A stretch of DNA of 64,000 bases from Rhodospirillaceae bacterium (GTDB lineage: Bacteria > Pseudomonadota > Alphaproteobacteria > CACIAM-22H2), in assembly GCA_022843945.1 (NCBI GenBank), contig JALHMR010000018.1, forward strand, positions 1-64,000, given 5' to 3'. Positions 1-64,000 of the stretch are shown piece after piece. Positions within the stretch are counted from its first letter, which is position 1, and each line of letters opens with the position of its first letter. A program made the translations under genes and the position numbers. The notes under the pieces were generated by a model that did no database searches, was not told the DNA's origin, and saw only the letters and a program-made list of their open reading frames with translations.

Positions 1-174
1 GAGCATGACGATGCGCCGCCCGCCGAGCCACGGCGCGTCGAGCAGGGCCAGCGGCACGCGCGTGGTCTTGCCCGCACCCGGCGGCGCCTGGAGCACCAGG
101 CTGGTCCGCGTGGCCAGCGTGTCGCGCAGCGCCGGCAGCAGCGGCTCGATGGGAAGGTCGGCGGGGCTGATCAT
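1..174 (-). CDS. hrpB: ATP-dependent helicase HrpB, N-terminal part (runs off the left edge)
   Basis: The minus strand reads 58 codons from an ATG at 172-174 to the window edge with no stop. The translation begins [16 protein letters not shown] and contains the Walker A motif [16 protein letters not shown], then GGRRIVML, which matches the start of the HrpB family of DEAH-box superfamily 2 RNA/DNA helicases. The start is set by the family-typical short lead (about 33 residues) before the P-loop. Its cellular role is poorly defined. It is divergent from the DMT transporter gene. The remaining ~750 residues lie outside the window. Confidence 0.88.
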
Positions 175-232
175 CGCGGTCGCAACCTAGATGGTTTTGT
201 CAGTTCCGTCTTTGCCCTAAGGTGCAGTCCTC

Positions 233-1147
233 GTGACTCCCGACTGGCTGTGGATTCCCATCACCCTCTGGGCGGCCTTCGCCCAGACCCTGCGTAACGC
301 CGCCCAGCGCCATCTGACCGCGGCGCTCGGCACGCTCGGCGCCACCCTGGTGCGTTTCCTCTACGGCCTGCCCTTCGCCGTGCTCTGGCTGCTGGCGCTG
401 GTCTTCGTCGTCGATCTGAAGCTGCCGTCGTTCAACGTCGGGTTCCTGTTCTGGGTGAGCCTGGGCGCGGCCAGCCAGGTCGCCGCCGCGGCACTGCTGC
501 TGCGGGTGATGACCGAGCGCAACTTCCTGCTCGGCGTCGCCTATTCGAAGACCGAGATCATCCAGGTGGCGGTCTTCGGTCTCGCCTTTATCGGCGATCC
601 GATCACCTTTGCCGCGGCCCTGGCCATCGCCTTCGGCACCCTGGGCGTGCTGCTGCTTTCGCCCGCCGACAAGGAGCGCCCCTTGCGCGCCATGATCACT
701 GGCTGGACCCAGCGCTCGGCCCTGCTCGGCCTGGGATCGGGTGCGTGTCTCGCGTTGTCGGCGGTCGGCTATCGCGGCGCGGCGCTGGCGCTCCCGGGGG
801 AGCCGTTCCTGGCGGCGGCCGGCTACACGCTGGTCTGGGCGCAGGTGCTGCAGAGCGTGGGGCTGGGCGGCTGGCTGCTCTGGCGCCAGCGCGACGTCGT
901 GCTGCGCGTGCTCAAGGCCTGGCGGGAGTCGCTGTTCGCCGGGTTCATGGGGGCGGCGGCCTCGGCCGCCTGGTTCACCGCCATGGCCATCGAGCCGGTG
1001 GCGCATGTGCGCATCCTGGGCCTGGTCGAGCTGCTGTTCAGCTACGCCATCTCGCACCGCTTCTTCCGCGAGCGCGCGACCACGCGGGAGATCGCAGCCA
1101 TCGCCCTGCTCATGGCGGGCGTGGTGATCGTCAGCCTGCGGACCTGA
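233..1147 (+). CDS. DMT-superfamily (EamA) membrane transporter
   Basis: A 304-residue protein made almost wholly of hydrophobic helices, about ten, in two halves, as expected for EamA/DMT exporters. The start is a GTG at 233 and the reading frame opens directly into the first helix (MTPDWLWIPITLWAAFAQT). A KTEIIQVAVFG segment at the end of the first half and a conserved acidic residue in the second half (VELLFSYAISHRFFRER) fit the family. The substrate cannot be read from sequence. It ends 1 bp from the convergent gamma-carbonic-anhydrase-like gene. Confidence 0.8.
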   Translation: MTPDWLWIPITLWAAFAQTLRNAAQRHLTAALGTLGATLVRFLYGLPFAVLWLLALVFVVDLKLPSFNVGFLFWVSLGAASQVAAAALLLRVMTERNFLLGVAYSKTEIIQVAVFGLAFIGDPITFAAALAIAFGTLGVLLLSPADKERPLRAMITGWTQRSALLGLGSGACLALSAVGYRGAALALPGEPFLAAAGYTLVWAQVLQSVGLGGWLLWRQRDVVLRVLKAWRESLFAGFMGAAASAAWFTAMAIEPVAHVRILGLVELLFSYAISHRFFRERATTREIAAIALLMAGVVIVSLRT

Positions 1148-1148
1148 G

Positions 1149-1652
1149 TCAGGGCTTCAGATAGGTCTGGGCGAGCTCGACGTAATGCGCGGCGTTGCGG
1201 GCGATGAACTCGATCTCGCTCGTCTTGGTCAGTCGCTGGAACTTGGCCGGTACGCCGCTCCACATCTGCTTTGCCTTCACCACCTTGCCCGGCGGCACCA
1301 CGGCGCCGGCGGCCACCACGGCGCCGCGCTCGACCACCGCCTTGTCCAGCACGATGGCGCCGATGCCGATCATGGTGTCGTCCTCGATGGTGCAGGCATG
1401 GATGATGGCGCCGTGCCCGACCGTGACGCGCGCGCCGATGATCGTGGGCCCGTTGTTGGTCGAGATATGGATGATGGTGCCGTCCTGGATATTGCTCTCG
1501 GCGCCGATGCGGACGTAGTTGCCGTCGCCGCGGATCAGGCAGTTGAACCAGATGCTGGAGCGATCGCCGAGCACGACATCGCCGATCACCACCGCATTCG
1601 GAGCGACATAGACGTCACGGCCGAGCTTGGGCGTCATGCCCTGATAGGTCAT
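1149..1652 (-). CDS. Gamma-carbonic-anhydrase-like hexapeptide-repeat protein
   Basis: A 167-residue left-handed beta-helix protein of the YrdA/PaaY/gamma-CA family. Imperfect hexapeptide repeats run through residues 15-125 (VVIGDVVLGD, IIGARVTVGHGAIIHACTIEDDTMIGIGAIV). Zinc ligands of the family can be placed: H in IHIS and the H pair in VGHGAIIHAC. The open frame continues upstream to 1919, but the family start MTYQGMTPKLGRDVYVAPNA places the ATG at 1650-1652. Whether it is a carbonic anhydrase or an acyl-CoA thioesterase-like enzyme is not resolved. Confidence 0.85.
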   Translation of the reverse strand: MTYQGMTPKLGRDVYVAPNAVVIGDVVLGDRSSIWFNCLIRGDGNYVRIGAESNIQDGTIIHISTNNGPTIIGARVTVGHGAIIHACTIEDDTMIGIGAIVLDKAVVERGAVVAAGAVVPPGKVVKAKQMWSGVPAKFQRLTKTSEIEFIARNAAHYVELAQTYLKP

Positions 1653-1888
1653 CAGGGGCCCGTCGGGGAGGGGACGCGCGCTGCCACGGCTGAGGGGAGG
1701 ACTGGCGTCGGGACCGGCCACAGGATGAGCGCTCCGCGTAGAATTAAGGACCAGGACCATAACAAAAATGGGCGGGAAGGGCAGGCGCTTCAAGCGCAGG
1801 GCTGCGGCGCAGCCGCGGGGCGCGGCCGCTCGGGTTGACAGGGCCGGCCCGCGCAAGACACGGTGCTCTTCACCCAGGCGCCCTGACC

Positions 1889-2656
1889 TTGTCCCCCCAC
1901 GAACCTTCTTCGCCAGCATCCGAGCCGAAGACCTATGCTCGCGCCTGTCCGTCGCGCCGGGCGGCGTATGTCGCCGGCCTGCGCGACGCGGTGGGCTCGC
2001 CAGCCCTGGTGCTGGGGGCGAGCTTCATTGGCTTCGGCTCGCTGATCCGCGAATTCGGCCTCGGCCTCGACGTCGCCTTCTTCTCGATGCTCGCCACCTG
2101 GGCCTTGCCGGCCCAGGTCGCCACGCTGGAGATGTTCGCCGTCGGCGCGCCGCTGTTCAGCGTGTTCATCGCCGTGGCGCTGATCAATTTTCGCTTCCTG
2201 CCGATGACGGTCTCGCTGCTGCCGATCCTGCGCCAGCCGGGCAAGCCCGTCTGGCCGCTCTACATCGTGGCGCAGTTCATCGCCGTCTCCACCTGGGTGC
2301 TGGCGATGCTGCGCGCCCCCGAGATGCCGCCGGACCAGCGCCTGCCGTACTTCTGCGGCGCGACCACCGCGATGCTGACGGCCGGCTTCGTCGGCACCAC
2401 GGCGGGCTATGTCGCCGCGGGGGCGGTGGCGCCGCAGATCACGCACGGCCTGGTGTTCATGAATCCCTGCTTCTTCTTGCTCGTCCTGCTGGTCGATCTG
2501 CGCCAGCGCGCCCGGGTCGCGGCCCTGCTGATCGGCGCCGCTGCCGGACCGGCGCTGCATGCGCTGACGCCGACCTGGGGCCTGCTCATTGCCGGGCTCG
2601 GGGCCGGGACCATCGCTTTTTTCGGCGATCGCTGGTGGGAGAAGCGGCGTGTTTGA
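1889..2656 (+). CDS. azlC: AzlC-family branched-chain amino acid export permease subunit
   Basis: A multi-pass membrane protein with the AzlC/YgaZ signature near its start (AAYVAGLRDAVGSPALVLGASFIGFGSLIREFG) and a NFRFLPMTVSLLP segment. No ATG is available upstream of the conserved region. TTG at 1889 is used here and TTG at 1835 is an alternative; both are weak. AzlC and AzlD together form exporters of branched-chain or related amino acids. The next gene, azlD, overlaps it by 8 bp, which supports coupling into one transporter. The gene is divergent from the gamma-CA-like gene. Confidence 0.82.
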   Translation: MSPHEPSSPASEPKTYARACPSRRAAYVAGLRDAVGSPALVLGASFIGFGSLIREFGLGLDVAFFSMLATWALPAQVATLEMFAVGAPLFSVFIAVALINFRFLPMTVSLLPILRQPGKPVWPLYIVAQFIAVSTWVLAMLRAPEMPPDQRLPYFCGATTAMLTAGFVGTTAGYVAAGAVAPQITHGLVFMNPCFFLLVLLVDLRQRARVAALLIGAAAGPALHALTPTWGLLIAGLGAGTIAFFGDRWWEKRRV

Positions 2657-2984
2657 AGACGCGCCCGCCACGCTGCTGATCATGATCGTCGTCGGTGCGG
2701 CGGCCAGCTACATGTGGCGCGCCTTCGGCGTGGTGCTGTCCGGCCGCTTCGACCCCGATGGCCCCGCCATCCGCTGGGTGGGCTGCGTGGCCTACGGCAT
2801 TCTTGCCGCGCTGATCGCCCGCATGGTTCTGCTGCCAGTCGGCTCGCTGGCTTCTACGCCCACCGCGATGCGCCTGGTGTGCGTCGCCGTCGCGCTGGCG
2901 GTGTTCTATCTGACCCGGCGAAACCTCCTGCTGGGCGTGGTGGCGGGTGGCGGCAGCCTGACCCTTCTGTCATTCTTGTATTAG
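2649..2984 (+). CDS. azlD: AzlD-family transporter small subunit
   Basis: A 111-residue protein with about four hydrophobic segments, typical of AzlD/YgaH. The GTG start at 2649 overlaps the azlC stop (2654-2656). The frame is open further upstream to 2589, but the family length and the overlap favour 2649. Conserved features include ASYMWRAFGVVLSGRFDPDGPAIRWVGCVAYGILAAL, quoted here only as the segment around residues 17-52. It partners AzlC in the membrane. Confidence 0.8.
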   Translation: MFEDAPATLLIMIVVGAAASYMWRAFGVVLSGRFDPDGPAIRWVGCVAYGILAALIARMVLLPVGSLASTPTAMRLVCVAVALAVFYLTRRNLLLGVVAGGGSLTLLSFLY

Positions 2985-3101
2985 TTGTGCGGTAGAATAA
3001 GACCGCCTGGGCTCCCTGGCCGACTGGTTAAGGCAAAATTAGGAGCCCCCGCGCGACCCTGAGGGACGCCTCGCGAAGGGCTGGATAAACAGGGAGGATT
3101 C

Positions 3102-4937
3102 GTGGACGGCCGCGAACCACGGCGGATGACCGGCGACAGGGCGGGCGATCTTGCGACCGGCGTTCCCTGGAGCGGCGGCGAAAGGGCGCGCTCGCTCGCG
3201 CACGGAATCCGTGGCGGGATCGTGGCCTTCGGTATCGCCCTGCTGGCGGCGCTGTGGGGCGGCGTGCTGTTCCAGCTCGAGCGCGACGAGAACCTGCTCC
3301 TGCTGAACGCCGAGCGGGACACCTCCAACTTTGCCATTGCCTTCGAGGAGCACATCGTTCGTACCCTGAAGGCGATCGATCAGGCGACGGCGCATTTCCG
3401 GGTCGAGTTCGAGCGCGAGCGTGGCCCGTTTGATTTCGCCGCCTGGCTCAAGGCCAACTCGGCGTTGCGCGACGTGGCCCTGCAGGTCGCGGTGATCGAC
3501 GAGGACGCCGACGTGCTGTGGAGCAGCATCGGGCCCGTGCTCGGTCGTGTCGATCTTTCCGACCGGGAGCATATCCGCGTCCATTTCGAGCGCGATACGG
3601 GCGAGCTCTTCATCGGCCAGCCGGTCATCGGCCGCGTCTCCGGACAGTCTTCGATCAACCTGTCGCGGCGGCTGAACAAGTCGGACGGCTCGTTCGGTGG
3701 CGCCGTCGTCGTCTCGCTCGACCCTAGCTATCTGGCCTCGTTCTACCGCTCGATCGATATTGGCCAGCACGGCGCGGTAACCGTGGTAGGCCACGACGGC
3801 ATCGTGCGGGCGCGCGCCAGCTACAACATCGGGCCGATCGGCCAGAATCTGAGCCAGTCGCGCCTCTTTCAGGAGATCGCCAAGGCCCACCAAGGCTCGT
3901 ACCGCAACATCAGCGTTGTCGACGGCATCGACCGCATCTTCAGCTACCGGACCGTTCGCGACTATCCACTGCACCTGCTGGTCGGCATCGCGGTCAACGA
4001 TGCCCTGGCGGAATTCGAGCCGACTCGCGTCACCTACCTGGCCGCCACCAGCCTGATCTCCCTGGTCCTGATCGCCATGCTGTTCCTGCTGTTCCGCCAG
4101 GCGACGGCCCTGCAGCGGCTGACCCGCGATCTGCGCCTCAAGGAACGGGAGCTCGTCGCCAGCAAGGAGGCGGCGGAGCAGGCGAGCCGGGCGAAATCGG
4201 CGTTCCTGGCCAGCATGAGCCACGAGCTGCGTACGCCGCTCAACGCCATCATGGGATTCGCCGAGGTCATCCAGGCGCCGACGGCGGCGCCATCCGCGCA
4301 ACCGGCGCATATCGACTATGCCCGCCACATCCATGAGAGCGGCGAGCATCTGCTGCGCATCATCAACGACATCCTCGACATGTCGAAGATCGAGGCCGGC
4401 CGGCTGGAGCTTAACGAGGACACGCTCGATCTGCGCTCGACCGTCGAGGCCTGCCTCCGGCTGATCAGCGCCCGCGCCGCCGCCTCGAAGCTGCGCATCG
4501 AGACCGACATCCCGGCCGACTGCCCGGCGCTGCTGGCCGACGGGCTCCGGCTACGGCAGATTCTGCTCAATCTCCTGACCAATGCCGTCAAATTCACGCC
4601 GGGGCCGGGCATCGTGAGCGTGCTGGCGACCCCGACTCCGTCGGGCGGCCTGGCGATCAGCGTCGCCGATACAGGCATCGGTATGACGGCGGAAGAAATA
4701 AGTCTCGCCATGCAGCCGTTCCGCCAGATCGACAGCCGGCTGGCCCGCAAATACGCCGGCACCGGCCTCGGTCTGCCGCTGGTGAAGTCGCTGGTCGAGA
4801 TGCACCAGGGCGAGTTCCGGCTCCACAGCATGCCGGGCGAGGGCACCACGGCAACCCTCGTTCTGCCGGCCGAGCGGCTCTTGCGGCACCTCAAAAACCC
4901 GGTGGCTACGACGGCCGGTGGAAAAACCGCCGCCTGA
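3102..4937 (+). CDS. Membrane sensor histidine kinase with periplasmic Cache-like domain
   Basis: A 611-residue kinase. An N-terminal membrane helix (about residues 30-52) and a second near 310-330 bracket a ~260-residue extracytoplasmic region (VDLSDREHIRVHF, YNIGPIGQNL) resembling double-Cache sensors. The phospho-acceptor box SHELRTPLNAIMGF lies near residue 373, followed by an HATPase domain with N (LLNLLTNAVKF), G1 (ADTGIGM) and G2 (GTGLGLPLV) boxes. GTG at 3102 follows GGGAGG with good spacing. No response regulator is adjacent, so the output partner is unknown. Confidence 0.85.
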   Translation: MDGREPRRMTGDRAGDLATGVPWSGGERARSLAHGIRGGIVAFGIALLAALWGGVLFQLERDENLLLLNAERDTSNFAIAFEEHIVRTLKAIDQATAHFRVEFERERGPFDFAAWLKANSALRDVALQVAVIDEDADVLWSSIGPVLGRVDLSDREHIRVHFERDTGELFIGQPVIGRVSGQSSINLSRRLNKSDGSFGGAVVVSLDPSYLASFYRSIDIGQHGAVTVVGHDGIVRARASYNIGPIGQNLSQSRLFQEIAKAHQGSYRNISVVDGIDRIFSYRTVRDYPLHLLVGIAVNDALAEFEPTRVTYLAATSLISLVLIAMLFLLFRQATALQRLTRDLRLKERELVASKEAAEQASRAKSAFLASMSHELRTPLNAIMGFAEVIQAPTAAPSAQPAHIDYARHIHESGEHLLRIINDILDMSKIEAGRLELNEDTLDLRSTVEACLRLISARAAASKLRIETDIPADCPALLADGLRLRQILLNLLTNAVKFTPGPGIVSVLATPTPSGGLAISVADTGIGMTAEEISLAMQPFRQIDSRLARKYAGTGLGLPLVKSLVEMHQGEFRLHSMPGEGTTATLVLPAERLLRHLKNPVATTAGGKTAA

Positions 4938-5028
4938 ACGGTTTTTAGTAAAATTTTCCGTTTAAACTATAATTAAGTTTGCTCGCGCAGCATGCGCGGT
5001 GGAGGAAGACCTCCTAAGAGGCATCGTC

Positions 5029-6006
5029 GTGGGCGTACAGAGCGCAACTGCCGTGAGCACCGAGCAAGCCGTGCCGCCGCCGCCATCGGAACAAGAGCCG
5101 GAGGCGAAGCCTGCGCGCTTGGCGCGAATCCGCAAACATTTCCATGCTTGGTGGGAGGGCTATTACCTCGACCCCGAGATTGCGCCCAACCCGCCGCCAC
5201 CGGCGAACCAGCCGACCGAAGAGCAGATCAAGGAAGACAAGTGGTCTGCGCCGCGCATCAAGATCGCCGAGCTGATCTGGGGCGACGGCTTCACCTTTCC
5301 GGGCGGCGTCGACCATGTCATCCACATGGTGAAGCCGATGACGCTCACCAGCGCCAAGTCGATGCTCGATATCGGCTGCGGTCTCGGCGGCACGACGCGC
5401 ACCATCGCCAAGACCTTCGGCACCTGGGTCGTCGGCATGGAAGCCTCGCCTTTCCTTGCCAAGCAGGGTGGGCAGCTTTCGGAGATGGCGGGTCTGATGA
5501 AGAAGGCACCGATCCAGCACTTCGATCCGCTGACCATCAAGATCCCGCCGAAGAAATACGACGCCATCTGCGTGCGAAATGTCTTCGGCTCGCTCGAAGA
5601 CAAGGATCGTCTGTTCAAGGAAGTCGGCAAGGCGCTGCGCCCTGGCGGCTGCCTGCTGGTATCGGATTTTGCGATCAGCGACCCCAATGCCAACTCCCCC
5701 GCGTTCAAGTTGTGGTCCGACGGCGAGGAGGCCGCCCCGCGGCTCTGCACGCTCGATGATTTCCGGGTGAGCTGCAGCACGCTCAAGCTCGATATCCGGG
5801 TCTGCGAGGACATGACGGCCGAGTTCCGCGAACTCGTGGTCAAGGGCTGGTCGAACCTTGCCGATCTGATGGATGGCAAATCGCTCGACCCCGAGGAGGC
5901 CAAGGCGCTCGCCAAGGAACTTCAGCTCTGGCAGCGCCGGCTGGCGGCGTTTGCTTCGGGAGACCTCCGGGTGATCAGAATCTTCGGCATCAAATCGGCT
6001 GGGTAA
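5029..6006 (+). CDS. Class I SAM-dependent methyltransferase
   Basis: About 325 residues with the glycine-rich SAM-binding motif [12 protein letters not shown], near residue 113, then GMEAS at the end of strand 2 and a motif near [16 protein letters not shown], the usual Rossmann methyltransferase order. GTG at 5029 has AAGAGG upstream at a normal distance; the frame is also open from GTG at 4999, which lacks a Shine-Dalgarno. The substrate is not determinable; small-molecule or lipid head-group methylation is typical of such folds. It lies between a sensor kinase and a chemotaxis receptor with gaps of about 90 and 50 bp. Confidence 0.8.
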
Positions 6007-6055
6007 GCCGCCAAGACCTCGGAAAAACCGGGGTCAGCAGGGGGAAGTGTCTGAG

Positions 6056-7450
6056 ATGAATGACGCAGCGGTCTCCGCCACTCATGCGGTGATAGGGCGA
6101 CTCGCGGAAGAAGCGGGCGGCCTCGGCCGGGAAATCGTCGACGTCGCCGGCCACGTCGACAGCATTACGGTGCGGATCAAGCAGCAGGCCGAGCAACTCT
6201 CCGAGCTGCGCATGGCGGCCGGCGATATGGCCGACAGCAACGCGCAGATCAGCGGTGCCGCCGAGGGCGCCGAGCGCGTCGCGGCCAGCGTACGGACCGA
6301 TCTCACCGCATCGCGGGCGCGAATCGACGCGGCGCTCAACGACATCCGCGCCCTGGTCGACGGGGTGGGGAGCATCGAGAAGCAGCTCGAGGGCCTGACC
6401 TCGGCGCTGGAGAGCGTGCGCAAGGTGGCGCGCGGCATCGATGCGATCGCCAAGCAGACTAATCTGCTGGCGCTCAACGCCACCATCGAGGCCGCCCGCG
6501 CCGGCGAGCAGGGCCGCGGGTTCGCCGTGGTGGCCGGCGAGGTCAAGCAGCTGGCCAAGCAGACCAGCGAGGCGACGGCGGAGATCGATTCCACGCTCAA
6601 GGCCCTGACCGACCAGGCGCAGGGCCTGATCGAACGCAGCACCGCCAGCACCACCCGCGCCGTCGCGGTACGCGAAGGGACCGATTCCATTGCCGGGGTG
6701 ATCGGGACGGTCGGCCGAGCCATGGACGAGGTGGCGACGCAGGTACAGTCGATCGCCGGCACCGCCGGCCGCGTCAAGGATAGCTGCAGCGCGGTTACTG
6801 ACTCGCTGGTCGAACTCGCTGATGGCGTGAAGCAGTCGGGCGATACCCTTCAGCAGACGCGCGATCGGCTCACTCACATCCTGGGCGTCAGCGAAACGGT
6901 CATCGGCCTGATCGCCGAGACCGGCGTCGAGACTTCGGACACGAAATTCCTCAAGGCCGTTATCGATACGGCCGCGGTCATCGCCGCCGGCTTCGAGAAG
7001 GCGATCGACAGCGGCGAGATCCGCCTGGACGATCTCTTCGACGAGAAATACACGCCGATCGCCGGGAGCAACCCGCAGCAGATGATGACGCGCTTCGTCA
7101 GCTTCACCGACCGGCTGCTGCCGGCCATCCAGGAGCCGGTGCTCGGTCTGGATGCGAAGATCGTGTTCTGTGCGGCCATCGATCGCAACGGCTTCCTACC
7201 CACCCATAACCGCAAGTTCTCGCAGCCCCAAGGCTCGGACGTGGCCTGGAACACGGCCAACTGCCGCAATCGCCGCATGTTCAATGACCGGGTCGGGCTG
7301 GCCTCCGGCCGCAATACCAAGCCGTTCCTGCTCCAGACCTACCGTCGCGACATGGGCGGCGGCGCCTTTGCGCTGATGAAGGACGCCTCGGCGCCGATCG
7401 TCGTCAAGGGGCGTCACTGGGGCGGTTTTCGCATGGGATACAAGGCGTAA
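6056..7450 (+). CDS. Cytoplasmic methyl-accepting chemotaxis protein
   Basis: A ~464-residue receptor with no membrane segment. Residues 20-280 are long helices. The conserved signalling tip contains [20 protein letters not shown] and [13 protein letters not shown], the CheA/CheW contact region. The C-terminal ~150 residues form a separate domain with conserved [14 protein letters not shown] and [11 protein letters not shown], seen at the end of soluble alphaproteobacterial receptors, probably a Cache/PAS-like sensor. ATG 6056 sits 9 nt after AGGGGGAA; GTG 6047 is the alternative. It senses an unknown intracellular cue. Confidence 0.88.
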
Positions 7451-7479
7451 GCGCCGGAACGGACGCCGAACTCCCGCGG

Positions 7480-7508
7480 TTGACAGGGGGGGACCCCCTC
7501 AGTATGGT
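7480..7508 (+). promoter_or_regulatory. Strong sigma-70-type promoter for rpmJ
   Basis: TTGACA at 7480-7485 and TATGGT at 7503-7508 are separated by exactly 17 bp, one of the best consensus matches in the window. The spacer is a G/C-rich run. The predicted transcript starts near 7515, about 45 nt before the L36 gene. Confidence 0.65.
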
Positions 7509-7558
7509 CGCGCCCTTCTGCGGGCTGCGCCCCGCCGCCAGCCATCTTGAGACGTGCC

Positions 7559-7684
7559 ATGAAAGTCCTTAACTCCCTGAAATCGGCCAAGAAACGCGAC
7601 AAGGACTGCAAGATCGTCCGGCGCAAAGGCCGCGTCTACGTTATCAACAAGACGAACCCGCGCTACAAGGCGCGGCAGGGCTGA
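7559..7684 (+). CDS. rpmJ: 50S ribosomal protein L36 (41 residues)
   Basis: A short gene of 41 codons. The product begins [20 protein letters not shown] and continues [20 protein letters not shown], which is the alphaproteobacterial L36 form lacking the full zinc-cysteine set. It binds 23S rRNA in the large subunit. A near-consensus promoter lies 50 bp upstream. It is the only gene in this gap and is easily missed because of its length. Confidence 0.95.
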
Positions 7685-7715
7685 TTCGCAAGGCGGCCAG
7701 CGCACAAGAGGCGCC

Positions 7716-8168
7716 GTGGCCGGTCCCTTCTATTTCGAGGATCTGTCTCCCGGTCTGACGTTCAAGACCGGGTCGCGGACGCTTGACGCCCAGGCGATCA
7801 AGCAATTCGCCCGCGATTACGACCCGCAGCCTTTCCATACGGACGAGGTCGCGGCGAAGGACACTTTCTTCGGCGAGCTGGTGGCCAGCGGCTGGCACAC
7901 CATGGCGGTGACCATGCGCCTGCTGGTCGACGGCGAGTTCAAGCCGGCGGGCGGGGTGATCGGCGGCGGTGTCGACGAATTCCGCTGGCCGATACCGGTC
8001 AGGCCCGGCGATACGCTGAGCGCCGTCAGCGAAGTGGTGGAGAGCCGGCCGTCCAAGTCGCGGACGGACATCGGCCTGGTGCGCGTGCGGCACAATACCC
8101 TGAACCAGCGCGGCGAGACGGTTCAGACCTTTATCGCCAACCACGTCGTGCAGCGCCGGCCGAAGTAG
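7716..8168 (+). CDS. MaoC-like hot-dog dehydratase
   Basis: A 150-residue single hot-dog domain protein of the MaoC/(R)-specific enoyl-CoA hydratase family. The catalytic region reads FARDYDPQPFHTD (Asp and His of the hydratase motif) and is followed by GELVASGWHTMAVTMRL, characteristic of the family. Start GTG at 7716. It probably hydrates an acyl-CoA, but the substrate is not evident from the neighbours (rpmJ upstream, a membrane hydrolase-like gene 34 bp downstream). Confidence 0.85.
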   Translation: MAGPFYFEDLSPGLTFKTGSRTLDAQAIKQFARDYDPQPFHTDEVAAKDTFFGELVASGWHTMAVTMRLLVDGEFKPAGGVIGGGVDEFRWPIPVRPGDTLSAVSEVVESRPSKSRTDIGLVRVRHNTLNQRGETVQTFIANHVVQRRPK

Positions 8169-8202
8169 CGGCTTGCGGCACGCGGCCGCGTCCCGAGGGG
8201 CG

Positions 8203-9294
8203 ATGGATACGTTCACACAGATCGTGCTGGGTGCGGCCGTCGGCCAGGCCATCGGCTACCGCCGTCTCGGCCGGACTGCGCTGGCCATCGGTGCGGTCGG
8301 CGCCACGCTTCCCGATCTCGACGTCGTCGGCAACTCGCTGGGCTCGCTGGCCGAGTGGCAGTATCACCGCGGCATCACACATTCGCTGTTCTTCGGGCCC
8401 GTCGTCGGCCCGCTTCTCGGCTATCCACTGTGGCGCGCCTATCGTCGCTGGCGACCGTCGAGCCCCTGTGCGCAGCCCGAGGGGCTCGGCGCGATCGTTG
8501 CCGTTCTGATCCTGTCGATCGTCACCCACCCGCTGCTCGATCTGTTCACCGTCTACGGCACGCAGCTGCTCGCCCCGTTCTGGGATGCGCGCTTCAGCAT
8601 ATCGGGCGTGGCGATCATTGATCCGATCTACACGGTGATCGTGCTGGCCGCCGTGATCCTGGGCCTCCTGCGGCATCGCTGGGCGATCCCGGGGGCGGCG
8701 GTCGCGCTGACCCTGTCCTCGGGGTTCCTGTTCTATGCGTGGGAGCAGAACCAGCGCGCCGAAAGCGAGGCGCGCCGCCAGCTCGCCGTGCAAGGGCAGC
8801 GCAGCGCCGATCTGCGCGCCTACACCACCATCTTCCAGCCCTGGCTGCGGCGCATCGTGGTCCAGGAAGAATCGCGCGTACGCATCGGCTTCGTCTCCAC
8901 CTGGCAGCCCGGCCCGATCCCCTGGGCCTGCGTGCCGCGTCCCGACGACCCGCTGATCGGGCGGGCGCTGGCGACGCCGGAGGTGCAGATCCTCGCCCGT
9001 TTCGCCCAGCAGCAGATCTGGCCGCATCTGCGGCGCGACGATCAGGGTCGCACCGTCGTGCGCTTCAGCGATCTGCGCTACGGCGTTCCGGGCGCCACCG
9101 TCACGGGATGGTGGGGGATCGACGTGACGTTCGACGCGGACGGGTGGGTGGTCAGCGCCGTGCGCATCGCCGTGCCGCGGCCGCCGCTGTCCTGGGCCAC
9201 GGTCGTCGCAGTCTATCGCGGCGGGCTCGGCGACATGGCCGGGTTCTATACGGCCTCCGGCGCACCGATGGAGCAGGGCGCGCCAGGGTGCTAA
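8203..9294 (+). CDS. YdjM/LexA-binding-type inner membrane metal-dependent hydrolase (PF04307-like)
   Basis: A 363-residue membrane protein. The N-terminal half carries the family motifs MDTFTQIVLGAAVGQAIGY, ATLPDLDVV, HRGITHSLFF and THPLLDLFTVYGTQLL, in which the His and Asp residues are the proposed metal ligands, along with several transmembrane helices. The C-terminal ~170 residues are soluble. ATG 8203 is preceded by CGAGGGG. It is 13 bp upstream of glcD, so it may be co-transcribed with glcD; no functional link is known. Confidence 0.82.
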   Translation: MDTFTQIVLGAAVGQAIGYRRLGRTALAIGAVGATLPDLDVVGNSLGSLAEWQYHRGITHSLFFGPVVGPLLGYPLWRAYRRWRPSSPCAQPEGLGAIVAVLILSIVTHPLLDLFTVYGTQLLAPFWDARFSISGVAIIDPIYTVIVLAAVILGLLRHRWAIPGAAVALTLSSGFLFYAWEQNQRAESEARRQLAVQGQRSADLRAYTTIFQPWLRRIVVQEESRVRIGFVSTWQPGPIPWACVPRPDDPLIGRALATPEVQILARFAQQQIWPHLRRDDQGRTVVRFSDLRYGVPGATVTGWWGIDVTFDADGWVVSAVRIAVPRPPLSWATVVAVYRGGLGDMAGFYTASGAPMEQGAPGC

Positions 9295-9307
9295 GCTCCG
9301 TCTCGTC

Positions 9308-10798
9308 ATGCTGACGATGCCCGCCCCCGACGATGCCGTGCTCGCCCGCCGCGCCGAGATCGTGGCGGCGTTGCGCGATATCGTGCCCGGCGAGGGCGTG
9401 ATCGACGCGGAAGAAGAACGCCGGGCCTACGAGACCGACGGCCTCTCGGCCTACCGCCAGCTGCCGATGGTCGTGGTGCTGCCCTCGACCGTGGAGCAGG
9501 TCTCCGCGGTGCTGCGCTATTGCCACGAGCAAAAGATAAAAGTGGTGCCGCGCGGCGCGGGGACCGGCCTGTCGGGCGGCGCCTTGCCGCTGGCCGACGG
9601 CGTGCTGCTCGGCCTGGGCAAGTTCAACCGCATCCTCGATATCGATTACGCGAACCGCTGCGTGGTCACCCAGCCCGGCGTCACCAATCTCGGCATCACC
9701 AACGCGGTGACCGCCGACGGCTTCTATTACGCGCCCGATCCCTCGAGCCAGATCGCCTGCTCGATCGGCGGCAACATCGCCGAGAATTCCGGCGGCGTGC
9801 ATTGCCTGAAATACGGCCTGACCACCAACAACGTGCTCGGCGTGCAGATGGTGCTGATCGACGGCACGGTGATCCGGGTCGGCGGCAAGCATCTCGACGC
9901 CGGCGGCTACGACCTGCTCGGCATCATCACCGGCTCCGAAGGGCTGCTTGGCGTGGTCACCGAGGTGACGGTGCGTATCCTGCGCAAGCCGGCCACGGCC
10001 CGCGCCGTGCTTGTCGGCTTTCCCACGCTCGAGGCCGGCGGCGACTGCGTCGCCGCGATCATCGGGGCGGGCATCATCCCGGGCGGCATGGAGATGATGG
10101 ACAGGCCGGCGATCCACGCCGCCGAAGCGTTCGTCAATGCCGGCTATCCGCTCGATGTCGAAGCCCTGCTGATCGTCGAGCTCGACGGGCCGGCGGTCGA
10201 GGTCGACGAGCTGATCGCCGCGGTGGGCGAGATCGCCACGCAGTGCGGGGCCGTCTATTCGCGCCTCAGCAAGTCGGAGGAGGAGCGGGCGCGCTTCTGG
10301 GCCGGGCGCAAGGCGGCTTTCCCGGCGGTCGGCCGCATCTCGCCCGATTATATGTGCATGGACGGCACGATCCCGAGGAAGCAGCTGCCCTTCGTGCTGG
10401 GCCGCATCACCGAACTCGGCGAGAAGCACGGGCTGCGCGTGGCCAACGTCTTCCACGCCGGCGACGGCAACCTGCATCCGCTGATCCTGTTCGATGCCAA
10501 CAAGCCGCAGGAACTGGCGGCGGCCGAGGCGCTGGGCGCGGATATCCTGCGGCTCTGCGTGCAGGTCGGCGGGGTGCTGACCGGTGAGCACGGGGTGGGC
10601 ATCGAGAAGCGCGACTTGATGGGCACGATGTTCTCGGAAGACGACCTCGCGCAGCAGCAGCGCCTCAAATGCGCCTTCGATCCCGACGGGCTGCTCAACC
10701 CCGGCAAGGTGTTTCCGGTGCTGCACCGCTGCGCCGAGCTCGGGCGCATGGTGGTGCGCGGTGGCGCCGTTCCCTTCCCCGACCTGCCGCGCTTCTGA
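9308..10798 (+). CDS. glcD: Glycolate oxidase subunit GlcD (FAD-linked)
   Basis: A 496-residue FAD-binding oxidase of the PCMH/vanillyl-alcohol oxidase fold. It has PRGAGTGLSGGALPL for FAD binding near residue 80, SIGGNIAENSGGVHCLKYG near 155, ITGSEGLLGVVTEVTVR near 210, and C-terminal HAGDGNLHP and LTGEHGVGIEKR, all typical of GlcD. It oxidises glycolate or D-lactate to the 2-keto acid with GlcE and GlcF. glcE and glcF follow on the same strand after a small opposite-strand gene. Confidence 0.92.
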   Translation: MLTMPAPDDAVLARRAEIVAALRDIVPGEGVIDAEEERRAYETDGLSAYRQLPMVVVLPSTVEQVSAVLRYCHEQKIKVVPRGAGTGLSGGALPLADGVLLGLGKFNRILDIDYANRCVVTQPGVTNLGITNAVTADGFYYAPDPSSQIACSIGGNIAENSGGVHCLKYGLTTNNVLGVQMVLIDGTVIRVGGKHLDAGGYDLLGIITGSEGLLGVVTEVTVRILRKPATARAVLVGFPTLEAGGDCVAAIIGAGIIPGGMEMMDRPAIHAAEAFVNAGYPLDVEALLIVELDGPAVEVDELIAAVGEIATQCGAVYSRLSKSEEERARFWAGRKAAFPAVGRISPDYMCMDGTIPRKQLPFVLGRITELGEKHGLRVANVFHAGDGNLHPLILFDANKPQELAAAEALGADILRLCVQVGGVLTGEHGVGIEKRDLMGTMFSEDDLAQQQRLKCAFDPDGLLNPGKVFPVLHRCAELGRMVVRGGAVPFPDLPRF

Positions 10799-10800
10799 AG

Positions 10801-11094
10801 CTAGGCGCGGGCCTCGGACGCATTGAGGCGGGCGCTGTCTTCCATCTCTTTTTCTTTTTGCTGAAGCTGGCGCAGGACGTAGGCGTATTTGACCGGCGGC
10901 ACCGGGCATTCGATCTTGCGCAGGTGCCGGTTCTCCGGCTCGACCTCCATCAGGATCTTCTTGGCGCCGTCGACCAGCTGCTTGTTGCGCTTGACGATCT
11001 CGGCGTTGGCCGTGTCGATCTGGGCCGCCTGCTCGAGGGTGAAGGTCTTCAGCTCCTCCTCGGTGGGGGCCTTGTAGTCTTCCAGGCACTTCAT
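10801..11094 (-). CDS. Small conserved hypothetical protein between glcD and glcE
   Basis: A 97-residue, highly charged, probably helical and soluble protein (KCLEDYKAPTEEELKTFTL, then LRQLQQKEKEMEDSARL). ATG at 11092-11094 has AGGGGAAG upstream on the minus strand; a longer start at 11142 is possible. It interrupts the glc operon in opposite orientation, ending 2 bp from the glcD stop. I do not recognise a function. Confidence 0.6.
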   Translation of the reverse strand: MKCLEDYKAPTEEELKTFTLEQAAQIDTANAEIVKRNKQLVDGAKKILMEVEPENRHLRKIECPVPPVKYAYVLRQLQQKEKEMEDSARLNASEARA

Positions 11095-11226
11095 GGCGCT
11101 TCCCCTGTGGGTTTGGCCCATTATTGATCTGTAAAGGTTCACGAATAGTTATCCACAAGGGCTTGACGGGAAACCGCCGGATGGGGCTAATAACCCCTTG
11201 AAGTTTCTCCTTAAAATCGACCCCCC

Positions 11227-12441
11227 ATGAACGACGTCCTGCGCCCGCAGACCCTGGACCAGCTGCGCGACACGGTGGCGGCGGCCGCCTCGAGCAGCAC
11301 GACGCTCGAGGTCGCCGGCCGCGGCTCCAAGCGCGGCTTCGGCCGGCCGGTGCAGGCGGCGCGGCTGCTCGACCTGTCGGCCTTCACGGGCGTGCGCGAA
11401 TACGAGCCCGCGGAGCTGGTGCTCACCGCCGGCGCCGCCACGCCGCTGGTCGAGATCGAAGCCTTGCTGGCGAGCAAAGGCCAGATGCTGGGCTTCGAGC
11501 CGCCGGATTTCGGGGCGTTGCTTGGTGCGGGAGAGGCGGGAAGCCTCGGCGGGGCCATCGCCGCCAACCTCGCAGGCCCGCGGCGCATCAAGCTCGGCGC
11601 GGCGCGCGACCACTTCCTCGGCGGGGTCTTCGTCGGCGGCAACGGCCTGCTGTTCAAGGCCGGCGGCAAGGTGGTCAAGAACGTCACCGGCTACGACCTG
11701 TGCAAGCTGATCGCCGGTTCCTTCGGCACGCTCGCCGCCATGGAGGAAGTGACCGTCAAGGTCCTGCCGGCGCCGGCCAAGCAGCGCACCGTGCTGCTCT
11801 TCGCCCTTAACACCGTCGAGGCGGTCGCCGCCCTGACGCAAGGCCTCAACTCCCCGCACGAGGTCTCGGGCGCGGCCTACCTGCCGGCCCCCGTGGCCGC
11901 GCGCTCGGGCGTGGATTATGTCAGGCGATCAGGGGCTTCGGTGACGGCGCTGCGCCTCGAGGGCACGGCGCTCTCGGTCGAGGCGCGCTGCAAGGCCCTG
12001 TGCGGGCAGCTCAGCCACCTGGCGGCGATCGAGGAGCTGCACTCGATGAACTCCGCCCGGCTGTGGCGCGAGATCCGCGACGTCGCCCCGCTGCTGCCCG
12101 ATCCGCACAAGACCCTGTGGCGCGTCTCGGTGCCGCCGACGACAGGCCCGACGATACTCGCACGGTTCCCGGAAGCCGAATTCTACGCCGACTGGGCCGG
12201 CGGACTCCTGTGGATGGCCGTGCAGGAAAAGGCCGAAGAGATCGCCACCGAGCTTCGCGCCGCCATCGCCGCCCAGGGAACCGGCCACGCCACCCTGGTG
12301 CGCGGCCCGCTACCGTTGCGGGCCGCCATCCCGGTTTTCCAGCCGCCCGATCCGGCGGTCGCCGCCTTGAGCCAGCGCATCAAGGACCAGTTCGACCCGG
12401 CGCGGATCCTCAATCCCGGCCGCATGTACGCCGGCGTCTAG
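11227..12441 (+). CDS. glcE: Glycolate oxidase subunit GlcE (FAD-binding)
   Basis: A 404-residue FAD-binding protein with VAGRGSKRGFGRPV near residue 35, SLGGAIAANLAGPRRIKLGA near 115 and GGKVVKNVTGYDLCKLIAGS near 150, the GlcE pattern. It ends with KDQFDPARILNPGRM, as do flavin oxidase partners. ATG 11227. GlcE transfers electrons between GlcD and GlcF in the membrane-associated glycolate oxidase. glcF starts 3 bp after its stop. Confidence 0.9.
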   Translation: MNDVLRPQTLDQLRDTVAAAASSSTTLEVAGRGSKRGFGRPVQAARLLDLSAFTGVREYEPAELVLTAGAATPLVEIEALLASKGQMLGFEPPDFGALLGAGEAGSLGGAIAANLAGPRRIKLGAARDHFLGGVFVGGNGLLFKAGGKVVKNVTGYDLCKLIAGSFGTLAAMEEVTVKVLPAPAKQRTVLLFALNTVEAVAALTQGLNSPHEVSGAAYLPAPVAARSGVDYVRRSGASVTALRLEGTALSVEARCKALCGQLSHLAAIEELHSMNSARLWREIRDVAPLLPDPHKTLWRVSVPPTTGPTILARFPEAEFYADWAGGLLWMAVQEKAEEIATELRAAIAAQGTGHATLVRGPLPLRAAIPVFQPPDPAVAALSQRIKDQFDPARILNPGRMYAGV

Positions 12442-12444
12442 ACC

Positions 12445-13734
12445 ATGCAGACCAACTTCACCGCCGCCCAGCTCGCTGATCCGGATACGCAGGTCTCCGA
12501 GACCATCCTGCGCAAATGCGTGCATTGCGGCTTCTGCACCGCTACCTGCCCGACCTACGTGCTGCTCGGCGACGAGCTCGATTCCCCGCGCGGCCGCATC
12601 TACCTGATCAAGGAGATGCTGGAGCAGGACCGCCCGGCGACCGCGCGCGACGCGCTGCATATTGACCGCTGCCTGTCCTGCCTGTCGTGCATGACCACCT
12701 GCCCGTCGGGGGTCCATTACATGCACCTGGTCGATCACGGCCGGGCGCATGTCGAGAAGACCTACCGCCGGCCGTTCCTCGACCGCGCCCTGCGGGCGCT
12801 GCTCGCCGCCGTGCTGCCGAGCCCGCTGCTGTTCCGGCTGTCGCTGGTCGGCGCCACGCTGGCGCGGCCCTTCGCCGGCCTGATGCCCAGGCGGCTCGCC
12901 GCCATGCTGCGCCTGGCGCCGGCCGCGCTGCCCAATCCCTCGGCGATGGACCGGCCGCAGGTCTTTCCGGCGCAAGGTCCGACCCGGCTGCGTGTGGCGC
13001 TGCTCACCGGCTGCGCCCAGCAGGTCATTGCCCCCGAGATCAACGAGGCCACGATCCGGCTGCTGACGCGCCTGGGCTGCGAGGTCGCCGTGGCGCCGGG
13101 CGCGGGCTGCTGCGGCGCGCTGGTGCATCATCTCGGCCGCACCGACCAGTCACATGTCGCGGCCGCCGCCAACATCCGGGCCTGGACGGCGCTGTGGAAC
13201 GGACGGGGGCCGGAGCGCGTGGTGATCAACGCCTCGGGCTGCGGCACCATGGTCAAGGATTACGGCCACCAGCTGCGCGACGATCCGGCGCTGGCCGAGG
13301 GCGCCGCCCGCATCGCCGCGGCGACGCGCGACATCAGCGAGGTCCTCAGCGAGCTGGGGTTGGGCGCCGTCAAGGCGCCCGCACCGCTTACCGTCGCCTA
13401 TCACTCGGCCTGCTCGCTGCAGCACGGTCAGAAGATCACCGCCGAGCCGAAGGCGCTGCTGGCCGCCGCCGGCTTCACGGTCAAGGACATCCCGGAGGGG
13501 CATCTGTGCTGCGGCTCCGCCGGCACCTACAACCTGCTGCAGCCGGAGATCGCCATGGCGCTGCGTGACCGCAAGGTGGCCAATATCGCGCGCACCAATC
13601 CGGACGTGATCGCCGCCGGGAATGTCGGCTGCATCACCCAGATCGCCTCGGGCATCGGCGTGCCCGTCGTGCACACGGTGGAGCTGCTCGACTGGGCGAC
13701 CGGCGGGCCCAGACCAAAGGCGCTGGGCGGCTAA
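12445..13734 (+). CDS. glcF: Glycolate oxidase iron-sulfur subunit GlcF
   Basis: A 429-residue protein with two [4Fe-4S] ferredoxin motifs near the N-terminus (CVHCGFCTATCPTY and CLSCLSCMTTCPSG) and two CCG domains in the C-terminal half (GAGCCGALVHHLG and HLCCGSAGTYNLL). This is the GlcF arrangement, which passes electrons from glycolate oxidation to quinone. It is tightly coupled to glcE. Confidence 0.92.
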   Translation: MQTNFTAAQLADPDTQVSETILRKCVHCGFCTATCPTYVLLGDELDSPRGRIYLIKEMLEQDRPATARDALHIDRCLSCLSCMTTCPSGVHYMHLVDHGRAHVEKTYRRPFLDRALRALLAAVLPSPLLFRLSLVGATLARPFAGLMPRRLAAMLRLAPAALPNPSAMDRPQVFPAQGPTRLRVALLTGCAQQVIAPEINEATIRLLTRLGCEVAVAPGAGCCGALVHHLGRTDQSHVAAAANIRAWTALWNGRGPERVVINASGCGTMVKDYGHQLRDDPALAEGAARIAAATRDISEVLSELGLGAVKAPAPLTVAYHSACSLQHGQKITAEPKALLAAAGFTVKDIPEGHLCCGSAGTYNLLQPEIAMALRDRKVANIARTNPDVIAAGNVGCITQIASGIGVPVVHTVELLDWATGGPRPKALGG

Positions 13735-13748
13735 GGCTCCGGCAGGCG

Positions 13749-16700
13749 CTACGACTTCAGCCGGACGACGCTGCCGGTTCGCAGCACCAGCCCGGCTATG
13801 GCGTCGAGCAGCTGCCTGTCGGTGAACGGCTTGGGGACCACCGGCACATGCCGGAAGGAGCTCGGCACGCCGTCCCTTCCATAGCCGGTGACGAACACGA
13901 ACGGGACGTTGCGCCGGGTGAGGGCGGCGGCAATCTCGCCCACCGGCCGCCCGTGCAGATTGGCATCGAGCAGCGCCCCGTCGAACTCCGCGTTCTCGAT
14001 GACCTGCAGCGCCTCGCGTTCCGTGCCGACCGGATCCGCCACTTCCGCGCCCGCCGTCTCGAGGCTGCTGACGAGGTTGAGGGCGATGAAGGGCTCGTCT
14101 TCGATGACCAGGAAGCGCAGGCCGGCGAGCAGCGGGCGCACCTTGGTTGCGGCCACGCTGTCCTGTCCTGTCGCGCTGGTGACGAGCTGCGGCGCGGAAA
14201 TTTGCGGGGCCGCAGCTGCTTGGGACAGCGGCAGTATGATCTGCCAGGTCACGCCGTCGCCCTCGCAGAGCATATGCGCGCTGCCGCCGTTGCTCCTGGC
14301 GCTCTGCTCGATGAGCGTCGAGCCGAAGCCGCGTGCGACGGGCGCGCTGACCGGCGGTCCGCCGCGCTCCACCCATTGCAGCTGGAGGACGCCGTCCTTG
14401 ACCGACCAGTTGACCGCCACCCATCCCGTGCTGGCCGATAGCGACCCGTATTTCGTCGAATTCGTCCCGAGCTCGTGGAGCATCAGGGCGACGTGCAGCG
14501 CCATTTCCGGTTCCAGGCGTACAGCCGGGCCCCAGGCGGTCAGCCTTGTCTCGTCCATCGGGCCCTGCAGAAGCTGATCCTTGATCAGCTCCCGCAGATC
14601 GGCGCCCTGCCAGGTGCCTTCCGTCAGAAGGGCATGGACGCGGGACAGCGACTGGATGCGGCCTGAGAAGCGCAAGGCGAAGTCGGCCGGCTCCCGGGTC
14701 GTGCGCAAGGTCTGCTGCACGATCGCCTGCACGGTCGCCAGCGTGTTCTTGACGCGATGGTTGAGCTCGCCGAGCAGCAGTTGCCGGGTGGCCTCCGCCT
14801 GCTTGCGCTGGCTGATGTCGCGGGCGATCTTCGAGGCGCCCACCACCGTGCCGGCGGCGTTACGCACCGGTGAAACGGTCAGCGAAATGTCGATCAGCTT
14901 GCCGTCCTTGCGGCGGCGAACGGTCTCGTAGTGCTCGATGCGCTCGCCGCGCCGGATCCGTCCCAGGATGCCGGGCTCCTCGTTCAGGCGATCCGGCGGG
15001 ATCAGGATCGAAATCGACTTGCCGATCACGTCTTCCGCCGTATAGCCGAACAGGCGTTCCGCGGCCTGATTCCAGCTGACGATCGTGCCGGTGAGATCCT
15101 TGCTGACGATGGCGTCGTTTGACGATTCGACAATCGAGGCGAGCCGCTGGATGACGTGCTCCGCGCGCTTGCGGTCGCTGATATCCACCGTCAGACCGGC
15201 GTAGCCCAACAGCTCGCCGCCGGGCCCCAGGCGCGGGCGGGCCACCGAGCGCATTGAGCGGTATTCGCCGTCGTGCCGCCGGAAACGAAACTCCGCTTCG
15301 TAGGCGGCGCACTGTTCCGTCGCCCGCTGATGGGCGGCGAGATAATCGGCCTGGTCGTCCGGGTGCACGAACTGGACCCAGCCGGAGCCGCGTACGTCGG
15401 CCATGCCGGTGCCGACGAATTCGAGGTATTCCCGGTTGACGTACTCGCAACCGGTCGGGCCGGTCACCCACATGAGCGCCGGGGCGCTATCGGCAAGAAT
15501 GCGGAAGCGCGCCTCGGATTCGGCAATCGCGCGGCGCGTCGCCTCGGTCGCCTCGCGGCGGAGGTTCGCCATCCTGAGATGCGATTCGACGCGGACCAGA
15601 AGCTCGCGCGCGCTGAACGGCTTGCTCACATAGTCGTCGGCGCCGGCCTGCATGCCCTCGATGCGGGCTTCTTCACCGGCCCGGGCTGAAAGGAGGATGA
15701 CTGGCGTCGTCGAGAGCGCCGGGTCGGCGCGCAATTCGCGCAGCAGCCCGAACCCGTCCAGCCTCGGCATCATGACGTCGCTCAGCACCAGGTCGGGCTT
15801 GCCCAGCCGGGCGGCGCGAAGGGCAGCGAGGCCATCGGCTGCGGTCTCTACCTCATAGCCGTTCTGCGCCAGAAGCCGGCGCAGGTAGTCGCGCAGGTCG
15901 GCGTTGTCATCCACGACCAGAAGGCGCGGAGTGTCGACGCGAGCCGCCGGGGAAAGGCCGTGCATATCGGTGGTCGGATCGGAGAACAGGCCGGCGGGCG
16001 CGGCCTCCGCATCCGGCAGCCAGCGCAACGCCTCCTCGACAAAGGCCTCGCTGCGCAAGCCGGTCGAGGCAAGAGCGCGGGCGGCCTCGATGCGGCTGGC
16101 CGGCAGATGCGCCTTGCCCAAGGGCAGGGAGACGACAAAGCGGCTGCCGCGGTCGATCTCGCTTTCGACGCGCACCGTGCCGCCGTGCAGCTTGACCAGC
16201 TCCTGCACCAGCGCGAGTCCGATGCCGCTGCCTTCATAAGAGCGTCCGCGCGCGCCCCTGACCCGGTAGAACCGTTCGAACAGGTGGGGAATCTCGGGAA
16301 CCGGGATGCCGGTTCCGGTATCCCGCACCGTCAGCTCGACGTTCGGGCCGGCCCGTCGCAGCTCGACGCCGATCTCGCCCTCGAAGGTGAACTTGAAGGC
16401 GTTCGAGATGAGATTGAGAACGATCTTCTCCCACATCTCGCGATCGACGTAGACCGGCTCCGCGATTGCCGGGCAGTCGATGGCCAGCTTCATGCCCGCG
16501 CGCTCGATGGCGGAGCGGAACACGCTGGCGAGCTCCGACGTCACGCCCGCCAAGTCGACGGGCTCGTAGGAGGCATCGACGCGGCCGGCCTCGATGCGCG
16601 AGAAATCCAGCAGCGTGTTGACGAGCTTGAGCAGGCGCAGCGAATTGCGATGGGCGAGTTCCAGGCGCTCGCGCTCCGCGGCGGGCAGGCCGGCAGACCC

Positions 16701-17834
16701 GGCCAACACGTCTTCGAGCGGTCCCATCATCAGGGTGAGCGGCGTGCGGAACTCGTGGCTGACATTGGAGAAGAATGCCGTCTTGGCGCGGTCGATCTCG
16801 GCCAGCGCCTCGGCGCGCTTGCGCTCTTCCTCGTAGGCGCGCGCGTTGGCGATGGAGGTGCCGATGTGCCCGGCCACCAGATCGAGGAAACTGCGGTAAT
16901 CGGCATCGATCACCCGGCGCGGGCTGAGACCGCAGACCAGGAAACCCGTGGCACCGCTCTGGCCGGGTGTGGCGATCGGCACGATCGCCGCGCTTTCGGT
17001 CGCTTCGGGCCATTGGCCGCCCGGCAGGGCGCCGAACCCGGGCGGAATATCGGAGACCAGCTCGGCGGTCCCGCTGCTGAGCGCGCGCCGCAGCGGCCAG
17101 GTCGATGGCACATCCGACCCGTCGCCCAGGTCGATGCGGTCAGGAGCCGCCGCGCTGCCGCGCTCCAACCCGGCGGCGGCCGTCAGGGTCGCCGTCCGGT
17201 GCTCGTCGTCGAGCAGGTAGATGAGGGCGAACGGGATGTCGGCCTGGTTCTCGCCGAGAGTGCGGGCAGCGATTTCACAGGCGCCCTCGACCTTCGTCTC
17301 CACGGCCATGCGGCTGAGATCGCGCAAGGTGCGCAGCCGCCGCTCGCCGATGACCTGGCCGGTGGTCTCGTAACAGGCGCAGAAGATGCCCGGCACGCTT
17401 CCGTCATCGTCGCGGACCGGGCTGTAGGAAAAGGTGAAATAGGTTTCCTCGCGAGGCCGGTTGCGGTCCATGACCAGCAACAGGTTCTCCGACCAGGTGG
17501 CTTCGCCGGTGGCGAACACGCCGTCGAGCATCGGGCCAACGATGTGCCAGATATCGCTCCAGCACTCGCGGCCCGATTTTCCCAGCCAGCCGGGATGCTT
17601 CTTCACACCCAGGATGGGGACGTAGCCGTCGTTGTAGAACATCGTGTAGGCGGGATTGCCCCACCAGATGACAATGGGGTAGCGCGAGCCCAGGCAGATG
17701 CTGACCGTCGTCTTCAGGCTCTGGGGCCAGGTCTCGGGCAGGCCCACGGGGGTGCTCGCCCAGTCCAGCCCGCGCGTGCGTTCGCCCATTTCGCCGCCGC
17801 CGGCGAGAAACGACAGGTCTGTATCGGGCTTCAT
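13749..17834 (-). CDS. Large hybrid sensor kinase with two kinase cores and two receivers
   Basis: A 1,361-residue soluble protein. Order: PAS-like domain (1-150), GAF domain (~165-330), HisKA box SNVSHEFRTPLTLMMG near residue 356 with an HATPase (~400-570), receiver VVDDNADLRDYL near 636 with phospho-Asp in VLSDVMMPRLDG, two PAS domains (~780-1010), an HWE/HisKA_2 kinase core with GELNHRVKNTLATVQ near 1025, and a terminal receiver VIEDEPFIALNL near 1245. Both kinase types have plausible catalytic residues. It has no adjacent partner gene and ends 14 bp from the convergent glcF. Confidence 0.9.
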   Translation of the reverse strand: MKPDTDLSFLAGGGEMGERTRGLDWASTPVGLPETWPQSLKTTVSICLGSRYPIVIWWGNPAYTMFYNDGYVPILGVKKHPGWLGKSGRECWSDIWHIVGPMLDGVFATGEATWSENLLLVMDRNRPREETYFTFSYSPVRDDDGSVPGIFCACYETTGQVIGERRLRTLRDLSRMAVETKVEGACEIAARTLGENQADIPFALIYLLDDEHRTATLTAAAGLERGSAAAPDRIDLGDGSDVPSTWPLRRALSSGTAELVSDIPPGFGALPGGQWPEATESAAIVPIATPGQSGATGFLVCGLSPRRVIDADYRSFLDLVAGHIGTSIANARAYEEERKRAEALAEIDRAKTAFFSNVSHEFRTPLTLMMGPLEDVLAGSAGLPAAERERLELAHRNSLRLLKLVNTLLDFSRIEAGRVDASYEPVDLAGVTSELASVFRSAIERAGMKLAIDCPAIAEPVYVDREMWEKIVLNLISNAFKFTFEGEIGVELRRAGPNVELTVRDTGTGIPVPEIPHLFERFYRVRGARGRSYEGSGIGLALVQELVKLHGGTVRVESEIDRGSRFVVSLPLGKAHLPASRIEAARALASTGLRSEAFVEEALRWLPDAEAAPAGLFSDPTTDMHGLSPAARVDTPRLLVVDDNADLRDYLRRLLAQNGYEVETAADGLAALRAARLGKPDLVLSDVMMPRLDGFGLLRELRADPALSTTPVILLSARAGEEARIEGMQAGADDYVSKPFSARELLVRVESHLRMANLRREATEATRRAIAESEARFRILADSAPALMWVTGPTGCEYVNREYLEFVGTGMADVRGSGWVQFVHPDDQADYLAAHQRATEQCAAYEAEFRFRRHDGEYRSMRSVARPRLGPGGELLGYAGLTVDISDRKRAEHVIQRLASIVESSNDAIVSKDLTGTIVSWNQAAERLFGYTAEDVIGKSISILIPPDRLNEEPGILGRIRRGERIEHYETVRRRKDGKLIDISLTVSPVRNAAGTVVGASKIARDISQRKQAEATRQLLLGELNHRVKNTLATVQAIVQQTLRTTREPADFALRFSGRIQSLSRVHALLTEGTWQGADLRELIKDQLLQGPMDETRLTAWGPAVRLEPEMALHVALMLHELGTNSTKYGSLSASTGWVAVNWSVKDGVLQLQWVERGGPPVSAPVARGFGSTLIEQSARSNGGSAHMLCEGDGVTWQIILPLSQAAAAPQISAPQLVTSATGQDSVAATKVRPLLAGLRFLVIEDEPFIALNLVSSLETAGAEVADPVGTEREALQVIENAEFDGALLDANLHGRPVGEIAAALTRRNVPFVFVTGYGRDGVPSSFRHVPVVPKPFTDRQLLDAIAGLVLRTGSVVRLKS

Positions 17835-18046
17835 CGCGCAGACTCCGGGCGCGCAGGGCGCGCGATGCTCGTTTGTTCAGACCGAACCTTCTGACGGGGC
17901 TGCGGCGAGATACAGCGGGGTATTCATTTTCCGGTACGACGGCCCCGCTGCGCGGGCCGGCAGCACAGTAAGGATTTTGTCTCCCGCGGCCACTCAGGGG
18001 GAATCCCGAAATCGGCCCGGAAAACCCTGTAGGCGGGGCGCCGGTC

Positions 18047-19144
18047 TCAGCCTTGGGCCAATCCCCGCAGCAGGCCGCGGTTGATCTCGGCGGCGCGCTC
18101 CCAGACCAGCTTCTTCCAGTCGTCGGCATCGGGGTAGAGGGCGTGGCGGATCTCTTTCTTGATGGCGCGGCCCTGCGCGCTGTCGATCTCGCCATGCTTG
18201 TGCAGCCAGTTGTCGGCGCGCAGCGCCGTGAGGACGGCCGGCGGCTCCCAGGTCCCGTATTCCAGGGCAATGACATGCACCTGGGATTTCGGCAGGGCTT
18301 CGACCATGGCGGTCTGGTTCATGCCGAGGATCGGCTGCGAGGCCGAGGTGCCCAGGTCTGTCGAGGTGACCTCGTTGTTCAGCCAGGCCTGCAGGCGCTT
18401 GAAATTGTCGGTATTGGCCGGCAGGCCGTAGATCAGCTCGCCGTGTCCGTAGGGGCCGAGGCCGGTGTGATAGTCGACGACCGCGACGCGCGGCACCTTT
18501 GACAGGTAGCGGCGGAAAATGTCGACCAGCGTGCGGTTCGACCAGGTCGGCGCATGGCCGCCGAAGAAGATGCCGTGCGGGTCGCAGAACTGGCCGCCGA
18601 AGATGGCGACACGATAGGCAAGGTCGCCGTGCTTGGCCTTGTAGGCCTCCATCGCCCGGGTCGAGGCGGCGATCGAGGCCTCGGTCCATTCGCGCGGCGT
18701 TATCGTATCGGCCAGCGCCTCGTAGCCGGGATTGGCGGGTAGCGGGCGGGCGTGGTCGATGAAATTGCGATTGAGGTCGACGTTGTCCTCGGTGACCCGG
18801 CGGGTCCAGGCATAGCCGTGCGGGTTGATGGCATGGATCGCCAGCAGGGCGACGCCCGGGGGCAGCTCCTTGTGCAGGCCTTCCTCCAGCCAGGCGATCT
18901 GGCAGCCCGATCCGCAATAACCTTCGACGCCATGCGTGGCGGCGATGGTGACCAGGGCGGCGCGGGCGTCCGCGGGTCCGATCCACGCGACGTCGGTGAA
19001 GAGCTGCTCGCCGTGCGGTCCGCGCAAGGGATGCTGGATGGCTTCGAGCCGGGCCCCGGCCGCGGCGCTGGAAGCAAGAAAGGAGGCCCGGGCCTGGCGA
19101 TACTCTCCCGGAAAATGGCGGGCAACCGACATGAGGGGGTTCAT
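18047..19144 (-). CDS. DUF2817 / M14-carboxypeptidase-like protein
   Basis: A 365-residue soluble protein. THGVEGYCGSG, AINPHGYAWTRRVTEDNVDLNRNF and VVDYHTGLGPYGHGELI match the DUF2817 family, which resembles zinc M14 peptidases (HxxE, then the RN and H motifs). The open frame extends to 19255, but ATG at 19142-19144 leads into the conserved region. No signal peptide is seen. The substrate is unknown. The gene is divergent from the TPR lipoprotein-like gene. Confidence 0.8.
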   Translation of the reverse strand: MNPLMSVARHFPGEYRQARASFLASSAAAGARLEAIQHPLRGPHGEQLFTDVAWIGPADARAALVTIAATHGVEGYCGSGCQIAWLEEGLHKELPPGVALLAIHAINPHGYAWTRRVTEDNVDLNRNFIDHARPLPANPGYEALADTITPREWTEASIAASTRAMEAYKAKHGDLAYRVAIFGGQFCDPHGIFFGGHAPTWSNRTLVDIFRRYLSKVPRVAVVDYHTGLGPYGHGELIYGLPANTDNFKRLQAWLNNEVTSTDLGTSASQPILGMNQTAMVEALPKSQVHVIALEYGTWEPPAVLTALRADNWLHKHGEIDSAQGRAIKKEIRHALYPDADDWKKLVWERAAEINRGLLRGLAQG

Positions 19145-19253
19145 CCGTCTGGAAGTTAACGCAGCACTTGTGCCGGCGCCGGGCTGTCCTGTCCAGCCCG
19201 GGGCGGCGCCGCGCGATGCTTCACAGCGGCGGGGCGCCGACGCATACTTGGGC

Positions 19254-19811
19254 ATGTTTTTCCGACTCGCCGCCCTGGCCCTGGTCGTGACAGTCGGGCT
19301 GTCGCCCGGGCCGGCGGTTGCGACCCAGCAGGATCAGCGCCTTCCCGCCCTGTTCGACAAGCTGAAGGGGGCCGCGAACCCGGCCGAGGCGCAATTTCAC
19401 GAGCAGATGATCTGGCGGATCTGGACCGAAGCCGGCGACCCGGCCACCGATACGCTGATGCAGCTCGGTCTCGGGGCCATGCAGACCGGTGATCTCGGCG
19501 GCGCGCTGTCGCTGTTCGACGCGGTGACGGCGCGGGCCCCCGACTTCGCCGAAGGCTGGAACAAGCGCGCCACCGTCTTCTTCATGATGGGGGCGATGGA
19601 GAAATCGGCCGAGGATGTGGCGCGCGTGCTGGCGCTGGAGCCGCGGCATTTCGGCGCCCTGTCGGGGCTGGGCCTGATCAACACGCATCTCAAGCGCGAG
19701 GATGCCGCGATCGCGGCCTTCGAGCAGGCGCTCAAGGTCAACCCGCATATGCCGGCGGTGAAGACGAACCTCGAGGAGCTGCGCAAGCGGCGCTCCAAGG
19801 GCGCGATCTAG
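19254..19811 (+). CDS. Secreted tetratricopeptide-repeat protein
   Basis: A 185-residue protein with a signal peptide (MFFRLAALALVVTVGLSPGPAVA) cleaved near residue 23 and about three TPR units (ALSLFDAVTARAPDFAEGWNK; EDVARVLALEPRHFGALSGL; AAIAAFEQALKVNPHMPAV, positions ~85-175). ATG 19254 gives the clean signal peptide; the upstream extension of the frame overlaps the divergent gene and is not expected to be translated. A periplasmic scaffold role is likely. Confidence 0.78.
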   Translation: MFFRLAALALVVTVGLSPGPAVATQQDQRLPALFDKLKGAANPAEAQFHEQMIWRIWTEAGDPATDTLMQLGLGAMQTGDLGGALSLFDAVTARAPDFAEGWNKRATVFFMMGAMEKSAEDVARVLALEPRHFGALSGLGLINTHLKREDAAIAAFEQALKVNPHMPAVKTNLEELRKRRSKGAI

Positions 19812-19910
19812 GTTAAGGTTGCCGATCACCGGTCCGTGATCAATCACCCCAACGTGACTTGCCCGCAGGATCGCGGGCCGTAAGATGGGCGGCAGGCGGA
19901 GGTAAAGCCA

Positions 19911-20903
19911 ATGAACATCAAGCGCAAAAAAGGCTGGGAAATTCCTGAATCGCAGGCGACGCCGGAAACGGTGTTCCGCAACCGCCGTCGGTTCTTGACC
20001 GCGGGCGCCGCGGGGGCGCTGGCCCTCGGCGGTGGCGCCTACCTGGCCATTGGTCAGGGCGGCGATGCCGTGGCCCAGGCGCAGCCCGATCCCTCGGCCG
20101 GTCTCTATCCGGCGCCGCGCAGCATGCGCTACCGGCTCGACCGCGAGGTCACCGAGGAAAAGGTGTCGACCACCTACAACAACTTCTACGAATTCGGCAC
20201 CTCGAAGAACATCTGGCAGGCGGCGCAGAAGCTGCCGATCCGCCCCTGGCAGGTGAAGATCGACGGCCTCGTCGCCAAGGAGATGGTTGTCGATATCGAC
20301 GACCTGCTGAAGAAGGTGCAGCTCGAGGAACGCCTCTACCGGCACCGCTGCGTCGAAGCCTGGTCGATGGCCGTGCCGTGGACCGGCTTCCCGATGAAGG
20401 CGCTGGTCGACATCGCCCAGCCGACCTCGGCGGCGAAGTACGTACGCATGGAGACCTTCAACCGCCCGGACGTCGCCAGCGGCATGAAGGCGTCGTTCTA
20501 TTCCTGGCCCTATATCGAAGGGTTGACGATGGCCGAGGCGACGAACGAGCTGACGCTGATGGTGACCGGCATCTACGGCAAGCCGCTGCCCAAGCAGATG
20601 GGCGCCCCGATCCGCCTGGTGACGCCCTGGAAGTACGGCTTCAAGTGCATCAAGTCCATCGTCCGCGTCACCTTCACCGACGAGCGCCCGCGCAGCTTCT
20701 GGGAAGTGTCGCAGGGCTCCGAGTATGGGTTCTGGGCCAACGTCAATCCGCGCGTTTCGCATCCGCGCTGGAGCCAGGCGAGCGAGGAAATCATCGGCAC
20801 CGGCGGCAAGCGCGTGCCGACCCAGCTCTACAACGGCTACGGCGACTTCGTTGCCTCGATGTACACGGACCTGGAGAAGAGCGGCGAGCGGCTGTGGATG
20901 TGA
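19911..20903 (+). CDS. msrP: Periplasmic methionine-sulfoxide reductase catalytic subunit MsrP
   Basis: A 330-residue molybdopterin protein with a Tat signal (NRRRFLTAGAAGALALGGG, residues ~24-42) and the molybdenum-coordinating cysteine in HRCVEAWSMAVPWTGFP near residue 148. It repairs oxidised methionine in periplasmic proteins using electrons from MsrQ. No msrQ gene follows here; a strong terminator lies 18 bp downstream. The length and motifs match YedY/MsrP fully. Confidence 0.93.
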   Translation: MNIKRKKGWEIPESQATPETVFRNRRRFLTAGAAGALALGGGAYLAIGQGGDAVAQAQPDPSAGLYPAPRSMRYRLDREVTEEKVSTTYNNFYEFGTSKNIWQAAQKLPIRPWQVKIDGLVAKEMVVDIDDLLKKVQLEERLYRHRCVEAWSMAVPWTGFPMKALVDIAQPTSAAKYVRMETFNRPDVASGMKASFYSWPYIEGLTMAEATNELTLMVTGIYGKPLPKQMGAPIRLVTPWKYGFKCIKSIVRVTFTDERPRSFWEVSQGSEYGFWANVNPRVSHPRWSQASEEIIGTGGKRVPTQLYNGYGDFVASMYTDLEKSGERLWM

Positions 20904-20920
20904 TTTCCCGCGCCTGAAAG

Positions 20921-20951
20921 AAAAAGCCGGGTCGTGAGACCCGGCTTTTTT
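20921..20951. terminator. Bidirectional Rho-independent terminator
   Basis: A 13-bp stem, AAAAAGCCGGGTC / GACCCGGCTTTTT, with a GTGA tetraloop, flanked by A5 and T6. It serves msrP on the plus strand and the DUF4142 gene on the minus strand. Confidence 0.9.
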
Positions 20952-20966
20952 GTTGCCGTGGTGGCG

Positions 20967-21596
20967 CTAACGGCGCGGCTCGGCGGGTCGGGAGTCCGCC
21001 GGGCGTGAACCCGCCGGGGCCGCGGCCGTCTGGCGCTGCAGGGTCTGTGCCTGCTGCAGGTGTTGCTTGACGTGCGGCAAGGCGTCCGCCGCGACTTTCT
21101 TCAGTCCCGCGTCGTCACCGTTCTTGGAGTAGTTCTCGAACAGCTTCGCCGCCTGCTGGTGGCCCTGCACCTGCATCTCCATGTATTTGCGGTCGAAGTT
21201 GGCGCCGCTCTCCTTGCGCAGATCGTCGAGCTTCGCCCGGTGTGCGCGGTCGATCTCCGCCGCCGGTTCGCCGGTCGCGGAGCGCTGGTTCACAGCCGCC
21301 GACTTGAGCTGCGTCGACATCTTGGTGTGCTCGTCGATCATGTGCTGGGCAAAACGGCGCACGCCGTCGTTGCGCGACTTCTCCAGCGCGATCTTCGCCG
21401 CTTCGATCTCGAAAGCGTCGGTCACGGCGGCTTCCTTGACGAACTTCGTCGAGTCCATCTTGGCGGCGGTATTGCGCTCGGCGGCCGGGCGCTGCTGCGG
21501 CTGGCTCGGCTGCTGGGCTACGGCCGGGTCCAGGCTCAGGCCGAGCGCGACGACGGATGCTGCGGTCGACAAGGCAAAAAGACGCGTACGCGACAT
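20967..21596 (-). CDS. Secreted DUF4142 protein
   Basis: A 209-residue protein with a signal peptide ending near AVAQ (residue ~28), then a helical DUF4142 domain (KFVKEAAVTDAFEIEAAKIAL; RRFAQHMIDEHTKMSTQLKS; YMEMQVQGHQQAAKLFENY). The family resembles ferritin-like four-helix bundles and is often stress-related. The ends are rich in Pro, Ala and Arg. It is monocistronic and ends at the shared terminator. Confidence 0.88.
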   Translation of the reverse strand: MSRTRLFALSTAASVVALGLSLDPAVAQQPSQPQQRPAAERNTAAKMDSTKFVKEAAVTDAFEIEAAKIALEKSRNDGVRRFAQHMIDEHTKMSTQLKSAAVNQRSATGEPAAEIDRAHRAKLDDLRKESGANFDRKYMEMQVQGHQQAAKLFENYSKNGDDAGLKKVAADALPHVKQHLQQAQTLQRQTAAAPAGSRPADSRPAEPRR

Positions 21597-21672
21597 GGGA
21601 GTTCTCCGGATAAAGGGGTCAGTGCCCTATTAGCGGAGCCGCACACCCGCGGTTCCATTTGCCACGCTCGGC

Positions 21673-22545
21673 TTAAGGGTTAGTGGCCTGAAAGGTATCG
21701 CAGGCTTCCAGCGTGCCGGCCTCCAGGCCGCGCTTGAACCAGCGCACGCGCTGCGCCGAGCTGCCATGGGTGAATGAGTCCGGCACCACGCGCCCCTGCG
21801 CCTGGCGTTGCAGCCGGTCGTCGCCGATGGCGCTGGCGGCGTTGAGCGCCTCCTCGATATCGCCTTCCTCGAGCACGCGCCTGGCGCGGTCGGCGTGATG
21901 CGCCCACAGGCCGGAGTAGCAGTCCGCCTGCAGCTCGAGCCGCACGGACAGCGCGTTGGCCTGCGCTCGCGGGCCGCGCTGCTGCGCCGCCCGCACGCGC
22001 TCCGCCGTGCCCAGGATGTTCTGCACGTGGTGGCCGACCTCGTGGGCGATGACATAGGCCTGGGCGAAGTCGCCGGGGGCGCGGAAGCGGCGGCGCAGCT
22101 CCTCGAAGAAGCTGAGGTCGATATAGATGCGACGGTCGAGCGGGCAGTAGAACGGCCCCATCGCCGCCTGGCCCACTCCGCATTCGGACTCCACGCCGCC
22201 GCTGAACAGCACCAGGCGCGGCTCCTCGTAGCTGCGCCCGGCGCGGCGGAAGAGCTCCTGCCAGGTCTGCTCGGTGTCGCCGAGCACCGCCGAGACGAAA
22301 TCGCGCATCTCGCGCTCGCCGGCCGTCTCCGGGGTTTGGCGCGTGCTCTGGCCGGGGACCGGGCCGCCTTCGAGCAGGACCAGCGGATCGAAGCCGAAGA
22401 ACAGGCCGGCCAGGACCACGAGAACCAGCCCGACGCCGCCGATACCGCCGCCCCGGCCCAGGCGCATGGGGAAACGCATGCCGCCGCCAAAGCCGCCGCG
22501 GCGATCCTCGATGTTGCCGCTCCGCCGAAGGTCCTGCCAGCGCAT
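21673..22545 (-). CDS. YpfJ-family neutral zinc metallopeptidase
   Basis: A 290-residue membrane-anchored protein. It begins MRWQDLRRSGNIEDRRG, with a glycine-rich stretch and one transmembrane helix (residues ~30-52). The zinc-binding motif HEVGHHVQN sits in YVIAHEVGHHVQNILG near residue 170, and there is a conserved ELQADCYSGLWAHH downstream, giving the third ligand. ATG 22543-22545 matches the usual family start; the frame is open to 22671. Confidence 0.87.
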   Translation of the reverse strand: MRWQDLRRSGNIEDRRGGFGGGMRFPMRLGRGGGIGGVGLVLVVLAGLFFGFDPLVLLEGGPVPGQSTRQTPETAGEREMRDFVSAVLGDTEQTWQELFRRAGRSYEEPRLVLFSGGVESECGVGQAAMGPFYCPLDRRIYIDLSFFEELRRRFRAPGDFAQAYVIAHEVGHHVQNILGTAERVRAAQQRGPRAQANALSVRLELQADCYSGLWAHHADRARRVLEEGDIEEALNAASAIGDDRLQRQAQGRVVPDSFTHGSSAQRVRWFKRGLEAGTLEACDTFQATNP

Positions 22546-22658
22546 GAGCCACCAACGCCGGTCGCGGCTTGGGCGTTCCGCAGCACCCCGCTGGAACCGG
22601 AGCCGTAGGGCACGCGTTAGGCTCTGACATTCCGGTGGGACGGAGAGGCGGGCCGGCG

Positions 22659-23162
22659 GTGGCGACATCACTCAAGGATTTGCGGGCGCTTCTGCTCCGC
22701 GATCTCCAGGAGATGGTCGGCGCCGACCGGCTGCTGCTGGCGGCGTGGCCGCACCTGGTCCGCGCAGCCACGGCCCGCCCGCTCAGGAAATTCTGCGGCG
22801 AGGGGATCGACTACACCCAGGAGCGGCTTACCCGGCTGCAAACCGTCCTGTGCGGCCTCGGCGAGCGGCCGCTTGCCGCCGGCGCGCCGGCCATGCGGCG
22901 GCTGATCGCCGGGGCGCTGGCCGCCGCGCGCACGAAACAGCCCGCCTTGCGCGATGTCGCCATACTCGGCGCCGTGCAGCGGATCTCGCATCATGGGCGC
23001 GCCGGCTATGGCAGCCTGCAGGCTTATGCGACGGCGCTGGGCGAGCACCGGGCGGCGGCGCTGCTGAAGAAGTGCTACCGCGAGAAGGACGACGCGACGA
23101 AGGAAATGGTGACGATGCGCGCGCGCCACCTGCTGCCGCGCGCCAGGCGCCGCCGGCCTTAA
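22659..23162 (+). CDS. DUF892 / YciF-like ferritin-like protein
   Basis: A 167-residue helical protein that begins LKDLRALLLRDLQEMVGAD, the usual start of YciE/YciF-type DUF892 proteins, with four long helices and a basic tail. Conserved acidic/His residues of the fold are partly present (EGIDYTQERLTRL; GRAGYGSLQAYATALGEH). GTG 22659 follows GGAGAGG. The family is linked to stress responses; the metal site here looks incomplete, so the function is open. Confidence 0.75.
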   Translation: MATSLKDLRALLLRDLQEMVGADRLLLAAWPHLVRAATARPLRKFCGEGIDYTQERLTRLQTVLCGLGERPLAAGAPAMRRLIAGALAAARTKQPALRDVAILGAVQRISHHGRAGYGSLQAYATALGEHRAAALLKKCYREKDDATKEMVTMRARHLLPRARRRRP

Positions 23163-23254
23163 CCGCGTCCCACCGCAGTGGGCAAAGATGGGCAGGGCGG
23201 GCCTTGCCAATGGCCCACCCCGCCAGCAATCTGTAGGCAGAGCCGCACAGGACG

Positions 23255-23275
23255 GGTCCGTCCGAGAGACGGACC
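23255..23275 (+). promoter_or_regulatory. Leader hairpin upstream of the ABC operon
   Basis: GGTCCGTC (23255-23262) and GACGGACC (23268-23275) form a perfect 8-bp stem with a CGAGA loop, 35 bp upstream of the substrate-binding protein gene. It has no U-run and does not match a riboswitch consensus I can recall. It may stabilise the leader or serve as a protein site. Confidence 0.35.
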
Positions 23276-23309
23276 GCCATAACGCGGCCGATTTACGGGA
23301 GGACCCGCC

Positions 23310-24290
23310 ATGCGCCATCGCCAGCCCGACCGCGTGCGCCGCACACTACTCGTCGGCAGCGCCGCCACCCTGTTCGCCCCGCGTCTCGCCTTCGGACAGG
23401 CCGCCACCACGGTGCGCATCGGCGTGCCGACCAAGACCTATTTCCCGACCATCATCGCCGAGACGGCGATCCGCCAGAAGCTCTTCGAGAAGGAAGGCCT
23501 GAAGCCCGAGCTGACCATCTATCGCAGTGGCGCCGAGGGCTTCGAGGCCATCGCCGCCGGCGCGGCCGACATCATCTACAACTCGTCGATGAGTGTCGCC
23601 GGCGGCCTGAACAAGGGCGTCAAGGTGCGCAACGTCGCCAATGGCGGCCTCGGCTATTACGGCTGGTACCTCGTGGTGAAGCCGGATTCACCGATCAAGT
23701 CGCCCGCCGATCTCGCCGGCAAGAAGGTTGGCATCACCGCCGCCGGCTCGGGCTCCGACATCCTGGCGCTCTGGGCGCAGAATCATCACAAGATACAGTT
23801 CACCCGCGTGCCCGTCGGCGGCGGCGGCCTGGTGCCCAACCTGCTCACCGGCAACATCGACGCGACGGTCATCTACTCGCCGCTCAGCTTCAAGATGTTC
23901 ATCGACAAGCAGGCCCGCGAGCTGATCGATTTCGGCGCCGCAGTGCCGCCGCACTCGACCGGCAGCTGGATCGCCACCGACAAGATGATCGCCGAGCGGC
24001 CGCAGGTGCTGCAGAAGGCGCTCAACGCCCTCTACGGCGGCTTGGGCTTCCTGTGCGACGACAAGAACCGGGCGACGGCGATCAAGCTGGTGGCCGAGAT
24101 CGACGAGATCCCGGAGAACATCGCCGCCGAGGAGCTCGACAAGAGCCTCAAGAAACTGTCGCGCACCGGTGAGTTCCGCAAGGAGTGGATGGCGACGGCC
24201 CTCGACATGGCGAGGCTCATCGGCATGACCAACCTGGCGCCGGTCGAGGAGATCTACGTCGACAAGTTCCAGCCCAAGCCGACTGTGTGA
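23310..24290 (+). CDS. NitT/TauT-type ABC transporter substrate-binding protein
   Basis: A 326-residue periplasmic protein of the NMT1/THI5/SsuA-like class. It has a Tat-like signal (RVRRTLLVGSAATLFAPRLAFGQA), then TTVRIGVPTKTYFPTIIAETAIR and AAGAADIIYNSSMSVAGGLNKG of lobe 1 and NGGLGYYGWYLVVKPDSPIKS in the hinge region. It heads an operon with two permeases, an ATPase and a MetE-like gene. The class covers nitrate, taurine, sulfonates, pyrimidines and other small ligands; which one binds here cannot be read. Confidence 0.85.
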   Translation: MRHRQPDRVRRTLLVGSAATLFAPRLAFGQAATTVRIGVPTKTYFPTIIAETAIRQKLFEKEGLKPELTIYRSGAEGFEAIAAGAADIIYNSSMSVAGGLNKGVKVRNVANGGLGYYGWYLVVKPDSPIKSPADLAGKKVGITAAGSGSDILALWAQNHHKIQFTRVPVGGGGLVPNLLTGNIDATVIYSPLSFKMFIDKQARELIDFGAAVPPHSTGSWIATDKMIAERPQVLQKALNALYGGLGFLCDDKNRATAIKLVAEIDEIPENIAAEELDKSLKKLSRTGEFRKEWMATALDMARLIGMTNLAPVEEIYVDKFQPKPTV

Positions 24291-24296
24291 TATTGG

Positions 24297-24375
24297 CCCC
24301 CACCTCACCCTCCCGCTGAAGCGGGTCCCTCCCTCTCCGCCCCCGGGGGCGGAGAGGGTTGGGGTGAGGTGGGGG
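24297..24375. repeat. GC-rich intergenic palindrome
   Basis: Outer arms CCCCACCTCACCC (from 24298) and GGGTGAGGTGGGG (to 24374) enclose an inner stem CTCTCCGCCCCC / GGGGGCGGAGAG (24334-24357). It fills nearly the whole gap between the binding-protein and permease genes. A related palindrome lies at 25,939. It looks like a REP-type dispersed unit of this genome. Confidence 0.7.
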
Positions 24376-24383
24376 AATCACCG

Positions 24384-25136
24384 ATGACCAAAACCCAGAT
24401 CATCACCGCCCGGCTTGCCCTGCTCGCCCTCGTATTAGGCCTGTGGCAGGTGCTGCCGTCGAACAACGTGATCAACCCGCTGCTATTGCCACCGCTGGGC
24501 GACGTGCTGTCGATGCTCTGGACCTTGCTCGGCCAGCCGCGGGTGCACGAGGCGATCGCCACCACGGCACTGGAGGTGCTGGTCGCCTTCATCATCGCCG
24601 TGCCGGTCGGCGCCACGCTCGGCGTGATCATCGCCGAGAGCCCGTACCTGACGGCGATCTTCAAGCCGATCCTGTTCTACGTCTTCAGCGTGCCGAAATC
24701 GATTTTCCTTCCCTTGTTCATCCTGGTCTTCGGCATCGGCTTCCCGCAGAAGGTCGCCTACGCCGCCTTCACCACCGGCTTCGTCGTGCTGATGAGCGCC
24801 ATGGCGGCGGTGGAATCGGTGAAGGCCGACCATATCCTCGTGGCGCGTTCTTACGGCGCGACGCGCGGCCAGATCCTGACGCGCATCTACATCCCGAGCA
24901 TGATGCCGATCCTGCTCGAGACCATCCGGATCGCCATGATCTTCAACTTCACCGGCGTGATGATCGCCGAGATGTACGCCTCGCGCACCGGCATCGGCCA
25001 CCTGATCGCCGGCTGGGGCGAGAATTTCCAGATGCAGCAGCTCTTCGCCGGCGTCATCCTGCTGGCCGCCACCGCCATCCTGTTCAACGAGATCATCCGT
25101 TCCCTCGAGGCACGATGCAGCACGTGGCGAACCTAG
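24384..25136 (+). CDS. ABC transporter permease (NitT/TauT type), first of two
   Basis: A 250-residue inner-membrane permease with six hydrophobic segments and the EAA-like loop VARSYGATRGQILTRIYIPSMMP near residue 155. ATG 24384 is preceded by a G-rich run (GGGGGAA); GTG 24369 is an alternative. Its last 22 bp overlap the ATPase gene, so the two are coupled. Confidence 0.85.
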   Translation: MTKTQIITARLALLALVLGLWQVLPSNNVINPLLLPPLGDVLSMLWTLLGQPRVHEAIATTALEVLVAFIIAVPVGATLGVIIAESPYLTAIFKPILFYVFSVPKSIFLPLFILVFGIGFPQKVAYAAFTTGFVVLMSAMAAVESVKADHILVARSYGATRGQILTRIYIPSMMPILLETIRIAMIFNFTGVMIAEMYASRTGIGHLIAGWGENFQMQQLFAGVILLAATAILFNEIIRSLEARCSTWRT

Positions 25137-25921
25137 CAGACCGCCGGCCCCAGCCCGAGGAGACGGCGATCGAGGTCGCCGGGCTGAGCCATGTCTACGA
25201 CGGCCCCGATGGCGGCGTCCCGGCCCTCCAGGACATCACCATGAGCGTCGGCTCCGGCCGCTTCATCGTCGTCGTCGGCCCCAGCGGCTGCGGCAAGACC
25301 TCGCTGCTGATGATGCTGGCGGGCCTGCGGGCGCAGAGCCGGGGCACCATCACCTGCTACGGCAGGCCGATCCCGGATCCCGACCCCAAGCGCGTCGGCG
25401 TCATCTTCCAGGAGGCGAGCCTCTTCCCCTGGCTGACGGCGGTGGAGAACGTCGAGTTCCCCCTGAGCCTGCGCGGCGACCCGAAGGACGAGCGCCGCCG
25501 CCGCTCCGAGGCGATGCTGGAGCTGGTCGGCCTCCAGGGGTTCGGCGCGCGCTACCCGCACGAGCTGTCGGGCGGCATGAAGCAGCGCGTGTCGATCGCC
25601 CGCGGCCTGATCCAGGATCCGCCCGTGCTGCTGATGGACGAGCCCTTCGCGGCGCTCGACGAGCAGACGCGCATGACCATGGGCCATGAGCTGCTGCGCA
25701 TCTGGAACGCCACGCGCAAGACCGTGGTCTTCATCACCCACAGCCTGACCGAGGCCGTGTACCTCGCCGACGAGGTGCTGGTGATGTCGGCGCGGCCGGG
25801 CCGGATCATCGACCGCATCCCCATCACCCTGCCGCGGCCGCGCACCTACGAGATGATGGCCACCGACGTCTTCGGCAAGCTGCGCGACCGGATCTGGCAG
25901 CAGATCCGCCAGGTGCCGTGA
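25115..25921 (+). CDS. ABC transporter ATPase (NitT/TauT type)
   Basis: A 268-residue ATPase: Walker A GPSGCGKTSLL near residue 55, Q-loop FQEASLFPWLTA, signature LSGGMKQRVSIARG, Walker B VLLMDEPFAALDEQT and the H-loop VFITHSLTEAV. ATG 25115 overlaps the permease stop. The frame is open far upstream but that part lies inside the permease gene and is not coding. It energises import. Confidence 0.9.
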   Translation: MQHVANLADRRPQPEETAIEVAGLSHVYDGPDGGVPALQDITMSVGSGRFIVVVGPSGCGKTSLLMMLAGLRAQSRGTITCYGRPIPDPDPKRVGVIFQEASLFPWLTAVENVEFPLSLRGDPKDERRRRSEAMLELVGLQGFGARYPHELSGGMKQRVSIARGLIQDPPVLLMDEPFAALDEQTRMTMGHELLRIWNATRKTVVFITHSLTEAVYLADEVLVMSARPGRIIDRIPITLPRPRTYEMMATDVFGKLRDRIWQQIRQVP

Positions 25922-25938
25922 TGATGTTCCGTAACATA

Positions 25939-26043
25939 CCCCCCACCCTAACCCTCCCCCGCAAGGGGGGAGGGGACAAGAAGGGCGAAAGCGCCTTTTT
26001 TGTCTTCTCCCTCCCCCTTGATGGGGGAGGGTGGGGTGGGGGT
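25939..26043. repeat. Compound GC-rich palindrome with internal terminator-like hairpin
   Basis: Outer C-rich and G-rich arms (CCCCACCCTAACCCTCCCCC from ~25941; GGGGGAGGGTGGGGTGGGGG to ~26042) enclose a hairpin GGCG-AAAG-CGCC followed by T6 (25983-26001). The arms resemble those of the palindrome at 24,297. The T-run could reduce transcription into the second permease gene. Confidence 0.65.
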
Positions 26044-26075
26044 GACTCCGGCCTCGACCATTTTGGACGGTAGCC

Positions 26076-26891
26076 ATGACGATCCGCCGCCCTGAGCCCT
26101 CGACCGTGCGCTGGGCGATGCTCGTCACGCTGCTCTTCCTCTGGGAGTTCGTGCCGACCACCGGCCTGCTGCCGGAGCTGTTCCTGCCCGCCCTGTCGTC
26201 GACCCTCAAGGTGCTCTACCACGACTGGCGGACCTATTTCGGGGCGCTGCTGGTGACGCTCTACGAAGTCGGCTTCGCCATGCTGATCTCCTGCGGCGGC
26301 GGCATCCTGGTCGGCGCGCTGATCGGCGGGGTGATGACCCTGCGCAACCTGCTGCTGCCGGTCTTCTCCAGCCTCTACGCCGTGCCGATCGTCATCCTCT
26401 ACCCGGTGTTCACCGCCTGGTTCGGGGTCGGCTCTGAGTCCAAGATCGCCTTCGCCGGCATCTATGCGTTCTTCCCGGTGATGCTGTCGACCGCGGCCGG
26501 CATCCGCACCATCGAGCCGCATTTCATCCTCGCGGCGCGCGCCATGGGCGCCACGACGCCGCAACTCGTGACGCGGGTGGTCATCCCGGCCTCGCTGCCC
26601 ACGGTGTTCGCCGGCCTGCGGCTCGGCGGAGCGCTGACCATCATCGGTGTCGTGGTCTCGGAGATGCTGACCTCGGCGGCGGGCATCGGCTACCTCGTCA
26701 CCCTCAACCGCACCATTCTTGAAAGCTCCCGCGTCTTCGCCGCGATCCTGATGATTCTTATCCTCGCGGTCGCCTATTTCATGTTCGCCCGCGCGCTCGA
26801 ACGGCGCGTCGTGGTCTGGCAGGCGGCCGGCAAGCAGCCCCAACAGGCACGCGACACCACCGCCACCGTTCCCGTCACCGCTACTGCCTAA
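26076..26891 (+). CDS. ABC transporter permease (NitT/TauT type), second
   Basis: A 271-residue permease with six membrane segments and the loop AARAMGATTPQLVTRVVIPASLP near residue 155. It is only distantly similar to the first permease, so the transporter may be a heterodimer or the operon may hold two alternative permeases. ATG 26076. It is separated from the ATPase gene by the palindrome and from the MetE-like gene by 10 bp. Confidence 0.85.
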   Translation: MTIRRPEPSTVRWAMLVTLLFLWEFVPTTGLLPELFLPALSSTLKVLYHDWRTYFGALLVTLYEVGFAMLISCGGGILVGALIGGVMTLRNLLLPVFSSLYAVPIVILYPVFTAWFGVGSESKIAFAGIYAFFPVMLSTAAGIRTIEPHFILAARAMGATTPQLVTRVVIPASLPTVFAGLRLGGALTIIGVVVSEMLTSAAGIGYLVTLNRTILESSRVFAAILMILILAVAYFMFARALERRVVVWQAAGKQPQQARDTTATVPVTATA

Positions 26892-26901
26892 GAGTCCGCC
26901 C

Positions 26902-27945
26902 ATGTCCAAGCCCGTCCCCCGGATTCTCCCCACCACCGTCGTCGGCAGCTACCCGCAGCCCGACTGGCTGGTTGATCGCAAGCTGCTGTCGAAGGTCGTG
27001 CCGCGCACGCGCATGGCCGAGATCTGGCGCATCCCCGAGCCGTTCCTCGAAGAGGCCCAGGACGACGCCACCGTGCTGGCCATCCGCGACATGGAGCGGC
27101 TCGGGCTCGACATCATCACCGACGGCGAGATGCGGCGCGAAAGCTATTCTAACCGCTTCGCCACGGCGCTCGACGGCCTCGACCTGGCCAATCCCGGGCA
27201 CGTCAAGGCGCGCTCCGGGGCCATGACGCCGGTGCCGCGCGTGGTGGGCAAGATCCGCCGCAGCCGCCCGGTGGAGCTGCGCGACATGGAGTTCCTGCGC
27301 CGCAACACGGATCGCGCCGCCAAGATCACCCTGCCGGGTCCGTTCACCATGGGCCAGCAGGCGAAGAACGACCATTACAAGGACGCCGAGGAGATGGCGA
27401 TGGACTTCGCCGCCGCGGTCAACGAGGAGGCGCTCGACCTGCAGAAGGCGGGCGCCGACGTCATCCAGCTCGACGAGCCCTGGCTGCGCAATGATCCAGA
27501 ATCCGCCAAGCGCTACGCGATCAAGGCGATCAACCGGGCGCTCCAGGGCATCACCGTGCCGACGGTGGTCCATCTCTGCTTCGGCTACGGGCTGGTGGTG
27601 CCGGGCGAGACGAAACCCAAGGACTACGCCTTCCTCGCCGAGCTGGCCGACAGCACGGCGACGCAGATCTCGATCGAATCGGCGCAGCCGAAGCTCGACC
27701 TCGGCGTGCTGCGCGACCTCGCGGGCAAGACGGTGATGCTCGGCGTCATCGATCTCGCGGATCTGGGCATCGAAAGCGCCGAGACGGTGGCCGGGCGCAT
27801 CCGCGCCGGCCTCAAATTCACCACGCCCGACCGGCTGGTGCCGGCCCCCGATTGCGGCATGAAGTACCTGCCGCGCGAGGTCGCCACCGGCAAGCTCAAG
27901 GCGCTGGTCGACGGCGCGGCGATCGTGCGGCGGGAGGTGTCCTAG
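26902..27945 (+). CDS. Single-domain MetE-like (cobalamin-independent methionine synthase family) protein
   Basis: A 347-residue TIM-barrel protein of the MetE C-terminal/UROD superfamily. TTVVGSYPQPDWLV at the N-terminus and HLCFGYG and APDCGMKYLPREVA near the C-terminus carry the expected zinc ligands (His and two Cys). It lacks the MetE N-terminal domain, as in archaeal MetE and several alphaproteobacterial paralogues that act on other methyl or thiol substrates. Its place at the end of an ABC operon hints that the imported ligand is a methylated or sulfur compound; this is inference. Confidence 0.8.
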   Translation: MSKPVPRILPTTVVGSYPQPDWLVDRKLLSKVVPRTRMAEIWRIPEPFLEEAQDDATVLAIRDMERLGLDIITDGEMRRESYSNRFATALDGLDLANPGHVKARSGAMTPVPRVVGKIRRSRPVELRDMEFLRRNTDRAAKITLPGPFTMGQQAKNDHYKDAEEMAMDFAAAVNEEALDLQKAGADVIQLDEPWLRNDPESAKRYAIKAINRALQGITVPTVVHLCFGYGLVVPGETKPKDYAFLAELADSTATQISIESAQPKLDLGVLRDLAGKTVMLGVIDLADLGIESAETVAGRIRAGLKFTTPDRLVPAPDCGMKYLPREVATGKLKALVDGAAIVRREVS

Positions 27946-27966
27946 GGCACGCCAGCCTGCAGACAT

Positions 27967-28031
27967 AAAAAAACGCCGGCCCAGGGGAGGGCCGGCGAGT
28001 TGAACAGGGAGGCTTCACGTCTGGGAGACGT
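27967..28031 (-). ncRNA. Putative small RNA 3' end (left copy)
   Basis: Read on the minus strand: a hairpin with stem ACGTCT/AGACGT (28031-28017), a single-stranded stretch containing GCCTCCCTGTTCAACT, a 9-bp GC-rich stem (27997-27989 / 27982-27974) and T7 (27973-27967). This is the layout of a bacterial sRNA ending in a Rho-independent terminator, and CCUCCC can pair with Shine-Dalgarno sequences. The 5' end is not located. The 33-bp attachment repeat covers the middle of it. Confidence 0.4.
27996..28028. repeat. attL: left copy of the 33-bp attachment repeat
   Basis: Starts CGAGTTGAACAGGGAGGCTT and ends at 28028. It is identical over all 33 positions to 60,759-60,791. It abuts the hairpin at 27974-27997. 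Confidence 0.88.
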
Positions 28032-28148
28032 AAAACGTAGCGGAACATAGGTGAACGTAGCTTCTCCTAATGTGCCTATTTATCGTTTTATCTCTTGTGT
28101 TTACCTGAACACGGCAGTACATCCCTCCACGGTCGAGCACCCGTCTCC

Positions 28149-28170
28149 TGTGACCCCAGTGTGACCCCAG
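28149..28170. repeat. Tandem 11-bp arm-type repeats, left end
   Basis: TGTGACCCCAG occurs twice in direct tandem (28149-28159 and 28160-28170), 15 bp upstream of the integrase start and 121 bp inside attL. The same pair, with one mismatch, is at 60,689-60,710. Probable integrase arm-binding sites. Confidence 0.65.
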
Positions 28171-28184
28171 AGGGCTCTACGTCT

Positions 28185-29366
28185 ATGTCCAAAGTTCTTA
28201 CGTCTCGCTTCGTCGAGACCGCCAAAGCGCCCGCCTCGGGCCGCATCGCCTACGCCGACGCCGCACTGCCGGGGTTCGATCTGCGCGTGACGGCCGAGGG
28301 CAAACGCTCGTTCTCTTTCCGCTTCCGCTCGCCGGTAGATCGCAAGCAGAAGCGCCTGACCTGGGCCTACCCGGCCTTCTCCCTTTCCGAGGCTCGCAGC
28401 GAGGCAGAGAAGGCGATCCGGGGCCTAGAGCGGGGCGAGGTACCCGGGACAGCGGTGGAGCGCACCGAGGCTCTTCCGGAGCACATGGCCGGGCTCTGCG
28501 ACGCCTATATCGAGCGCTACCTGAAAAAGTCCGTCCGGCGCTGGAAGGCGGCAGTCGGGGAGGTGGACAACCATATCCGGCTCCATCTCGGGGACGTCCG
28601 TCTGGACCAAATCTCGAAGGCCCATGTTCGGAAAATGCTCTCGGACATCGAGGAGGAGTACCCCGTCGCCGCCAACCGAGCGCTGTCCCGGCTCCGCGCC
28701 ATGTTCAACTGGGCGGCCGGCCAGGACATGACCACTCTTGATCCGACGCGGGGCATTCGGAAGCCCACCAAGGAAAGACCAGTCTCCCGCGTTCTTTCCG
28801 ACGACGAACTCGTGGCGATTTGGAAGGGCTGCGATGCTCTCGCCTATCCCGCTCGCCAGTACGTCCGGTTCCTGATCCTCTGCGGCCAGCGCCGCGACGA
28901 TGTGCGCTGTATGACGCGCTCCGAAGTGGACGGCCGGACGTGGGTTATCCCGGCCGAGCGGTACAAAGGCGACCGGCAGCACCTTGTGCCGCTCACCGAT
29001 GGAATGCTTGCCCAGCTTTCCGAAAGCGAAGTCGAGGAGGGCTACGTCTTCTCGCTCACGAACGGCGAGAAGCCGTACGGCAATTTGGTAAAGCCGAAAC
29101 GTGCGCTCGATAAAGCAAGCAAGGTCACTGGTTGGACGCTGCACGATATCCGCAGAACGGTGCGGACCGGATTTTCCAAGCTGGGCATCCGCCCCGACGT
29201 CGCCGAGCGTGTCATCGGGCATTCAGTGGGCGGCAAGCTCCGAGAGACGTACGATCTGTACTCGTATCGGGAAGAAAAATTGCGGGCTCTGGCGGCGTGG
29301 CAGGACCATCTATTTGGCTTAATGTCAGAGCGAAAAGATCTCAAGCTCGTTGCGTCGAGACCATAG
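28185..29366 (+). CDS. DUF4102-type tyrosine integrase of element 1
   Basis: A 393-residue integrase. The N-terminal DUF4102-like arm-binding region (LPGFDLRVTAEGKRSFSFRF) is followed by a core-binding helical domain (~110-200) and a catalytic domain with Arg in CGQRRDDVR near residue 240, HDIRRTVRTG (box II H-x-x-R), GHSVGGKLRETYDLY with the nucleophile Tyr. ATG 28185 begins MSKVLTSRFVETAK; the longer frame from 28095 has no supported start. It is the expected enzyme for recombination at the 33-bp repeat. Confidence 0.93.
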   Translation: MSKVLTSRFVETAKAPASGRIAYADAALPGFDLRVTAEGKRSFSFRFRSPVDRKQKRLTWAYPAFSLSEARSEAEKAIRGLERGEVPGTAVERTEALPEHMAGLCDAYIERYLKKSVRRWKAAVGEVDNHIRLHLGDVRLDQISKAHVRKMLSDIEEEYPVAANRALSRLRAMFNWAAGQDMTTLDPTRGIRKPTKERPVSRVLSDDELVAIWKGCDALAYPARQYVRFLILCGQRRDDVRCMTRSEVDGRTWVIPAERYKGDRQHLVPLTDGMLAQLSESEVEEGYVFSLTNGEKPYGNLVKPKRALDKASKVTGWTLHDIRRTVRTGFSKLGIRPDVAERVIGHSVGGKLRETYDLYSYREEKLRALAAWQDHLFGLMSERKDLKLVASRP

Positions 29367-29410
29367 ATATCAGGACTACGCCGGGCGCGGGTCTGTAGTA
29401 AAAGACCCGC

Positions 29411-29962
29411 ATGCACCCCTCCGTAATCACTCATATTGAGACCGAGTACCGCCTCGACCATCTGGGCCAGGCGTTTGGGCGCTTTTCATGGGTCGCGGAA
29501 GGCGGACAGCGGCTCTCCTTCTGCGCTCGCGTCCGATACAGCTCGCATTGCTATTCGCAGGAGGCTGGGAATCCCCCGCACCCTGATGGGAGCCACACGT
29601 TCATGGACGGGAATGCGCAGCGGTTGTTTTGTCCTGTTCGGCACGCCCATTCTCTGTTGCTGCCTGCAATAATAGACGGCTTGTTTACGAAGCCGACGAC
29701 CACAGTTGCTCTGACTCGGGAGCAAAACTGGTCCATCTATCGGCTCGACATGACGCCCGCACTCGAACCGAAGCAGAAATACTTCGTGTTTTTTCGCGTG
29801 AGGCGCTCTGATTTTCCTACGCAGGTCGAGGAGATCCCGCTCGATCTGTATGTGGAAAGCGCCTATGCGAGGAGCGATCGGGTGGAAGGAGGGGTCGTCA
29901 TTCTTCAACGCCCGCCCTTTGGAAAGGTGGCGGAGAGAATTGCGCAGGGCGGAAAATTCTAA
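29411..29962 (+). CDS. Hypothetical protein next to the integrase
   Basis: 183 residues, soluble, with no recognised domain. It has many aromatic residues (HIETEYRLDHLGQAFGRFSW; LEPKQKYFVFFRVRRSDFP) and no signal peptide. ATG 29411 lies 44 bp after the integrase stop, so the two could share a transcript. A hairpin follows at 29,980. Confidence 0.6.
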   Translation: MHPSVITHIETEYRLDHLGQAFGRFSWVAEGGQRLSFCARVRYSSHCYSQEAGNPPHPDGSHTFMDGNAQRLFCPVRHAHSLLLPAIIDGLFTKPTTTVALTREQNWSIYRLDMTPALEPKQKYFVFFRVRRSDFPTQVEEIPLDLYVESAYARSDRVEGGVVILQRPPFGKVAERIAQGGKF

Positions 29963-29979
29963 GTGGGCTACAAAAAGAC

Positions 29980-30007
29980 GAAGGGGCGATCCGTAGATCG
30001 CCCCTTC
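29980..30007. terminator. 12-bp perfect hairpin with tetraloop
   Basis: GAAGGGGCGATC / GATCGCCCCTTC with loop CGTA. On the minus strand it is followed by GTCTTTTTG, a five-T run; on the plus strand there is none. It ends the integrase/hypothetical unit or blocks antisense reading. Confidence 0.65.
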
Positions 30008-30263
30008 AGAAAGTAACCTCGACCATCCAAGCCTTTCGGCCCACAGCCCTAGGCAAGTGACCAGAGTTTTAGCTCTGGCGGCACTAGCGCTCTCAGCGGA
30101 AACCGCCTTAGTCGATCAGTCGCTAGCGATAATTATATTGGTAGCGGAGAGCCCAAACGTCAAGGGACAAAACCCCGATTTTCATTTGAGTTTCCAATTG
30201 GTTAAGTGGGGGCGCACCCCTCGATTTTCAAGCCCAAAAAGGGTGGCTCGGCCGGTGAAATAA
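30008..30263. other. Non-coding gap
   Basis: No convincing gene. The one open frame (30057-30263) has no family resemblance, no Shine-Dalgarno and an unlikely composition. The right end leads into the promoter of the HigA-fusion gene. Confidence 0.6.
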
Positions 30264-30303
30264 TTGAATTAGTTAGGGGTAGCGTGTATCGTTACACGAT
30301 ACA
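30264..30303 (+). promoter_or_regulatory. Promoter and palindromic operator of the HigA-fusion gene
   Basis: TTGAAT (30264-30269) and TATCGT (30287-30292) are 17 bp apart. The -10 lies inside a perfect palindrome TGTATCGT-TAC-ACGATACA (30285-30303) whose last base is the first base of the ATG. The layout is that of an autoregulated antitoxin promoter, and the transcript would be nearly leaderless. Confidence 0.65.
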
Positions 30304-33300
30304 TGATGACTCCAATCCCAAAACCCCCTCATCCTGGCGCCTATATCCGTGAAAAGGTGCTCCCGGAAAGCTTGGCTGTTAAGAGGGCTGCCGAAATTCT
30401 CGGGGTAGGGAGACCCGCGCTCTCGAATCTCCTCAACGGCAAGGCCTCGCTAACTTCGGAGATGGCGCTTCGTCTCGAGAAAGCCTTTGGCGCAAACGCC
30501 GAAGCTTTACTGAGGATGCAAAGCGACTACGACCAGGCCCAAACGCGCGAGCAGGCGAAAGAGATTGCGGTTCGCGCGTACGTGCCGAGTTTTTTGGAAA
30601 TTGAGGCGCGACAAATCTCAGCATGGTCTGAGCAGATACGCGCACGGGCGGAATTGCCAGCCTTGCTTCGCCGCTTGATCACCTCCACCGGGGGCAATCT
30701 CTCGCTGGTCGATTTTCCAGCTTACGATAACGCGCAACGAAAAGGGTGGGACGGTCGCGTGATCGCCGATGGGGCGACGCCTTGGATTCCCCACGGGACA
30801 TCAGGTTGGGAATTCGGATGTGATCGCAACGCCGCCCAAAAGGCGGAGGATGATTATGCCTCTCGTACGGCATCTGTATCTTCAGAGGAGCGAGCTTCGA
30901 CAACCCTTGTCTTTGTGACGCCGCGGAATTGGCCCGGCAAGGAGAAATGGGCCACTGAAAAACGAAAAGAAAATAGCTGGAAAGATGTCCGAGCACTTGA
31001 TGCAAGCGATCTAGAGCAATGGTTGGAGCAATCTGCCGCAGCTCAGGCGTGGATTTCCGAAAAGCTAGGTAGTGGTGCCGATGGGATATCGACGCTCGAT
31101 GCGTCGTGGAAAGAATGGGCGGAGGTTACGACCCCTCCGCTTAGAAAAAATCTATTCCAGGGGGCGCTGCGTGCGCATCAGGGCACTCTCGGTGAGTGGT
31201 TATCGAAACCTCCGACGCAACCACTTGTCATTGCCGCGGACTCGGAAGGGGAGGCGCTCGCATTCCTTGTATGCGCGTTAGAAACAATTGGTGTTGTGCC
31301 GGGCGAATTTTACGACCGTGCGCTCGTCCTGCATTCGGTCGATGCGCTGAAGCGAGTAGTTAGCGCGTCATTACCCTTTATCGCGGTAGTAACGTCGCCA
31401 GAAGTCGAGCGCGCTAGCGGCGGGCTGCACAGCACTCATCACATGGTCATCATTAGGCGTCGCAACGATGTATCCAGCGAGCCGAATATTACCCTCGATT
31501 TGCTCGACGCTGAGAGCTTCCGTTCCGGCATTCAGGCCATGGGGCTTTCCGACGAAGATAGCGAGCGCTATGGCCGCGAGACGGGCTACTCGGCAACGAT
31601 CCTAAGACGCCGCCTGTCGCACATTCCTGCGATCCGTGCCCCCGCTTGGTCTACGAGCAAATCTCTTGCTCGACAATTGATACCTCTGAACTTCGCCGGC
31701 GTATGGAGTTCAACAGTAAAAGCAGATCAGGAAATACTCTCCCTCTTGACGGGCGAACAATACGAGGCAGTTGAGCGCTCGGTGGCGGAACTATTGAAGG
31801 TAGTAGATGCGCCGGTGTGGTCCATTGGTAACGTCCGCGGGATCGTTTCAAAGATCGACGTGCTCTACGCAACTAGCGGCTTCATAACAAAGGATGATCT
31901 GGATCGCTTCTTTTTCACGGCTCAATATGTGCTGTCTGAAAAAGATCCAGCGCTAGATCTGCCACCTGATAAGCGATGGGCGGCGAATATCTACGGAAAG
32001 ACACGGGACCATTCCGCAGCGCTTCGCGAGGGCATCTGCGAAACGCTGGTTTTGCTGTCAGTGCATGGCGACGCTTTGCTAGGGACCAGGCTCGGACTTA
32101 ATGTTGAAGCTCACGTCAATGGCATCATCAAAGCGCTTCTTACGCCGCTTGATGCTCAGACATGGGCCTCGCAGCAGCACGATTTGCCGCGGTATGCGGA
32201 AGCTGCGCCTGATGTATTCCTCGATATTCTCGAGATGGATTTGGCGAGTCCATCTCCAAAGGTTCACGAACTGTTGCGGCCGGCCGATACCGGCATATTC
32301 GGCAGTTGTCCAAGAACCGGCCTGTTGTGGGCGCTCGAGGCGCTTGCATGGAAGCCGGAGAGATTGACCAGAGTTTCCGCCATTCTGGCAAAACTGGCTG
32401 AAGTCCGAATAGACGATAATTGGTCCAACAAGCCTGAGGAGTCGCTCAATTCCATCTTTAGATCATGGATGCCTCAGACTGCGGCGTCGCTCGACGAGAT
32501 TGCAACGGCCCTTGAGACAATCTGCAAGAAGTTCCCAAGTGTTGGCTGGCGCTTGTGCGTTTCCCAGTTTGGTTCGGGAAACGATGTGGGTCACTACAAC
32601 TCCCGGCCACACTGGCGGAACGACGCATCCGGAGCGGGGCAGCCGCTTAAAACCAGGGGCGAAGTTTTTCGCCTAATAAGCAATGCTCTCCGAATTGCGC
32701 TTTCGTGGCCAAATCACAACGAGAGCACACTCGGCGACCTCATCGAACGGCTGGAAAGAATCGCGCCTAAAGACCAAGAGGAGGTCTGGCAACTGGCCAA
32801 GGCGTGGATCGCGACGCGGCCGGCCGACAACGCAATGAGCGTGCTACGCGAGAGGGTGCGAAGAAGCGCATTGACCAGACGCGCGCGTGTCCGCGGAGTC
32901 GCCGACCAACTGAGAGATCAGGCGCGTGAAATCTATGACCTCCTGCTGCCGCAAGACATGGTCACACGGCACCTCTGGCTCTTTGCCCAACATTGGGTTG
33001 AGGAGTCGGCGGAGGAACTGGAGGACGAGGGTTTTGACTATCAGAAGCGTGACAAGAAAATCGCGGAGCTTCGCAAGCAAGCTCTGGCAGAAATATGGAC
33101 CCAGACAGGTTATGGCGGCGTTTTACGCCTCTGCGAGCAAAGCAATGCGGAGAACGTGATCGGCTGGCACCTGGCAGAAGGGGTCATACCTGCATCAGAT
33201 TACGCAGACTTCGTTGCGCGCCTTGTTGCTCAGTCCGCGCCGCCTTCTGAAGTAAAAGTCAATAATCTCCTGTCTGGCTTTATCGATCGTCTGGGTCCGG

Positions 33301-34388
33301 ACGTTCGCGGCAGGGTTATTTCTGATGTCCTGAGAGACTTCGAAACGAATGCCGACATTGTGGTCCGAATGTTAAAATGCGCTCCTTTTCGGAAGGAAAC
33401 ATGGAAGCATCTTGAAGCACTCGATGCTTCCCTTCAGGCGCGCTATTGGAATGAGACGTACGTTCGATGGGACCGCCAGGAAGAGGATGAGCTTAACTTT
33501 CTTGTGGATCGGCTACTCGAAGCGAAACGGCCCCGCGCGGCATTCTCCGTCGTTCACATGACATTCGATAAGATCGCGACGCCGCGGCTCGTTAGGCTGT
33601 TACGAGCTGTCGCGACAATCGATGCTGAGCCTGCGGCGCACTTCAAGGTCGCCGGGCATGACATTTCTGACGCGTTCTTCAGTCTCAAGGAGCGTCCGGA
33701 CATTTCTTCTGATGAGCTTGCTCAGTTGGAGTTTCTGTATGTTGAAGCTCTTGATCATTCAAAATACGGAATTCCGACGTTAAGCCGATTTATATCTGAG
33801 ACGCCTGAGCTGTTTGTGAACCTCATCGCGCGTGTGTTCAAACGGCGAGAAGGCGGGGAAGACCCACCTGAATTAAGGATCGACGATAAGGAAAGGGCAA
33901 GTTCGGTTGCTACAGCAGCCTACAGCGCGTTGAGCAAGGCAAGCCGCATTCCTGGTACGGACGAACAAGGGAAGCTGGACGAGAACGTACTCCGTACTTG
34001 GATCACGAATGTGCGTGGGCTGTGTCGAACTTATGGCCGGGAGCGAGTTGGAGATCATAGCATCGGTGAACTTTTGGCAAAAAGTCCGCCTGGCAAGGAC
34101 GGAATCTGGCCCCGTGAGGAAATTCGGAACGTTCTTGAAGAGTTTCCGTCGCAGGACTTAGCCGATGGGATGTCGATGGCACTTTATAATTCTCGTGGTG
34201 CAACGTGGCGCGGCGAAGGTGGCCAGCAGGAGCGAGATCTCGCAAAGAAGTATCGCGACTGGGTGAAGTTGGTAGCATTTCAGTGGCCGTTTACGGCGAA
34301 GCTATTGGAGCGGATCGCCAGTAGCTATGACCATGAGGCCACGTGGCATGACAATGATGATAGTGTCCGCAGACGGCTCAACCACTAA
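30303..34388 (+). CDS. Giant HigA-antitoxin-fusion protein, putative nuclease/defence protein
   Basis: 1,361 residues. Residues 8-75 are a HigA-type XRE helix-turn-helix (PHPGAYIREKVLPESLAV, then AAEILGVGRPALSNLLNGKA). Residues ~115-260 form an alpha/beta domain with GWDGRV (D150), GTSGWEFG (E170), TLVFVTPRNW (201-210) and a basic stretch, a pattern compatible with a PD-(D/E)XK nuclease. Residues ~280-450 resemble a degenerate NTPase-like region. The remaining ~900 residues are helical, with conserved-looking WAANIYGKTRDHSAALREG and a C-terminal GGQQERDLAKKY. No HigB toxin gene is adjacent. ATG 30303 or 30306. Confidence 0.75.
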   Translation: MMTPIPKPPHPGAYIREKVLPESLAVKRAAEILGVGRPALSNLLNGKASLTSEMALRLEKAFGANAEALLRMQSDYDQAQTREQAKEIAVRAYVPSFLEIEARQISAWSEQIRARAELPALLRRLITSTGGNLSLVDFPAYDNAQRKGWDGRVIADGATPWIPHGTSGWEFGCDRNAAQKAEDDYASRTASVSSEERASTTLVFVTPRNWPGKEKWATEKRKENSWKDVRALDASDLEQWLEQSAAAQAWISEKLGSGADGISTLDASWKEWAEVTTPPLRKNLFQGALRAHQGTLGEWLSKPPTQPLVIAADSEGEALAFLVCALETIGVVPGEFYDRALVLHSVDALKRVVSASLPFIAVVTSPEVERASGGLHSTHHMVIIRRRNDVSSEPNITLDLLDAESFRSGIQAMGLSDEDSERYGRETGYSATILRRRLSHIPAIRAPAWSTSKSLARQLIPLNFAGVWSSTVKADQEILSLLTGEQYEAVERSVAELLKVVDAPVWSIGNVRGIVSKIDVLYATSGFITKDDLDRFFFTAQYVLSEKDPALDLPPDKRWAANIYGKTRDHSAALREGICETLVLLSVHGDALLGTRLGLNVEAHVNGIIKALLTPLDAQTWASQQHDLPRYAEAAPDVFLDILEMDLASPSPKVHELLRPADTGIFGSCPRTGLLWALEALAWKPERLTRVSAILAKLAEVRIDDNWSNKPEESLNSIFRSWMPQTAASLDEIATALETICKKFPSVGWRLCVSQFGSGNDVGHYNSRPHWRNDASGAGQPLKTRGEVFRLISNALRIALSWPNHNESTLGDLIERLERIAPKDQEEVWQLAKAWIATRPADNAMSVLRERVRRSALTRRARVRGVADQLRDQAREIYDLLLPQDMVTRHLWLFAQHWVEESAEELEDEGFDYQKRDKKIAELRKQALAEIWTQTGYGGVLRLCEQSNAENVIGWHLAEGVIPASDYADFVARLVAQSAPPSEVKVNNLLSGFIDRLGPDVRGRVISDVLRDFETNADIVVRMLKCAPFRKETWKHLEALDASLQARYWNETYVRWDRQEEDELNFLVDRLLEAKRPRAAFSVVHMTFDKIATPRLVRLLRAVATIDAEPAAHFKVAGHDISDAFFSLKERPDISSDELAQLEFLYVEALDHSKYGIPTLSRFISETPELFVNLIARVFKRREGGEDPPELRIDDKERASSVATAAYSALSKASRIPGTDEQGKLDENVLRTWITNVRGLCRTYGRERVGDHSIGELLAKSPPGKDGIWPREEIRNVLEEFPSQDLADGMSMALYNSRGATWRGEGGQQERDLAKKYRDWVKLVAFQWPFTAKLLERIASSYDHEATWHDNDDSVRRRLNH

Positions 34389-34433
34389 GGTCTGGTGTCG
34401 GGTACACACGCTTCTGATCATGGGTGAGCAGTA

Positions 34434-34453
34434 GGGGATACACTGGGGGATAC
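34434..34453. repeat. Paired GGGGATAC repeats, arm-site-like
   Basis: GGGGATAC at 34434-34441 and 34446-34453, a 12-bp period, with an inverted partial copy (GCATCCCC) at 34455-34462. Such pairs often mark the ends of tyrosine-integrase elements. Confidence 0.3.
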
Positions 34454-34626
34454 TGCATCCCCAAGGGACCAGCTTCGAAGTCAGTCGAAAAGCGTTGCTT
34501 CACGGCTGTTTCTCGAGCTTTTGAAGCCCTATCCTCCCCGCGACTTATGCACACCAATTAGTTGTCCCGGGCTTGACTCACAATCGAAAGTTGACGTGAA
34601 TACTCCCTGAACTAAAGGGGTGGGCT

Positions 34627-34797
34627 ATGCCAACAGGAATTGTCCCCGTCATCGTCGGGGTCGCGGTGCTTGTCACGATTGCCACGGGCCTGGACTGGCT
34701 CCTCGCCAACCCGGCAATCCTGCTGTTCCTCATCGTGGCGATCGGCGCCGGGGTGTTCTTCTGGCAACGCCAGAAGCGCTCCCGCAACCGGGTGTAG
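34627..34797 (+). CDS. Small two-helix membrane protein (56 residues)
   Basis: A 56-codon gene encoding two hydrophobic helices (residues 4-20 and 30-46) and a basic tail (WQRQKRSRNRV). ATG 34627 follows AAAGGGGTGGG. It ends 9 bp before the next gene, whose family is found with VirD4-like ATPases, so it is probably part of that module. Confidence 0.55.
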   Translation: MPTGIVPVIVGVAVLVTIATGLDWLLANPAILLFLIVAIGAGVFFWQRQKRSRNRV

Positions 34798-34806
34798 GGG
34801 GACGCC

Positions 34807-35253
34807 ATGCAGCTCAAGATCAAGCGCTCGCAGCGCACCGGAGGCATGCTCGGGGGCAAGGTTTTCTTCGCGCTCGATATCCGGGCGGAATACTCGGCCG
34901 AGGAAAAGGCCAACATCAACAAATACAGCTTGGGCGGGGAAGTTATTTACAACAGCGAGGCGGCCAAGCGGCATCTCGACGCCGCGGGTGGCTCGCTTGC
35001 CGATGGAAGCGGCCGAGGGGTGTTGGGCGCCGCGGCCTCTCTTGCCTTGGCCAAGTTGAACCTCAACGTCACCATCGCAAGCCTTGCCCAAGGCCAGCAC
35101 ATCGAGTGCAAAGACCTGGGCGAATTGCTCAGCGCAGAGAATGCGCTGCGGGATGCCTGCAAGAACCTGAAAGAGTTCTTGGCCGTGGCCGCGACCTTCG
35201 ACGGCAGCGAAGTGGTCATTGATTTCAATGACCCAAAACTGGCAGCCGCCTAA
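34807..35253 (+). CDS. Conserved mobile-element protein upstream of a VirD4-like ATPase
   Basis: 148 residues beginning MQLKIKRSQRTGGMLGGKVF, with an alanine-rich middle (GVLGAAASLALAKLNLNVTI) and GQHIECKDLGELLSAENAL. I recognise the pattern from integrative elements in which it precedes conjugative-type ATPases; the function is unknown. It overlaps the next gene by 26 bp, so translation is coupled. Confidence 0.65.
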   Translation: MQLKIKRSQRTGGMLGGKVFFALDIRAEYSAEEKANINKYSLGGEVIYNSEAAKRHLDAAGGSLADGSGRGVLGAAASLALAKLNLNVTIASLAQGQHIECKDLGELLSAENALRDACKNLKEFLAVAATFDGSEVVIDFNDPKLAAA

Positions 35254-37309
35254 GCTATCCGTCTTCACGCCGTTCTCCCGGCGGTTTACCGACGAACGGG
35301 CGCGCGATCTCGAAGAGACAAAGGAACTCTACGAGAGAGTCCGCGCCCGCCATCTGGCGTCGCGCTACGCCGATGAAAACACGATCTACAAGATCGGCGG
35401 AGAAATCTGCGCTTCGTTCTGTGACGATCTACAGCCGCCGGTCGATACCGCGCTGTATGGCACGGTCTACGAGCTTCTGACGCTCGAGAAAACCATCTTC
35501 GATTGTCCGATCCTCGATTTCGACGTGGCGCACCTGTCGCTCAAGGAGGGTGTAGACCTTCGACACTATCTGCGAGCCAAGGAGCACTTTCTTGCCCATG
35601 AGGAGAAGGTCATCAAACTCCTCACGGCTGGACTGGAGGCAATCTTCCGGGCTCTTGCTGAAAGGCTGCCGCAAACTTCCGATCTGTCGCCATTCACCAT
35701 TCCGCTTCTCTACACCCTGCCTGAGCCCAAGACCTTCATAGACCAGCTATTCGGCGAGCTTTGGAAAAGCAACTACGTTGAGGCAGGAGTGTTCGTGGAA
35801 GTCTCTCGCCATCTCTACCTCAATCTTTGCGAGGTCTCGGGTATCGTCGATCCCCATGAGCCCAAACGCCCGTTTAAGCAGGCAGAAAAAAACGACGCGC
35901 CGCTCCACGAGATCGCGCAAGCGTACCTAAAGAAGACCCCGTTCTTTGATCTCTTCAGGGTTCCAGTCCCCCTCAAGTTCACCCAGGAGGACCGCTTCAG
36001 CCACATGCACGTGGTTGGCGGGAGTGGGGCAGGTAAGACCACCCTGCTTCAGAACCTCATCCTTCATGACCTGACCAGTCCCGACCCGCCAGCAATGGTT
36101 ATTGTGGACAGCCAGGGCGATCTCATTAATAAGCTCTCGCGTCTGGCGCTCTTTGATCCTGAGAATGGTCCGCTCAAGGACCGGCTCGTCATCATCACGC
36201 CGAAGGACATCCATCATCCGCCGGCACTCAACATCTTCGATGTAAACCGGCAGCGCCTCGGTGCCTATGATGAGCTATCCAAGGAACAGGTCGTAGCGGG
36301 GGTCATTCAGACTTTCGACTATCTCTTCGACGGCCTTCTCGGTGCCGACTTGACCGCTAAGCAGGGGGTGTTCTTCCGCTTTGTTGCTCGGCTCTTGCTC
36401 GCCTTGCCTGAAACGATGGGCAGGAGCGCGACCATCCTCGACATGATCGCCCTTATGGACAACGTCGAGCCATATAAGCCGGCAATCGCATCGCTACCTG
36501 ACATTCAGCGGAAGTTTTTCGAGCGAGACTTCGCGAGCAAGACCTTTATCCAAACGAAGGAACAGATCCGATATCGACTGCATGCAATCCTTGAAAACCC
36601 GACGCTCGCGCGCTTGTTCACGTCACCTCAAACGAAAATCGACCTCTTCTCCGAACTGAACAATGGCTCGATCATCCTCGTCGATACGGCCAAGGACTTT
36701 CTCAAAGGCGCATCGTCTCACTTCGGCCGAATTATGATCTCGCTTGTCCTCCAGGCGGCCCTTGAGCGCGCTGCCATTCCGGCTGGAGACCGCAAGCCCG
36801 CCTTTCTTATCGTGGACGAAGCCGCCTCCTACTTCGATAGCAATATCGACGATCTCCTGACGGAAGCCCGCAAGTACAAACTCGGGTGCGTGTTTGCGCA
36901 TCAGTTTCTTGACCAGTGCACGCCCTCCCTCAGAGCCTCGCTAGCCGCAAACACGACGATCAAGTTTGCTGGCGGCGTTTCGATGGGTGACGCGCGATCG
37001 ATGGCGCCGGACCTCCGGACCACGGCCGAATTCATCCTGTCCCAGCCGAAACTCCACTTTGCCGCACATATCCGGAATGTGACGCCCCAGGCGGTCAGCA
37101 TTCCCGTTTCCGTGGGAGACCTTGAAGAGCAGCCTCGGCTTTCACCGGAGGCGTACGAAAAGCTCCGCGAGCGAAACCGGGAACGCGTTAGCCTGTCTCC
37201 CAAGGCCTCAATGGGTGAGGGGCAGCCGAAAGCGCCCGGCGGCGCAGCTACGCAATCCAAACCTGACCCGGATCAAGCCGACACGAGCCCGTCGAACGAC
37301 TGGGGGTAG
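35228..37309 (+). CDS. VirD4/TraD-like coupling-type ATPase, first
   Basis: A 693-residue soluble ATPase. Walker A GGSGAGKTTLL near residue 265 follows MHVV, and Walker B FLIVDEA near 527 precedes LTEARKYKLGCVFAHQFLDQ, the conserved Gln-containing motif of HerA/VirD4/TrwB ATPases. It lacks N-terminal membrane helices. The N-terminal ~250 residues are of unknown type. ATG 35228 is used; TTG 35219 is possible. It probably moves DNA or protein, but no relaxase is adjacent. Confidence 0.8.
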   Translation: MTQNWQPPKLSVFTPFSRRFTDERARDLEETKELYERVRARHLASRYADENTIYKIGGEICASFCDDLQPPVDTALYGTVYELLTLEKTIFDCPILDFDVAHLSLKEGVDLRHYLRAKEHFLAHEEKVIKLLTAGLEAIFRALAERLPQTSDLSPFTIPLLYTLPEPKTFIDQLFGELWKSNYVEAGVFVEVSRHLYLNLCEVSGIVDPHEPKRPFKQAEKNDAPLHEIAQAYLKKTPFFDLFRVPVPLKFTQEDRFSHMHVVGGSGAGKTTLLQNLILHDLTSPDPPAMVIVDSQGDLINKLSRLALFDPENGPLKDRLVIITPKDIHHPPALNIFDVNRQRLGAYDELSKEQVVAGVIQTFDYLFDGLLGADLTAKQGVFFRFVARLLLALPETMGRSATILDMIALMDNVEPYKPAIASLPDIQRKFFERDFASKTFIQTKEQIRYRLHAILENPTLARLFTSPQTKIDLFSELNNGSIILVDTAKDFLKGASSHFGRIMISLVLQAALERAAIPAGDRKPAFLIVDEAASYFDSNIDDLLTEARKYKLGCVFAHQFLDQCTPSLRASLAANTTIKFAGGVSMGDARSMAPDLRTTAEFILSQPKLHFAAHIRNVTPQAVSIPVSVGDLEEQPRLSPEAYEKLRERNRERVSLSPKASMGEGQPKAPGGAATQSKPDPDQADTSPSNDWG

Positions 37310-37416
37310 ATAAAAATTTACTCTCAAACATCCAGAGCCATCGCGCCACGCTTACGCGCATAGCGGAACATAGCGCACGTTTTCAGAGTGAGCCGCAGAG
37401 CTTATTTCAATGCGCA

Positions 37417-38346
37417 ATGTACGAACCATGCAAACGACGCTCGCGCATGAGCCGTGCCGGAGTCGGCAAGCGCATTGAGCTTTCTCCGCGCGATTTGGAG
37501 CTGCTGACGCTTCTCGGTCGCTACCGCTATCTGCGGTCCAATTTCTTGTACGCATTCCTGGGCGGGGCCTCAGAGAAGCGATTTAAAGAACGTCTTGGCC
37601 ACCTGTATCATGATGGCGGATACATCAACCGACCATCGCAGCAATGGGAATTCGCGAATTGCCGGTACATGCCGGCCGTGTACGAGCTGGACAGAGCAGG
37701 GGAACGCGTTCTGCGCGAGTACGGCTCGGACAATCCGGGCGGCCTACCGGGCTTGGGCCGCAGCGGCAAGCCATCTCGTCAGTTCGCCCATACGCTCATG
37801 GTTTCGGAGATCCTTGCCTCAATCGAGCTTGCCGTTCGCGCCGCTCCTCGTCTGCGGTTCATCTCGCCGCAAGAAGTCATCGCGAGAGCACCGGATCAGG
37901 CGCGAAAGGCCGGTAATCCATTGGAAATGTCTGCCTCGGGAGGCAAGCTCATCCCCGATGGTCTGTTTGGCATCGAGTACGGGAGCAAAGCGTATCGCTT
38001 CTTCGCCCTAGAAGCTGACCGCAACACCATGCCCAGTACGCGGTCTGATCTTCGTCAATCGAGCTTTCTAAAGAAGCTTGTGGCGTACCGGACGATTGTC
38101 GCCGAAAGGCTCTATAAAACGCACTGGGGCATTCCTAATCTGCTCGTGCTTACCGTCACGACGAGCGACGCGCACATGCGCAGTCTTATGACCACCCTAG
38201 AGGGACTGACTGCCAGCAGCACGATGTTCTTGTTCAAGGCCACTTCGCAATTCGGGAATGTTCAAGCCGCCGCGTCTCCGTCGCCGCTCTTGTTTACCGA
38301 GCCGTGGCAGCGGGTCGGTCGTGAGCCGTTGTGTATTGCCGTATGA
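37417..38346 (+). CDS. Replication-relaxation family protein
   Basis: 309 residues. The N-terminal winged-helix region (LSPRDLELLTLLGRYRYLRSN, then LYHDGGYINRP) is followed by SRQFAHTLMVSEILASIELA and a PDGLFGIEYG/FFALEADR segment, as in replication-relaxation proteins of plasmids and integrative elements. The latter segment resembles a PD-(D/E)XK-like fold. ATG 37447 (MSRAGVGKR) is an alternative start. Convergent with the second ATPase gene, 20 bp apart. Confidence 0.75.
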   Translation: MYEPCKRRSRMSRAGVGKRIELSPRDLELLTLLGRYRYLRSNFLYAFLGGASEKRFKERLGHLYHDGGYINRPSQQWEFANCRYMPAVYELDRAGERVLREYGSDNPGGLPGLGRSGKPSRQFAHTLMVSEILASIELAVRAAPRLRFISPQEVIARAPDQARKAGNPLEMSASGGKLIPDGLFGIEYGSKAYRFFALEADRNTMPSTRSDLRQSSFLKKLVAYRTIVAERLYKTHWGIPNLLVLTVTTSDAHMRSLMTTLEGLTASSTMFLFKATSQFGNVQAAASPSPLLFTEPWQRVGREPLCIAV

Positions 38347-38365
38347 TCGCAGGCAGCGTGCTGTA

Positions 38366-39541
38366 TCACTGCGTTATGGTCGTGGCGCTAAATGGCCGGG
38401 ACGGCGCGCCGTCGATCATGAGTCGCAGGTAGATGTCGTGGTTGGCCAAGTTGAGAAGGTCGATCGGCTCGAACGTCCCTTTAAGCTCTCGGCCGAGAGC
38501 TACGGCATCCTGCGGCCCGACGCGAAACGCTATGAGCGTTCCGACATTGCCAAGCACGGCATCACGAATGTCATCCGATAGTTGACTTAGGTGCTGGTGC
38601 CCGAGAATCAGTCCAACGCCATACTTCCGCAGTTCCGACGCCATGCTAGCGATGAAGTGCGTGGTAAAGGCTTGGAACTCGTCGATGTAGAGAAAGAACG
38701 GACGGCGCTGTGACTCAGGCAGCTCGGCGCGACTAAAGGCGGCGAGCCCAACAGTGGTGACAAGCAGGCTGCCCAACAGCGACGCGCTGTCTTCACCGAT
38801 CCTCCCCTTGGCTAGGTTGATAATGACCGCGCCGCCCTCGTCCATGACGCGCCTGAAGCTGATATCCCGCTCGGGCTGCACGAGAACGCGATAGAGCAGG
38901 GGATCGCCTAGGAAGGCGCCGATCTTGTTCTGTATCGGCGCAATGCCCTCAGTTCGATACCGCTGCGGATAGCCTTCGTATTCCTCAAGCCAGAAGGCTT
39001 GGACTTGCGGGTTATCCGATGTGGCTGCGCACTCACGGCGGAACGTGTCATCGGTAAGGACACGAAGCACGTCGGGCAGGACGGCGGTCGGCTGTTCCAG
39101 GAGCAGGAGGAGCGCGTTGCGTAGAACATGCTCCATGCGAACGCCCCACGCATCTGCCCAGATGTTCTTGAACGTCTCCATGAGGCCGGACGCGGCAAGC
39201 GAGCGCCGCTCGCGTGCTACGCGGCGTAGCGGGTTGTATCCGAATGGCTGAGTAGGGTCAGTTACGTTGAAATAGAGCACGCGTTCCCGCTCCCGCTCGG
39301 GGACGCGGGCGTACAAAGAGTCCGCCAGATCGCCGTGCGGATCGATGAGGCAGAAGCCTCGACCTCCCTGCATATCTTGAGCGGCTAACGTTTCGAGGAG
39401 CGTCGTCTTCCCGGTGCCCGTCTTTCCGATGAGGTGCATGTGGAAGAGCCGATCCGCCTGCTTAATGCCGAAGCGGCGGCGGTCGTTCCGAAAATTAGTC
39501 CGGGCGAAATATGAGACTGGATCGATGCTGCTTCGCTGCAT
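38366..39541 (-). CDS. VirD4/TraD-like ATPase, second
   Basis: 391 residues. Walker A LIGKTGTGKTTLLETLA lies near residue 45, FCLIDPHGDLADSL near 70, Walker B PFFLYIDEFQAFTT near 280 and GVGLILGHQHLSQL near 310, typical of type IV secretion coupling-type ATPases with a TraM-recognition region. No membrane segment is seen. The start is the ATG at 39539-39541. It is on the opposite strand to its module partners. Confidence 0.82.
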   Translation of the reverse strand: MQRSSIDPVSYFARTNFRNDRRRFGIKQADRLFHMHLIGKTGTGKTTLLETLAAQDMQGGRGFCLIDPHGDLADSLYARVPERERERVLYFNVTDPTQPFGYNPLRRVARERRSLAASGLMETFKNIWADAWGVRMEHVLRNALLLLLEQPTAVLPDVLRVLTDDTFRRECAATSDNPQVQAFWLEEYEGYPQRYRTEGIAPIQNKIGAFLGDPLLYRVLVQPERDISFRRVMDEGGAVIINLAKGRIGEDSASLLGSLLVTTVGLAAFSRAELPESQRRPFFLYIDEFQAFTTHFIASMASELRKYGVGLILGHQHLSQLSDDIRDAVLGNVGTLIAFRVGPQDAVALGRELKGTFEPIDLLNLANHDIYLRLMIDGAPSRPFSATTITQ

Positions 39542-39743
39542 CGCCTAAGACTCGCGCACTTCGGTAGAGGGCGCATGACGTGAAATAGTGCCGTTATGGC
39601 GCAATGATGCCTTGCGGGTATCAACCTCCTTGGGCGTGGATGCCGTTCGTCAAACTGGAATTCTTGAGGTAATCTATCTGTAGGTGGAAGCTTCTCCGCT
39701 ATGAGATACCGCCGCCGCATAATCACCTTCACGAGAATCATTT

Positions 39744-39965
39744 ATGCCCAGCGGCCAGAACGAAGCCTGCTCACGAATTTTTATCAACAAGGCGCTAGAA
39801 TTTAGCGGCTGGAATTTTCTTGATCTTAAGCAGGTTCAATTCGAACTTCACACAACGCAGGGCGGGGCCGACTGCACACGTAAGAATAAACCCGGCCATG
39901 TTTCCGATGTGCTGAAGGCTAAACGCGCCGTGCGTCCAGTGGGAGACCGACTAACCTATGTTTGA
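39744..39965 (+). pseudogene. Remnant of a type I restriction R-subunit N-terminus
   Basis: 73 codons overlapping the hsdM start by 8 bp. NEACSRIFINKALEFSGWN, VQFELHTTQGGAD and VLKAKRAVRPVGD line up with the N-terminal nuclease region of HsdR-type proteins (usual pattern: ALKAAGW, then ADYVL, then VIEAKR). The catalytic EAK is KAK here and the domain is cut short. It is probably a decayed fragment, though it could be a small protein. Confidence 0.5.
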
Positions 39966-41412
39966 ACAGGCATTCAAAAACATCGACGACGTACTTCGGA
40001 AGGAGGCCGGTTGCACCACCGAGCTGGATTACACCGAGCAGGCTTCGTGGCTTCTGTTCCTGAAATATTTGGATGGACTAGAAGAGGATAAGGCCACCGA
40101 AGCGGCGCTCGATGGGAAGAAATACACCTATATCCTCGACAAGCCCTATCGATGGGAAAACTGGGCTGCACCCAAAGGCAAGGATCGCAAGCTCGACCAC
40201 AACAAGGCCATGACCGGCGACGATCTGCGTGACTTCGTCAACGGTAAGCTTTTCCCCTACCTGCACGGTTTCAAGCAAAAGGCCAGCGGGCCGAACACTA
40301 TCGAATACAAGATCGGCGAAATATTCGCGGAGATAAAAAACAGGATTTCGAGCGGCTACAATCTGCGCGAGATCATCGACCACATCGACGAGCTGCGCTT
40401 TCGTTCGCAGACCGAGAAGCATGAGCTGTCGCATCTCTACGAAGCCAAGATCAAGAATATGGGGAACGCCGGGCGGAACGGCGGCGAGTATTACACCCCA
40501 CGTCCGCTCATTCGCGCCATCGTCCAGGTCGTAGAGCCCAAGATCGGCGAGCGCATCTATGACGGTGCCTGCGGCTCGGCGGGCTTCTTGTGCGAGTCGT
40601 TCGTCTCTATGAAGGCTAAGCCCGGCCTCACCACCAAGGAAGCCAGGACGCTCCAGGAGCGCACCTTCTACGGCAAGGAAAAGAAGTCCCTCGCCTATGT
40701 GATCGCGATCATGAACATGATCCTACACGGCATCGATGCGCCGAACATCGTCCATACCAACACGCTCACCGAGAACCTCGCTGACATTCAGGAGAAGGAC
40801 CGCTTCGACGTAGTGCTGGCTAATCCGCCGTTCGGCGGAAAGGAGCGTAAGGAAGTTCAGCAGAACTTCCCCATCCGCACCGGCGAGACGGCGTTTCTCT
40901 TCCTCCAGCACTTCATCAAGATGCTCAAGGCGGGCGGGCGCGGCGGCATCGTCATCAAGAACACGTTCTTGTCGAACACCGACAATGCCTCGGTTTCCCT
41001 GCGCAAGCTTCTGTTGGAAAGCTGCAATCTCCACACCGTGCTCGATTGTCCGGGAGGCACCTTCCAGGGCGCGGGCGTGAAGACGGTGGTGCTCTTCTTT
41101 GAGAAAGGCGCGCCCACACGAAAAATCTGGTTCTACCAGCTCGATCCAGGCCGCAACATGGGCAAGACCAACCCGCTCAACGACACCGACCTCGCCGAGT
41201 TCATCAAATTGCAAGAGACCTTCGCCGACTCGCCCAAGTCGTGGAGCGTGGAGGTGAAAAGTGTAGACAAGGGGACTTTCGATCTCTCCGTAAAGAATCC
41301 GAATGGCGGCGAGGAAATCGCGCACCGCAGCCCAGAAGAGATCATGGAAGAAATTGCCGCGCTGGACGCCGAGAGCGCGGAAGTGCTGGAGAATATCAAG
41401 GCACTACTATGA
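39958..41412 (+). CDS. hsdM: Type I restriction-modification methyltransferase subunit HsdM
   Basis: A 484-residue N6-adenine methyltransferase. It has the helical HsdM N-terminal domain, SAM motif I DGACGSAGFLCESF near residue 200 and motif IV VLANPPFGG near 288. It modifies the recognition site together with HsdS. ATG 39958. The hsdS start overlaps its stop in ATGA, so the operon hsdM-hsdS-hsdR is translationally coupled. Confidence 0.95.
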   Translation: MFEQAFKNIDDVLRKEAGCTTELDYTEQASWLLFLKYLDGLEEDKATEAALDGKKYTYILDKPYRWENWAAPKGKDRKLDHNKAMTGDDLRDFVNGKLFPYLHGFKQKASGPNTIEYKIGEIFAEIKNRISSGYNLREIIDHIDELRFRSQTEKHELSHLYEAKIKNMGNAGRNGGEYYTPRPLIRAIVQVVEPKIGERIYDGACGSAGFLCESFVSMKAKPGLTTKEARTLQERTFYGKEKKSLAYVIAIMNMILHGIDAPNIVHTNTLTENLADIQEKDRFDVVLANPPFGGKERKEVQQNFPIRTGETAFLFLQHFIKMLKAGGRGGIVIKNTFLSNTDNASVSLRKLLLESCNLHTVLDCPGGTFQGAGVKTVVLFFEKGAPTRKIWFYQLDPGRNMGKTNPLNDTDLAEFIKLQETFADSPKSWSVEVKSVDKGTFDLSVKNPNGGEEIAHRSPEEIMEEIAALDAESAEVLENIKALL

Positions 41413-42611
41413 AAACGAAATGGGTAGTCAAAGAACTTGGAACGGTGTCTGCCATTAACTATGGCTATACGGAAAGCGCTTCGAGCGATCCAATTGGTCC
41501 ACGATTTCTCCGCATCACCGATATCCAGGACGACCGCGTCGATTGGGAAAACGTGCCCTATTGCAAGATTGAATCAGCGGACGTCCCAAAATACCGCTTG
41601 GCCAGCGGAGACATTGTTTTTGCGCGAACAGGGGCGACGACTGGCAAGAGCTTCCTCGTGGACGAGCCACCCGATGCGGTGTTTGCGTCGTATTTGATTC
41701 GACTGCGGTTGCTCGACAAGAAGCTGTTGCCTGAGTTCGTATCGCTCTTCTTCCAGACCGCAGGTTACTGGAAGTCGATCAAAGATGGTTCAGCCGGCAG
41801 CGCGCAAGGTGGTTTCAACGCGACCAAACTTGGCGCTCTCTCCATACCGATTCCTCCACTCCCCGAACAGCAGCGGATCGTCGGCATTCTCGACGAAGCG
41901 TTTGACGACATCGCCACCGCCAAAACCAACGCCGAGAAGAACCTCCGAAACACCCGCGCTCTGTTTGAAAGTTACCTGAACACCGTTTTCACTCAGCGCG
42001 GTGAGGAGTGGGTGGAAGAACCTCTCGGCTTGCACGTTAGGTTTGTCGATTACCGGGGTAAAACGCCGCCTAAGACAGTATCCGGTGTTCGCCTGATAAC
42101 GGCGAAGAATGTCAAGAAGGGCTTCATTCAGAGAGCGCCTGAGGAATTCATTGACGCAACGGCATACGACGGCTGGATGACCAGGGGATTTCCTACGAGA
42201 GGCGATGTGCTTTTTACGACTGAGGCGCCATTGGGAAATGTCGCTCAGCTGGACACCGATGAGAAGGTCGTTATTGGACAGAGGCTCATCACAATGCAGC
42301 CGGACCCTAATAGACTTGATCGGTCATTTCTCAAATTCATGTTGTTATCGAATCCCGTGCAAAATGAACTATTGATCAGGAGCACGGGCGCAACAGTGCA
42401 GGGGATAAAGGCGAGCCTACTGAAACAGGTGCCAATTTATTACCCGAGACGAATATCTGAGCAGGTTGGGATTGTTGAAGACTTGGAGGCGCTGTCTACC
42501 GAAACCCAGCGCCTCTCCTCGCTGTACGAGCGCAAGCTCGTCGCACTTGAGGCGTTGAAAAAGTCGCTGCTGCACCAGGCCTTCACCGGCCAGCTTAGAG
42601 CCACGCCATGA
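41409..42611 (+). CDS. hsdS: Type I restriction-modification specificity subunit HsdS
   Basis: 400 residues with two target-recognition domains, each followed by a conserved helix (IPPLPEQQRIVGILDEAFDD near residue 155; RRISEQVGIVEDLEAL near 350). GDIVFARTGATTGKSF and GDVLFTTEAPLGNV are typical motifs. It determines the DNA sequence recognised. The two target domains differ, so the site should be bipartite. Confidence 0.93.
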   Translation: MKTKWVVKELGTVSAINYGYTESASSDPIGPRFLRITDIQDDRVDWENVPYCKIESADVPKYRLASGDIVFARTGATTGKSFLVDEPPDAVFASYLIRLRLLDKKLLPEFVSLFFQTAGYWKSIKDGSAGSAQGGFNATKLGALSIPIPPLPEQQRIVGILDEAFDDIATAKTNAEKNLRNTRALFESYLNTVFTQRGEEWVEEPLGLHVRFVDYRGKTPPKTVSGVRLITAKNVKKGFIQRAPEEFIDATAYDGWMTRGFPTRGDVLFTTEAPLGNVAQLDTDEKVVIGQRLITMQPDPNRLDRSFLKFMLLSNPVQNELLIRSTGATVQGIKASLLKQVPIYYPRRISEQVGIVEDLEALSTETQRLSSLYERKLVALEALKKSLLHQAFTGQLRATP

Positions 42612-44929
42612 ACGAAGCCGAGACCCGAGCCGAGCACATCGATCCCGCCCTAAAGGCGGCGGGCTGGGGCGTGGTCGAGGGGAGTCGCATCGCGCGCGAG
42701 TATCCCATCACGCTGGGACGGATCGAAGGCCACGGCCGGCGCGGCAAGGCTGACATTGCCGATTACGTGCTGGTGTATCGCAACACCAAGCTGGCCGTCG
42801 TCGAGGCGAAGGCGTGGGACAAACTTCTGACCGAAGGCGTGGCGCAGGCGAAGAGCTACGCGGGCAAGCTGGAAATCCGTTTCGCGTATTCTACCAATGG
42901 GCAGAGCATCTACGGCATCGACATGCGCGAGGGCGCGGAAGCCGAGGTGCCGCACTATCCCACGCCGGATGAACTCTGGAATCGCACCTTTGCTGTGCAG
43001 AACGAGTGGCGCGACCGTTTCGCCGCTGTGCCCTTCGAGGACAAAGGGGGCTACTTCCAAGGGCGCTACTACCAGGACATCGCCATCGAGCGCGTGCTGG
43101 AAGCTATCGCAGCCGGGACACCGCGCATCCTGCTCACGCTCGCCACCGGAACGGGCAAGACCTTCATCGCCTTTCAGATTGCGTGGAAGCTGTTTCAGAG
43201 CCGCTGGAATCTGAGCCGCGAGCCATCGCGCCGCCCGCGTATCCTCTTCCTTGCCGACCGCAATATTCTCGCGGATCAGGCATACAACGCCTTCTCCGCT
43301 TTCCCCGAGGATGCGCTTGTGCGGATCGAGCCGGCGGACATCCGCAAAAAAGGCCGCGTGCCGAAGAATGGCAGTCTGTTCTTCACCATCTTCCAGACCT
43401 TCATGAGCGGAGCGCCCAAAGACGGGAAGCCCTCTCCCTATTTCGGCGAGTATCCGCCGGACTTCTTCGATTTTATCGTCATCGACGAGTGCCATCGTGG
43501 CGGAGCCAACGATGAAAGCAATTGGCGCGACATCCTCGACTACTTCGCACCTGCCGTGCAGCTCGGCCTCACCGCCACGCCGAAGCGCACGGAGAACGTG
43601 AACACCTACCGATATTTCGGTGAGCCCGTATACGTCTATTCGCTCAAGGAGGGCATCAACGACGGCTTTCTCACTCCGTTCAAGGTGAAGCAGATTTCTA
43701 CGACGCTCGATGAGTATGTCTTTACACCGGACGACAAGCTGATCGAAGGCGAGGTGGAGGGTGGAAAGCGCTACACTGAACCCGATTTCAATAAGATCAT
43801 CGAGATCAAGGAGCGCGAAGCGCACCGGGTGAAGTTGTTCATGGATATGATAGACCAACGCGAGAAAACGCTGGTCTTCTGCGCCACCCAGGATCACGCG
43901 CTGGCCGTGCGCGACCTCATCAACCAGACGAAGACGAACAAGGACCCGAATTACTGCCAGCGCGTGACAGCCAATGACGGCACGCCAGGCGACCAGCACC
44001 TGCGAGATTTTCAAGACAACGAAAAGACCATCCCGACCATCCTCACCACGTCGCAGAAGCTTTCCACCGGCGTGGACGCTCGGAACATTCGTAACATCGT
44101 GCTGATGCGCCCAATCAATTCGATGATCGAGTTCAAGCAAATAATCGGACGTGGCACGCGGCTTTACGACGGGAAGTACTACTTCATGATCTACGACTTC
44201 GTGAAGGCGCACCATCACTTCAACGATCCTGAATGGGACGGCGAGCCCATTGAGCCGGAGCCGGAGCAACCCAGGCCGGTTCCTCCGCCGACAGACCCGT
44301 CCGCGCCACCGGAGCCCAGACCCGAACCAAGTCCGCGTCCTCAGAAGATCAAAATCAAACTCGCTGACGGCAAAGCCCGCACCATTCAACACATGACGAT
44401 GACCACGTTCTGGCACCCCGACGGCACACCCATGTCCGCGCAGCAGTTTCTGGAGATGCTCTACGGCAAGCTGCCTGAATTCTTCAAAGATGAAGCCGAG
44501 CTGCGCGCCCTGTGGAGCGCTCCCGACACGCGGGCAAAGCTTCTGCTAGGTTTGGCCGAGAAAGGCTTCGGTAAAGAGCAGATGGCCGAGATGCAGAAGG
44601 TCATCGACGCCGAAAAGAGTGACCTGTTCGATGTCCTGGCTCATGTCGCCTACGCCTTGCAACCGCTCACTCGCGAGGAAAGGGCCGCCAAGGCGAGGTC
44701 AGTGATCAGCAGCTACTTCAACACAAAGCAGGCGGTCTTCCTCGACTTCGTGCTCTCGCACTATGTCAGCGAAGGTGTGGGCGAACTCGATCAGGACAAA
44801 CTGACACCCCTGCTCCGCCTCAAATATCACAACTCCATTGCCGACGCCGTCGCCGACTTGGGCAAGCCAGAAGAGATCGGGAAGGTGTTCACGGGCTTCC
44901 AGAAATTCTTGTACCAAGAAGCGGCGTAA
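42608..44929 (+). CDS. hsdR: Type I restriction endonuclease subunit HsdR
   Basis: 773 residues. The N-terminal nuclease domain has ADIADYVLVYRNTKLAVVEAK (D, then E-A-K) near residue 60. Walker A LATGTGKTFIAFQ is near 178, DEAD-type box IDECHRGG near 290, GLTATPKRT near 318 and IIGRGTRLYDG near 512. It translocates and cuts unmodified DNA. The Pro/Glu-rich stretch at ~545-580 links motor and C-terminal domains. ATGA overlap with hsdS. The gene appears intact. Confidence 0.94.
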   Translation: MNEAETRAEHIDPALKAAGWGVVEGSRIAREYPITLGRIEGHGRRGKADIADYVLVYRNTKLAVVEAKAWDKLLTEGVAQAKSYAGKLEIRFAYSTNGQSIYGIDMREGAEAEVPHYPTPDELWNRTFAVQNEWRDRFAAVPFEDKGGYFQGRYYQDIAIERVLEAIAAGTPRILLTLATGTGKTFIAFQIAWKLFQSRWNLSREPSRRPRILFLADRNILADQAYNAFSAFPEDALVRIEPADIRKKGRVPKNGSLFFTIFQTFMSGAPKDGKPSPYFGEYPPDFFDFIVIDECHRGGANDESNWRDILDYFAPAVQLGLTATPKRTENVNTYRYFGEPVYVYSLKEGINDGFLTPFKVKQISTTLDEYVFTPDDKLIEGEVEGGKRYTEPDFNKIIEIKEREAHRVKLFMDMIDQREKTLVFCATQDHALAVRDLINQTKTNKDPNYCQRVTANDGTPGDQHLRDFQDNEKTIPTILTTSQKLSTGVDARNIRNIVLMRPINSMIEFKQIIGRGTRLYDGKYYFMIYDFVKAHHHFNDPEWDGEPIEPEPEQPRPVPPPTDPSAPPEPRPEPSPRPQKIKIKLADGKARTIQHMTMTTFWHPDGTPMSAQQFLEMLYGKLPEFFKDEAELRALWSAPDTRAKLLLGLAEKGFGKEQMAEMQKVIDAEKSDLFDVLAHVAYALQPLTREERAAKARSVISSYFNTKQAVFLDFVLSHYVSEGVGELDQDKLTPLLRLKYHNSIADAVADLGKPEEIGKVFTGFQKFLYQEAA

Positions 44930-44941
44930 GGTTCCGAACTT

Positions 44942-45136
44942 CGCGGCATCTATTCAAGGGGTGCGTTCGGAAACACTACCCCCGGCTCTACGCGCTTCAG
45001 GTCGAAGATCAACGGCAACACCTTCACCTGGGGCGGGAACACCAAGTTCGAGTTCACAATGAAGGACGGCAAGCTCCACGGCGAACGGGTCGTTGCAGGG
45101 AGCGTCAACACGATCGTCATGACGAAAGTGCAGTAG
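44942..45136 (+). pseudogene. Truncated C-terminal copy of the 47,320 lipoprotein
   Basis: 64 codons plus a stop that align without gaps to the C-terminus of the protein at 47,320-47,784 (TTPGSTRFRSKINGNTFTWG here; TTPGSTRFRTKINGNAFTWG there), about three quarters identical. It starts 12 bp after the hsdR stop and has no start codon or signal peptide. The intact paralogue lies beyond the inverted-repeat unit. Confidence 0.85.
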
Positions 45137-45295
45137 TGGAGTGCATGCTGCTGGGCTCGGGTGCACGTATTGCCGAACCTGACGCACGACAAGCAAAAGG
45201 GACGCGTCGGTGCAAAGCGTACGGAGCGCGTAGGCGCTGTATTCAGAGAAGAGAGAAAAGGTGAAGTATAATTATCAGGTAACAGCAATAATAAC

Positions 45296-45313
45296 TGAAC
45301 AAAATGGGGTATT
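45296..45313 (+). repeat. Left inverted repeat of the 2.0-kb unit
   Basis: TGAACAAAATGGGGTATT. It contains the ATG start codon of the recombinase (45304-45306). Confidence 0.8.
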
Positions 45314-45963
45314 CAGTTGGCGAAGTCAATACTAATACTACTCATAGTAGAGAGGAAGACGATGAAAATGCTTCGATCTCCTTCCTCTATGACCGTGAAG
45401 GCAATCGGAAGTATCTCACACGCGCAGAACGCAACGCTTTCCTAGCTGCCGCCTCTAGGATATCGCCGGAGGCTCGAACATTTTGCCTAACACTCGCGTA
45501 TACCGGCGCACGTATATCTGAGGTTCTATCGCTGACGCCAAAGCGCATCGATACCCGCGCCGGCATTATCATCATCGAGAGCCTAAAAAAACGCAGGCGC
45601 GGAATCTATCGCGCGGTTCCTGCACCATCGACGCTCATCGCTGAACTAGAGCTCACGCACGCTATCGAGGCGGCAAAGACTGACCCAGTACGAGCCAGAC
45701 AAAGGATATGGAAGTTCTGTCGTACGACGGCCTGGAAATCGGTAAAGACGTGTCTGCAGATCGGGGGTATCGTTGGAGCATCCGCGAATCCAAAAGGCTT
45801 GAGACACGCCTTTGGCGTCGAAACGCTGCAAGCGGGTGTGCCGTTAAATCTAGTAAAGAGGTGGCTTGGTCACGCTCGTCTAGAGACCACGGAGATATAT
45901 ACGAATGCTGTTGGCGACGAGGAGCGGTCGATAGCACGTAAATTTTGGAACACATTCGAATAG
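45304..45963 (+). CDS. Minimal tyrosine recombinase (catalytic domain only)
   Basis: 219 residues with TGARISEVL (Arg70), K-x-x-R-H in NPKGLRHAFG (Lys164 in place of the usual His, Arg167), LGHARLETTEIYTN (His190, Tyr199). It lacks a separate core-binding domain, having only ~40 residues ahead of the catalytic fold. Its start codon lies inside the left inverted repeat, so repeat and gene are physically linked. It presumably acts on the repeats of its own unit. The next gene starts 36 bp later. Confidence 0.8.
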   Translation: MGYSVGEVNTNTTHSREEDDENASISFLYDREGNRKYLTRAERNAFLAAASRISPEARTFCLTLAYTGARISEVLSLTPKRIDTRAGIIIIESLKKRRRGIYRAVPAPSTLIAELELTHAIEAAKTDPVRARQRIWKFCRTTAWKSVKTCLQIGGIVGASANPKGLRHAFGVETLQAGVPLNLVKRWLGHARLETTEIYTNAVGDEERSIARKFWNTFE

Positions 45964-45999
45964 GTGAGCAGGTCGTCCAGACACGTGAAGGATTGAGCC

Positions 46000-47229
46000 A
46001 TGGAAACCACCAGCGAAAAGCTCGACAGCTTCTTTGGCCAAGTGAAGACGCTGACGTTCTGGAGGCGCATCTTCCACTGGGCACAATTCAGAACTCTAAG
46101 CTACGACGCATATCAGGAGTTCAAAGCACTCCTCTCGAAGATTGCTCAGTTGATGCAAGATTTAGAGAAGGTCACGCACGAGGCGGCACTTCTCAAGAAA
46201 GATAACGATCATCTTCTCCAAAATGAGAAAACCCAAGGCGCTGAGCTAACCGCCTTGAGAGCTAGGGCTGAGCGCCTAACGGAGGAAAACAGCTCCCTTC
46301 GAACCCAGAATACTGCCTTCCAGCAAACCGAAGAAACCCGCCGCCGGGACTATGAGACCAGGGTGGCGACGTTGAATTCAATTCAGCAGCAGATTCAGGC
46401 AGATCGAAAGGAGGAGATTGAAGAGCGGCAACGCAGTGAAATGGCGGCCCTGATCAGCCTAAAGGGGACCTGGTCAAAGCATCAAACCCACGTACAAGAG
46501 GCGATCAAAGGGATCTGCAGTAAACACACCATCGGCTACGTAGAGAACGTCCCGTTTAAGGGTACGCCGGACAATACGATCAAGATTTCCGATGAATTTG
46601 TTGTCTTCGACGCGAAAAGCCCTGGAGGAGACAACCTCGACAATTTCTTTGCCTATATAAAAACTCAGACGGAACAGGTCAAAAAGTACGCCAAGGAAGA
46701 GAACGTCAGAAAAGATATCTTCTTGGTGATACCTTCAAACACGGTTCACGTGATCAGCCAGTTCGTATTCAATATGGCGGACTACAACGTCTATGTTGTC
46801 ACGCCGGACTCTTTGGAACCCATCTTTCTCAGTCTGAAAAGAATTGAGGACTATGAGTTCGTCGATCAGCTGAGCCCCGAAGAGCGAGAAAATATTTGCA
46901 GGGTCATCGGAAAATTCGCGCATATGACAAAGCGCAGAATCCAGATTGATCACTTCTTCAGCCGCCAGTTTCTCGAGATCCTATTGAAATGCGACGCGGA
47001 TCTACCACCGGATATTCTAGAGAAAGTCGGCGAGTATGAACGGTCAGAAAAATTAAACCCGCCGCAGGAGAAGAGAGCAAAGATCATATCCGGTACGGCA
47101 CTCGAAGCTGACGGGAAGTTGATCCGGCGAGAGGCAGAGGCAAAAGGCATCGTGTTTCCACAATCGATTCAGCAGGACATCAAAGCCCTCCCCCTGTATG
47201 GGGACGGGAAACTTGAACCGAACGGCTAG
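46000..47229 (+). CDS. Coiled-coil protein with a PD-(D/E)XK-like domain (RmuC-like)
   Basis: 409 residues. A hydrophobic/aromatic patch (~10-30) is followed by a coiled coil (~45-155) and an alpha/beta domain with GTPDNTIKISDEFVVFDAKS (PD at 190-191; D204-A-K206), the spacing of a PD-(D/E)XK nuclease, and DIFLVIPSNTVHVISQFVF further on. The overall plan resembles RmuC, but I cannot assign it firmly. ATG 46000 has AAGGA 7 nt upstream. It ends 46 bp before the right inverted repeat. Confidence 0.6.
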   Translation: METTSEKLDSFFGQVKTLTFWRRIFHWAQFRTLSYDAYQEFKALLSKIAQLMQDLEKVTHEAALLKKDNDHLLQNEKTQGAELTALRARAERLTEENSSLRTQNTAFQQTEETRRRDYETRVATLNSIQQQIQADRKEEIEERQRSEMAALISLKGTWSKHQTHVQEAIKGICSKHTIGYVENVPFKGTPDNTIKISDEFVVFDAKSPGGDNLDNFFAYIKTQTEQVKKYAKEENVRKDIFLVIPSNTVHVISQFVFNMADYNVYVVTPDSLEPIFLSLKRIEDYEFVDQLSPEERENICRVIGKFAHMTKRRIQIDHFFSRQFLEILLKCDADLPPDILEKVGEYERSEKLNPPQEKRAKIISGTALEADGKLIRREAEAKGIVFPQSIQQDIKALPLYGDGKLEPNG

Positions 47230-47275
47230 CGCTGTGGTGGTGCTCCTAGGGAGTCAGTAAGCATCGCCTGAACAC

Positions 47276-47293
47276 AATACCCCATTTTGTTCA
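47276..47293 (-). repeat. Right inverted repeat of the 2.0-kb unit
   Basis: AATACCCCATTTTGTTCA on the plus strand, the exact reverse complement of 45296-45313. Confidence 0.8.
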
Positions 47294-47319
47294 CCTCCAA
47301 ATTCCTCAGGGGGTGAACC

Positions 47320-47784
47320 ATGCGTCATGCGTTTCTTGCTGTCGTCGCTCTTCCGCTTGCCTTGTGCGCCTGCCAGACAACAGGCTCCTCGGGGGGCGGT
47401 AGCACCGCCTCTGCCCCGAGCGCATCGACCTTCAACAGCGTCCCGCTTCCAGCCAATACAGACATTGCGGCTCCAGGGCCGGATGTACCTGCGAACCTAG
47501 CTGCCTTCAGTGGTAAGTGGGGCGGGATCTGGGATGGTGTGCTCCCAAGCCTAGTCGTCATCGAAAGTGTGTCAGCTACCGGCGACGTTCGTGGCGTCTA
47601 TGCGTGGGGAGCCTACGGCACTACCACGCCCGGCTCGACCCGTTTCCGGACGAAGATCAACGGGAACGCGTTCACCTGGGGCGGCGGCACGAAGTTCGAT
47701 TTCGTGATGAAAGACGGAAAGCTCCATGGCGAGCGGACCGTGAGCGGTAGCCTCAACACCGTCGTTATGTCGAAGGTGCAGTAG
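47320..47784 (+). CDS. Lipoprotein of unknown function
   Basis: 154 residues. A signal peptide and lipobox (LPLALCACQTTG; lipidated Cys at residue 18) are followed by a Ser/Gly-rich linker and a compact beta-rich domain (GKWGGIWDGVLPSLVVIESV; FTWGGGTKFDFVMKDGKLHG). ATG 47320 follows AGGGGG. A truncated paralogue lies at 44,942-45,136. It is followed 2 bp later by a second lipoprotein gene. Confidence 0.72.
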   Translation: MRHAFLAVVALPLALCACQTTGSSGGGSTASAPSASTFNSVPLPANTDIAAPGPDVPANLAAFSGKWGGIWDGVLPSLVVIESVSATGDVRGVYAWGAYGTTTPGSTRFRTKINGNAFTWGGGTKFDFVMKDGKLHGERTVSGSLNTVVMSKVQ

Positions 47785-47786
47785 AA

Positions 47787-48308
47787 ATGCCGAGCGTATC
47801 TCACGCTTGGACGATGGGCGCAGCGCTACTCTTCCTTGCGGCCTGCGTTGCCGACGGAACCCAGGCCCAGACCCCGACCACCGGCGGACAGTCGGCCGGT
47901 AGCGAGAAGCCTCGGAACTGCGGATACATCACGGGTCAATTGCCTGCTGGGGTCCAGCCCCTCGAAACCACCCCGGCATCCAATTCGAAGTTCGCGCATT
48001 TCCTCGGCTATCGAGAAGGTACGTGGACCAGCGGACAAGGGCTCAATCTGTGCACGACCCTGAACGTCCTGGTGGTCACTGACGCCGGCGAAGCGAACGT
48101 CGTATACTGCAACGGCGCCGACGCGGACCGGAGTTATTCCCTGATCTGTGTCCGACTTCCGGGCCAGATCAAGGACGACAAGCTGATCATCTACCCCTAC
48201 GACAGGCGACCCTTTACGTACGAGTATCGTTCGGACGGGTCGCTGCATGGGACCTTCAGCAACCAGAGCGGAAGCAACATGAGGAGTGCAACGCTCAGGC
48301 CCCGATAA
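47787..48308 (+). CDS. Second putative lipoprotein
   Basis: 173 residues with a signal and lipobox (LLFLAACVAD; Cys at 20), then a beta-rich domain with three cysteines (RNCGYITGQLPAGVQPLE; LNLCTTLNVLVV; SLICVRLPGQ). ATG 47787 is 2 bp after the previous stop, so the two genes form an operon. The function is unknown. It converges on the TIR gene 3 bp away. Confidence 0.7.
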   Translation: MPSVSHAWTMGAALLFLAACVADGTQAQTPTTGGQSAGSEKPRNCGYITGQLPAGVQPLETTPASNSKFAHFLGYREGTWTSGQGLNLCTTLNVLVVTDAGEANVVYCNGADADRSYSLICVRLPGQIKDDKLIIYPYDRRPFTYEYRSDGSLHGTFSNQSGSNMRSATLRPR

Positions 48309-48311
48309 GTC

Positions 48312-48776
48312 CTATTCGTTACAGATCAGAATAAACGCGAGTGCCGCGAACGCGACGACTGCAACTAACTGCTGCTTGCTTCGCGTCGACCGAATGCTAC
48401 CGGCTAACTCGCTGAGCTTGCCCGCGTACTCGGTGACGGAGAAGTTCCGAAGATCGAACGCTTGATACTTGCGTAGCCAGCCAGGCAGCTCAGATGGGTC
48501 AATGTCCCATACGAGCGGGATGATGGTCTTAGACTCGTTAACGGCCATACCGAATTCCTGATTTACGTACGGCGACGCACAGGCCGCTTTGCTCATGAGG
48601 CAAAGCACAATCGGGCTAGCCTGAAGGGCCGTCCGGATCTCGTCCCCCCATACAGCTCCAGGCTTAAGCGAAACGCTCGCTAGAAATGCTGAAAGTTCAT
48701 GCTCGGCCAAGACCTTATGAACTGTCCGGGCAAACTCATCATCAGCTGTCGAGTAACTAATAAAAACGTCGGACAT
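48312..48776 (-). CDS. Membrane-anchored TIR-domain protein
   Basis: 154 residues. TIR fold from residue 2 (DVFISYSTADDEFARTVHKV), with the NADase glutamate in VNQEFGMAV (Glu74), then PLVWDI and LPGWLRKYQAFDLR. Residues ~137-152 form one C-terminal membrane helix (LVAVVAFAALAFILI). There is no separate sensor domain. Bacterial TIRs act in abortive immunity by NAD degradation or signal synthesis. It is divergent from the helicase/CBASS operon, 118 bp apart. Confidence 0.85.
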   Translation of the reverse strand: MSDVFISYSTADDEFARTVHKVLAEHELSAFLASVSLKPGAVWGDEIRTALQASPIVLCLMSKAACASPYVNQEFGMAVNESKTIIPLVWDIDPSELPGWLRKYQAFDLRNFSVTEYAGKLSELAGSIRSTRSKQQLVAVVAFAALAFILICNE

Positions 48777-48894
48777 CGCGTTCCCCCGTTAACGTTGCCC
48801 GCATAACGGGTAGAAGCCGCGCCGTATTCCTAATCTTGATATACTTAACCTCCACGGAGTCGCGACGCCGATGCCGTCGCGACATTAAGAATCC

Positions 48895-51800
48895 ATGACC
48901 CAAATTCCCTTAACGCTTCCCGGCGAGCAGCTCGCGGTGAAAGTGCCGCCGCTTGAAGTTCGCTTGTCGTATTCGATCGGACAGCTGCGTCACGTCATTG
49001 CGGCCGGCGGAACGTTTCGGGTCACTGGCACGATGGAAGCCCAGATATCGCCTCGTCGAAAAGAGACCGTCTATGACCTGGAGAATGGCGAAAGGATCAT
49101 CATCACCTCTCGCGCAACGCTAGATAGACCACGCGAGGTGGACGGTGTTCTGCGGCGCAACCCGGATGGAAAACTCAAGTGGCTCACGCACCGGCGAGCC
49201 GAGGATGTTTATGCGGCTGCCGCCAGCGATGGATGGGCTCGCGTCGCCGCTGCTATCGCGGAAAGCTGGAAGGGCAAGTTTGCATTTCGTGCTGAAGTGA
49301 GAAATGCGGATGGGATTGTGGCTGCAGACAACCGCGGACTCAGACCACCGCAGCTCGGCGCGTTGCACGCTGTCGGTGCCCATTGGAGTTTGTCTCAACA
49401 ACCAGCCACTATTGTCATGCCAACAGGCACAGGTAAGACGGAGACTATGCTTTCCGTGCTCGCTGCCTATGGTGGAGCACCTCTGCTCGTCGTCGTTCCA
49501 TCAGATGTGTTGCGGACACAGACCGCACGGAAATTCCTTACTTTCGGTCTTTTGCGAGAGCTGGGCGTCCTAACGGATGACGCTAAGAACCCCATCGTTG
49601 GCATCGTTACGAAGCGACCGAAGGCAGCCGCGGACTTGGAGCTATTTGGCCACTGCAACGTGGTCATAGGCACAATGAGTTCGCTTGGTGAAGGAGTTCC
49701 GGCCAATCTCATAGAGCAGATGGCAGGACAGGTGCAGACGCTCGTCGTCGATGAAGCGCATCACATCGGCGCTGGTGGATGGTCCGCCTTTCGGGAAGTG
49801 TTTTCCAAACGGCCGATCCTTCAGTTCACTGCGACGCCATTCCGCCGCGATGGGAAGCTTGTCGACGGCGGAGTTATCTACAATTACCCGCTTCGTGCGG
49901 CCCAAAAGGATCAATACTTCAAAAAGATTACATTTGAACCGGTCTATGAAATTGATCCCACTGAAGCAGATCGCGTAATCGCCACAACAGCAGTCGGAAA
50001 ACTGCGTGCGGACCTTGCCGCGGGTCGCAATCACCTTTTAATGGCACGCTGCAGGACAATCGACCGCGCGACGGCTGTTCACGCAATTTATCGAACGCTT
50101 GCTGCGGATCTGAACCCGCTGCTTCTACATTCAGAAATGAGTGAAGCAGACGAAAGACTTGCCCAATTAAGGTCCGGTAGAAGTCGCATCGTCGTGTGCG
50201 TCAACATGCTTGGCGAAGGCTTCGATTTGCCGGAGCTCAAACTGGCGGCGATTCACGATCTCCACAAAAGCTTGGCTGTGTTGCTGCAGTTCACCGGGCG
50301 CTTCACTAGGACCGCCGGCACGAACATCGGCGACGCGACAGTCATAGCTAATATCGCTGATCCGGATGTTACTTCAGCGCTTGAGCGGCTCTATAGCGAG
50401 GATGCTGACTGGAATCAGTTGCTCAGCGAACTAAGCTCCGACGCTGCACGCGAACACGCGGAGCTAGTAGCATTTCTGAACTCATCTCAGCGCCTGGAAG
50501 GTTCGGATGATGAGGAAGATGATACGACACCAATATCCCACCAACTTCTACGGCCGACGTTAAGCACCCTTATGTATAGGGCAGACGAATTTCGACCCAA
50601 GCGTTTCCATGAAGGACTTCCGGCAGGGATGGAGGTTCACCGCGTATGGCTGAATGAAGCATCGAAAACGCTATTTTTTGTGACGCGGTTTGAGCCTCAT
50701 ATCAAATGGACGCGTTCGCGCGCCCTACGCGACCGTCAATGGGCCCTCTTTGTCTTGCATTTCGATGCTGCAACTAAGCTTCTGTTCCTGTCATCCACTG
50801 ACCACAGCTCTACGTTTGATGCTCTCGCCGGAGCAGTCGGTGGCACGCAGCTGATTTCCGGAGACGTGATATTTCGGACACTCGGTAGAATTAGCCGACT
50901 CATCTTCCAGAATGTCGGCGTGAAGAAGCATGGCCGCCGCAATCTGCGCTACGCGATGTATACGGGAGCTGATGTTGCCGAAGCACTCAGTATCTCGGAA
51001 CGAGCTGGCTCCGTTAAGTCGAACCTCAGCGGGACAGGATGGGAGGATGGCCGCCCAGTGACGATCGGTTGCTCCTACAAAGGCCGGGTGTGGTCTCGCG
51101 AGCAAGGTCCAATCCCGCGGTTTGTTAAATGGTGCGCAGATGTTGGCGCAAAGATCATCGATGACTCGATCGATACCCGGCAGATTATCGCCAATGTTCT
51201 AATTCCCGAGGAAGTAGTCACTCTTCCAGAGAGGGAAGTTCTTGGCCTCGAATGGCCTCTGGAATTGGTCGGACAGTCAGAGGAGCGGGTAGTCTTATCC
51301 CGAGATGGGCGGGAGCGGCCCCTCTCTATGTTTGATATTCGATTTACTCGAATGGACCGAGTGACAGACACAATTGAGTTTAGTCTGATCGAGGCGAGCG
51401 GCGAGACGTGGGGAACATTCGGTCTTACGGTCGGCGGTCCCGAAGGTTTCCGTGTCAGTCGGCAAAGCACATCGACCGTCGAAATAAAGGTTGGCGCACT
51501 TGAATTGCCGCTAGAGCAATATCTTTCAGACTATCCGCCACTCGTTCGTTTCATCGACCTTGCCGAGTTAGACGGCAACCTCCTGGTTAAACCGCAAGAC
51601 ACGACGCAATTGACCATTCCAGAGGAGAGATTTGAGGCGTGGAATTGGGTCGGCGTTGATTTAGAAAAAGAAACGATCTGGAAAGACGAGGTAGAGCGGC
51701 TGGATTCCATCCAATGGCGTGCTGCCAGGCATTTCGTGGCTGGCGGCTTCGACATCGTCTTCGATGACGATTCGGCGGGAGAAGCGGCAGACTTGGTGTG

Positions 51801-52209
51801 CTTAAAGGAAGAAAGCGATCACATTCGCCTCGCTTTAGTCCACTGTAAGTTCTCTGGGGGCGCCACCCCCGGCGAGCGAGTAAAGGACGTTGTTGAAGTT
51901 TGCTCTCAGGCGGTCCGCTCTTCTAAATGGAAATGGAAGTTCCGCGACCTATGCCGGCATATTGCCGGCCGCGAAAAGCGCTTAGCAACCGTCGCCCGCC
52001 CTACTCGGTTCATTGAGGGTAGGTCGGCTGATTTAAACAAATTTATCAAGATTAGCCGTTTCAAAGAGATTCGGCCTGAGATCCTTATTGTTCAACCGGG
52101 ACTATCTCAAGCCGCACGAACGGCGGAGCAGTCTGCAGTGCTGGCGGCCGCCCTTGCGTATTTGAAGCAAACTATTGGTGTCGATATCGACATCATTTGC
52201 AGCCAATGA
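48895..52209 (+). CDS. SF2 helicase with C-terminal nuclease-like domain, CBASS-linked
   Basis: 1,104 residues. Walker A MPTGTGKTETML near 176, DEAH box VVDEAHHIG near 285, FTATPFRRDG near 310, GEGFDLPELK near 440 and QFTGRFTRT near 466 define a superfamily 2 motor. The C-terminal region has AADLVCLK then LALVHCKFSGG near 981, similar to the degenerate PD-(D/E)XK nuclease (D, then H-C-K) found at the end of related helicases, and EVCSQAVRSSKWKW. ATG 48895. The CD-NTase start overlaps its stop. Confidence 0.82.
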   Translation: MTQIPLTLPGEQLAVKVPPLEVRLSYSIGQLRHVIAAGGTFRVTGTMEAQISPRRKETVYDLENGERIIITSRATLDRPREVDGVLRRNPDGKLKWLTHRRAEDVYAAAASDGWARVAAAIAESWKGKFAFRAEVRNADGIVAADNRGLRPPQLGALHAVGAHWSLSQQPATIVMPTGTGKTETMLSVLAAYGGAPLLVVVPSDVLRTQTARKFLTFGLLRELGVLTDDAKNPIVGIVTKRPKAAADLELFGHCNVVIGTMSSLGEGVPANLIEQMAGQVQTLVVDEAHHIGAGGWSAFREVFSKRPILQFTATPFRRDGKLVDGGVIYNYPLRAAQKDQYFKKITFEPVYEIDPTEADRVIATTAVGKLRADLAAGRNHLLMARCRTIDRATAVHAIYRTLAADLNPLLLHSEMSEADERLAQLRSGRSRIVVCVNMLGEGFDLPELKLAAIHDLHKSLAVLLQFTGRFTRTAGTNIGDATVIANIADPDVTSALERLYSEDADWNQLLSELSSDAAREHAELVAFLNSSQRLEGSDDEEDDTTPISHQLLRPTLSTLMYRADEFRPKRFHEGLPAGMEVHRVWLNEASKTLFFVTRFEPHIKWTRSRALRDRQWALFVLHFDAATKLLFLSSTDHSSTFDALAGAVGGTQLISGDVIFRTLGRISRLIFQNVGVKKHGRRNLRYAMYTGADVAEALSISERAGSVKSNLSGTGWEDGRPVTIGCSYKGRVWSREQGPIPRFVKWCADVGAKIIDDSIDTRQIIANVLIPEEVVTLPEREVLGLEWPLELVGQSEERVVLSRDGRERPLSMFDIRFTRMDRVTDTIEFSLIEASGETWGTFGLTVGGPEGFRVSRQSTSTVEIKVGALELPLEQYLSDYPPLVRFIDLAELDGNLLVKPQDTTQLTIPEERFEAWNWVGVDLEKETIWKDEVERLDSIQWRAARHFVAGGFDIVFDDDSAGEAADLVCLKEESDHIRLALVHCKFSGGATPGERVKDVVEVCSQAVRSSKWKWKFRDLCRHIAGREKRLATVARPTRFIEGRSADLNKFIKISRFKEIRPEILIVQPGLSQAARTAEQSAVLAAALAYLKQTIGVDIDIICSQ

Positions 52210-53099
52210 ACCAACAGTGGGAAGATAAATTTAGAAATTGGGCTAAGCCTCCGAGCGAAGCCGAAGAAAAGCGCTGCGAAAACACCTTGGGCGCTATTCG
52301 CGAAGCTATCCAAAAAAACCAGAAATTGAATACGCGGAGCATCCGTATCTTCTCTCAAGGTTCCTATCGTAACAACACGAACGTACGCCGCGAAAGCGAT
52401 GTAGACATTGGAGTGACCTGCACCGAGGTGTTTTACGAAGACTATCCCGAAGGCATGTCCCGAGAGAATTTCGGTAATGTCGACTCAGGCTATTCGTATA
52501 GCCAGTTTAAGACCGAGGTAGGCGAAGCTCTGATAAGTCATTTCGGGGCTGGAGCGGTGACCCGTGGCAACAAGGCCTTTGACGTACGGGAGACGCAACG
52601 ACAGGTCGAAGCCGACGTAGTGCCTTTCTTCCAGCATCGGCGGTACAGCAGGGATGGGCGATATCTCGAGGGCGTGGAACTACGGCCAGACAATGGCCGG
52701 CCACAAAAGATAATTAATTGGCCCGAGCAGCATTATGAAAATGGCGTCGCTAAGAACAACCAAACCGGTAAGCGCTATAAGGCTCTGATTCGAGTACTCA
52801 AGAGCCTGCGCAATGAAATGGATGATGGCGGTAAGGCCTCGGCCGGACCAATCATCGGCTTCCTGTGTGAATGCCTAATGTGGAATGTTCCCGACTCTTA
52901 TTTTGGAAATGAGAGCTACTGGCTCGATCTCAGGGGAGTGCTCGTATACCTGTACGAAAAGACCCAGACCGACGTGCTATGCCAAGAGTGGGGAGAGGTG
53001 AGTGAGCTTAAATATCTGTTTAACCCGCTCCAGAAATGGACCAGGCAACAGGCCAATACTTTCATTGTCGATGCATGGGCCCACGTGGGATTCGCGTAA
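52206..53099 (+). CDS. CBASS CD-NTase (cGAS/DncV-like nucleotidyltransferase)
   Basis: 297 residues. The nucleotidyltransferase signature G52-S53-Y-R followed by SDVDIGV (Asp65, Asp67) and a third acidic residue in VEADVVPF (Asp137) supply the catalytic triad. The helical domain carries RYKALIRVLKSLRNEM. It would make a cyclic oligonucleotide on infection. ATG 52206 overlaps the helicase stop in ATGA; the Cap15 gene starts 5 bp after its stop. Confidence 0.9.
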   Translation: MNQQWEDKFRNWAKPPSEAEEKRCENTLGAIREAIQKNQKLNTRSIRIFSQGSYRNNTNVRRESDVDIGVTCTEVFYEDYPEGMSRENFGNVDSGYSYSQFKTEVGEALISHFGAGAVTRGNKAFDVRETQRQVEADVVPFFQHRRYSRDGRYLEGVELRPDNGRPQKIINWPEQHYENGVAKNNQTGKRYKALIRVLKSLRNEMDDGGKASAGPIIGFLCECLMWNVPDSYFGNESYWLDLRGVLVYLYEKTQTDVLCQEWGEVSELKYLFNPLQKWTRQQANTFIVDAWAHVGFA

Positions 53100-53104
53100 G
53101 AACT

Positions 53105-53731
53105 ATGCTCACCCGTATTCACATAACGTGCTTGCTCATCCTCATTGTCGCCATCTGGACGACCGTGCTGTTCGTGATGGGCGTGCCTCTAACATGGGAT
53201 TACGTTAAGCCATTTGCCATCACTGTCAGTGGCGTGTCCGTCGCCTGCGTGGTTTTTGATCGCTGGCTGTGGAGAAGCCGCCTTTTCAAGGGGTGGCTCG
53301 TTAAGCGACCTGATCTCCAGGGCACGTGGCGTGCTGTAATGCAATCGAGCTATACCGATCCGCAGACCCAAAAGCCTATTCCGCCGATAGAATGCGTCGC
53401 TGTTATCCGACAGAGCTTTTCAGCATTCAGTCTGCGTATGTTCACCAAGGAATCGAGCTCCTTCCTCACAGCGCATAAACTCATACCGCAAAACGACGGC
53501 GTATTTCAGCTCGCAGGGGTCTACCAAAACACGCCGGATGTGCACCTGCGGGGCATAAGAAGCGAGATACACTATGGCGCGCTGCTTCTTGAGGTGCGTG
53601 GCGATCCGGCGGTCGAACTCAATGGTCACTACTGGACCGACCGTTTGACTAAGGGCTCACTTGTCCTTTTTGACCGAAGAACGACCCTATTAAACGGGTA
53701 CGAGGAAGCGGCAAAAATATATCGTCCGTAG
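53105..53731 (+). CDS. cap15: Cap15-like CBASS effector (membrane + beta-barrel)
   Basis: 208 residues. Two N-terminal membrane helices (~5-25 and ~32-52) are followed by a domain starting KRPDLQGTWRAVMQSSY and rich in beta strands (IECVAVIRQSFSAFSLRM; HYGALLLEVRGDP). This is the architecture of Cap15, which binds a cyclic dinucleotide and disrupts the inner membrane. ATG 53105; the upstream extension lies inside the CD-NTase gene. It is the expected effector of the adjacent synthase. Confidence 0.82.
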   Translation: MLTRIHITCLLILIVAIWTTVLFVMGVPLTWDYVKPFAITVSGVSVACVVFDRWLWRSRLFKGWLVKRPDLQGTWRAVMQSSYTDPQTQKPIPPIECVAVIRQSFSAFSLRMFTKESSSFLTAHKLIPQNDGVFQLAGVYQNTPDVHLRGIRSEIHYGALLLEVRGDPAVELNGHYWTDRLTKGSLVLFDRRTTLLNGYEEAAKIYRP

Positions 53732-54014
53732 CGCGGAAAGGCCGCTCATACAAAACTAGCCGGTTAATGTGTGGAGAAAGCGGCATTGGGGATAGCTCCC
53801 GGCAACATGGCTCGATGCACCGCCCTCAAGTTGAAAGAAATGGCCGAGAAGCCGAAGTATCTACGGATTGATTTAGCAAGGATTGAGAGGCCAGAGCGCA
53901 TTTCCCCTACTTGGGTTGAAAATCTAAGCGGCTAGACTGGTCGCATGAGCATATGCACGATCGGTGATAAAATGGGAACACTCGGTCGGACGACCCTGTA
54001 TTGCTCTTCGACAT
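53732..54014. other. Gap between CBASS and the second integration module
   Basis: A 42-codon frame (53807-53935) has no Shine-Dalgarno and no recognisable family. Nothing else is supported. Confidence 0.5.
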
Positions 54015-54218
54015 ATGCCGAATGGCTCTAGCCCGGTAGTGGAGCTGTTAACGGTCACCGAAGTAGCGAAGCTACTTACGATTTCTGTGACTGGGGCACG
54101 ACGCCTTCAGCAGCGACGACAGATCCCCTTCATTAGGGTGGGGCGCAGTATTCGCTTCGACAAGCGAGATATCGACGCGTATCTGACACGCCAACGGGTG
54201 AACGCCATCGGCCAATAA
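54015..54218 (+). CDS. Excisionase/MerR-type DNA-binding protein
   Basis: 67 residues with a winged-helix fold: LLTVTEVAKLLTISVTGARR, then IPFIRVGRSIRFDKRDIDAYL, the pattern of helix-turn-helix excisionases. ATG 54015 chosen; the frame extends to 53964. The integrase gene starts 5 bp downstream, so the two form a recombination module. Confidence 0.82.
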   Translation: MPNGSSPVVELLTVTEVAKLLTISVTGARRLQQRRQIPFIRVGRSIRFDKRDIDAYLTRQRVNAIGQ

Positions 54219-54223
54219 ACCTT

Positions 54224-55324
54224 ATGGCAGTAAGAAAAATAAGACACACTTGGTGGGTTGATTTCCGCTTCAACGACACACGATACAGAAAGCGCAGTCC
54301 GGAAAATTCACGAACCGGCGCACAAGCATATGAATTGGTGCTTCGCCAAAGGCTTGCGCGCGACAAGACTCTCGACAGCCCAGAGAAAACCGCAGCGAAA
54401 ACTTATTCGTTCGAGGAGTTCGCTTGGAGATGGTTCGAAGAGTATGCGGTGCCAAGCAACAAGAATTCCGAGCAGCGCCGGAAGCGGTACGCTCTTAAGG
54501 CCTCGCTGATACCGTTCTTCGGGAGAATGGCGGTAAACAAGATTGGCGTCCACGATATCGAGCGATACAAGGCGAAGCTCACTAAAAACGGGCTGGCTGC
54601 CAAAACCGTCAACAACAACCTCACGGTTCTCCGGAAGTGCCTTGGCGCAGCTCATGAATGGCTCCAGTTAGAGGGCACCCCTCCTAAAATTGTCAGGCTT
54701 AAGTGTGCTCCTCCTAGAACGGACTATCTTGACGAAGAAGAGGCCAAGCTGATCTTGACACACTCCCATGGCGTCATAGGAGAGCTGATACTCACCGCTT
54801 TGAGGACTGGCATGCGGCAGGGGGAACTCAAAGGGCTGCAGTGGTCCTCTATAAACTGGCGAAATCGGTTGATTGTCGTGCGGCATTCCAGAAACGACTA
54901 CACGAAGGAATTAGAGACACCAAAGAACAACAAGGAGCGAAGCATTCCGTTTGCCGATGACCTCTATCAGACGCTCGAAAAGAGGAAGAGGAAGGAAGGT
55001 TACGTCTTCCTGGATGTTGACGGGGAGCCGTTCAACCATAAACGCCTCTCTCGTCGGCTGGCGAACATTTGCAAGTTGCTCAGCATGCGAAAAATCGGCT
55101 GGCATACCTTCAGGCACACCTTTGCGTCTCACCTCGCAATGCGAGGCGTTCCCTTGAACGCGGTGCAGATCTTGATGGGTCACTCGACCATTGCTATGAC
55201 CGCGCGATATGCACACGTCGCTCCCTCTACCTTGAGAGCAGCGATAGATGTATTGGAGCCATCGTTTGGGCAACCTGTGGTCAACCAGCGGTCGGAGCCG
55301 GACCAGAGATATGCCGCTCAATAA
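54224..55324 (+). CDS. Second tyrosine recombinase of element 1
   Basis: 366 residues. A SAM-like core-binding domain (~65-155) precedes a catalytic domain with TGMRQGELKGLQW (Arg), HTFRHTFASHLAMRG, MGHSTIAMTARYAHV (His, Tyr). It has a short AP2-like arm-binding N-terminus (IRHTWWVDFRFNDTRYRKR). It differs from the DUF4102 integrases at 28,185 and 61,043. A direct repeat lies in its 3' end and 300 bp downstream. Confidence 0.9.
   Translation: MAVRKIRHTWWVDFRFNDTRYRKRSPENSRTGAQAYELVLRQRLARDKTLDSPEKTAAKTYSFEEFAWRWFEEYAVPSNKNSEQRRKRYALKASLIPFFGRMAVNKIGVHDIERYKAKLTKNGLAAKTVNNNLTVLRKCLGAAHEWLQLEGTPPKIVRLKCAPPRTDYLDEEEAKLILTHSHGVIGELILTALRTGMRQGELKGLQWSSINWRNRLIVVRHSRNDYTKELETPKNNKERSIPFADDLYQTLEKRKRKEGYVFLDVDGEPFNHKRLSRRLANICKLLSMRKIGWHTFRHTFASHLAMRGVPLNAVQILMGHSTIAMTARYAHVAPSTLRAAIDVLEPSFGQPVVNQRSEPDQRYAAQ
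55266..55286. repeat. 21-bp direct repeat, copy A (inside integrase 3' end)
   Basis: Begins TTGGGCAACCTGTGGTCAAC; identical over 21 bp to 55,566-55,586. It may be an attachment or arm site of the second recombinase. Confidence 0.6.
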
Positions 55325-55401
55325 GAAGTGTGTTTGTCAAAAAGCTTGGATCTACGCGCTCAAAAACGATGCTTGAATGCGGTTTGCCGATTTCCAAACT
55401 T

Positions 55402-55460
55402 TGCTCCGGGAGTAGGACTCGAACCGTCATCCTGCAGGTTTGGAGATCGGCTAATCTAAC
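55402..55460 (-). other. Degenerate tRNA-like 3' half
   Basis: On the minus strand CTCCAAACCTGCAGG is followed by GGTTCGAGTCCTACTCCCGG and AGCA, resembling an anticodon loop with CCA, a T-loop and an acceptor end. The T-stem and anticodon stem do not pair fully and no 5' half is visible, so it is not a functional tRNA as read. Confidence 0.3.
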
Positions 55461-55565
55461 GAGCAAATTGCTACTTAATCTAGGAAACACCTCAATCAAT
55501 TAGAAGAACGTCACGTTGCCAGCTGGACTCATAGCTCACCCGCTGTAACCCGGTTTTGTCACTTC

Positions 55566-55586
55566 TTGGGCAACCTGTGGTCAACC
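55566..55586. repeat. 21-bp direct repeat, copy B
   Basis: Matches 55,266-55,286 exactly, 300 bp apart. Confidence 0.6.
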
Positions 55587-55966
55587 GCTTTGCGGTTGAT
55601 CGCCGGTCATTACCAGCAACAGAGCAGTACAGAAGAAGGGACAAAAGCCGATCGGTCGGGTGACCGGAATCGCCGTCGTACGACGGCGGTTCTGTCGTAT
55701 CTGACCGTATACACCCTAACCCTTTCATGTCGCGTATTCACGGCATGGGATTGCGGGGGTGACTGACATTTTCCAACCTTCAGCACTCGAAGCACAAAGG
55801 ACATTCCGTAAGGAATGTCCTTTGCTCGTTGACCCAGTAGATGCGCGATGATCGTGGCGCGACATCGCCGATCTCTCTCCCTCACGTCCTTATCTCTCTC
55901 GAATGCGGAGCCGCGGCGCATTCTCCCCACGTGACGGACCAGCGCTCCTCGACAATCATAGAAGCA
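55587..55966. other. Non-coding stretch
   Basis: No supported gene on either strand; the minus-strand frame at 55,610-55,990 is Arg-rich with no family match. It contains the hairpin at 55,796. Confidence 0.55.
55796..55823. terminator. 12-bp hairpin with GTAA tetraloop
   Basis: AAAGGACATTCC / GGAATGTCCTTT around GTAA. It ends in TTT on the plus strand and on the minus strand, so it could end transcription weakly from either side. Confidence 0.55.
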
Positions 55967-55994
55967 ACCGATGGTGCGCTTAGACACCATCGGT
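55967..55994. promoter_or_regulatory. Inverted repeat upstream of the XRE gene
   Basis: ACCGATGGTG and CACCATCGGT are separated by 8 bp, ending 16 bp before the ATG at 56,011. Likely an operator for the XRE regulator or a leader hairpin. Confidence 0.5.
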
Positions 55995-56010
55995 AGTCAT
56001 TTGCTCTGTC

Positions 56011-56403
56011 ATGAAGACGAAAGCAACGAAAGCTACGCTTGCAACGAAGAGAAAGAAGGTCCTGTCCCACTTGCGCGCAGAGAGGCGCGCCTGGGGTTTG
56101 ACGCAGGACGAGATGGCTTGCCTGGTTGGAACAGGCGGGCGTCACCGGGTCTCGGACCTTGAGCTGGAAGTGTCCCAGCCCAAAGGCGACGAAATCCTAG
56201 CATACAGCCTGATTTTCGGCTGCCGCCCTGCGAAGCTATTTCCGAAGCTTTGCGAAGACACCGAAGACGGCGTTATGCACGGTGCAGTACGGCTTGAGAA
56301 GCATCTACGTAAGGACGATTCGCCGGCGGCTGGCCGGAAGCGACAACTCCTTGACCTTATCGGCGCTCGTGCTACCGGGAGGTCTAGCCTTACGGCCGTA
56401 TGA
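56011..56403 (+). CDS. XRE-type regulator
   Basis: 130 residues with a helix-turn-helix (RAERRAWGLTQDEMACLVGT, residues ~23-45, then HRVSDLELEVSQP) and a helical tail. It probably controls itself and the downstream gene through the inverted repeat at 55,967. ATGA overlap with the next gene shows coupling. Confidence 0.72.
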   Translation: MKTKATKATLATKRKKVLSHLRAERRAWGLTQDEMACLVGTGGRHRVSDLELEVSQPKGDEILAYSLIFGCRPAKLFPKLCEDTEDGVMHGAVRLEKHLRKDDSPAAGRKRQLLDLIGARATGRSSLTAV

Positions 56404-56930
56404 GCCGTGCTCCCAAGCACCTCGTGCTTGCCATCCACCCCATCGCCCGCGGCATCGCGTTCGCGCTCTTTGAAGCGCCACTCTCTCCGCTCGATTGGGG
56501 TCTCAAAGACGTGCGCGGAAAGCAGAAGAATGCGCGGACGCTTGAACGGGCGAAGCATCTCATAGATCAGTATCGGCCCGATGCGCTTGTGCTGGAAGAG
56601 TGTGTTGGTCCGCATACGCGTCGTGGCCACCGCACGAGCCGGCTTCTCCGTCTCATCGCCAATCACGCGATGGGGCAGGCCATAGAGGTGCACTGCTACA
56701 CGCGGGCCGGTATCCGCGAGTGCTTCAAGGATGTCGGCGCCACGACTCGCTACGAGATCGCTCAAGCCATCGCGGCGCAGATAACTGCCTTCGGTCACCA
56801 TCTTCCGCCACTGCGTAAGGCGTGGATGTCTGAAGATGTCCGAATGGGATTGTTCGATGCAGCCTCTCTCATCATGACTTTCTATTGCCACACACGGCCG
56901 ACAGTCTCGGGCCCGGAAGCAGCCGACTAG
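56400..56930 (+). CDS. RuvC/RNase H-fold-like protein
   Basis: 176 residues. VLAIHPIARGIAFALFE occupies the first strand pair, RPDALVLEECVG the second acidic motif and MGLFDAASLIM the C-terminal one, as in RuvC-like resolvases. The usual first Asp is His in AIHP, so activity is uncertain; I recall this variant from integrative elements. Start overlaps the XRE stop. Confidence 0.55.
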   Translation: MSRAPKHLVLAIHPIARGIAFALFEAPLSPLDWGLKDVRGKQKNARTLERAKHLIDQYRPDALVLEECVGPHTRRGHRTSRLLRLIANHAMGQAIEVHCYTRAGIRECFKDVGATTRYEIAQAIAAQITAFGHHLPPLRKAWMSEDVRMGLFDAASLIMTFYCHTRPTVSGPEAAD

Positions 56931-56993
56931 TTCTCTCGATCTTTGATCCGAATACGGAGAGGTGCGGCGTTTACGTCGCCCTCCCGTGCATTC

Positions 56994-57021
56994 GGGAGCG
57001 TCGGAATAGTCCGACGCTCCC
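56994..57021. promoter_or_regulatory. 12-bp hairpin just upstream of the DUF3768 gene
   Basis: GGGAGCGTCGGA / TCCGACGCTCCC with loop ATAG, 18 bp before the start codon and abutting the Shine-Dalgarno (CAGGAGG). No T-run, so a leader structure is more likely than a terminator. Confidence 0.5.
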
Positions 57022-57039
57022 TGTGCACAGGAGGCATCC

Positions 57040-57381
57040 ATGGATGTCATGAGCGGGGAGAAGGTAGCCCGTATCCGCTACCTGAATGATCTTTTGCGCT
57101 GCCAGGGTATCGGCGGCCAGGTGATGGTGACGGCAGGCATTGATGCGCTCGGGCCGGAAGCGGTTCTACGGATCGTGAGGGCCGTCGCGAACTTCACCGA
57201 CTTCAATCAGAACAACGATCCACATGGCGAGCGGGACTGCGCGAAGCTTTCAGTCGGAGAGCTGTCGATCCTCTTTAAGATCGACTACTTCGACCGGACC
57301 CTTACCGTCCATTCGTCTGATCCGGCCGACCCAACACTCACGTCGCGCGTCCTGACCATGATGCTCGCGGAGGAATACTAA
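57040..57381 (+). CDS. DUF3768 protein
   Basis: 113 residues. RIRYLNDLLRCQGIGGQVMV, then NDPHGERDCAKL and ILFKIDYFD match DUF3768, a family common in alphaproteobacterial integrative elements and plasmids. The function is unknown. ATG 57040 after CAGGAGG; a terminator follows at 57,504. Confidence 0.82.
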   Translation: MDVMSGEKVARIRYLNDLLRCQGIGGQVMVTAGIDALGPEAVLRIVRAVANFTDFNQNNDPHGERDCAKLSVGELSILFKIDYFDRTLTVHSSDPADPTLTSRVLTMMLAEEY

Positions 57382-57793
57382 GCCGCCTCCTGCGCGCCGT
57401 GATCGGAAGAAGCTCTAGCGGGATGAGCGCCGATTGCAGGGAATGTCTGTAGCCCCGACTGCCTCACAAGGGCGAGCTACCACCGGTGCGGCTTAGTCAC
57501 TTGCAGCCTCGAACCACGAGGCTGTCTTTTTGCACATTGTCTGAGGTGAGCTACTAATCGAGCTGCCGGATCGCGAGACTACTGCGCGGGGCGGCGGGCT
57601 AAATTTGTCTTTTGGATGAGGCTGCTACGCAGTTGCAGCTAGCAGCGACTCGGGCATTCAAGAGCCGAAAAAACGAGTATAGCGCGAATTGCCTTCGGCG
57701 GGGCCAGCCATGGTCAAAATATATCTGTTGCCGCGAATCGTAGGCACTGTAGCGTTTATGAGCTGAGGTTGTACTTCTTTGGAGGTTATGACC
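57382..57793. other. Gap containing a terminator
   Basis: No gene seen. The only feature is the terminator at 57,504-57,531; the rest shows no palindrome or frame that I can support. Confidence 0.55.
57504..57531 (+). terminator. Rho-independent terminator
   Basis: CAGCCTCG / CGAGGCTG stem, loop AACCA, followed by TCTTTTT. It ends the DUF3768 transcript. Confidence 0.8.
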
Positions 57794-58000
57794 ATGCCCA
57801 CGAAACTAACCGAAGTTGAGTTGTCCATCAGGAGTTGTGCCGGCGGCAAATGCCCGACGGTCTACCGTTCCGACGACGGCCGTTATTTCGTTCAGGGCTA
57901 CAAAGTAGGCGGCGAGATTAAGTCTCTGGCGCCGCTTCCGACGAGCGAAGATCTCGTGGAGATCAGCCAGGAACTGGCCGAAGCGTTGAAGATCGCTTGA
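57794..58000 (+). CDS. Small hypothetical protein (68 residues)
   Basis: MPTKLTEVELSIRSCAGGKC, then TVYRSDDGRYFVQGYKVGG and an acidic helical tail. ATG 57794 is 8 nt after GGAGG; ATG 57788 is too close to it. It is often seen next to a DUF6879-type gene, as here. The function is unknown. Confidence 0.6.
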   Translation: MPTKLTEVELSIRSCAGGKCPTVYRSDDGRYFVQGYKVGGEIKSLAPLPTSEDLVEISQELAEALKIA

Positions 58001-58015
58001 AAGCGCGTGCGTAAG

Positions 58016-58041
58016 CAGGTGCGCCAGCATTGGCGCACCTG
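58016..58041. terminator. 11-bp hairpin with GCAT tetraloop
   Basis: CAGGTGCGCCA / TGGCGCACCTG, flanked by a further TGCGT/ACGCA pairing. No T-run follows. It separates the 57,794 and 58,066 genes. Confidence 0.5.
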
Positions 58042-58065
58042 TGACGCACCAAGTATCATTTGCCC

Positions 58066-58635
58066 ATGCTTGATCCGATAGCCGCATATTACGAGTGCGC
58101 TAAAGCTGATCTGGACGAATTCGGATCACGTTTCACGAGCTTTGGCCGCTCCGCCTATCGCTTGGAGATGTTGCCTGTCTACTCAGTGCCCGAAGAAGAA
58201 GCGGCGTTGCAGATGTTCCGGACCGATGGAAAGCAGCCACCCGCAGGCTTTAATAGTGAATGGCACGAAGTTCTCGATACAGCGCGAGATCAGGGCAAGC
58301 GATTTTCTCGAACGCGACTGATTCAGGAGGTTACGCCCTATATCAAGTTCGAGATCGCGTGGGGGTATAGCCGCAACATTCTGCATGGCGAGCAGATCAA
58401 CATCGTAGAAATCTCCAGCCTCGAAGAGATCGCGAAGAAGGTTCCGGTATTGAACGACTTCTGGCTCTTCGATGAATGTGACGGATATCTAATGCAGTAC
58501 GACGCGATAGGAAGATTTCTTGGCGTTCTAAAACTTTCAGAAGACGCCGTTCCGTATTACGTCGCGTTAATGAATGAGCTGTGTGGTCAGGGCGTCGATA
58601 TAGAGGCAGCGATAAGGCGGTTTGGAATCAGCTAG
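58066..58635 (+). CDS. DUF6879-like protein
   Basis: 189 residues. YRLEMLPVYSVPEEEAALQM, then KRFSRTRLIQEVTPYIKFEI and NILHGEQINIVE, the pattern of the DUF6879 family. Family members are small proteins often found beside XRE regulators or mobile genes; the function is unknown. ATG 58066; TTG 58060 is an alternative. Confidence 0.65.
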   Translation: MLDPIAAYYECAKADLDEFGSRFTSFGRSAYRLEMLPVYSVPEEEAALQMFRTDGKQPPAGFNSEWHEVLDTARDQGKRFSRTRLIQEVTPYIKFEIAWGYSRNILHGEQINIVEISSLEEIAKKVPVLNDFWLFDECDGYLMQYDAIGRFLGVLKLSEDAVPYYVALMNELCGQGVDIEAAIRRFGIS

Positions 58636-58659
58636 TCTCTTAGCCGATGCGGTCACTCT

Positions 58660-59169
58660 ATGTATGGTGCGCTTACGTCGCTGAATGTTTCCGAATGGTC
58701 AGCGGTGCTAACTGCAACCGCCACCGTCGTGTATACAGCCGGTACGTTTCTGCTGTGGGTATCGACGCGCCGGACCGCAATGCTGGTGTCGGCGCAGCTT
58801 AGCAAGCAGATCGCTATCGGGCAGAGCAATGCTTACCATGCGATCATCGACGCTCATAAGGACGTCTGGTTCCGCATAATCTCGGACGCCGATTTGATGA
58901 AAGCATTTGGCGCAGACACCGACGCCATGCGGCGAAACATTCTGGGGACCATTCTTATCAACCACTGTGCTCGCATATTCATAGACTTAGAACGAGGCGT
59001 CATTGATAAGGCAGAACTAGAAAGCTTCATACGTGACGCGCGCGATCTGTTCGGCATTCCGTTTGTAATGGAACGCTGGCAAGAGGTAAGAGGCTTCCAT
59101 CAAAAGGCGTTCGCTGACTTCGTGGATGCCCTTAAGCCAAAACCAGCAGCACTTACAGGCAGAAGATGA
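58660..59169 (+). CDS. Membrane-anchored hypothetical protein
   Basis: 169 residues. One N-terminal helix (AVLTATATVVYTAGTFLLWV, residues ~15-34) is followed by a helical cytoplasmic domain (AYHAIIDAHKDVWFRIISDA; LINHCARIFIDLERGVID), reminiscent of the DUF6082-like class. Not firmly assigned. Confidence 0.55.
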   Translation: MYGALTSLNVSEWSAVLTATATVVYTAGTFLLWVSTRRTAMLVSAQLSKQIAIGQSNAYHAIIDAHKDVWFRIISDADLMKAFGADTDAMRRNILGTILINHCARIFIDLERGVIDKAELESFIRDARDLFGIPFVMERWQEVRGFHQKAFADFVDALKPKPAALTGRR

Positions 59170-59200
59170 AAAAAGGGGACCGGCTTGGACCCCGGCCCCC
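59169..59200 (-). terminator. Terminator of the AlpA-like gene
   Basis: On the minus strand a G/C-rich imperfect stem (59200-59175) is followed by T6 (59174-59169), 7 bp after the stop of the AlpA-like gene. Confidence 0.65.
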
Positions 59201-59206
59201 CGCCCT

Positions 59207-59413
59207 TTAAGAAGGAAGTGCGCGGGCTCGTTGAGAAACTCGCTCGTCAATCCAGGCTTCTACTTCTTCCGACAGCCACGCGACGCGACACTGCCCGAGT
59301 TGTAACCGTTTAGGGAACCGCCCGGCGGCTTCGAGCCGTGCGATGTGTTGAAAGCTGTAAGGAATACCAAAGACAGACTTGAGTTCCTTCTTGCTGACCA
59401 GTTTCTGTGTCAT
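59207..59413 (-). CDS. AlpA-type DNA-binding protein (putative excisionase of element 1)
   Basis: 68 residues with a winged helix: LVSKKELKSVFGIPYSFQHI, then RLEAAGRFPKRLQLGQCRVA and WLSEEVEAWIDERV, matching AlpA regulators that control integrase or excision in P4-like elements. It lies 1.35 kb from the right attachment repeat. Two palindromes sit in its upstream region. Confidence 0.82.
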   Translation of the reverse strand: MTQKLVSKKELKSVFGIPYSFQHIARLEAAGRFPKRLQLGQCRVAWLSEEVEAWIDERVSQRARALPS

Positions 59414-59419
59414 CGGACA

Positions 59420-59448
59420 CCCCTTCAGTGAAGGGGCATCGCGATGCC
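59420..59448. promoter_or_regulatory. Two palindromes upstream of the AlpA-like gene
   Basis: CCCCTTC-AGT-GAAGGGG (59420-59436) overlaps the ribosome-binding region, and GGCATCGCGATGCC (59435-59448) is perfectly palindromic. Probable operator or translation-control hairpin. Confidence 0.5.
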
Positions 59449-59550
59449 GCCAGTTAACCAGCTAGCAGGCGCCTAGAGGGTACTCGCGGCGGTTGTGCCG
59501 GGCAAGTTTGCGGTGTAGCTGTATGGGCGGCGCTACGAGTGCAGGATGGG

Positions 59551-60354
59551 ATGACGGACAAGAAGCGGCCCGACATTTTGGAGATCTGGGATGAGATTCA
59601 GCATGATCCGCTGACCATCCCGCCGGCCGATTTTACCGGCATGACGACCGATGACGCGGTCGATGCGATCAAGGAATGGTTCGGCGAGAACTTTGAGGAC
59701 CCGGCGCAGTCGACGCCCTATGAAAGTGCGGAGGGCGGCTACCAATACATTTGGGGCGGTCCCTATGAGACGCGGGACATCATTGAGAACGTCTTCGCCG
59801 ACGCGGCCTCTCAAGAGATCATAGACGCGGCGATCAGCGAGCTTGATGGCATTAGCACGGATTGGGTGCCGAACTCGCGGCGACTCCAGCCGCCAGAGGA
59901 CGACGAGGAGCCGTCACCGGACAATGAGTTGGACCCGGCCGCGCTACACGCTCAACTGCAACAGCGGGTCAAAGACCTCGAAGAGACGCTCGGCCGCATT
60001 AAAGAGCTGCCGCCAGGCATAGGGCACAATCGGCCGCCCGAGCCGCTCGATCCGGAACCGCTCGACGAGAAAGATCGGCAGGAAATCGCAACGGCATTGC
60101 AGACGCTGAAGGCGCAGCCGGTCGAGCCTCTGGACAAGGGCGCGGCGGCTGAAGCAGCTCTAGTCCAGATCGAGAGCAAGCGGGCGAAACTCGGGAAATG
60201 GCTGGCCAAGCAAGGTGATCTGTTCGTTACGGAAGCCGTGAAGGAGGCCGGAAAATGGGCGCCGCGGGTGATTTACTACCTTTTCGCGGATCACTTGTTC
60301 GGACTAACGCAGATCATCCAAAAATGGCTTCACGCCATACAACCGCCGTTCTAG
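59551..60354 (+). CDS. Hypothetical protein with GIGHN-PPEP motif
   Basis: 267 residues, acidic in the first half (KKRPDILEIWDEIQHDPL; RLQPPEDDEEPSPDNELD), then a coiled coil (~130-155), LPPGIGHNRPPEPLDPEPLD and a basic helical tail ending in a hydrophobic segment. The GIGHN-PP motif recurs in small rhizobial mobile-element proteins. No function is known. GTG 59539 is an alternative start. Confidence 0.6.
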   Translation: MTDKKRPDILEIWDEIQHDPLTIPPADFTGMTTDDAVDAIKEWFGENFEDPAQSTPYESAEGGYQYIWGGPYETRDIIENVFADAASQEIIDAAISELDGISTDWVPNSRRLQPPEDDEEPSPDNELDPAALHAQLQQRVKDLEETLGRIKELPPGIGHNRPPEPLDPEPLDEKDRQEIATALQTLKAQPVEPLDKGAAAEAALVQIESKRAKLGKWLAKQGDLFVTEAVKEAGKWAPRVIYYLFADHLFGLTQIIQKWLHAIQPPF

Positions 60355-60423
60355 CAGAGGCAAACAAACACACAGCGCGTTCTTGACGCCGAATCAGTCG
60401 TAGCCCAGATACCTTCATGGGCG

Positions 60424-60693
60424 ATGTTCAAAGGTCCCATGCTGGTCGACTTACTCTGCCCAGGACAATCGCTATGCCGACCATTGAAACGATCGTGCCG
60501 GGCTTCCCGGTCAACCTCGACCCGTCGACAAGTCGTCAACGCCAAGGCGATGCGGACGGCTGACGGCGTCGCAGTGAAGCTCGAAATGGCCAACGAGAAT
60601 TTCGTGATGATCCGCGCCGACCAGGCGGACGAGCTGGTGAATTCGGGTTTTTTGCCCCGCCAGTTACGGGGAGCCTGGTGGCCCAATCTGTGA
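60424..60693 (+). CDS. Small protein at the right end, possibly frameshifted
   Basis: The frame yields 89 residues whose C-terminal half (KAMRTADGVAVKLEMANENF, then VMIRADQADELVNSG) looks like real protein but whose first half is Arg/Ser-rich and unlikely. In another frame, ATG 60474 with AGGA upstream opens MPTIETIVPGFPVNLDPSTS and stops at 60,563. A one-base shift near 60,530 would join the two into a ~70-residue protein. The stop codon overlaps the arm repeat. Confidence 0.45.
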   Translation: MFKGPMLVDLLCPGQSLCRPLKRSCRASRSTSTRRQVVNAKAMRTADGVAVKLEMANENFVMIRADQADELVNSGFLPRQLRGAWWPNL

Positions 60694-60710
60694 CCCCAGT
60701 GTGACCCCGG
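60689..60710. repeat. Tandem 11-bp arm-type repeats, right end
   Basis: TGTGACCCCAG (60689-60699) and TGTGACCCCGG (60700-60710), 48 bp inside the right attachment repeat. Matches the pair at 28,149. Confidence 0.65.
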
Positions 60711-60724
60711 CGCATTTCGCGGAC

Positions 60725-60791
60725 AAAAAAACGGCTGGTAAGCCATTGGCGTACCAGCCGAGTTGAACAGGGAGGCTTCACGTCTGGGAGA
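60725..60791 (-). ncRNA. Putative small RNA 3' end (right copy)
   Basis: On the minus strand the shared 33-bp segment leads into a 9-bp stem (60760-60752 / 60740-60732) and T7 (60731-60725). The stem sequence differs from the left copy, but the plan (segment, CG-closed hairpin, T7) is the same, so each junction keeps a working-looking terminator. Confidence 0.4.
60759..60791. repeat. attR of element 1 / probable attL of element 2
   Basis: Perfect 33-bp copy of 27,996-28,028. A second integrase gene with its own arm repeats follows to the right, so this copy may be shared by two tandem elements. Confidence 0.85.
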
Positions 60792-60918
60792 ATTCTCAGA
60801 TGGCGTCCGGCGGTATCCGCCGACGTCCGCCGGCGCCTCATCATCATATTGAAATCAATAGAGTATCGTGCATAATCGTACGTGGTTGTCCGGCGGCATC
60901 AGAGGCCAGCCGTGTCGC

Positions 60919-60940
60919 CATTAGTCCCCCATTAGTCCCC
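60919..60940. repeat. Tandem 11-bp arm-type repeats of element 2
   Basis: CATTAGTCCCC at 60919-60929 and 60930-60940, with a related GCTAGTCCCC at 60991-61000. They are 128 bp from the attachment repeat, almost the same distance as in element 1 (121 bp). Confidence 0.6.
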
Positions 60941-61042
60941 AAAGACCGGCACGTGGAATCTCCGATGTAGAGCCGGGTCGCCAGACCCCCGCTAGTCCCC
61001 AGGACAGGGGGCACGCGCAGACGTGGAGCCTCGAGGACGACG

Positions 61043-62251
61043 ATGCTGCAGAAGTTCACCGACCGGTTCATTGCGTCGCTGAAGCCGCCGGGATCGGGGC
61101 GTCGCGAAGTGCGCGACAGCGAGGCGCCGGGCCTCGCCATCCGCGTCACCGCCGCCGGCGAGAAATCCTGGGCTGTGCGCTACAGCCCGAAGGACGCCCC
61201 GCAGCGGCGCGCGACCATCGGCCTCTATCCCGGCCTGTCGCTCTCCGAGGCCCGCGCCAAGGCCTACGACATCGCCGCCGCCGCGAAGCGCGGTATCGAC
61301 CTCGTGGCCGGCGAGGAGCGGGCGCGGCTGGCGCGCCTGCAAACCGCCGGCCGCCCGCAGACCGTCCGGGAGCTGACCCGCAAATATGTCGAGGACCACG
61401 CCAAGGCGAATCACCGCCGCTGGAAGCTCACCGAGCGCATCTTCCAGATGCACGTCGATCCGAAGATTGGGCCCCTGTTGCTCGATGCCGTACGGCGCGC
61501 CGACGTCGTCACCTTGCTCGACGATCTCCAGAACAAGAAGAAGCTGAACGCCCAGGTCAACCGGGTGCGCTCGCTCATCATCGCGGCGTTCAACTGGGCC
61601 ATCGAGCGCGAGTGGATGCAGGCCAATCCGGCCGCCATCGTCCGCAAGCGGCGGATCGAGCATTCGCGCACCCGCGTCCTGACCGACAACGAGATCCGCG
61701 CCATCTGGAAGGCGGCGGTCAAGATCGGCTATCCGGGAGGGAACTTCCTGCGGGCGCTCATGCTGTGTTGCCAGCGCCGCAATGAAGTCCAGGAAATGCC
61801 GCGCAAGGAGATCAAGGACGACGGCAGTGACTGGATCATCCCGGCCAGCCGGAACAAGGGGAAACGCGACCATCTGATCCCCCTGTCGACGGCACTGCGC
61901 GAGCTGTTCGCCGGCACGCCGGAAGGCGGCCCGTACATGTTCTCAGCCAACGGCGAGCATCCCTACGCCGGCCAGGTCCGCCTCAAGCGCATCCTTGATC
62001 GCGAGTGCGGGGTCAGCGACTGGACGTTTCACGATATTCGCCGGACAGTGTCGACGCGTATGGCAGAACTCGGAGTGTCGCTGGAAGTCCGTCGGCATCT
62101 TCTCAACCACGCTCGACCGAAGCTCGATCAGGTCTACAATGTCTATGAGTTCCGGGCCGAGAAACTGCGTGCACTCGAAGCTTGGGCCGAGCGCCTTAGG
62201 TGGATTGTGAGCGACAATCGAGATGCCAAGGTAGTGCCGCTGCGCCGGTGA
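61043..62251 (+). CDS. DUF4102-type tyrosine integrase of element 2
   Basis: 402 residues. DUF4102 arm-binding region (APGLAIRVTAAGEKSWAVRY, PQRRATIGLYPGLSLSEARA), core-binding domain (~100-190), catalytic residues in CQRRNEVQEM, FHDIRRTVSTRM, NHARPKLDQVYNVY. It is a homologue of the integrase at 28,185, though clearly diverged, with higher GC like the outer chromosome. ATG 61043. Probably integrates at the same 33-bp target. Confidence 0.93.
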   Translation: MLQKFTDRFIASLKPPGSGRREVRDSEAPGLAIRVTAAGEKSWAVRYSPKDAPQRRATIGLYPGLSLSEARAKAYDIAAAAKRGIDLVAGEERARLARLQTAGRPQTVRELTRKYVEDHAKANHRRWKLTERIFQMHVDPKIGPLLLDAVRRADVVTLLDDLQNKKKLNAQVNRVRSLIIAAFNWAIEREWMQANPAAIVRKRRIEHSRTRVLTDNEIRAIWKAAVKIGYPGGNFLRALMLCCQRRNEVQEMPRKEIKDDGSDWIIPASRNKGKRDHLIPLSTALRELFAGTPEGGPYMFSANGEHPYAGQVRLKRILDRECGVSDWTFHDIRRTVSTRMAELGVSLEVRRHLLNHARPKLDQVYNVYEFRAEKLRALEAWAERLRWIVSDNRDAKVVPLRR

Positions 62252-62336
62252 CTCCCTCCAGGTTTGTTTTGCCCCTCTCGGACACCGGTTCGATCCCCAT
62301 ACGGACGAAAAGCGACTGGATGCGGCTGCAATGTGA

Positions 62337-62825
62337 TCAGGACTGTCGAGCCAAGCGCAATCTTATCCTCTCCATCTGATCGATCTCTCGGCGCTGCGCG
62401 GTGGCGATATCCCGGCATAAATCTTGTAATTCCTTGTCAGCGAGTTTGGCCTCCCGGCACATCAGTATCGCCCCGGAGTGGTGCGGTATCATCGAAGCAA
62501 TGAATTGCCGGTCGTCGATCAGGGCTTGGGTCCGAGTGCCGGCAAAGGCGCCGACGAAGGTCACGACTAGCCCGGCATAGAGCACGAGGTTAAGGCGCCG
62601 ATCCTCATACATGCCGGCCATGGTCGCGAGCATCAATATGCCCATCGGTGCCACCATGGTCAGCGCCATATAGAACGTGTTGAGATTGTTCTCGAAGTCC
62701 CGCCAGCCGTCGATCATGGAGAACATGACGAGGTACATCACGATCAGGCTGAGCACCATGTTGACGGCGAACATGATGTAGGAGTGCCTTGACCCAGCGT
62801 GGTGTTGCGTCGAGTGGCTCTTCAT
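62337..62825 (-). CDS. DUF305-like membrane protein, copper-associated
   Basis: 162 residues. Three or four membrane helices (YIMFAVNMVLSLIVMYLVMF; NLVLYAGLVVTFVGAFAG) precede a DUF305 segment with FIASMIPHHSGAILMCREA, whose paired His residues may bind copper, and a helical basic end. It follows DUF4396 and copZ on the same strand, suggesting a copper-handling operon. Confidence 0.82.
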   Translation of the reverse strand: MKSHSTQHHAGSRHSYIMFAVNMVLSLIVMYLVMFSMIDGWRDFENNLNTFYMALTMVAPMGILMLATMAGMYEDRRLNLVLYAGLVVTFVGAFAGTRTQALIDDRQFIASMIPHHSGAILMCREAKLADKELQDLCRDIATAQRREIDQMERIRLRLARQS

Positions 62826-62876
62826 GGTGGTCCTCCGAGTCAGTGTAATGCGCTTCTTTTCTCCCCCGGTAACCCC

Positions 62877-63368
62877 TCAATGATGCTGCGCGTGCACGAC
62901 CGCGTGGCCCATGCCGCGGCCAATGAGGTACCTGTTGACCGGGAAGGCCGCCACGGCCGCAATCGCAAGGGCCACCACCAGGCTTGCCCAAAACAGCCAA
63001 TTTCCCAGGCCGGCATCCATGGCTCCTGGAATCACCAGCATGATGGCGTTATCGACGATCTCCATGATGGTGATGGAAGCCGTATCCGCCGCAAGCGCCA
63101 AGCCGACGACTTGCCGGATCGGCAGTCCTGTCTTGATCAGCGGCACCATCGTCAGGGCATAGCCGAAGAAGAACGCCAGCACGACGGCAAGGGCAACGGT
63201 TTCCCAGTTGCCCCAACCGAGCGCGGTGCCGATCACCATCCCCAACACTTCTCCGATCACGCAGCCTGTCAGGCAGTGGAGGGTGGCGAGCCACGCCGTA
63301 CGGTTGAGCGAGGGCGTGCTCGCCGCATGCAGCCCGTGGTGGTGATGCCCCCCATGACTGGTGCCCAT
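62877..63368 (-). CDS. DUF4396 membrane protein
   Basis: 163 residues. A His-rich N-terminus (MGTSHGGHHHHGLHA) and four membrane helices (LHCLTGCVIGEVLGMVIGTA; VALAVVLAFFFGYALTMVPL; ALAADTASITIMEIVDNAIM). The family is found with copper and other metal efflux genes. ATG 63366-63368 is used; the longer frame runs into copZ. Confidence 0.82.
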   Translation of the reverse strand: MGTSHGGHHHHGLHAASTPSLNRTAWLATLHCLTGCVIGEVLGMVIGTALGWGNWETVALAVVLAFFFGYALTMVPLIKTGLPIRQVVGLALAADTASITIMEIVDNAIMLVIPGAMDAGLGNWLFWASLVVALAIAAVAAFPVNRYLIGRGMGHAVVHAQHH

Positions 63369-63378
63369 GATCGCTCTC

Positions 63379-63570
63379 CTAGCCAGGCTGAGCCGTGTAG
63401 CCCGCTGCCTTGATAGCCGCGACGACGCGGCTCGCGTCGTGCTGCCCAACAACATCAACAATGCCTTTCTTGAGATCGACCTTGACCTCAGCCGCGGGGG
63501 CTACCGTCTGGACTGCCTTGGTGACGGTTCCAACGCAATGGCCACAGGTCATACCGCTTACCTTGTACAT
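63379..63570 (-). CDS. copZ: CopZ-like copper chaperone
   Basis: 63 residues with a heavy-metal-associated fold: VSGMTCGHCVGTVTKAVQ carries the metal-binding M-x-C-x-x-C and DASRVVAAIKAAGYTAQ ends it. It delivers Cu(I) to CopA. GAGGAG precedes the start. A CueR-type promoter lies upstream on the minus strand. Confidence 0.93.
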   Translation of the reverse strand: MYKVSGMTCGHCVGTVTKAVQTVAPAAEVKVDLKKGIVDVVGQHDASRVVAAIKAAGYTAQPG

Positions 63571-63604
63571 CGTAGGTACTCCTCATCAGATCAATGATGG
63601 ATAG

Positions 63605-63635
63605 AAGGTGGGGTCTCCCATGATGGGAAGGTCAA
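63605..63635 (-). promoter_or_regulatory. CueR-type promoter for copZ
   Basis: On the minus strand TTGACC (63635-63630) begins a dyad CCTTCCCAT-CATGGGAGA in a long (~19 bp) spacer, the MerR/CueR promoter plan. The -10 element near 63,605-63,610 is weak, as usual for such promoters. Confidence 0.6.
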
Positions 63636-63647
63636 GGCGTCTTTCGC

Positions 63648-63678
63648 TTGACCCTCCTGCCATGGGAAGGTTCAAGCT
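63648..63678 (+). promoter_or_regulatory. CueR-type promoter for copA
   Basis: TTGACC (63648-63653), dyad ACCCTCC-TGCCAT-GGGAAGGT, 19-bp spacer and a weak -10 (63673-63678). It is divergent from the copZ promoter, 12 bp away. No cueR gene is in the window. Confidence 0.62.
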
Positions 63679-63703
63679 CCGGCCATTGCTTGGACCCAGG
63701 AGA

Positions 63704-64000
63704 ATGAACGTGTCTGTGTTTTCGTTTGGAGATAGGGCTGTGCAGGCGGAGCTCAACGAGCGGATATCAGCCGAGGCGGAGCAAGAGCTCACCGTGAGCA
63801 TCTCTGGTATGAGTTGCGCCTCGTGCGTAGGCCGCATCGAGCAAGCCCTGGCGACGGTCGACGGTGTAGGCAACGTGGCGGTCAACCTCGCGACCGAAAA
63901 GGCGAGCCTGACCGCTCGCCCCGGCGTCCCCTTAGAGGCCATCAAGAAGGCGATAGAGAGCGCGGGCTACGGCATGGAGACCGCAACGGTCAATCTCTCG
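63704..64000 (+). CDS. copA: Copper-translocating P-type ATPase, N-terminal part (runs off the right edge)
   Basis: 99 codons, open to the window end. After ~30 residues there is a heavy-metal-binding domain: VSISGMSCASCVGRIEQAL with C-A-S-C, then VAVNLATEKASL and IKKAIESAGYGM. ATG 63704 follows AGGAGA. This is the start of a CopA-type Cu(I) exporter; the catalytic part lies beyond the window. Confidence 0.88.
   Translation, partial: MNVSVFSFGDRAVQAELNERISAEAEQELTVSISGMSCASCVGRIEQALATVDGVGNVAVNLATEKASLTARPGVPLEAIKKAIESAGYGMETATVNLS

Follow-up and report, generated by a model that had tools for sequence, protein, structure and literature searches.

Two genes on the same strand, the first for a tyrosine recombinase and the second for a passenger protein, lie between inverted copies of an 18-bp sequence in the window, by which we mean the whole 64-kb stretch of DNA analyzed here (Table 1). 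The repeat, TGAACAAAATGGGGTATT, occupies positions 45296-45313 on the forward strand and 47276-47293 on the reverse strand, with no mismatch between the two copies; for matches with up to three mismatches, the chance expectation is 0.01 in the window. The initial annotation had described perfect 18-bp inverted repeats around exactly two same-strand genes, with the recombinase ATG inside the left repeat, and the coordinates bear it out in all three respects, the recombinase gene beginning at 45304. Searched for across the 5.4-Mb genome, as that annotation had proposed, the exact 18-mer is found only at the two arms in the window, with no further occurrence. The 18-mer belongs to a 25-bp dyad, being the stretch of it that both ends share without a difference, and this dyad, not the 18-mer alone, is the functional unit of the repeat.

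Table 1 Features of the two-gene unit and of its surroundings, with positions in the window
Feature	Position	Strand	Basis or remark
Type I RM	39958-44929		
3' remnant of second lipoprotein gene	44935-45136	+	Between hsdR and the unit
Candidate promoter/leader, TATAAT + leader AATAATAAC	45267-45295	+	Directly outside left site, common to second copy; no clear -35
Left recombinase core site, TGAACAAAA-TGGGGTA-TTCAGTTGG	45296-45320	+	Held-out core-site model: second best in 64-kb window; recombinase start codon inside
Tyrosine recombinase and probable invertase, 219 aa; a catalytic domain without SAM-like/core-binding domain	45304-45963	+	Pfam Phage_integrase, E 2e-21
Passenger, 409 aa, long coiled coil, then possible PD-(D/E)XK domain	46000-47229	+	Sequence, family search, structure model
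Right recombinase core site, inverted orientation, TGAACAAAA-TGGGGTA-TTGTGTTCA	47269-47293	-	Held-out core-site model: best in 64-kb window; central 7 bp as in left site
Hairpin GTTCACCTCC-N10-GGGGGTGAAC over ribosome-binding site of lipoprotein gene	47289-47318	+	Arms identical in both copies, loops differ
Lipoprotein gene adjoining right site, predicted lipocalin/FABP-like small barrel	47320-47784	+	Structure model and Foldseek
TIR	48312-48776		
DEAD/ResIII helicase, 1104 aa	48895-52209		Directly ahead of CBASS operon
Short CBASS operon: CD-NTase, then Cap15-like 2TM effector	52197-53731		PADLOC Cyclase E 2e-124
Integrase	54224-55324		

In the recombinase, the Pfam match spans residues 37-202, the arginine motifs of boxes I and II are GARISE and KGLRHAFG, and LGH and IYT motifs can be read from the translation. 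Among P0001 and its relatives, many have KGLRH in box II where XerD has HVLRH, a lysine replacing the first histidine. The protein scores below every NCBIfam cut-off, those of the chromosomal Xer equivalogs included, and its 50 bits at best against the tyrosine-type DNA invertases (FimB/FimE; cut-off 221-222 bits) place it outside that family. No relatives were found on viral contigs, and phages gave only weak integrase matches (30% identity or less among the matches listed), which led us to reject a viral origin. An integron cassette was likewise rejected, as the enzyme consists of the catalytic domain only and its integron-integrase scores fall far under the cut-off.

The second gene is harder to place. 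The PD at residues 190-191 and the D204-A-K206 reported for the passenger are indeed present, and this PD...DAK motif and the order of strands and helices fit a PD-(D/E)XK nuclease; the single-sequence structure model is poor (pLDDT 59), too poor for a fold search, and the family search returned no match. Homologs were found neither on plasmids nor in 384 further genomes from the class.

Each arm of the unit is a dyad about a short center. Judged from their sequence, the two arms are 25-bp recombinase core sites in inverted orientation, each made up of an arm, a 5-7 bp crossover, and a second arm, and they are not transposon ends. A position matrix derived from 15 loci, none of them in this genome, scores them at 25.3 and 16.8, ranks 1 and 2 in 64 kb, with the next match at 10.9. 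The lower score, that of the left site, was reached in 1 of 40 shuffled windows; by these scores the left site is moderately distinctive by itself, and the pair of sites is beyond doubt. Across the recombinase family, the site consensus is GAACAGAAT-N5-ATTCTGTTC. The initial annotation had named findings that would show the repeats to be coincidental; they are not coincidental, and they belong to the recombinase.

Relatives of the recombinase from elsewhere in the class, in other families, likewise have such a dyad near the recombinase gene, together with an inverted partner. At four loci (L047, L048, L049, and L071) the sites flank the recombinase alone, with no passenger, over 0.69-0.92 kb, and at eleven (L050-L052, L054, L055, L057, L078, L079, and L085-L087) they lie 130-145 bp apart upstream of the recombinase. 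A pair like that of the window was not found at L005-L007, which came from the first genome scan. Pairs were detected by similarity over 20 bp, and centers were positioned by their dyad. Over 17 loci, mismatches within pairs number 0 of 119 positions in the central 7 bp versus 70 of 306 in the arms, a split with a joint p of about 1e-11 conditional on the number of mismatches, and these loci have 16 distinct centers. Identical centers within a pair are what strand exchange between its two sites would require, and identical or nearly identical spacers are likewise the rule for inversions at pdif sites (PMC13141974).

A second copy of the unit is present in the same genome, on contig 25 (L008:8448-10255), with a recombinase 67% identical to that of the window and a perfect 25-bp inverted pair, TGAACAAAATGGGCTATTTTGTTTA, whose arms score 29.0 each in the core-site matrix (ranks 1 and 2 in 18 kb; next 14.2). 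The initial annotation had proposed looking for the recombinase with other passengers, and this copy provides one: a 293-aa protein, unrelated to the passenger in the window, whose N-terminal region looks membrane-spanning. Distant relatives of this protein occur elsewhere; for the one that we examined (G287), no such recombinase lies near. The central 7 bp differ between the copies, TGGGGTA in the window versus TGGGCTA in the second copy. A lipoprotein gene lies directly past the right arm here also, and both copies hold the same position relative to this homologous gene, in two homologous islands. A coupling-protein-like ATPase (TrwB/DUF87 matches; 38366-39541 and L008:6068-7408) is 83% identical between the islands, but the cargo lying between it and the unit is hsdMSR in the window and a DUF2971 gene in the second island. 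A terminator scan of the second copy gave five terminator-like sites versus 2.3 expected.

The two copies group with L047 and L048 (support 91/89), where the sites lie around the recombinase, a lipoprotein gene follows the right site, and the passenger is absent, from which we take the passenger to be a probable addition within the inverting segment. The gene next to the sites encodes a lipoprotein in L049 as well and another secreted protein in L054 and L055, and in L071 it is of a different kind. For the lipoprotein in the window, the structure model has a block of pLDDT 81-96 from residue 41, and the best Foldseek match (E 8e-4, TM about 0.42) underlies the predicted barrel. The hairpin ahead of this gene would sequester its ribosome-binding site in any read-through transcript. 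Promoter and terminator scans of the window unit performed no better than on shuffles, and the promoter scan made no call at the TATAAT sequence outside the left site. The remnant upstream of the unit is 76% identical to positions 47583-47784 of the intact lipoprotein gene, which suggests past rearrangement or cargo insertion beside these lipoprotein genes. By its gene content (Table 1), the neighborhood is a defense-rich mobile island, and for that reason a defense role for the passenger is plausible by association.

At seven of the loci with short segments (L052, L057, L078, L079, L085, L086, and L087), the segment adjoins a gene that reads away from it and encodes a small secreted protein, these proteins being apparently related to one another. 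Reversing the segment in silico joins, at all seven, a start codon (ATG; GTG in L052) and a conserved peptide, MKQN(I/Y)LFC or similar (MKQN..FC), in frame to the secreted-protein gene. In the assemblies, five of these loci lack a start for this gene in the site region and the other two offer only TTG; each short switch was assembled with its start codon pointing away from the secreted gene. By eye, a promoter-like TTGAT(A/T/C)-N16/17-TA stands ahead of the start within the segment. These segments of ~135 bp, invertible in appearance, may serve alphaproteobacterial elements in start-codon phase variation. Phase variation commonly targets surface and secreted products. Because the centers are protected within pairs and computed inversion joins genes in frame in these relatives, the recombinase family looks like phase-variation invertases, with an action resembling that of FimB or RecV.

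The closest functional parallels are FimB/FimE at fimS and the RecV type at Clostridioides difficile cwpV, where a surface gene is switched by inverting a segment that likewise lies between inverted repeats. FimB and FimE are catalytic-domain-only enzymes of about 200 aa, matching the window recombinase in size and domain content, although in sequence the latter is not closely related to FimB/E or the chromosomal Xer equivalogs. Unlike in the FimB/FimE and RecV systems, the recombinase gene and cargo here lie within the inverting segment. In this respect the unit resembles Hin, whose gene is inside its own invertible segment, with the switched gene just past one site, as the neighbor gene lies beyond one site in the window; Hin, Gin, and Pin, however, are serine recombinases, and their enzyme and site structure are unrelated to those described here. 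In cryptic prophage DNA of Escherichia coli, PinQ inverts a 1.8-kb segment, and the protein that results prevents phages from adsorbing (PMC12529663); PinQ is likewise the invertase of a mobile region but is of the serine type and acts on a different prophage (PMC12529663). The dif modules of Acinetobacter (pdif/XerCD) also carry cargo between inversely oriented sites that need identical or nearly identical spacers. Their recombinase is the host XerCD, whereas the window unit encodes its own and has a different site consensus, and we rejected its assignment as a dif module on these two grounds.

Taken together, we consider the unit probably to be a self-encoded DNA inversion module, that is, a phase-variation switch with cargo, on a defense-rich island. 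It has the two inverted core sites with the same crossover flanking a segment that characterize a tyrosine-recombinase inversion switch. In the proposed mechanism, the recombinase would bind the two core sites, and strand exchange between their identical centers would flip the 1.97-kb segment that holds recombinase and passenger. In the sequenced orientation, the TATAAT outside the left site would drive transcription of both genes and onward in the direction of the lipoprotein gene. Flipping would sever them from the TATAAT and leader, so that the recombinase start would instead follow the right-flank GGAGGTGAACAAA and its start codon would meet the perfect ribosome-binding site GGAGGTGA of that flank. 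The predicted inversion would change only the upstream leader, and in neither orientation would the lipoprotein gene start from within the site. Flipping of the window copy, and its effect on passenger and lipoprotein, we infer from these sequence features.

No flipped junction was seen, and no comparable locus was found assembled in both orientations; searches for the opposite orientation in close relatives of G189, G201, G113, and G398 and on plasmids found no near-identical pair. In the four lipoprotein-linked units (window, L008, L047, and L048), the recombinase always reads toward the lipoprotein gene. With one orientation at all comparable loci, switching must be biased or rare, and free 50:50 flipping is unlikely. 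The cwpV switch, at about 5% ON, is itself biased (PMC2784873).

The initial annotation had suggested a small mobile defense cassette. Of this, the association of repeats, recombinase, and variable cargo holds, in that the repeats belong to the recombinase and the passenger differs between the copies. Mobility fares less well: the core sites are inverted, both copies have the same flanks, and site pairs exist without any passenger. An inverted core-site pair by itself permits inversion, not excision or transposition, and the unit is probably not a hopping element. A cassette could still move between replicons as has been proposed for dif modules, either through cointegrates that form and are resolved or by exchange of cassettes, with its own recombinase replacing XerCD. 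Such exchange would suit the presence in one genome of two copies, each in its own island and with an unrelated passenger, and in Acinetobacter, modules bounded by inversely oriented sites whose spacers are identical are exchanged (PMC13141974). We nevertheless regard it as unlikely, given that only two copies exist, in the same place relative to homologous genes and with different centers, that site pairs are also present where there is no passenger, and that an empty target site was not found.

Two further explanations start from the enzyme and from the repeats. The nearest plasmid relatives of the recombinase adjoin parA/rep genes on small plasmids and lack a clear inverted pair, as if the family consisted of plasmid resolvases and the unit were a relic of plasmid maintenance, its second inverted site having arisen by duplication or serving as a binding site through which looping would allow autoregulation. 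A regulatory site, however, has no reason to hold its crossover identical while the arms drift, nor does this account give a reason for the in-frame fit with the secreted gene at seven of seven loci, and we find it very unlikely. That inverted repeats bound two genes exactly could also recall an insertion-sequence-like element with terminal inverted repeats, an identity that we think extremely improbable: the two arms are themselves dyads around a crossover and match recombinase core sites at other loci, the protein encoded between them belongs to the tyrosine recombinases, the candidate promoter is not within the unit, and target duplication is not evident. A transposon with terminal inverted repeats was rejected on the copies as well, only two being present, both upstream of homologous lipoprotein genes and with the same flanks. 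The inversion module is the reading that we retain.

The recombinase family is apparently undescribed, no description of it having been found in open-access text. Further members of the family adjoin spore-coat-U (pilus-like) genes and an EAL-domain gene at L070, and a helix-turn-helix gene and a flagellin gene at L072; no clear site pair was found at either locus, and these neighbors are further possible targets of phase variation. A broader proposal, which we put forward only tentatively, is that these recombinases form a new family of tyrosine invertases reduced to the catalytic domain and widespread among the plasmids and islands of alphaproteobacteria, and that their self-flanked inversion module carries an exchangeable defense gene, so that defense gene, invertase, and lipocalin-like surface lipoprotein might be switched together. 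A recombinase in a defense island is usually taken for a sign of mobility and nothing more; this family gives sequence evidence that some such enzymes are switches, with the core-site consensus serving as a direct search tool for more. Overall, the copies described here raise the idea that cargo genes may be phase-varied along with their own invertase.
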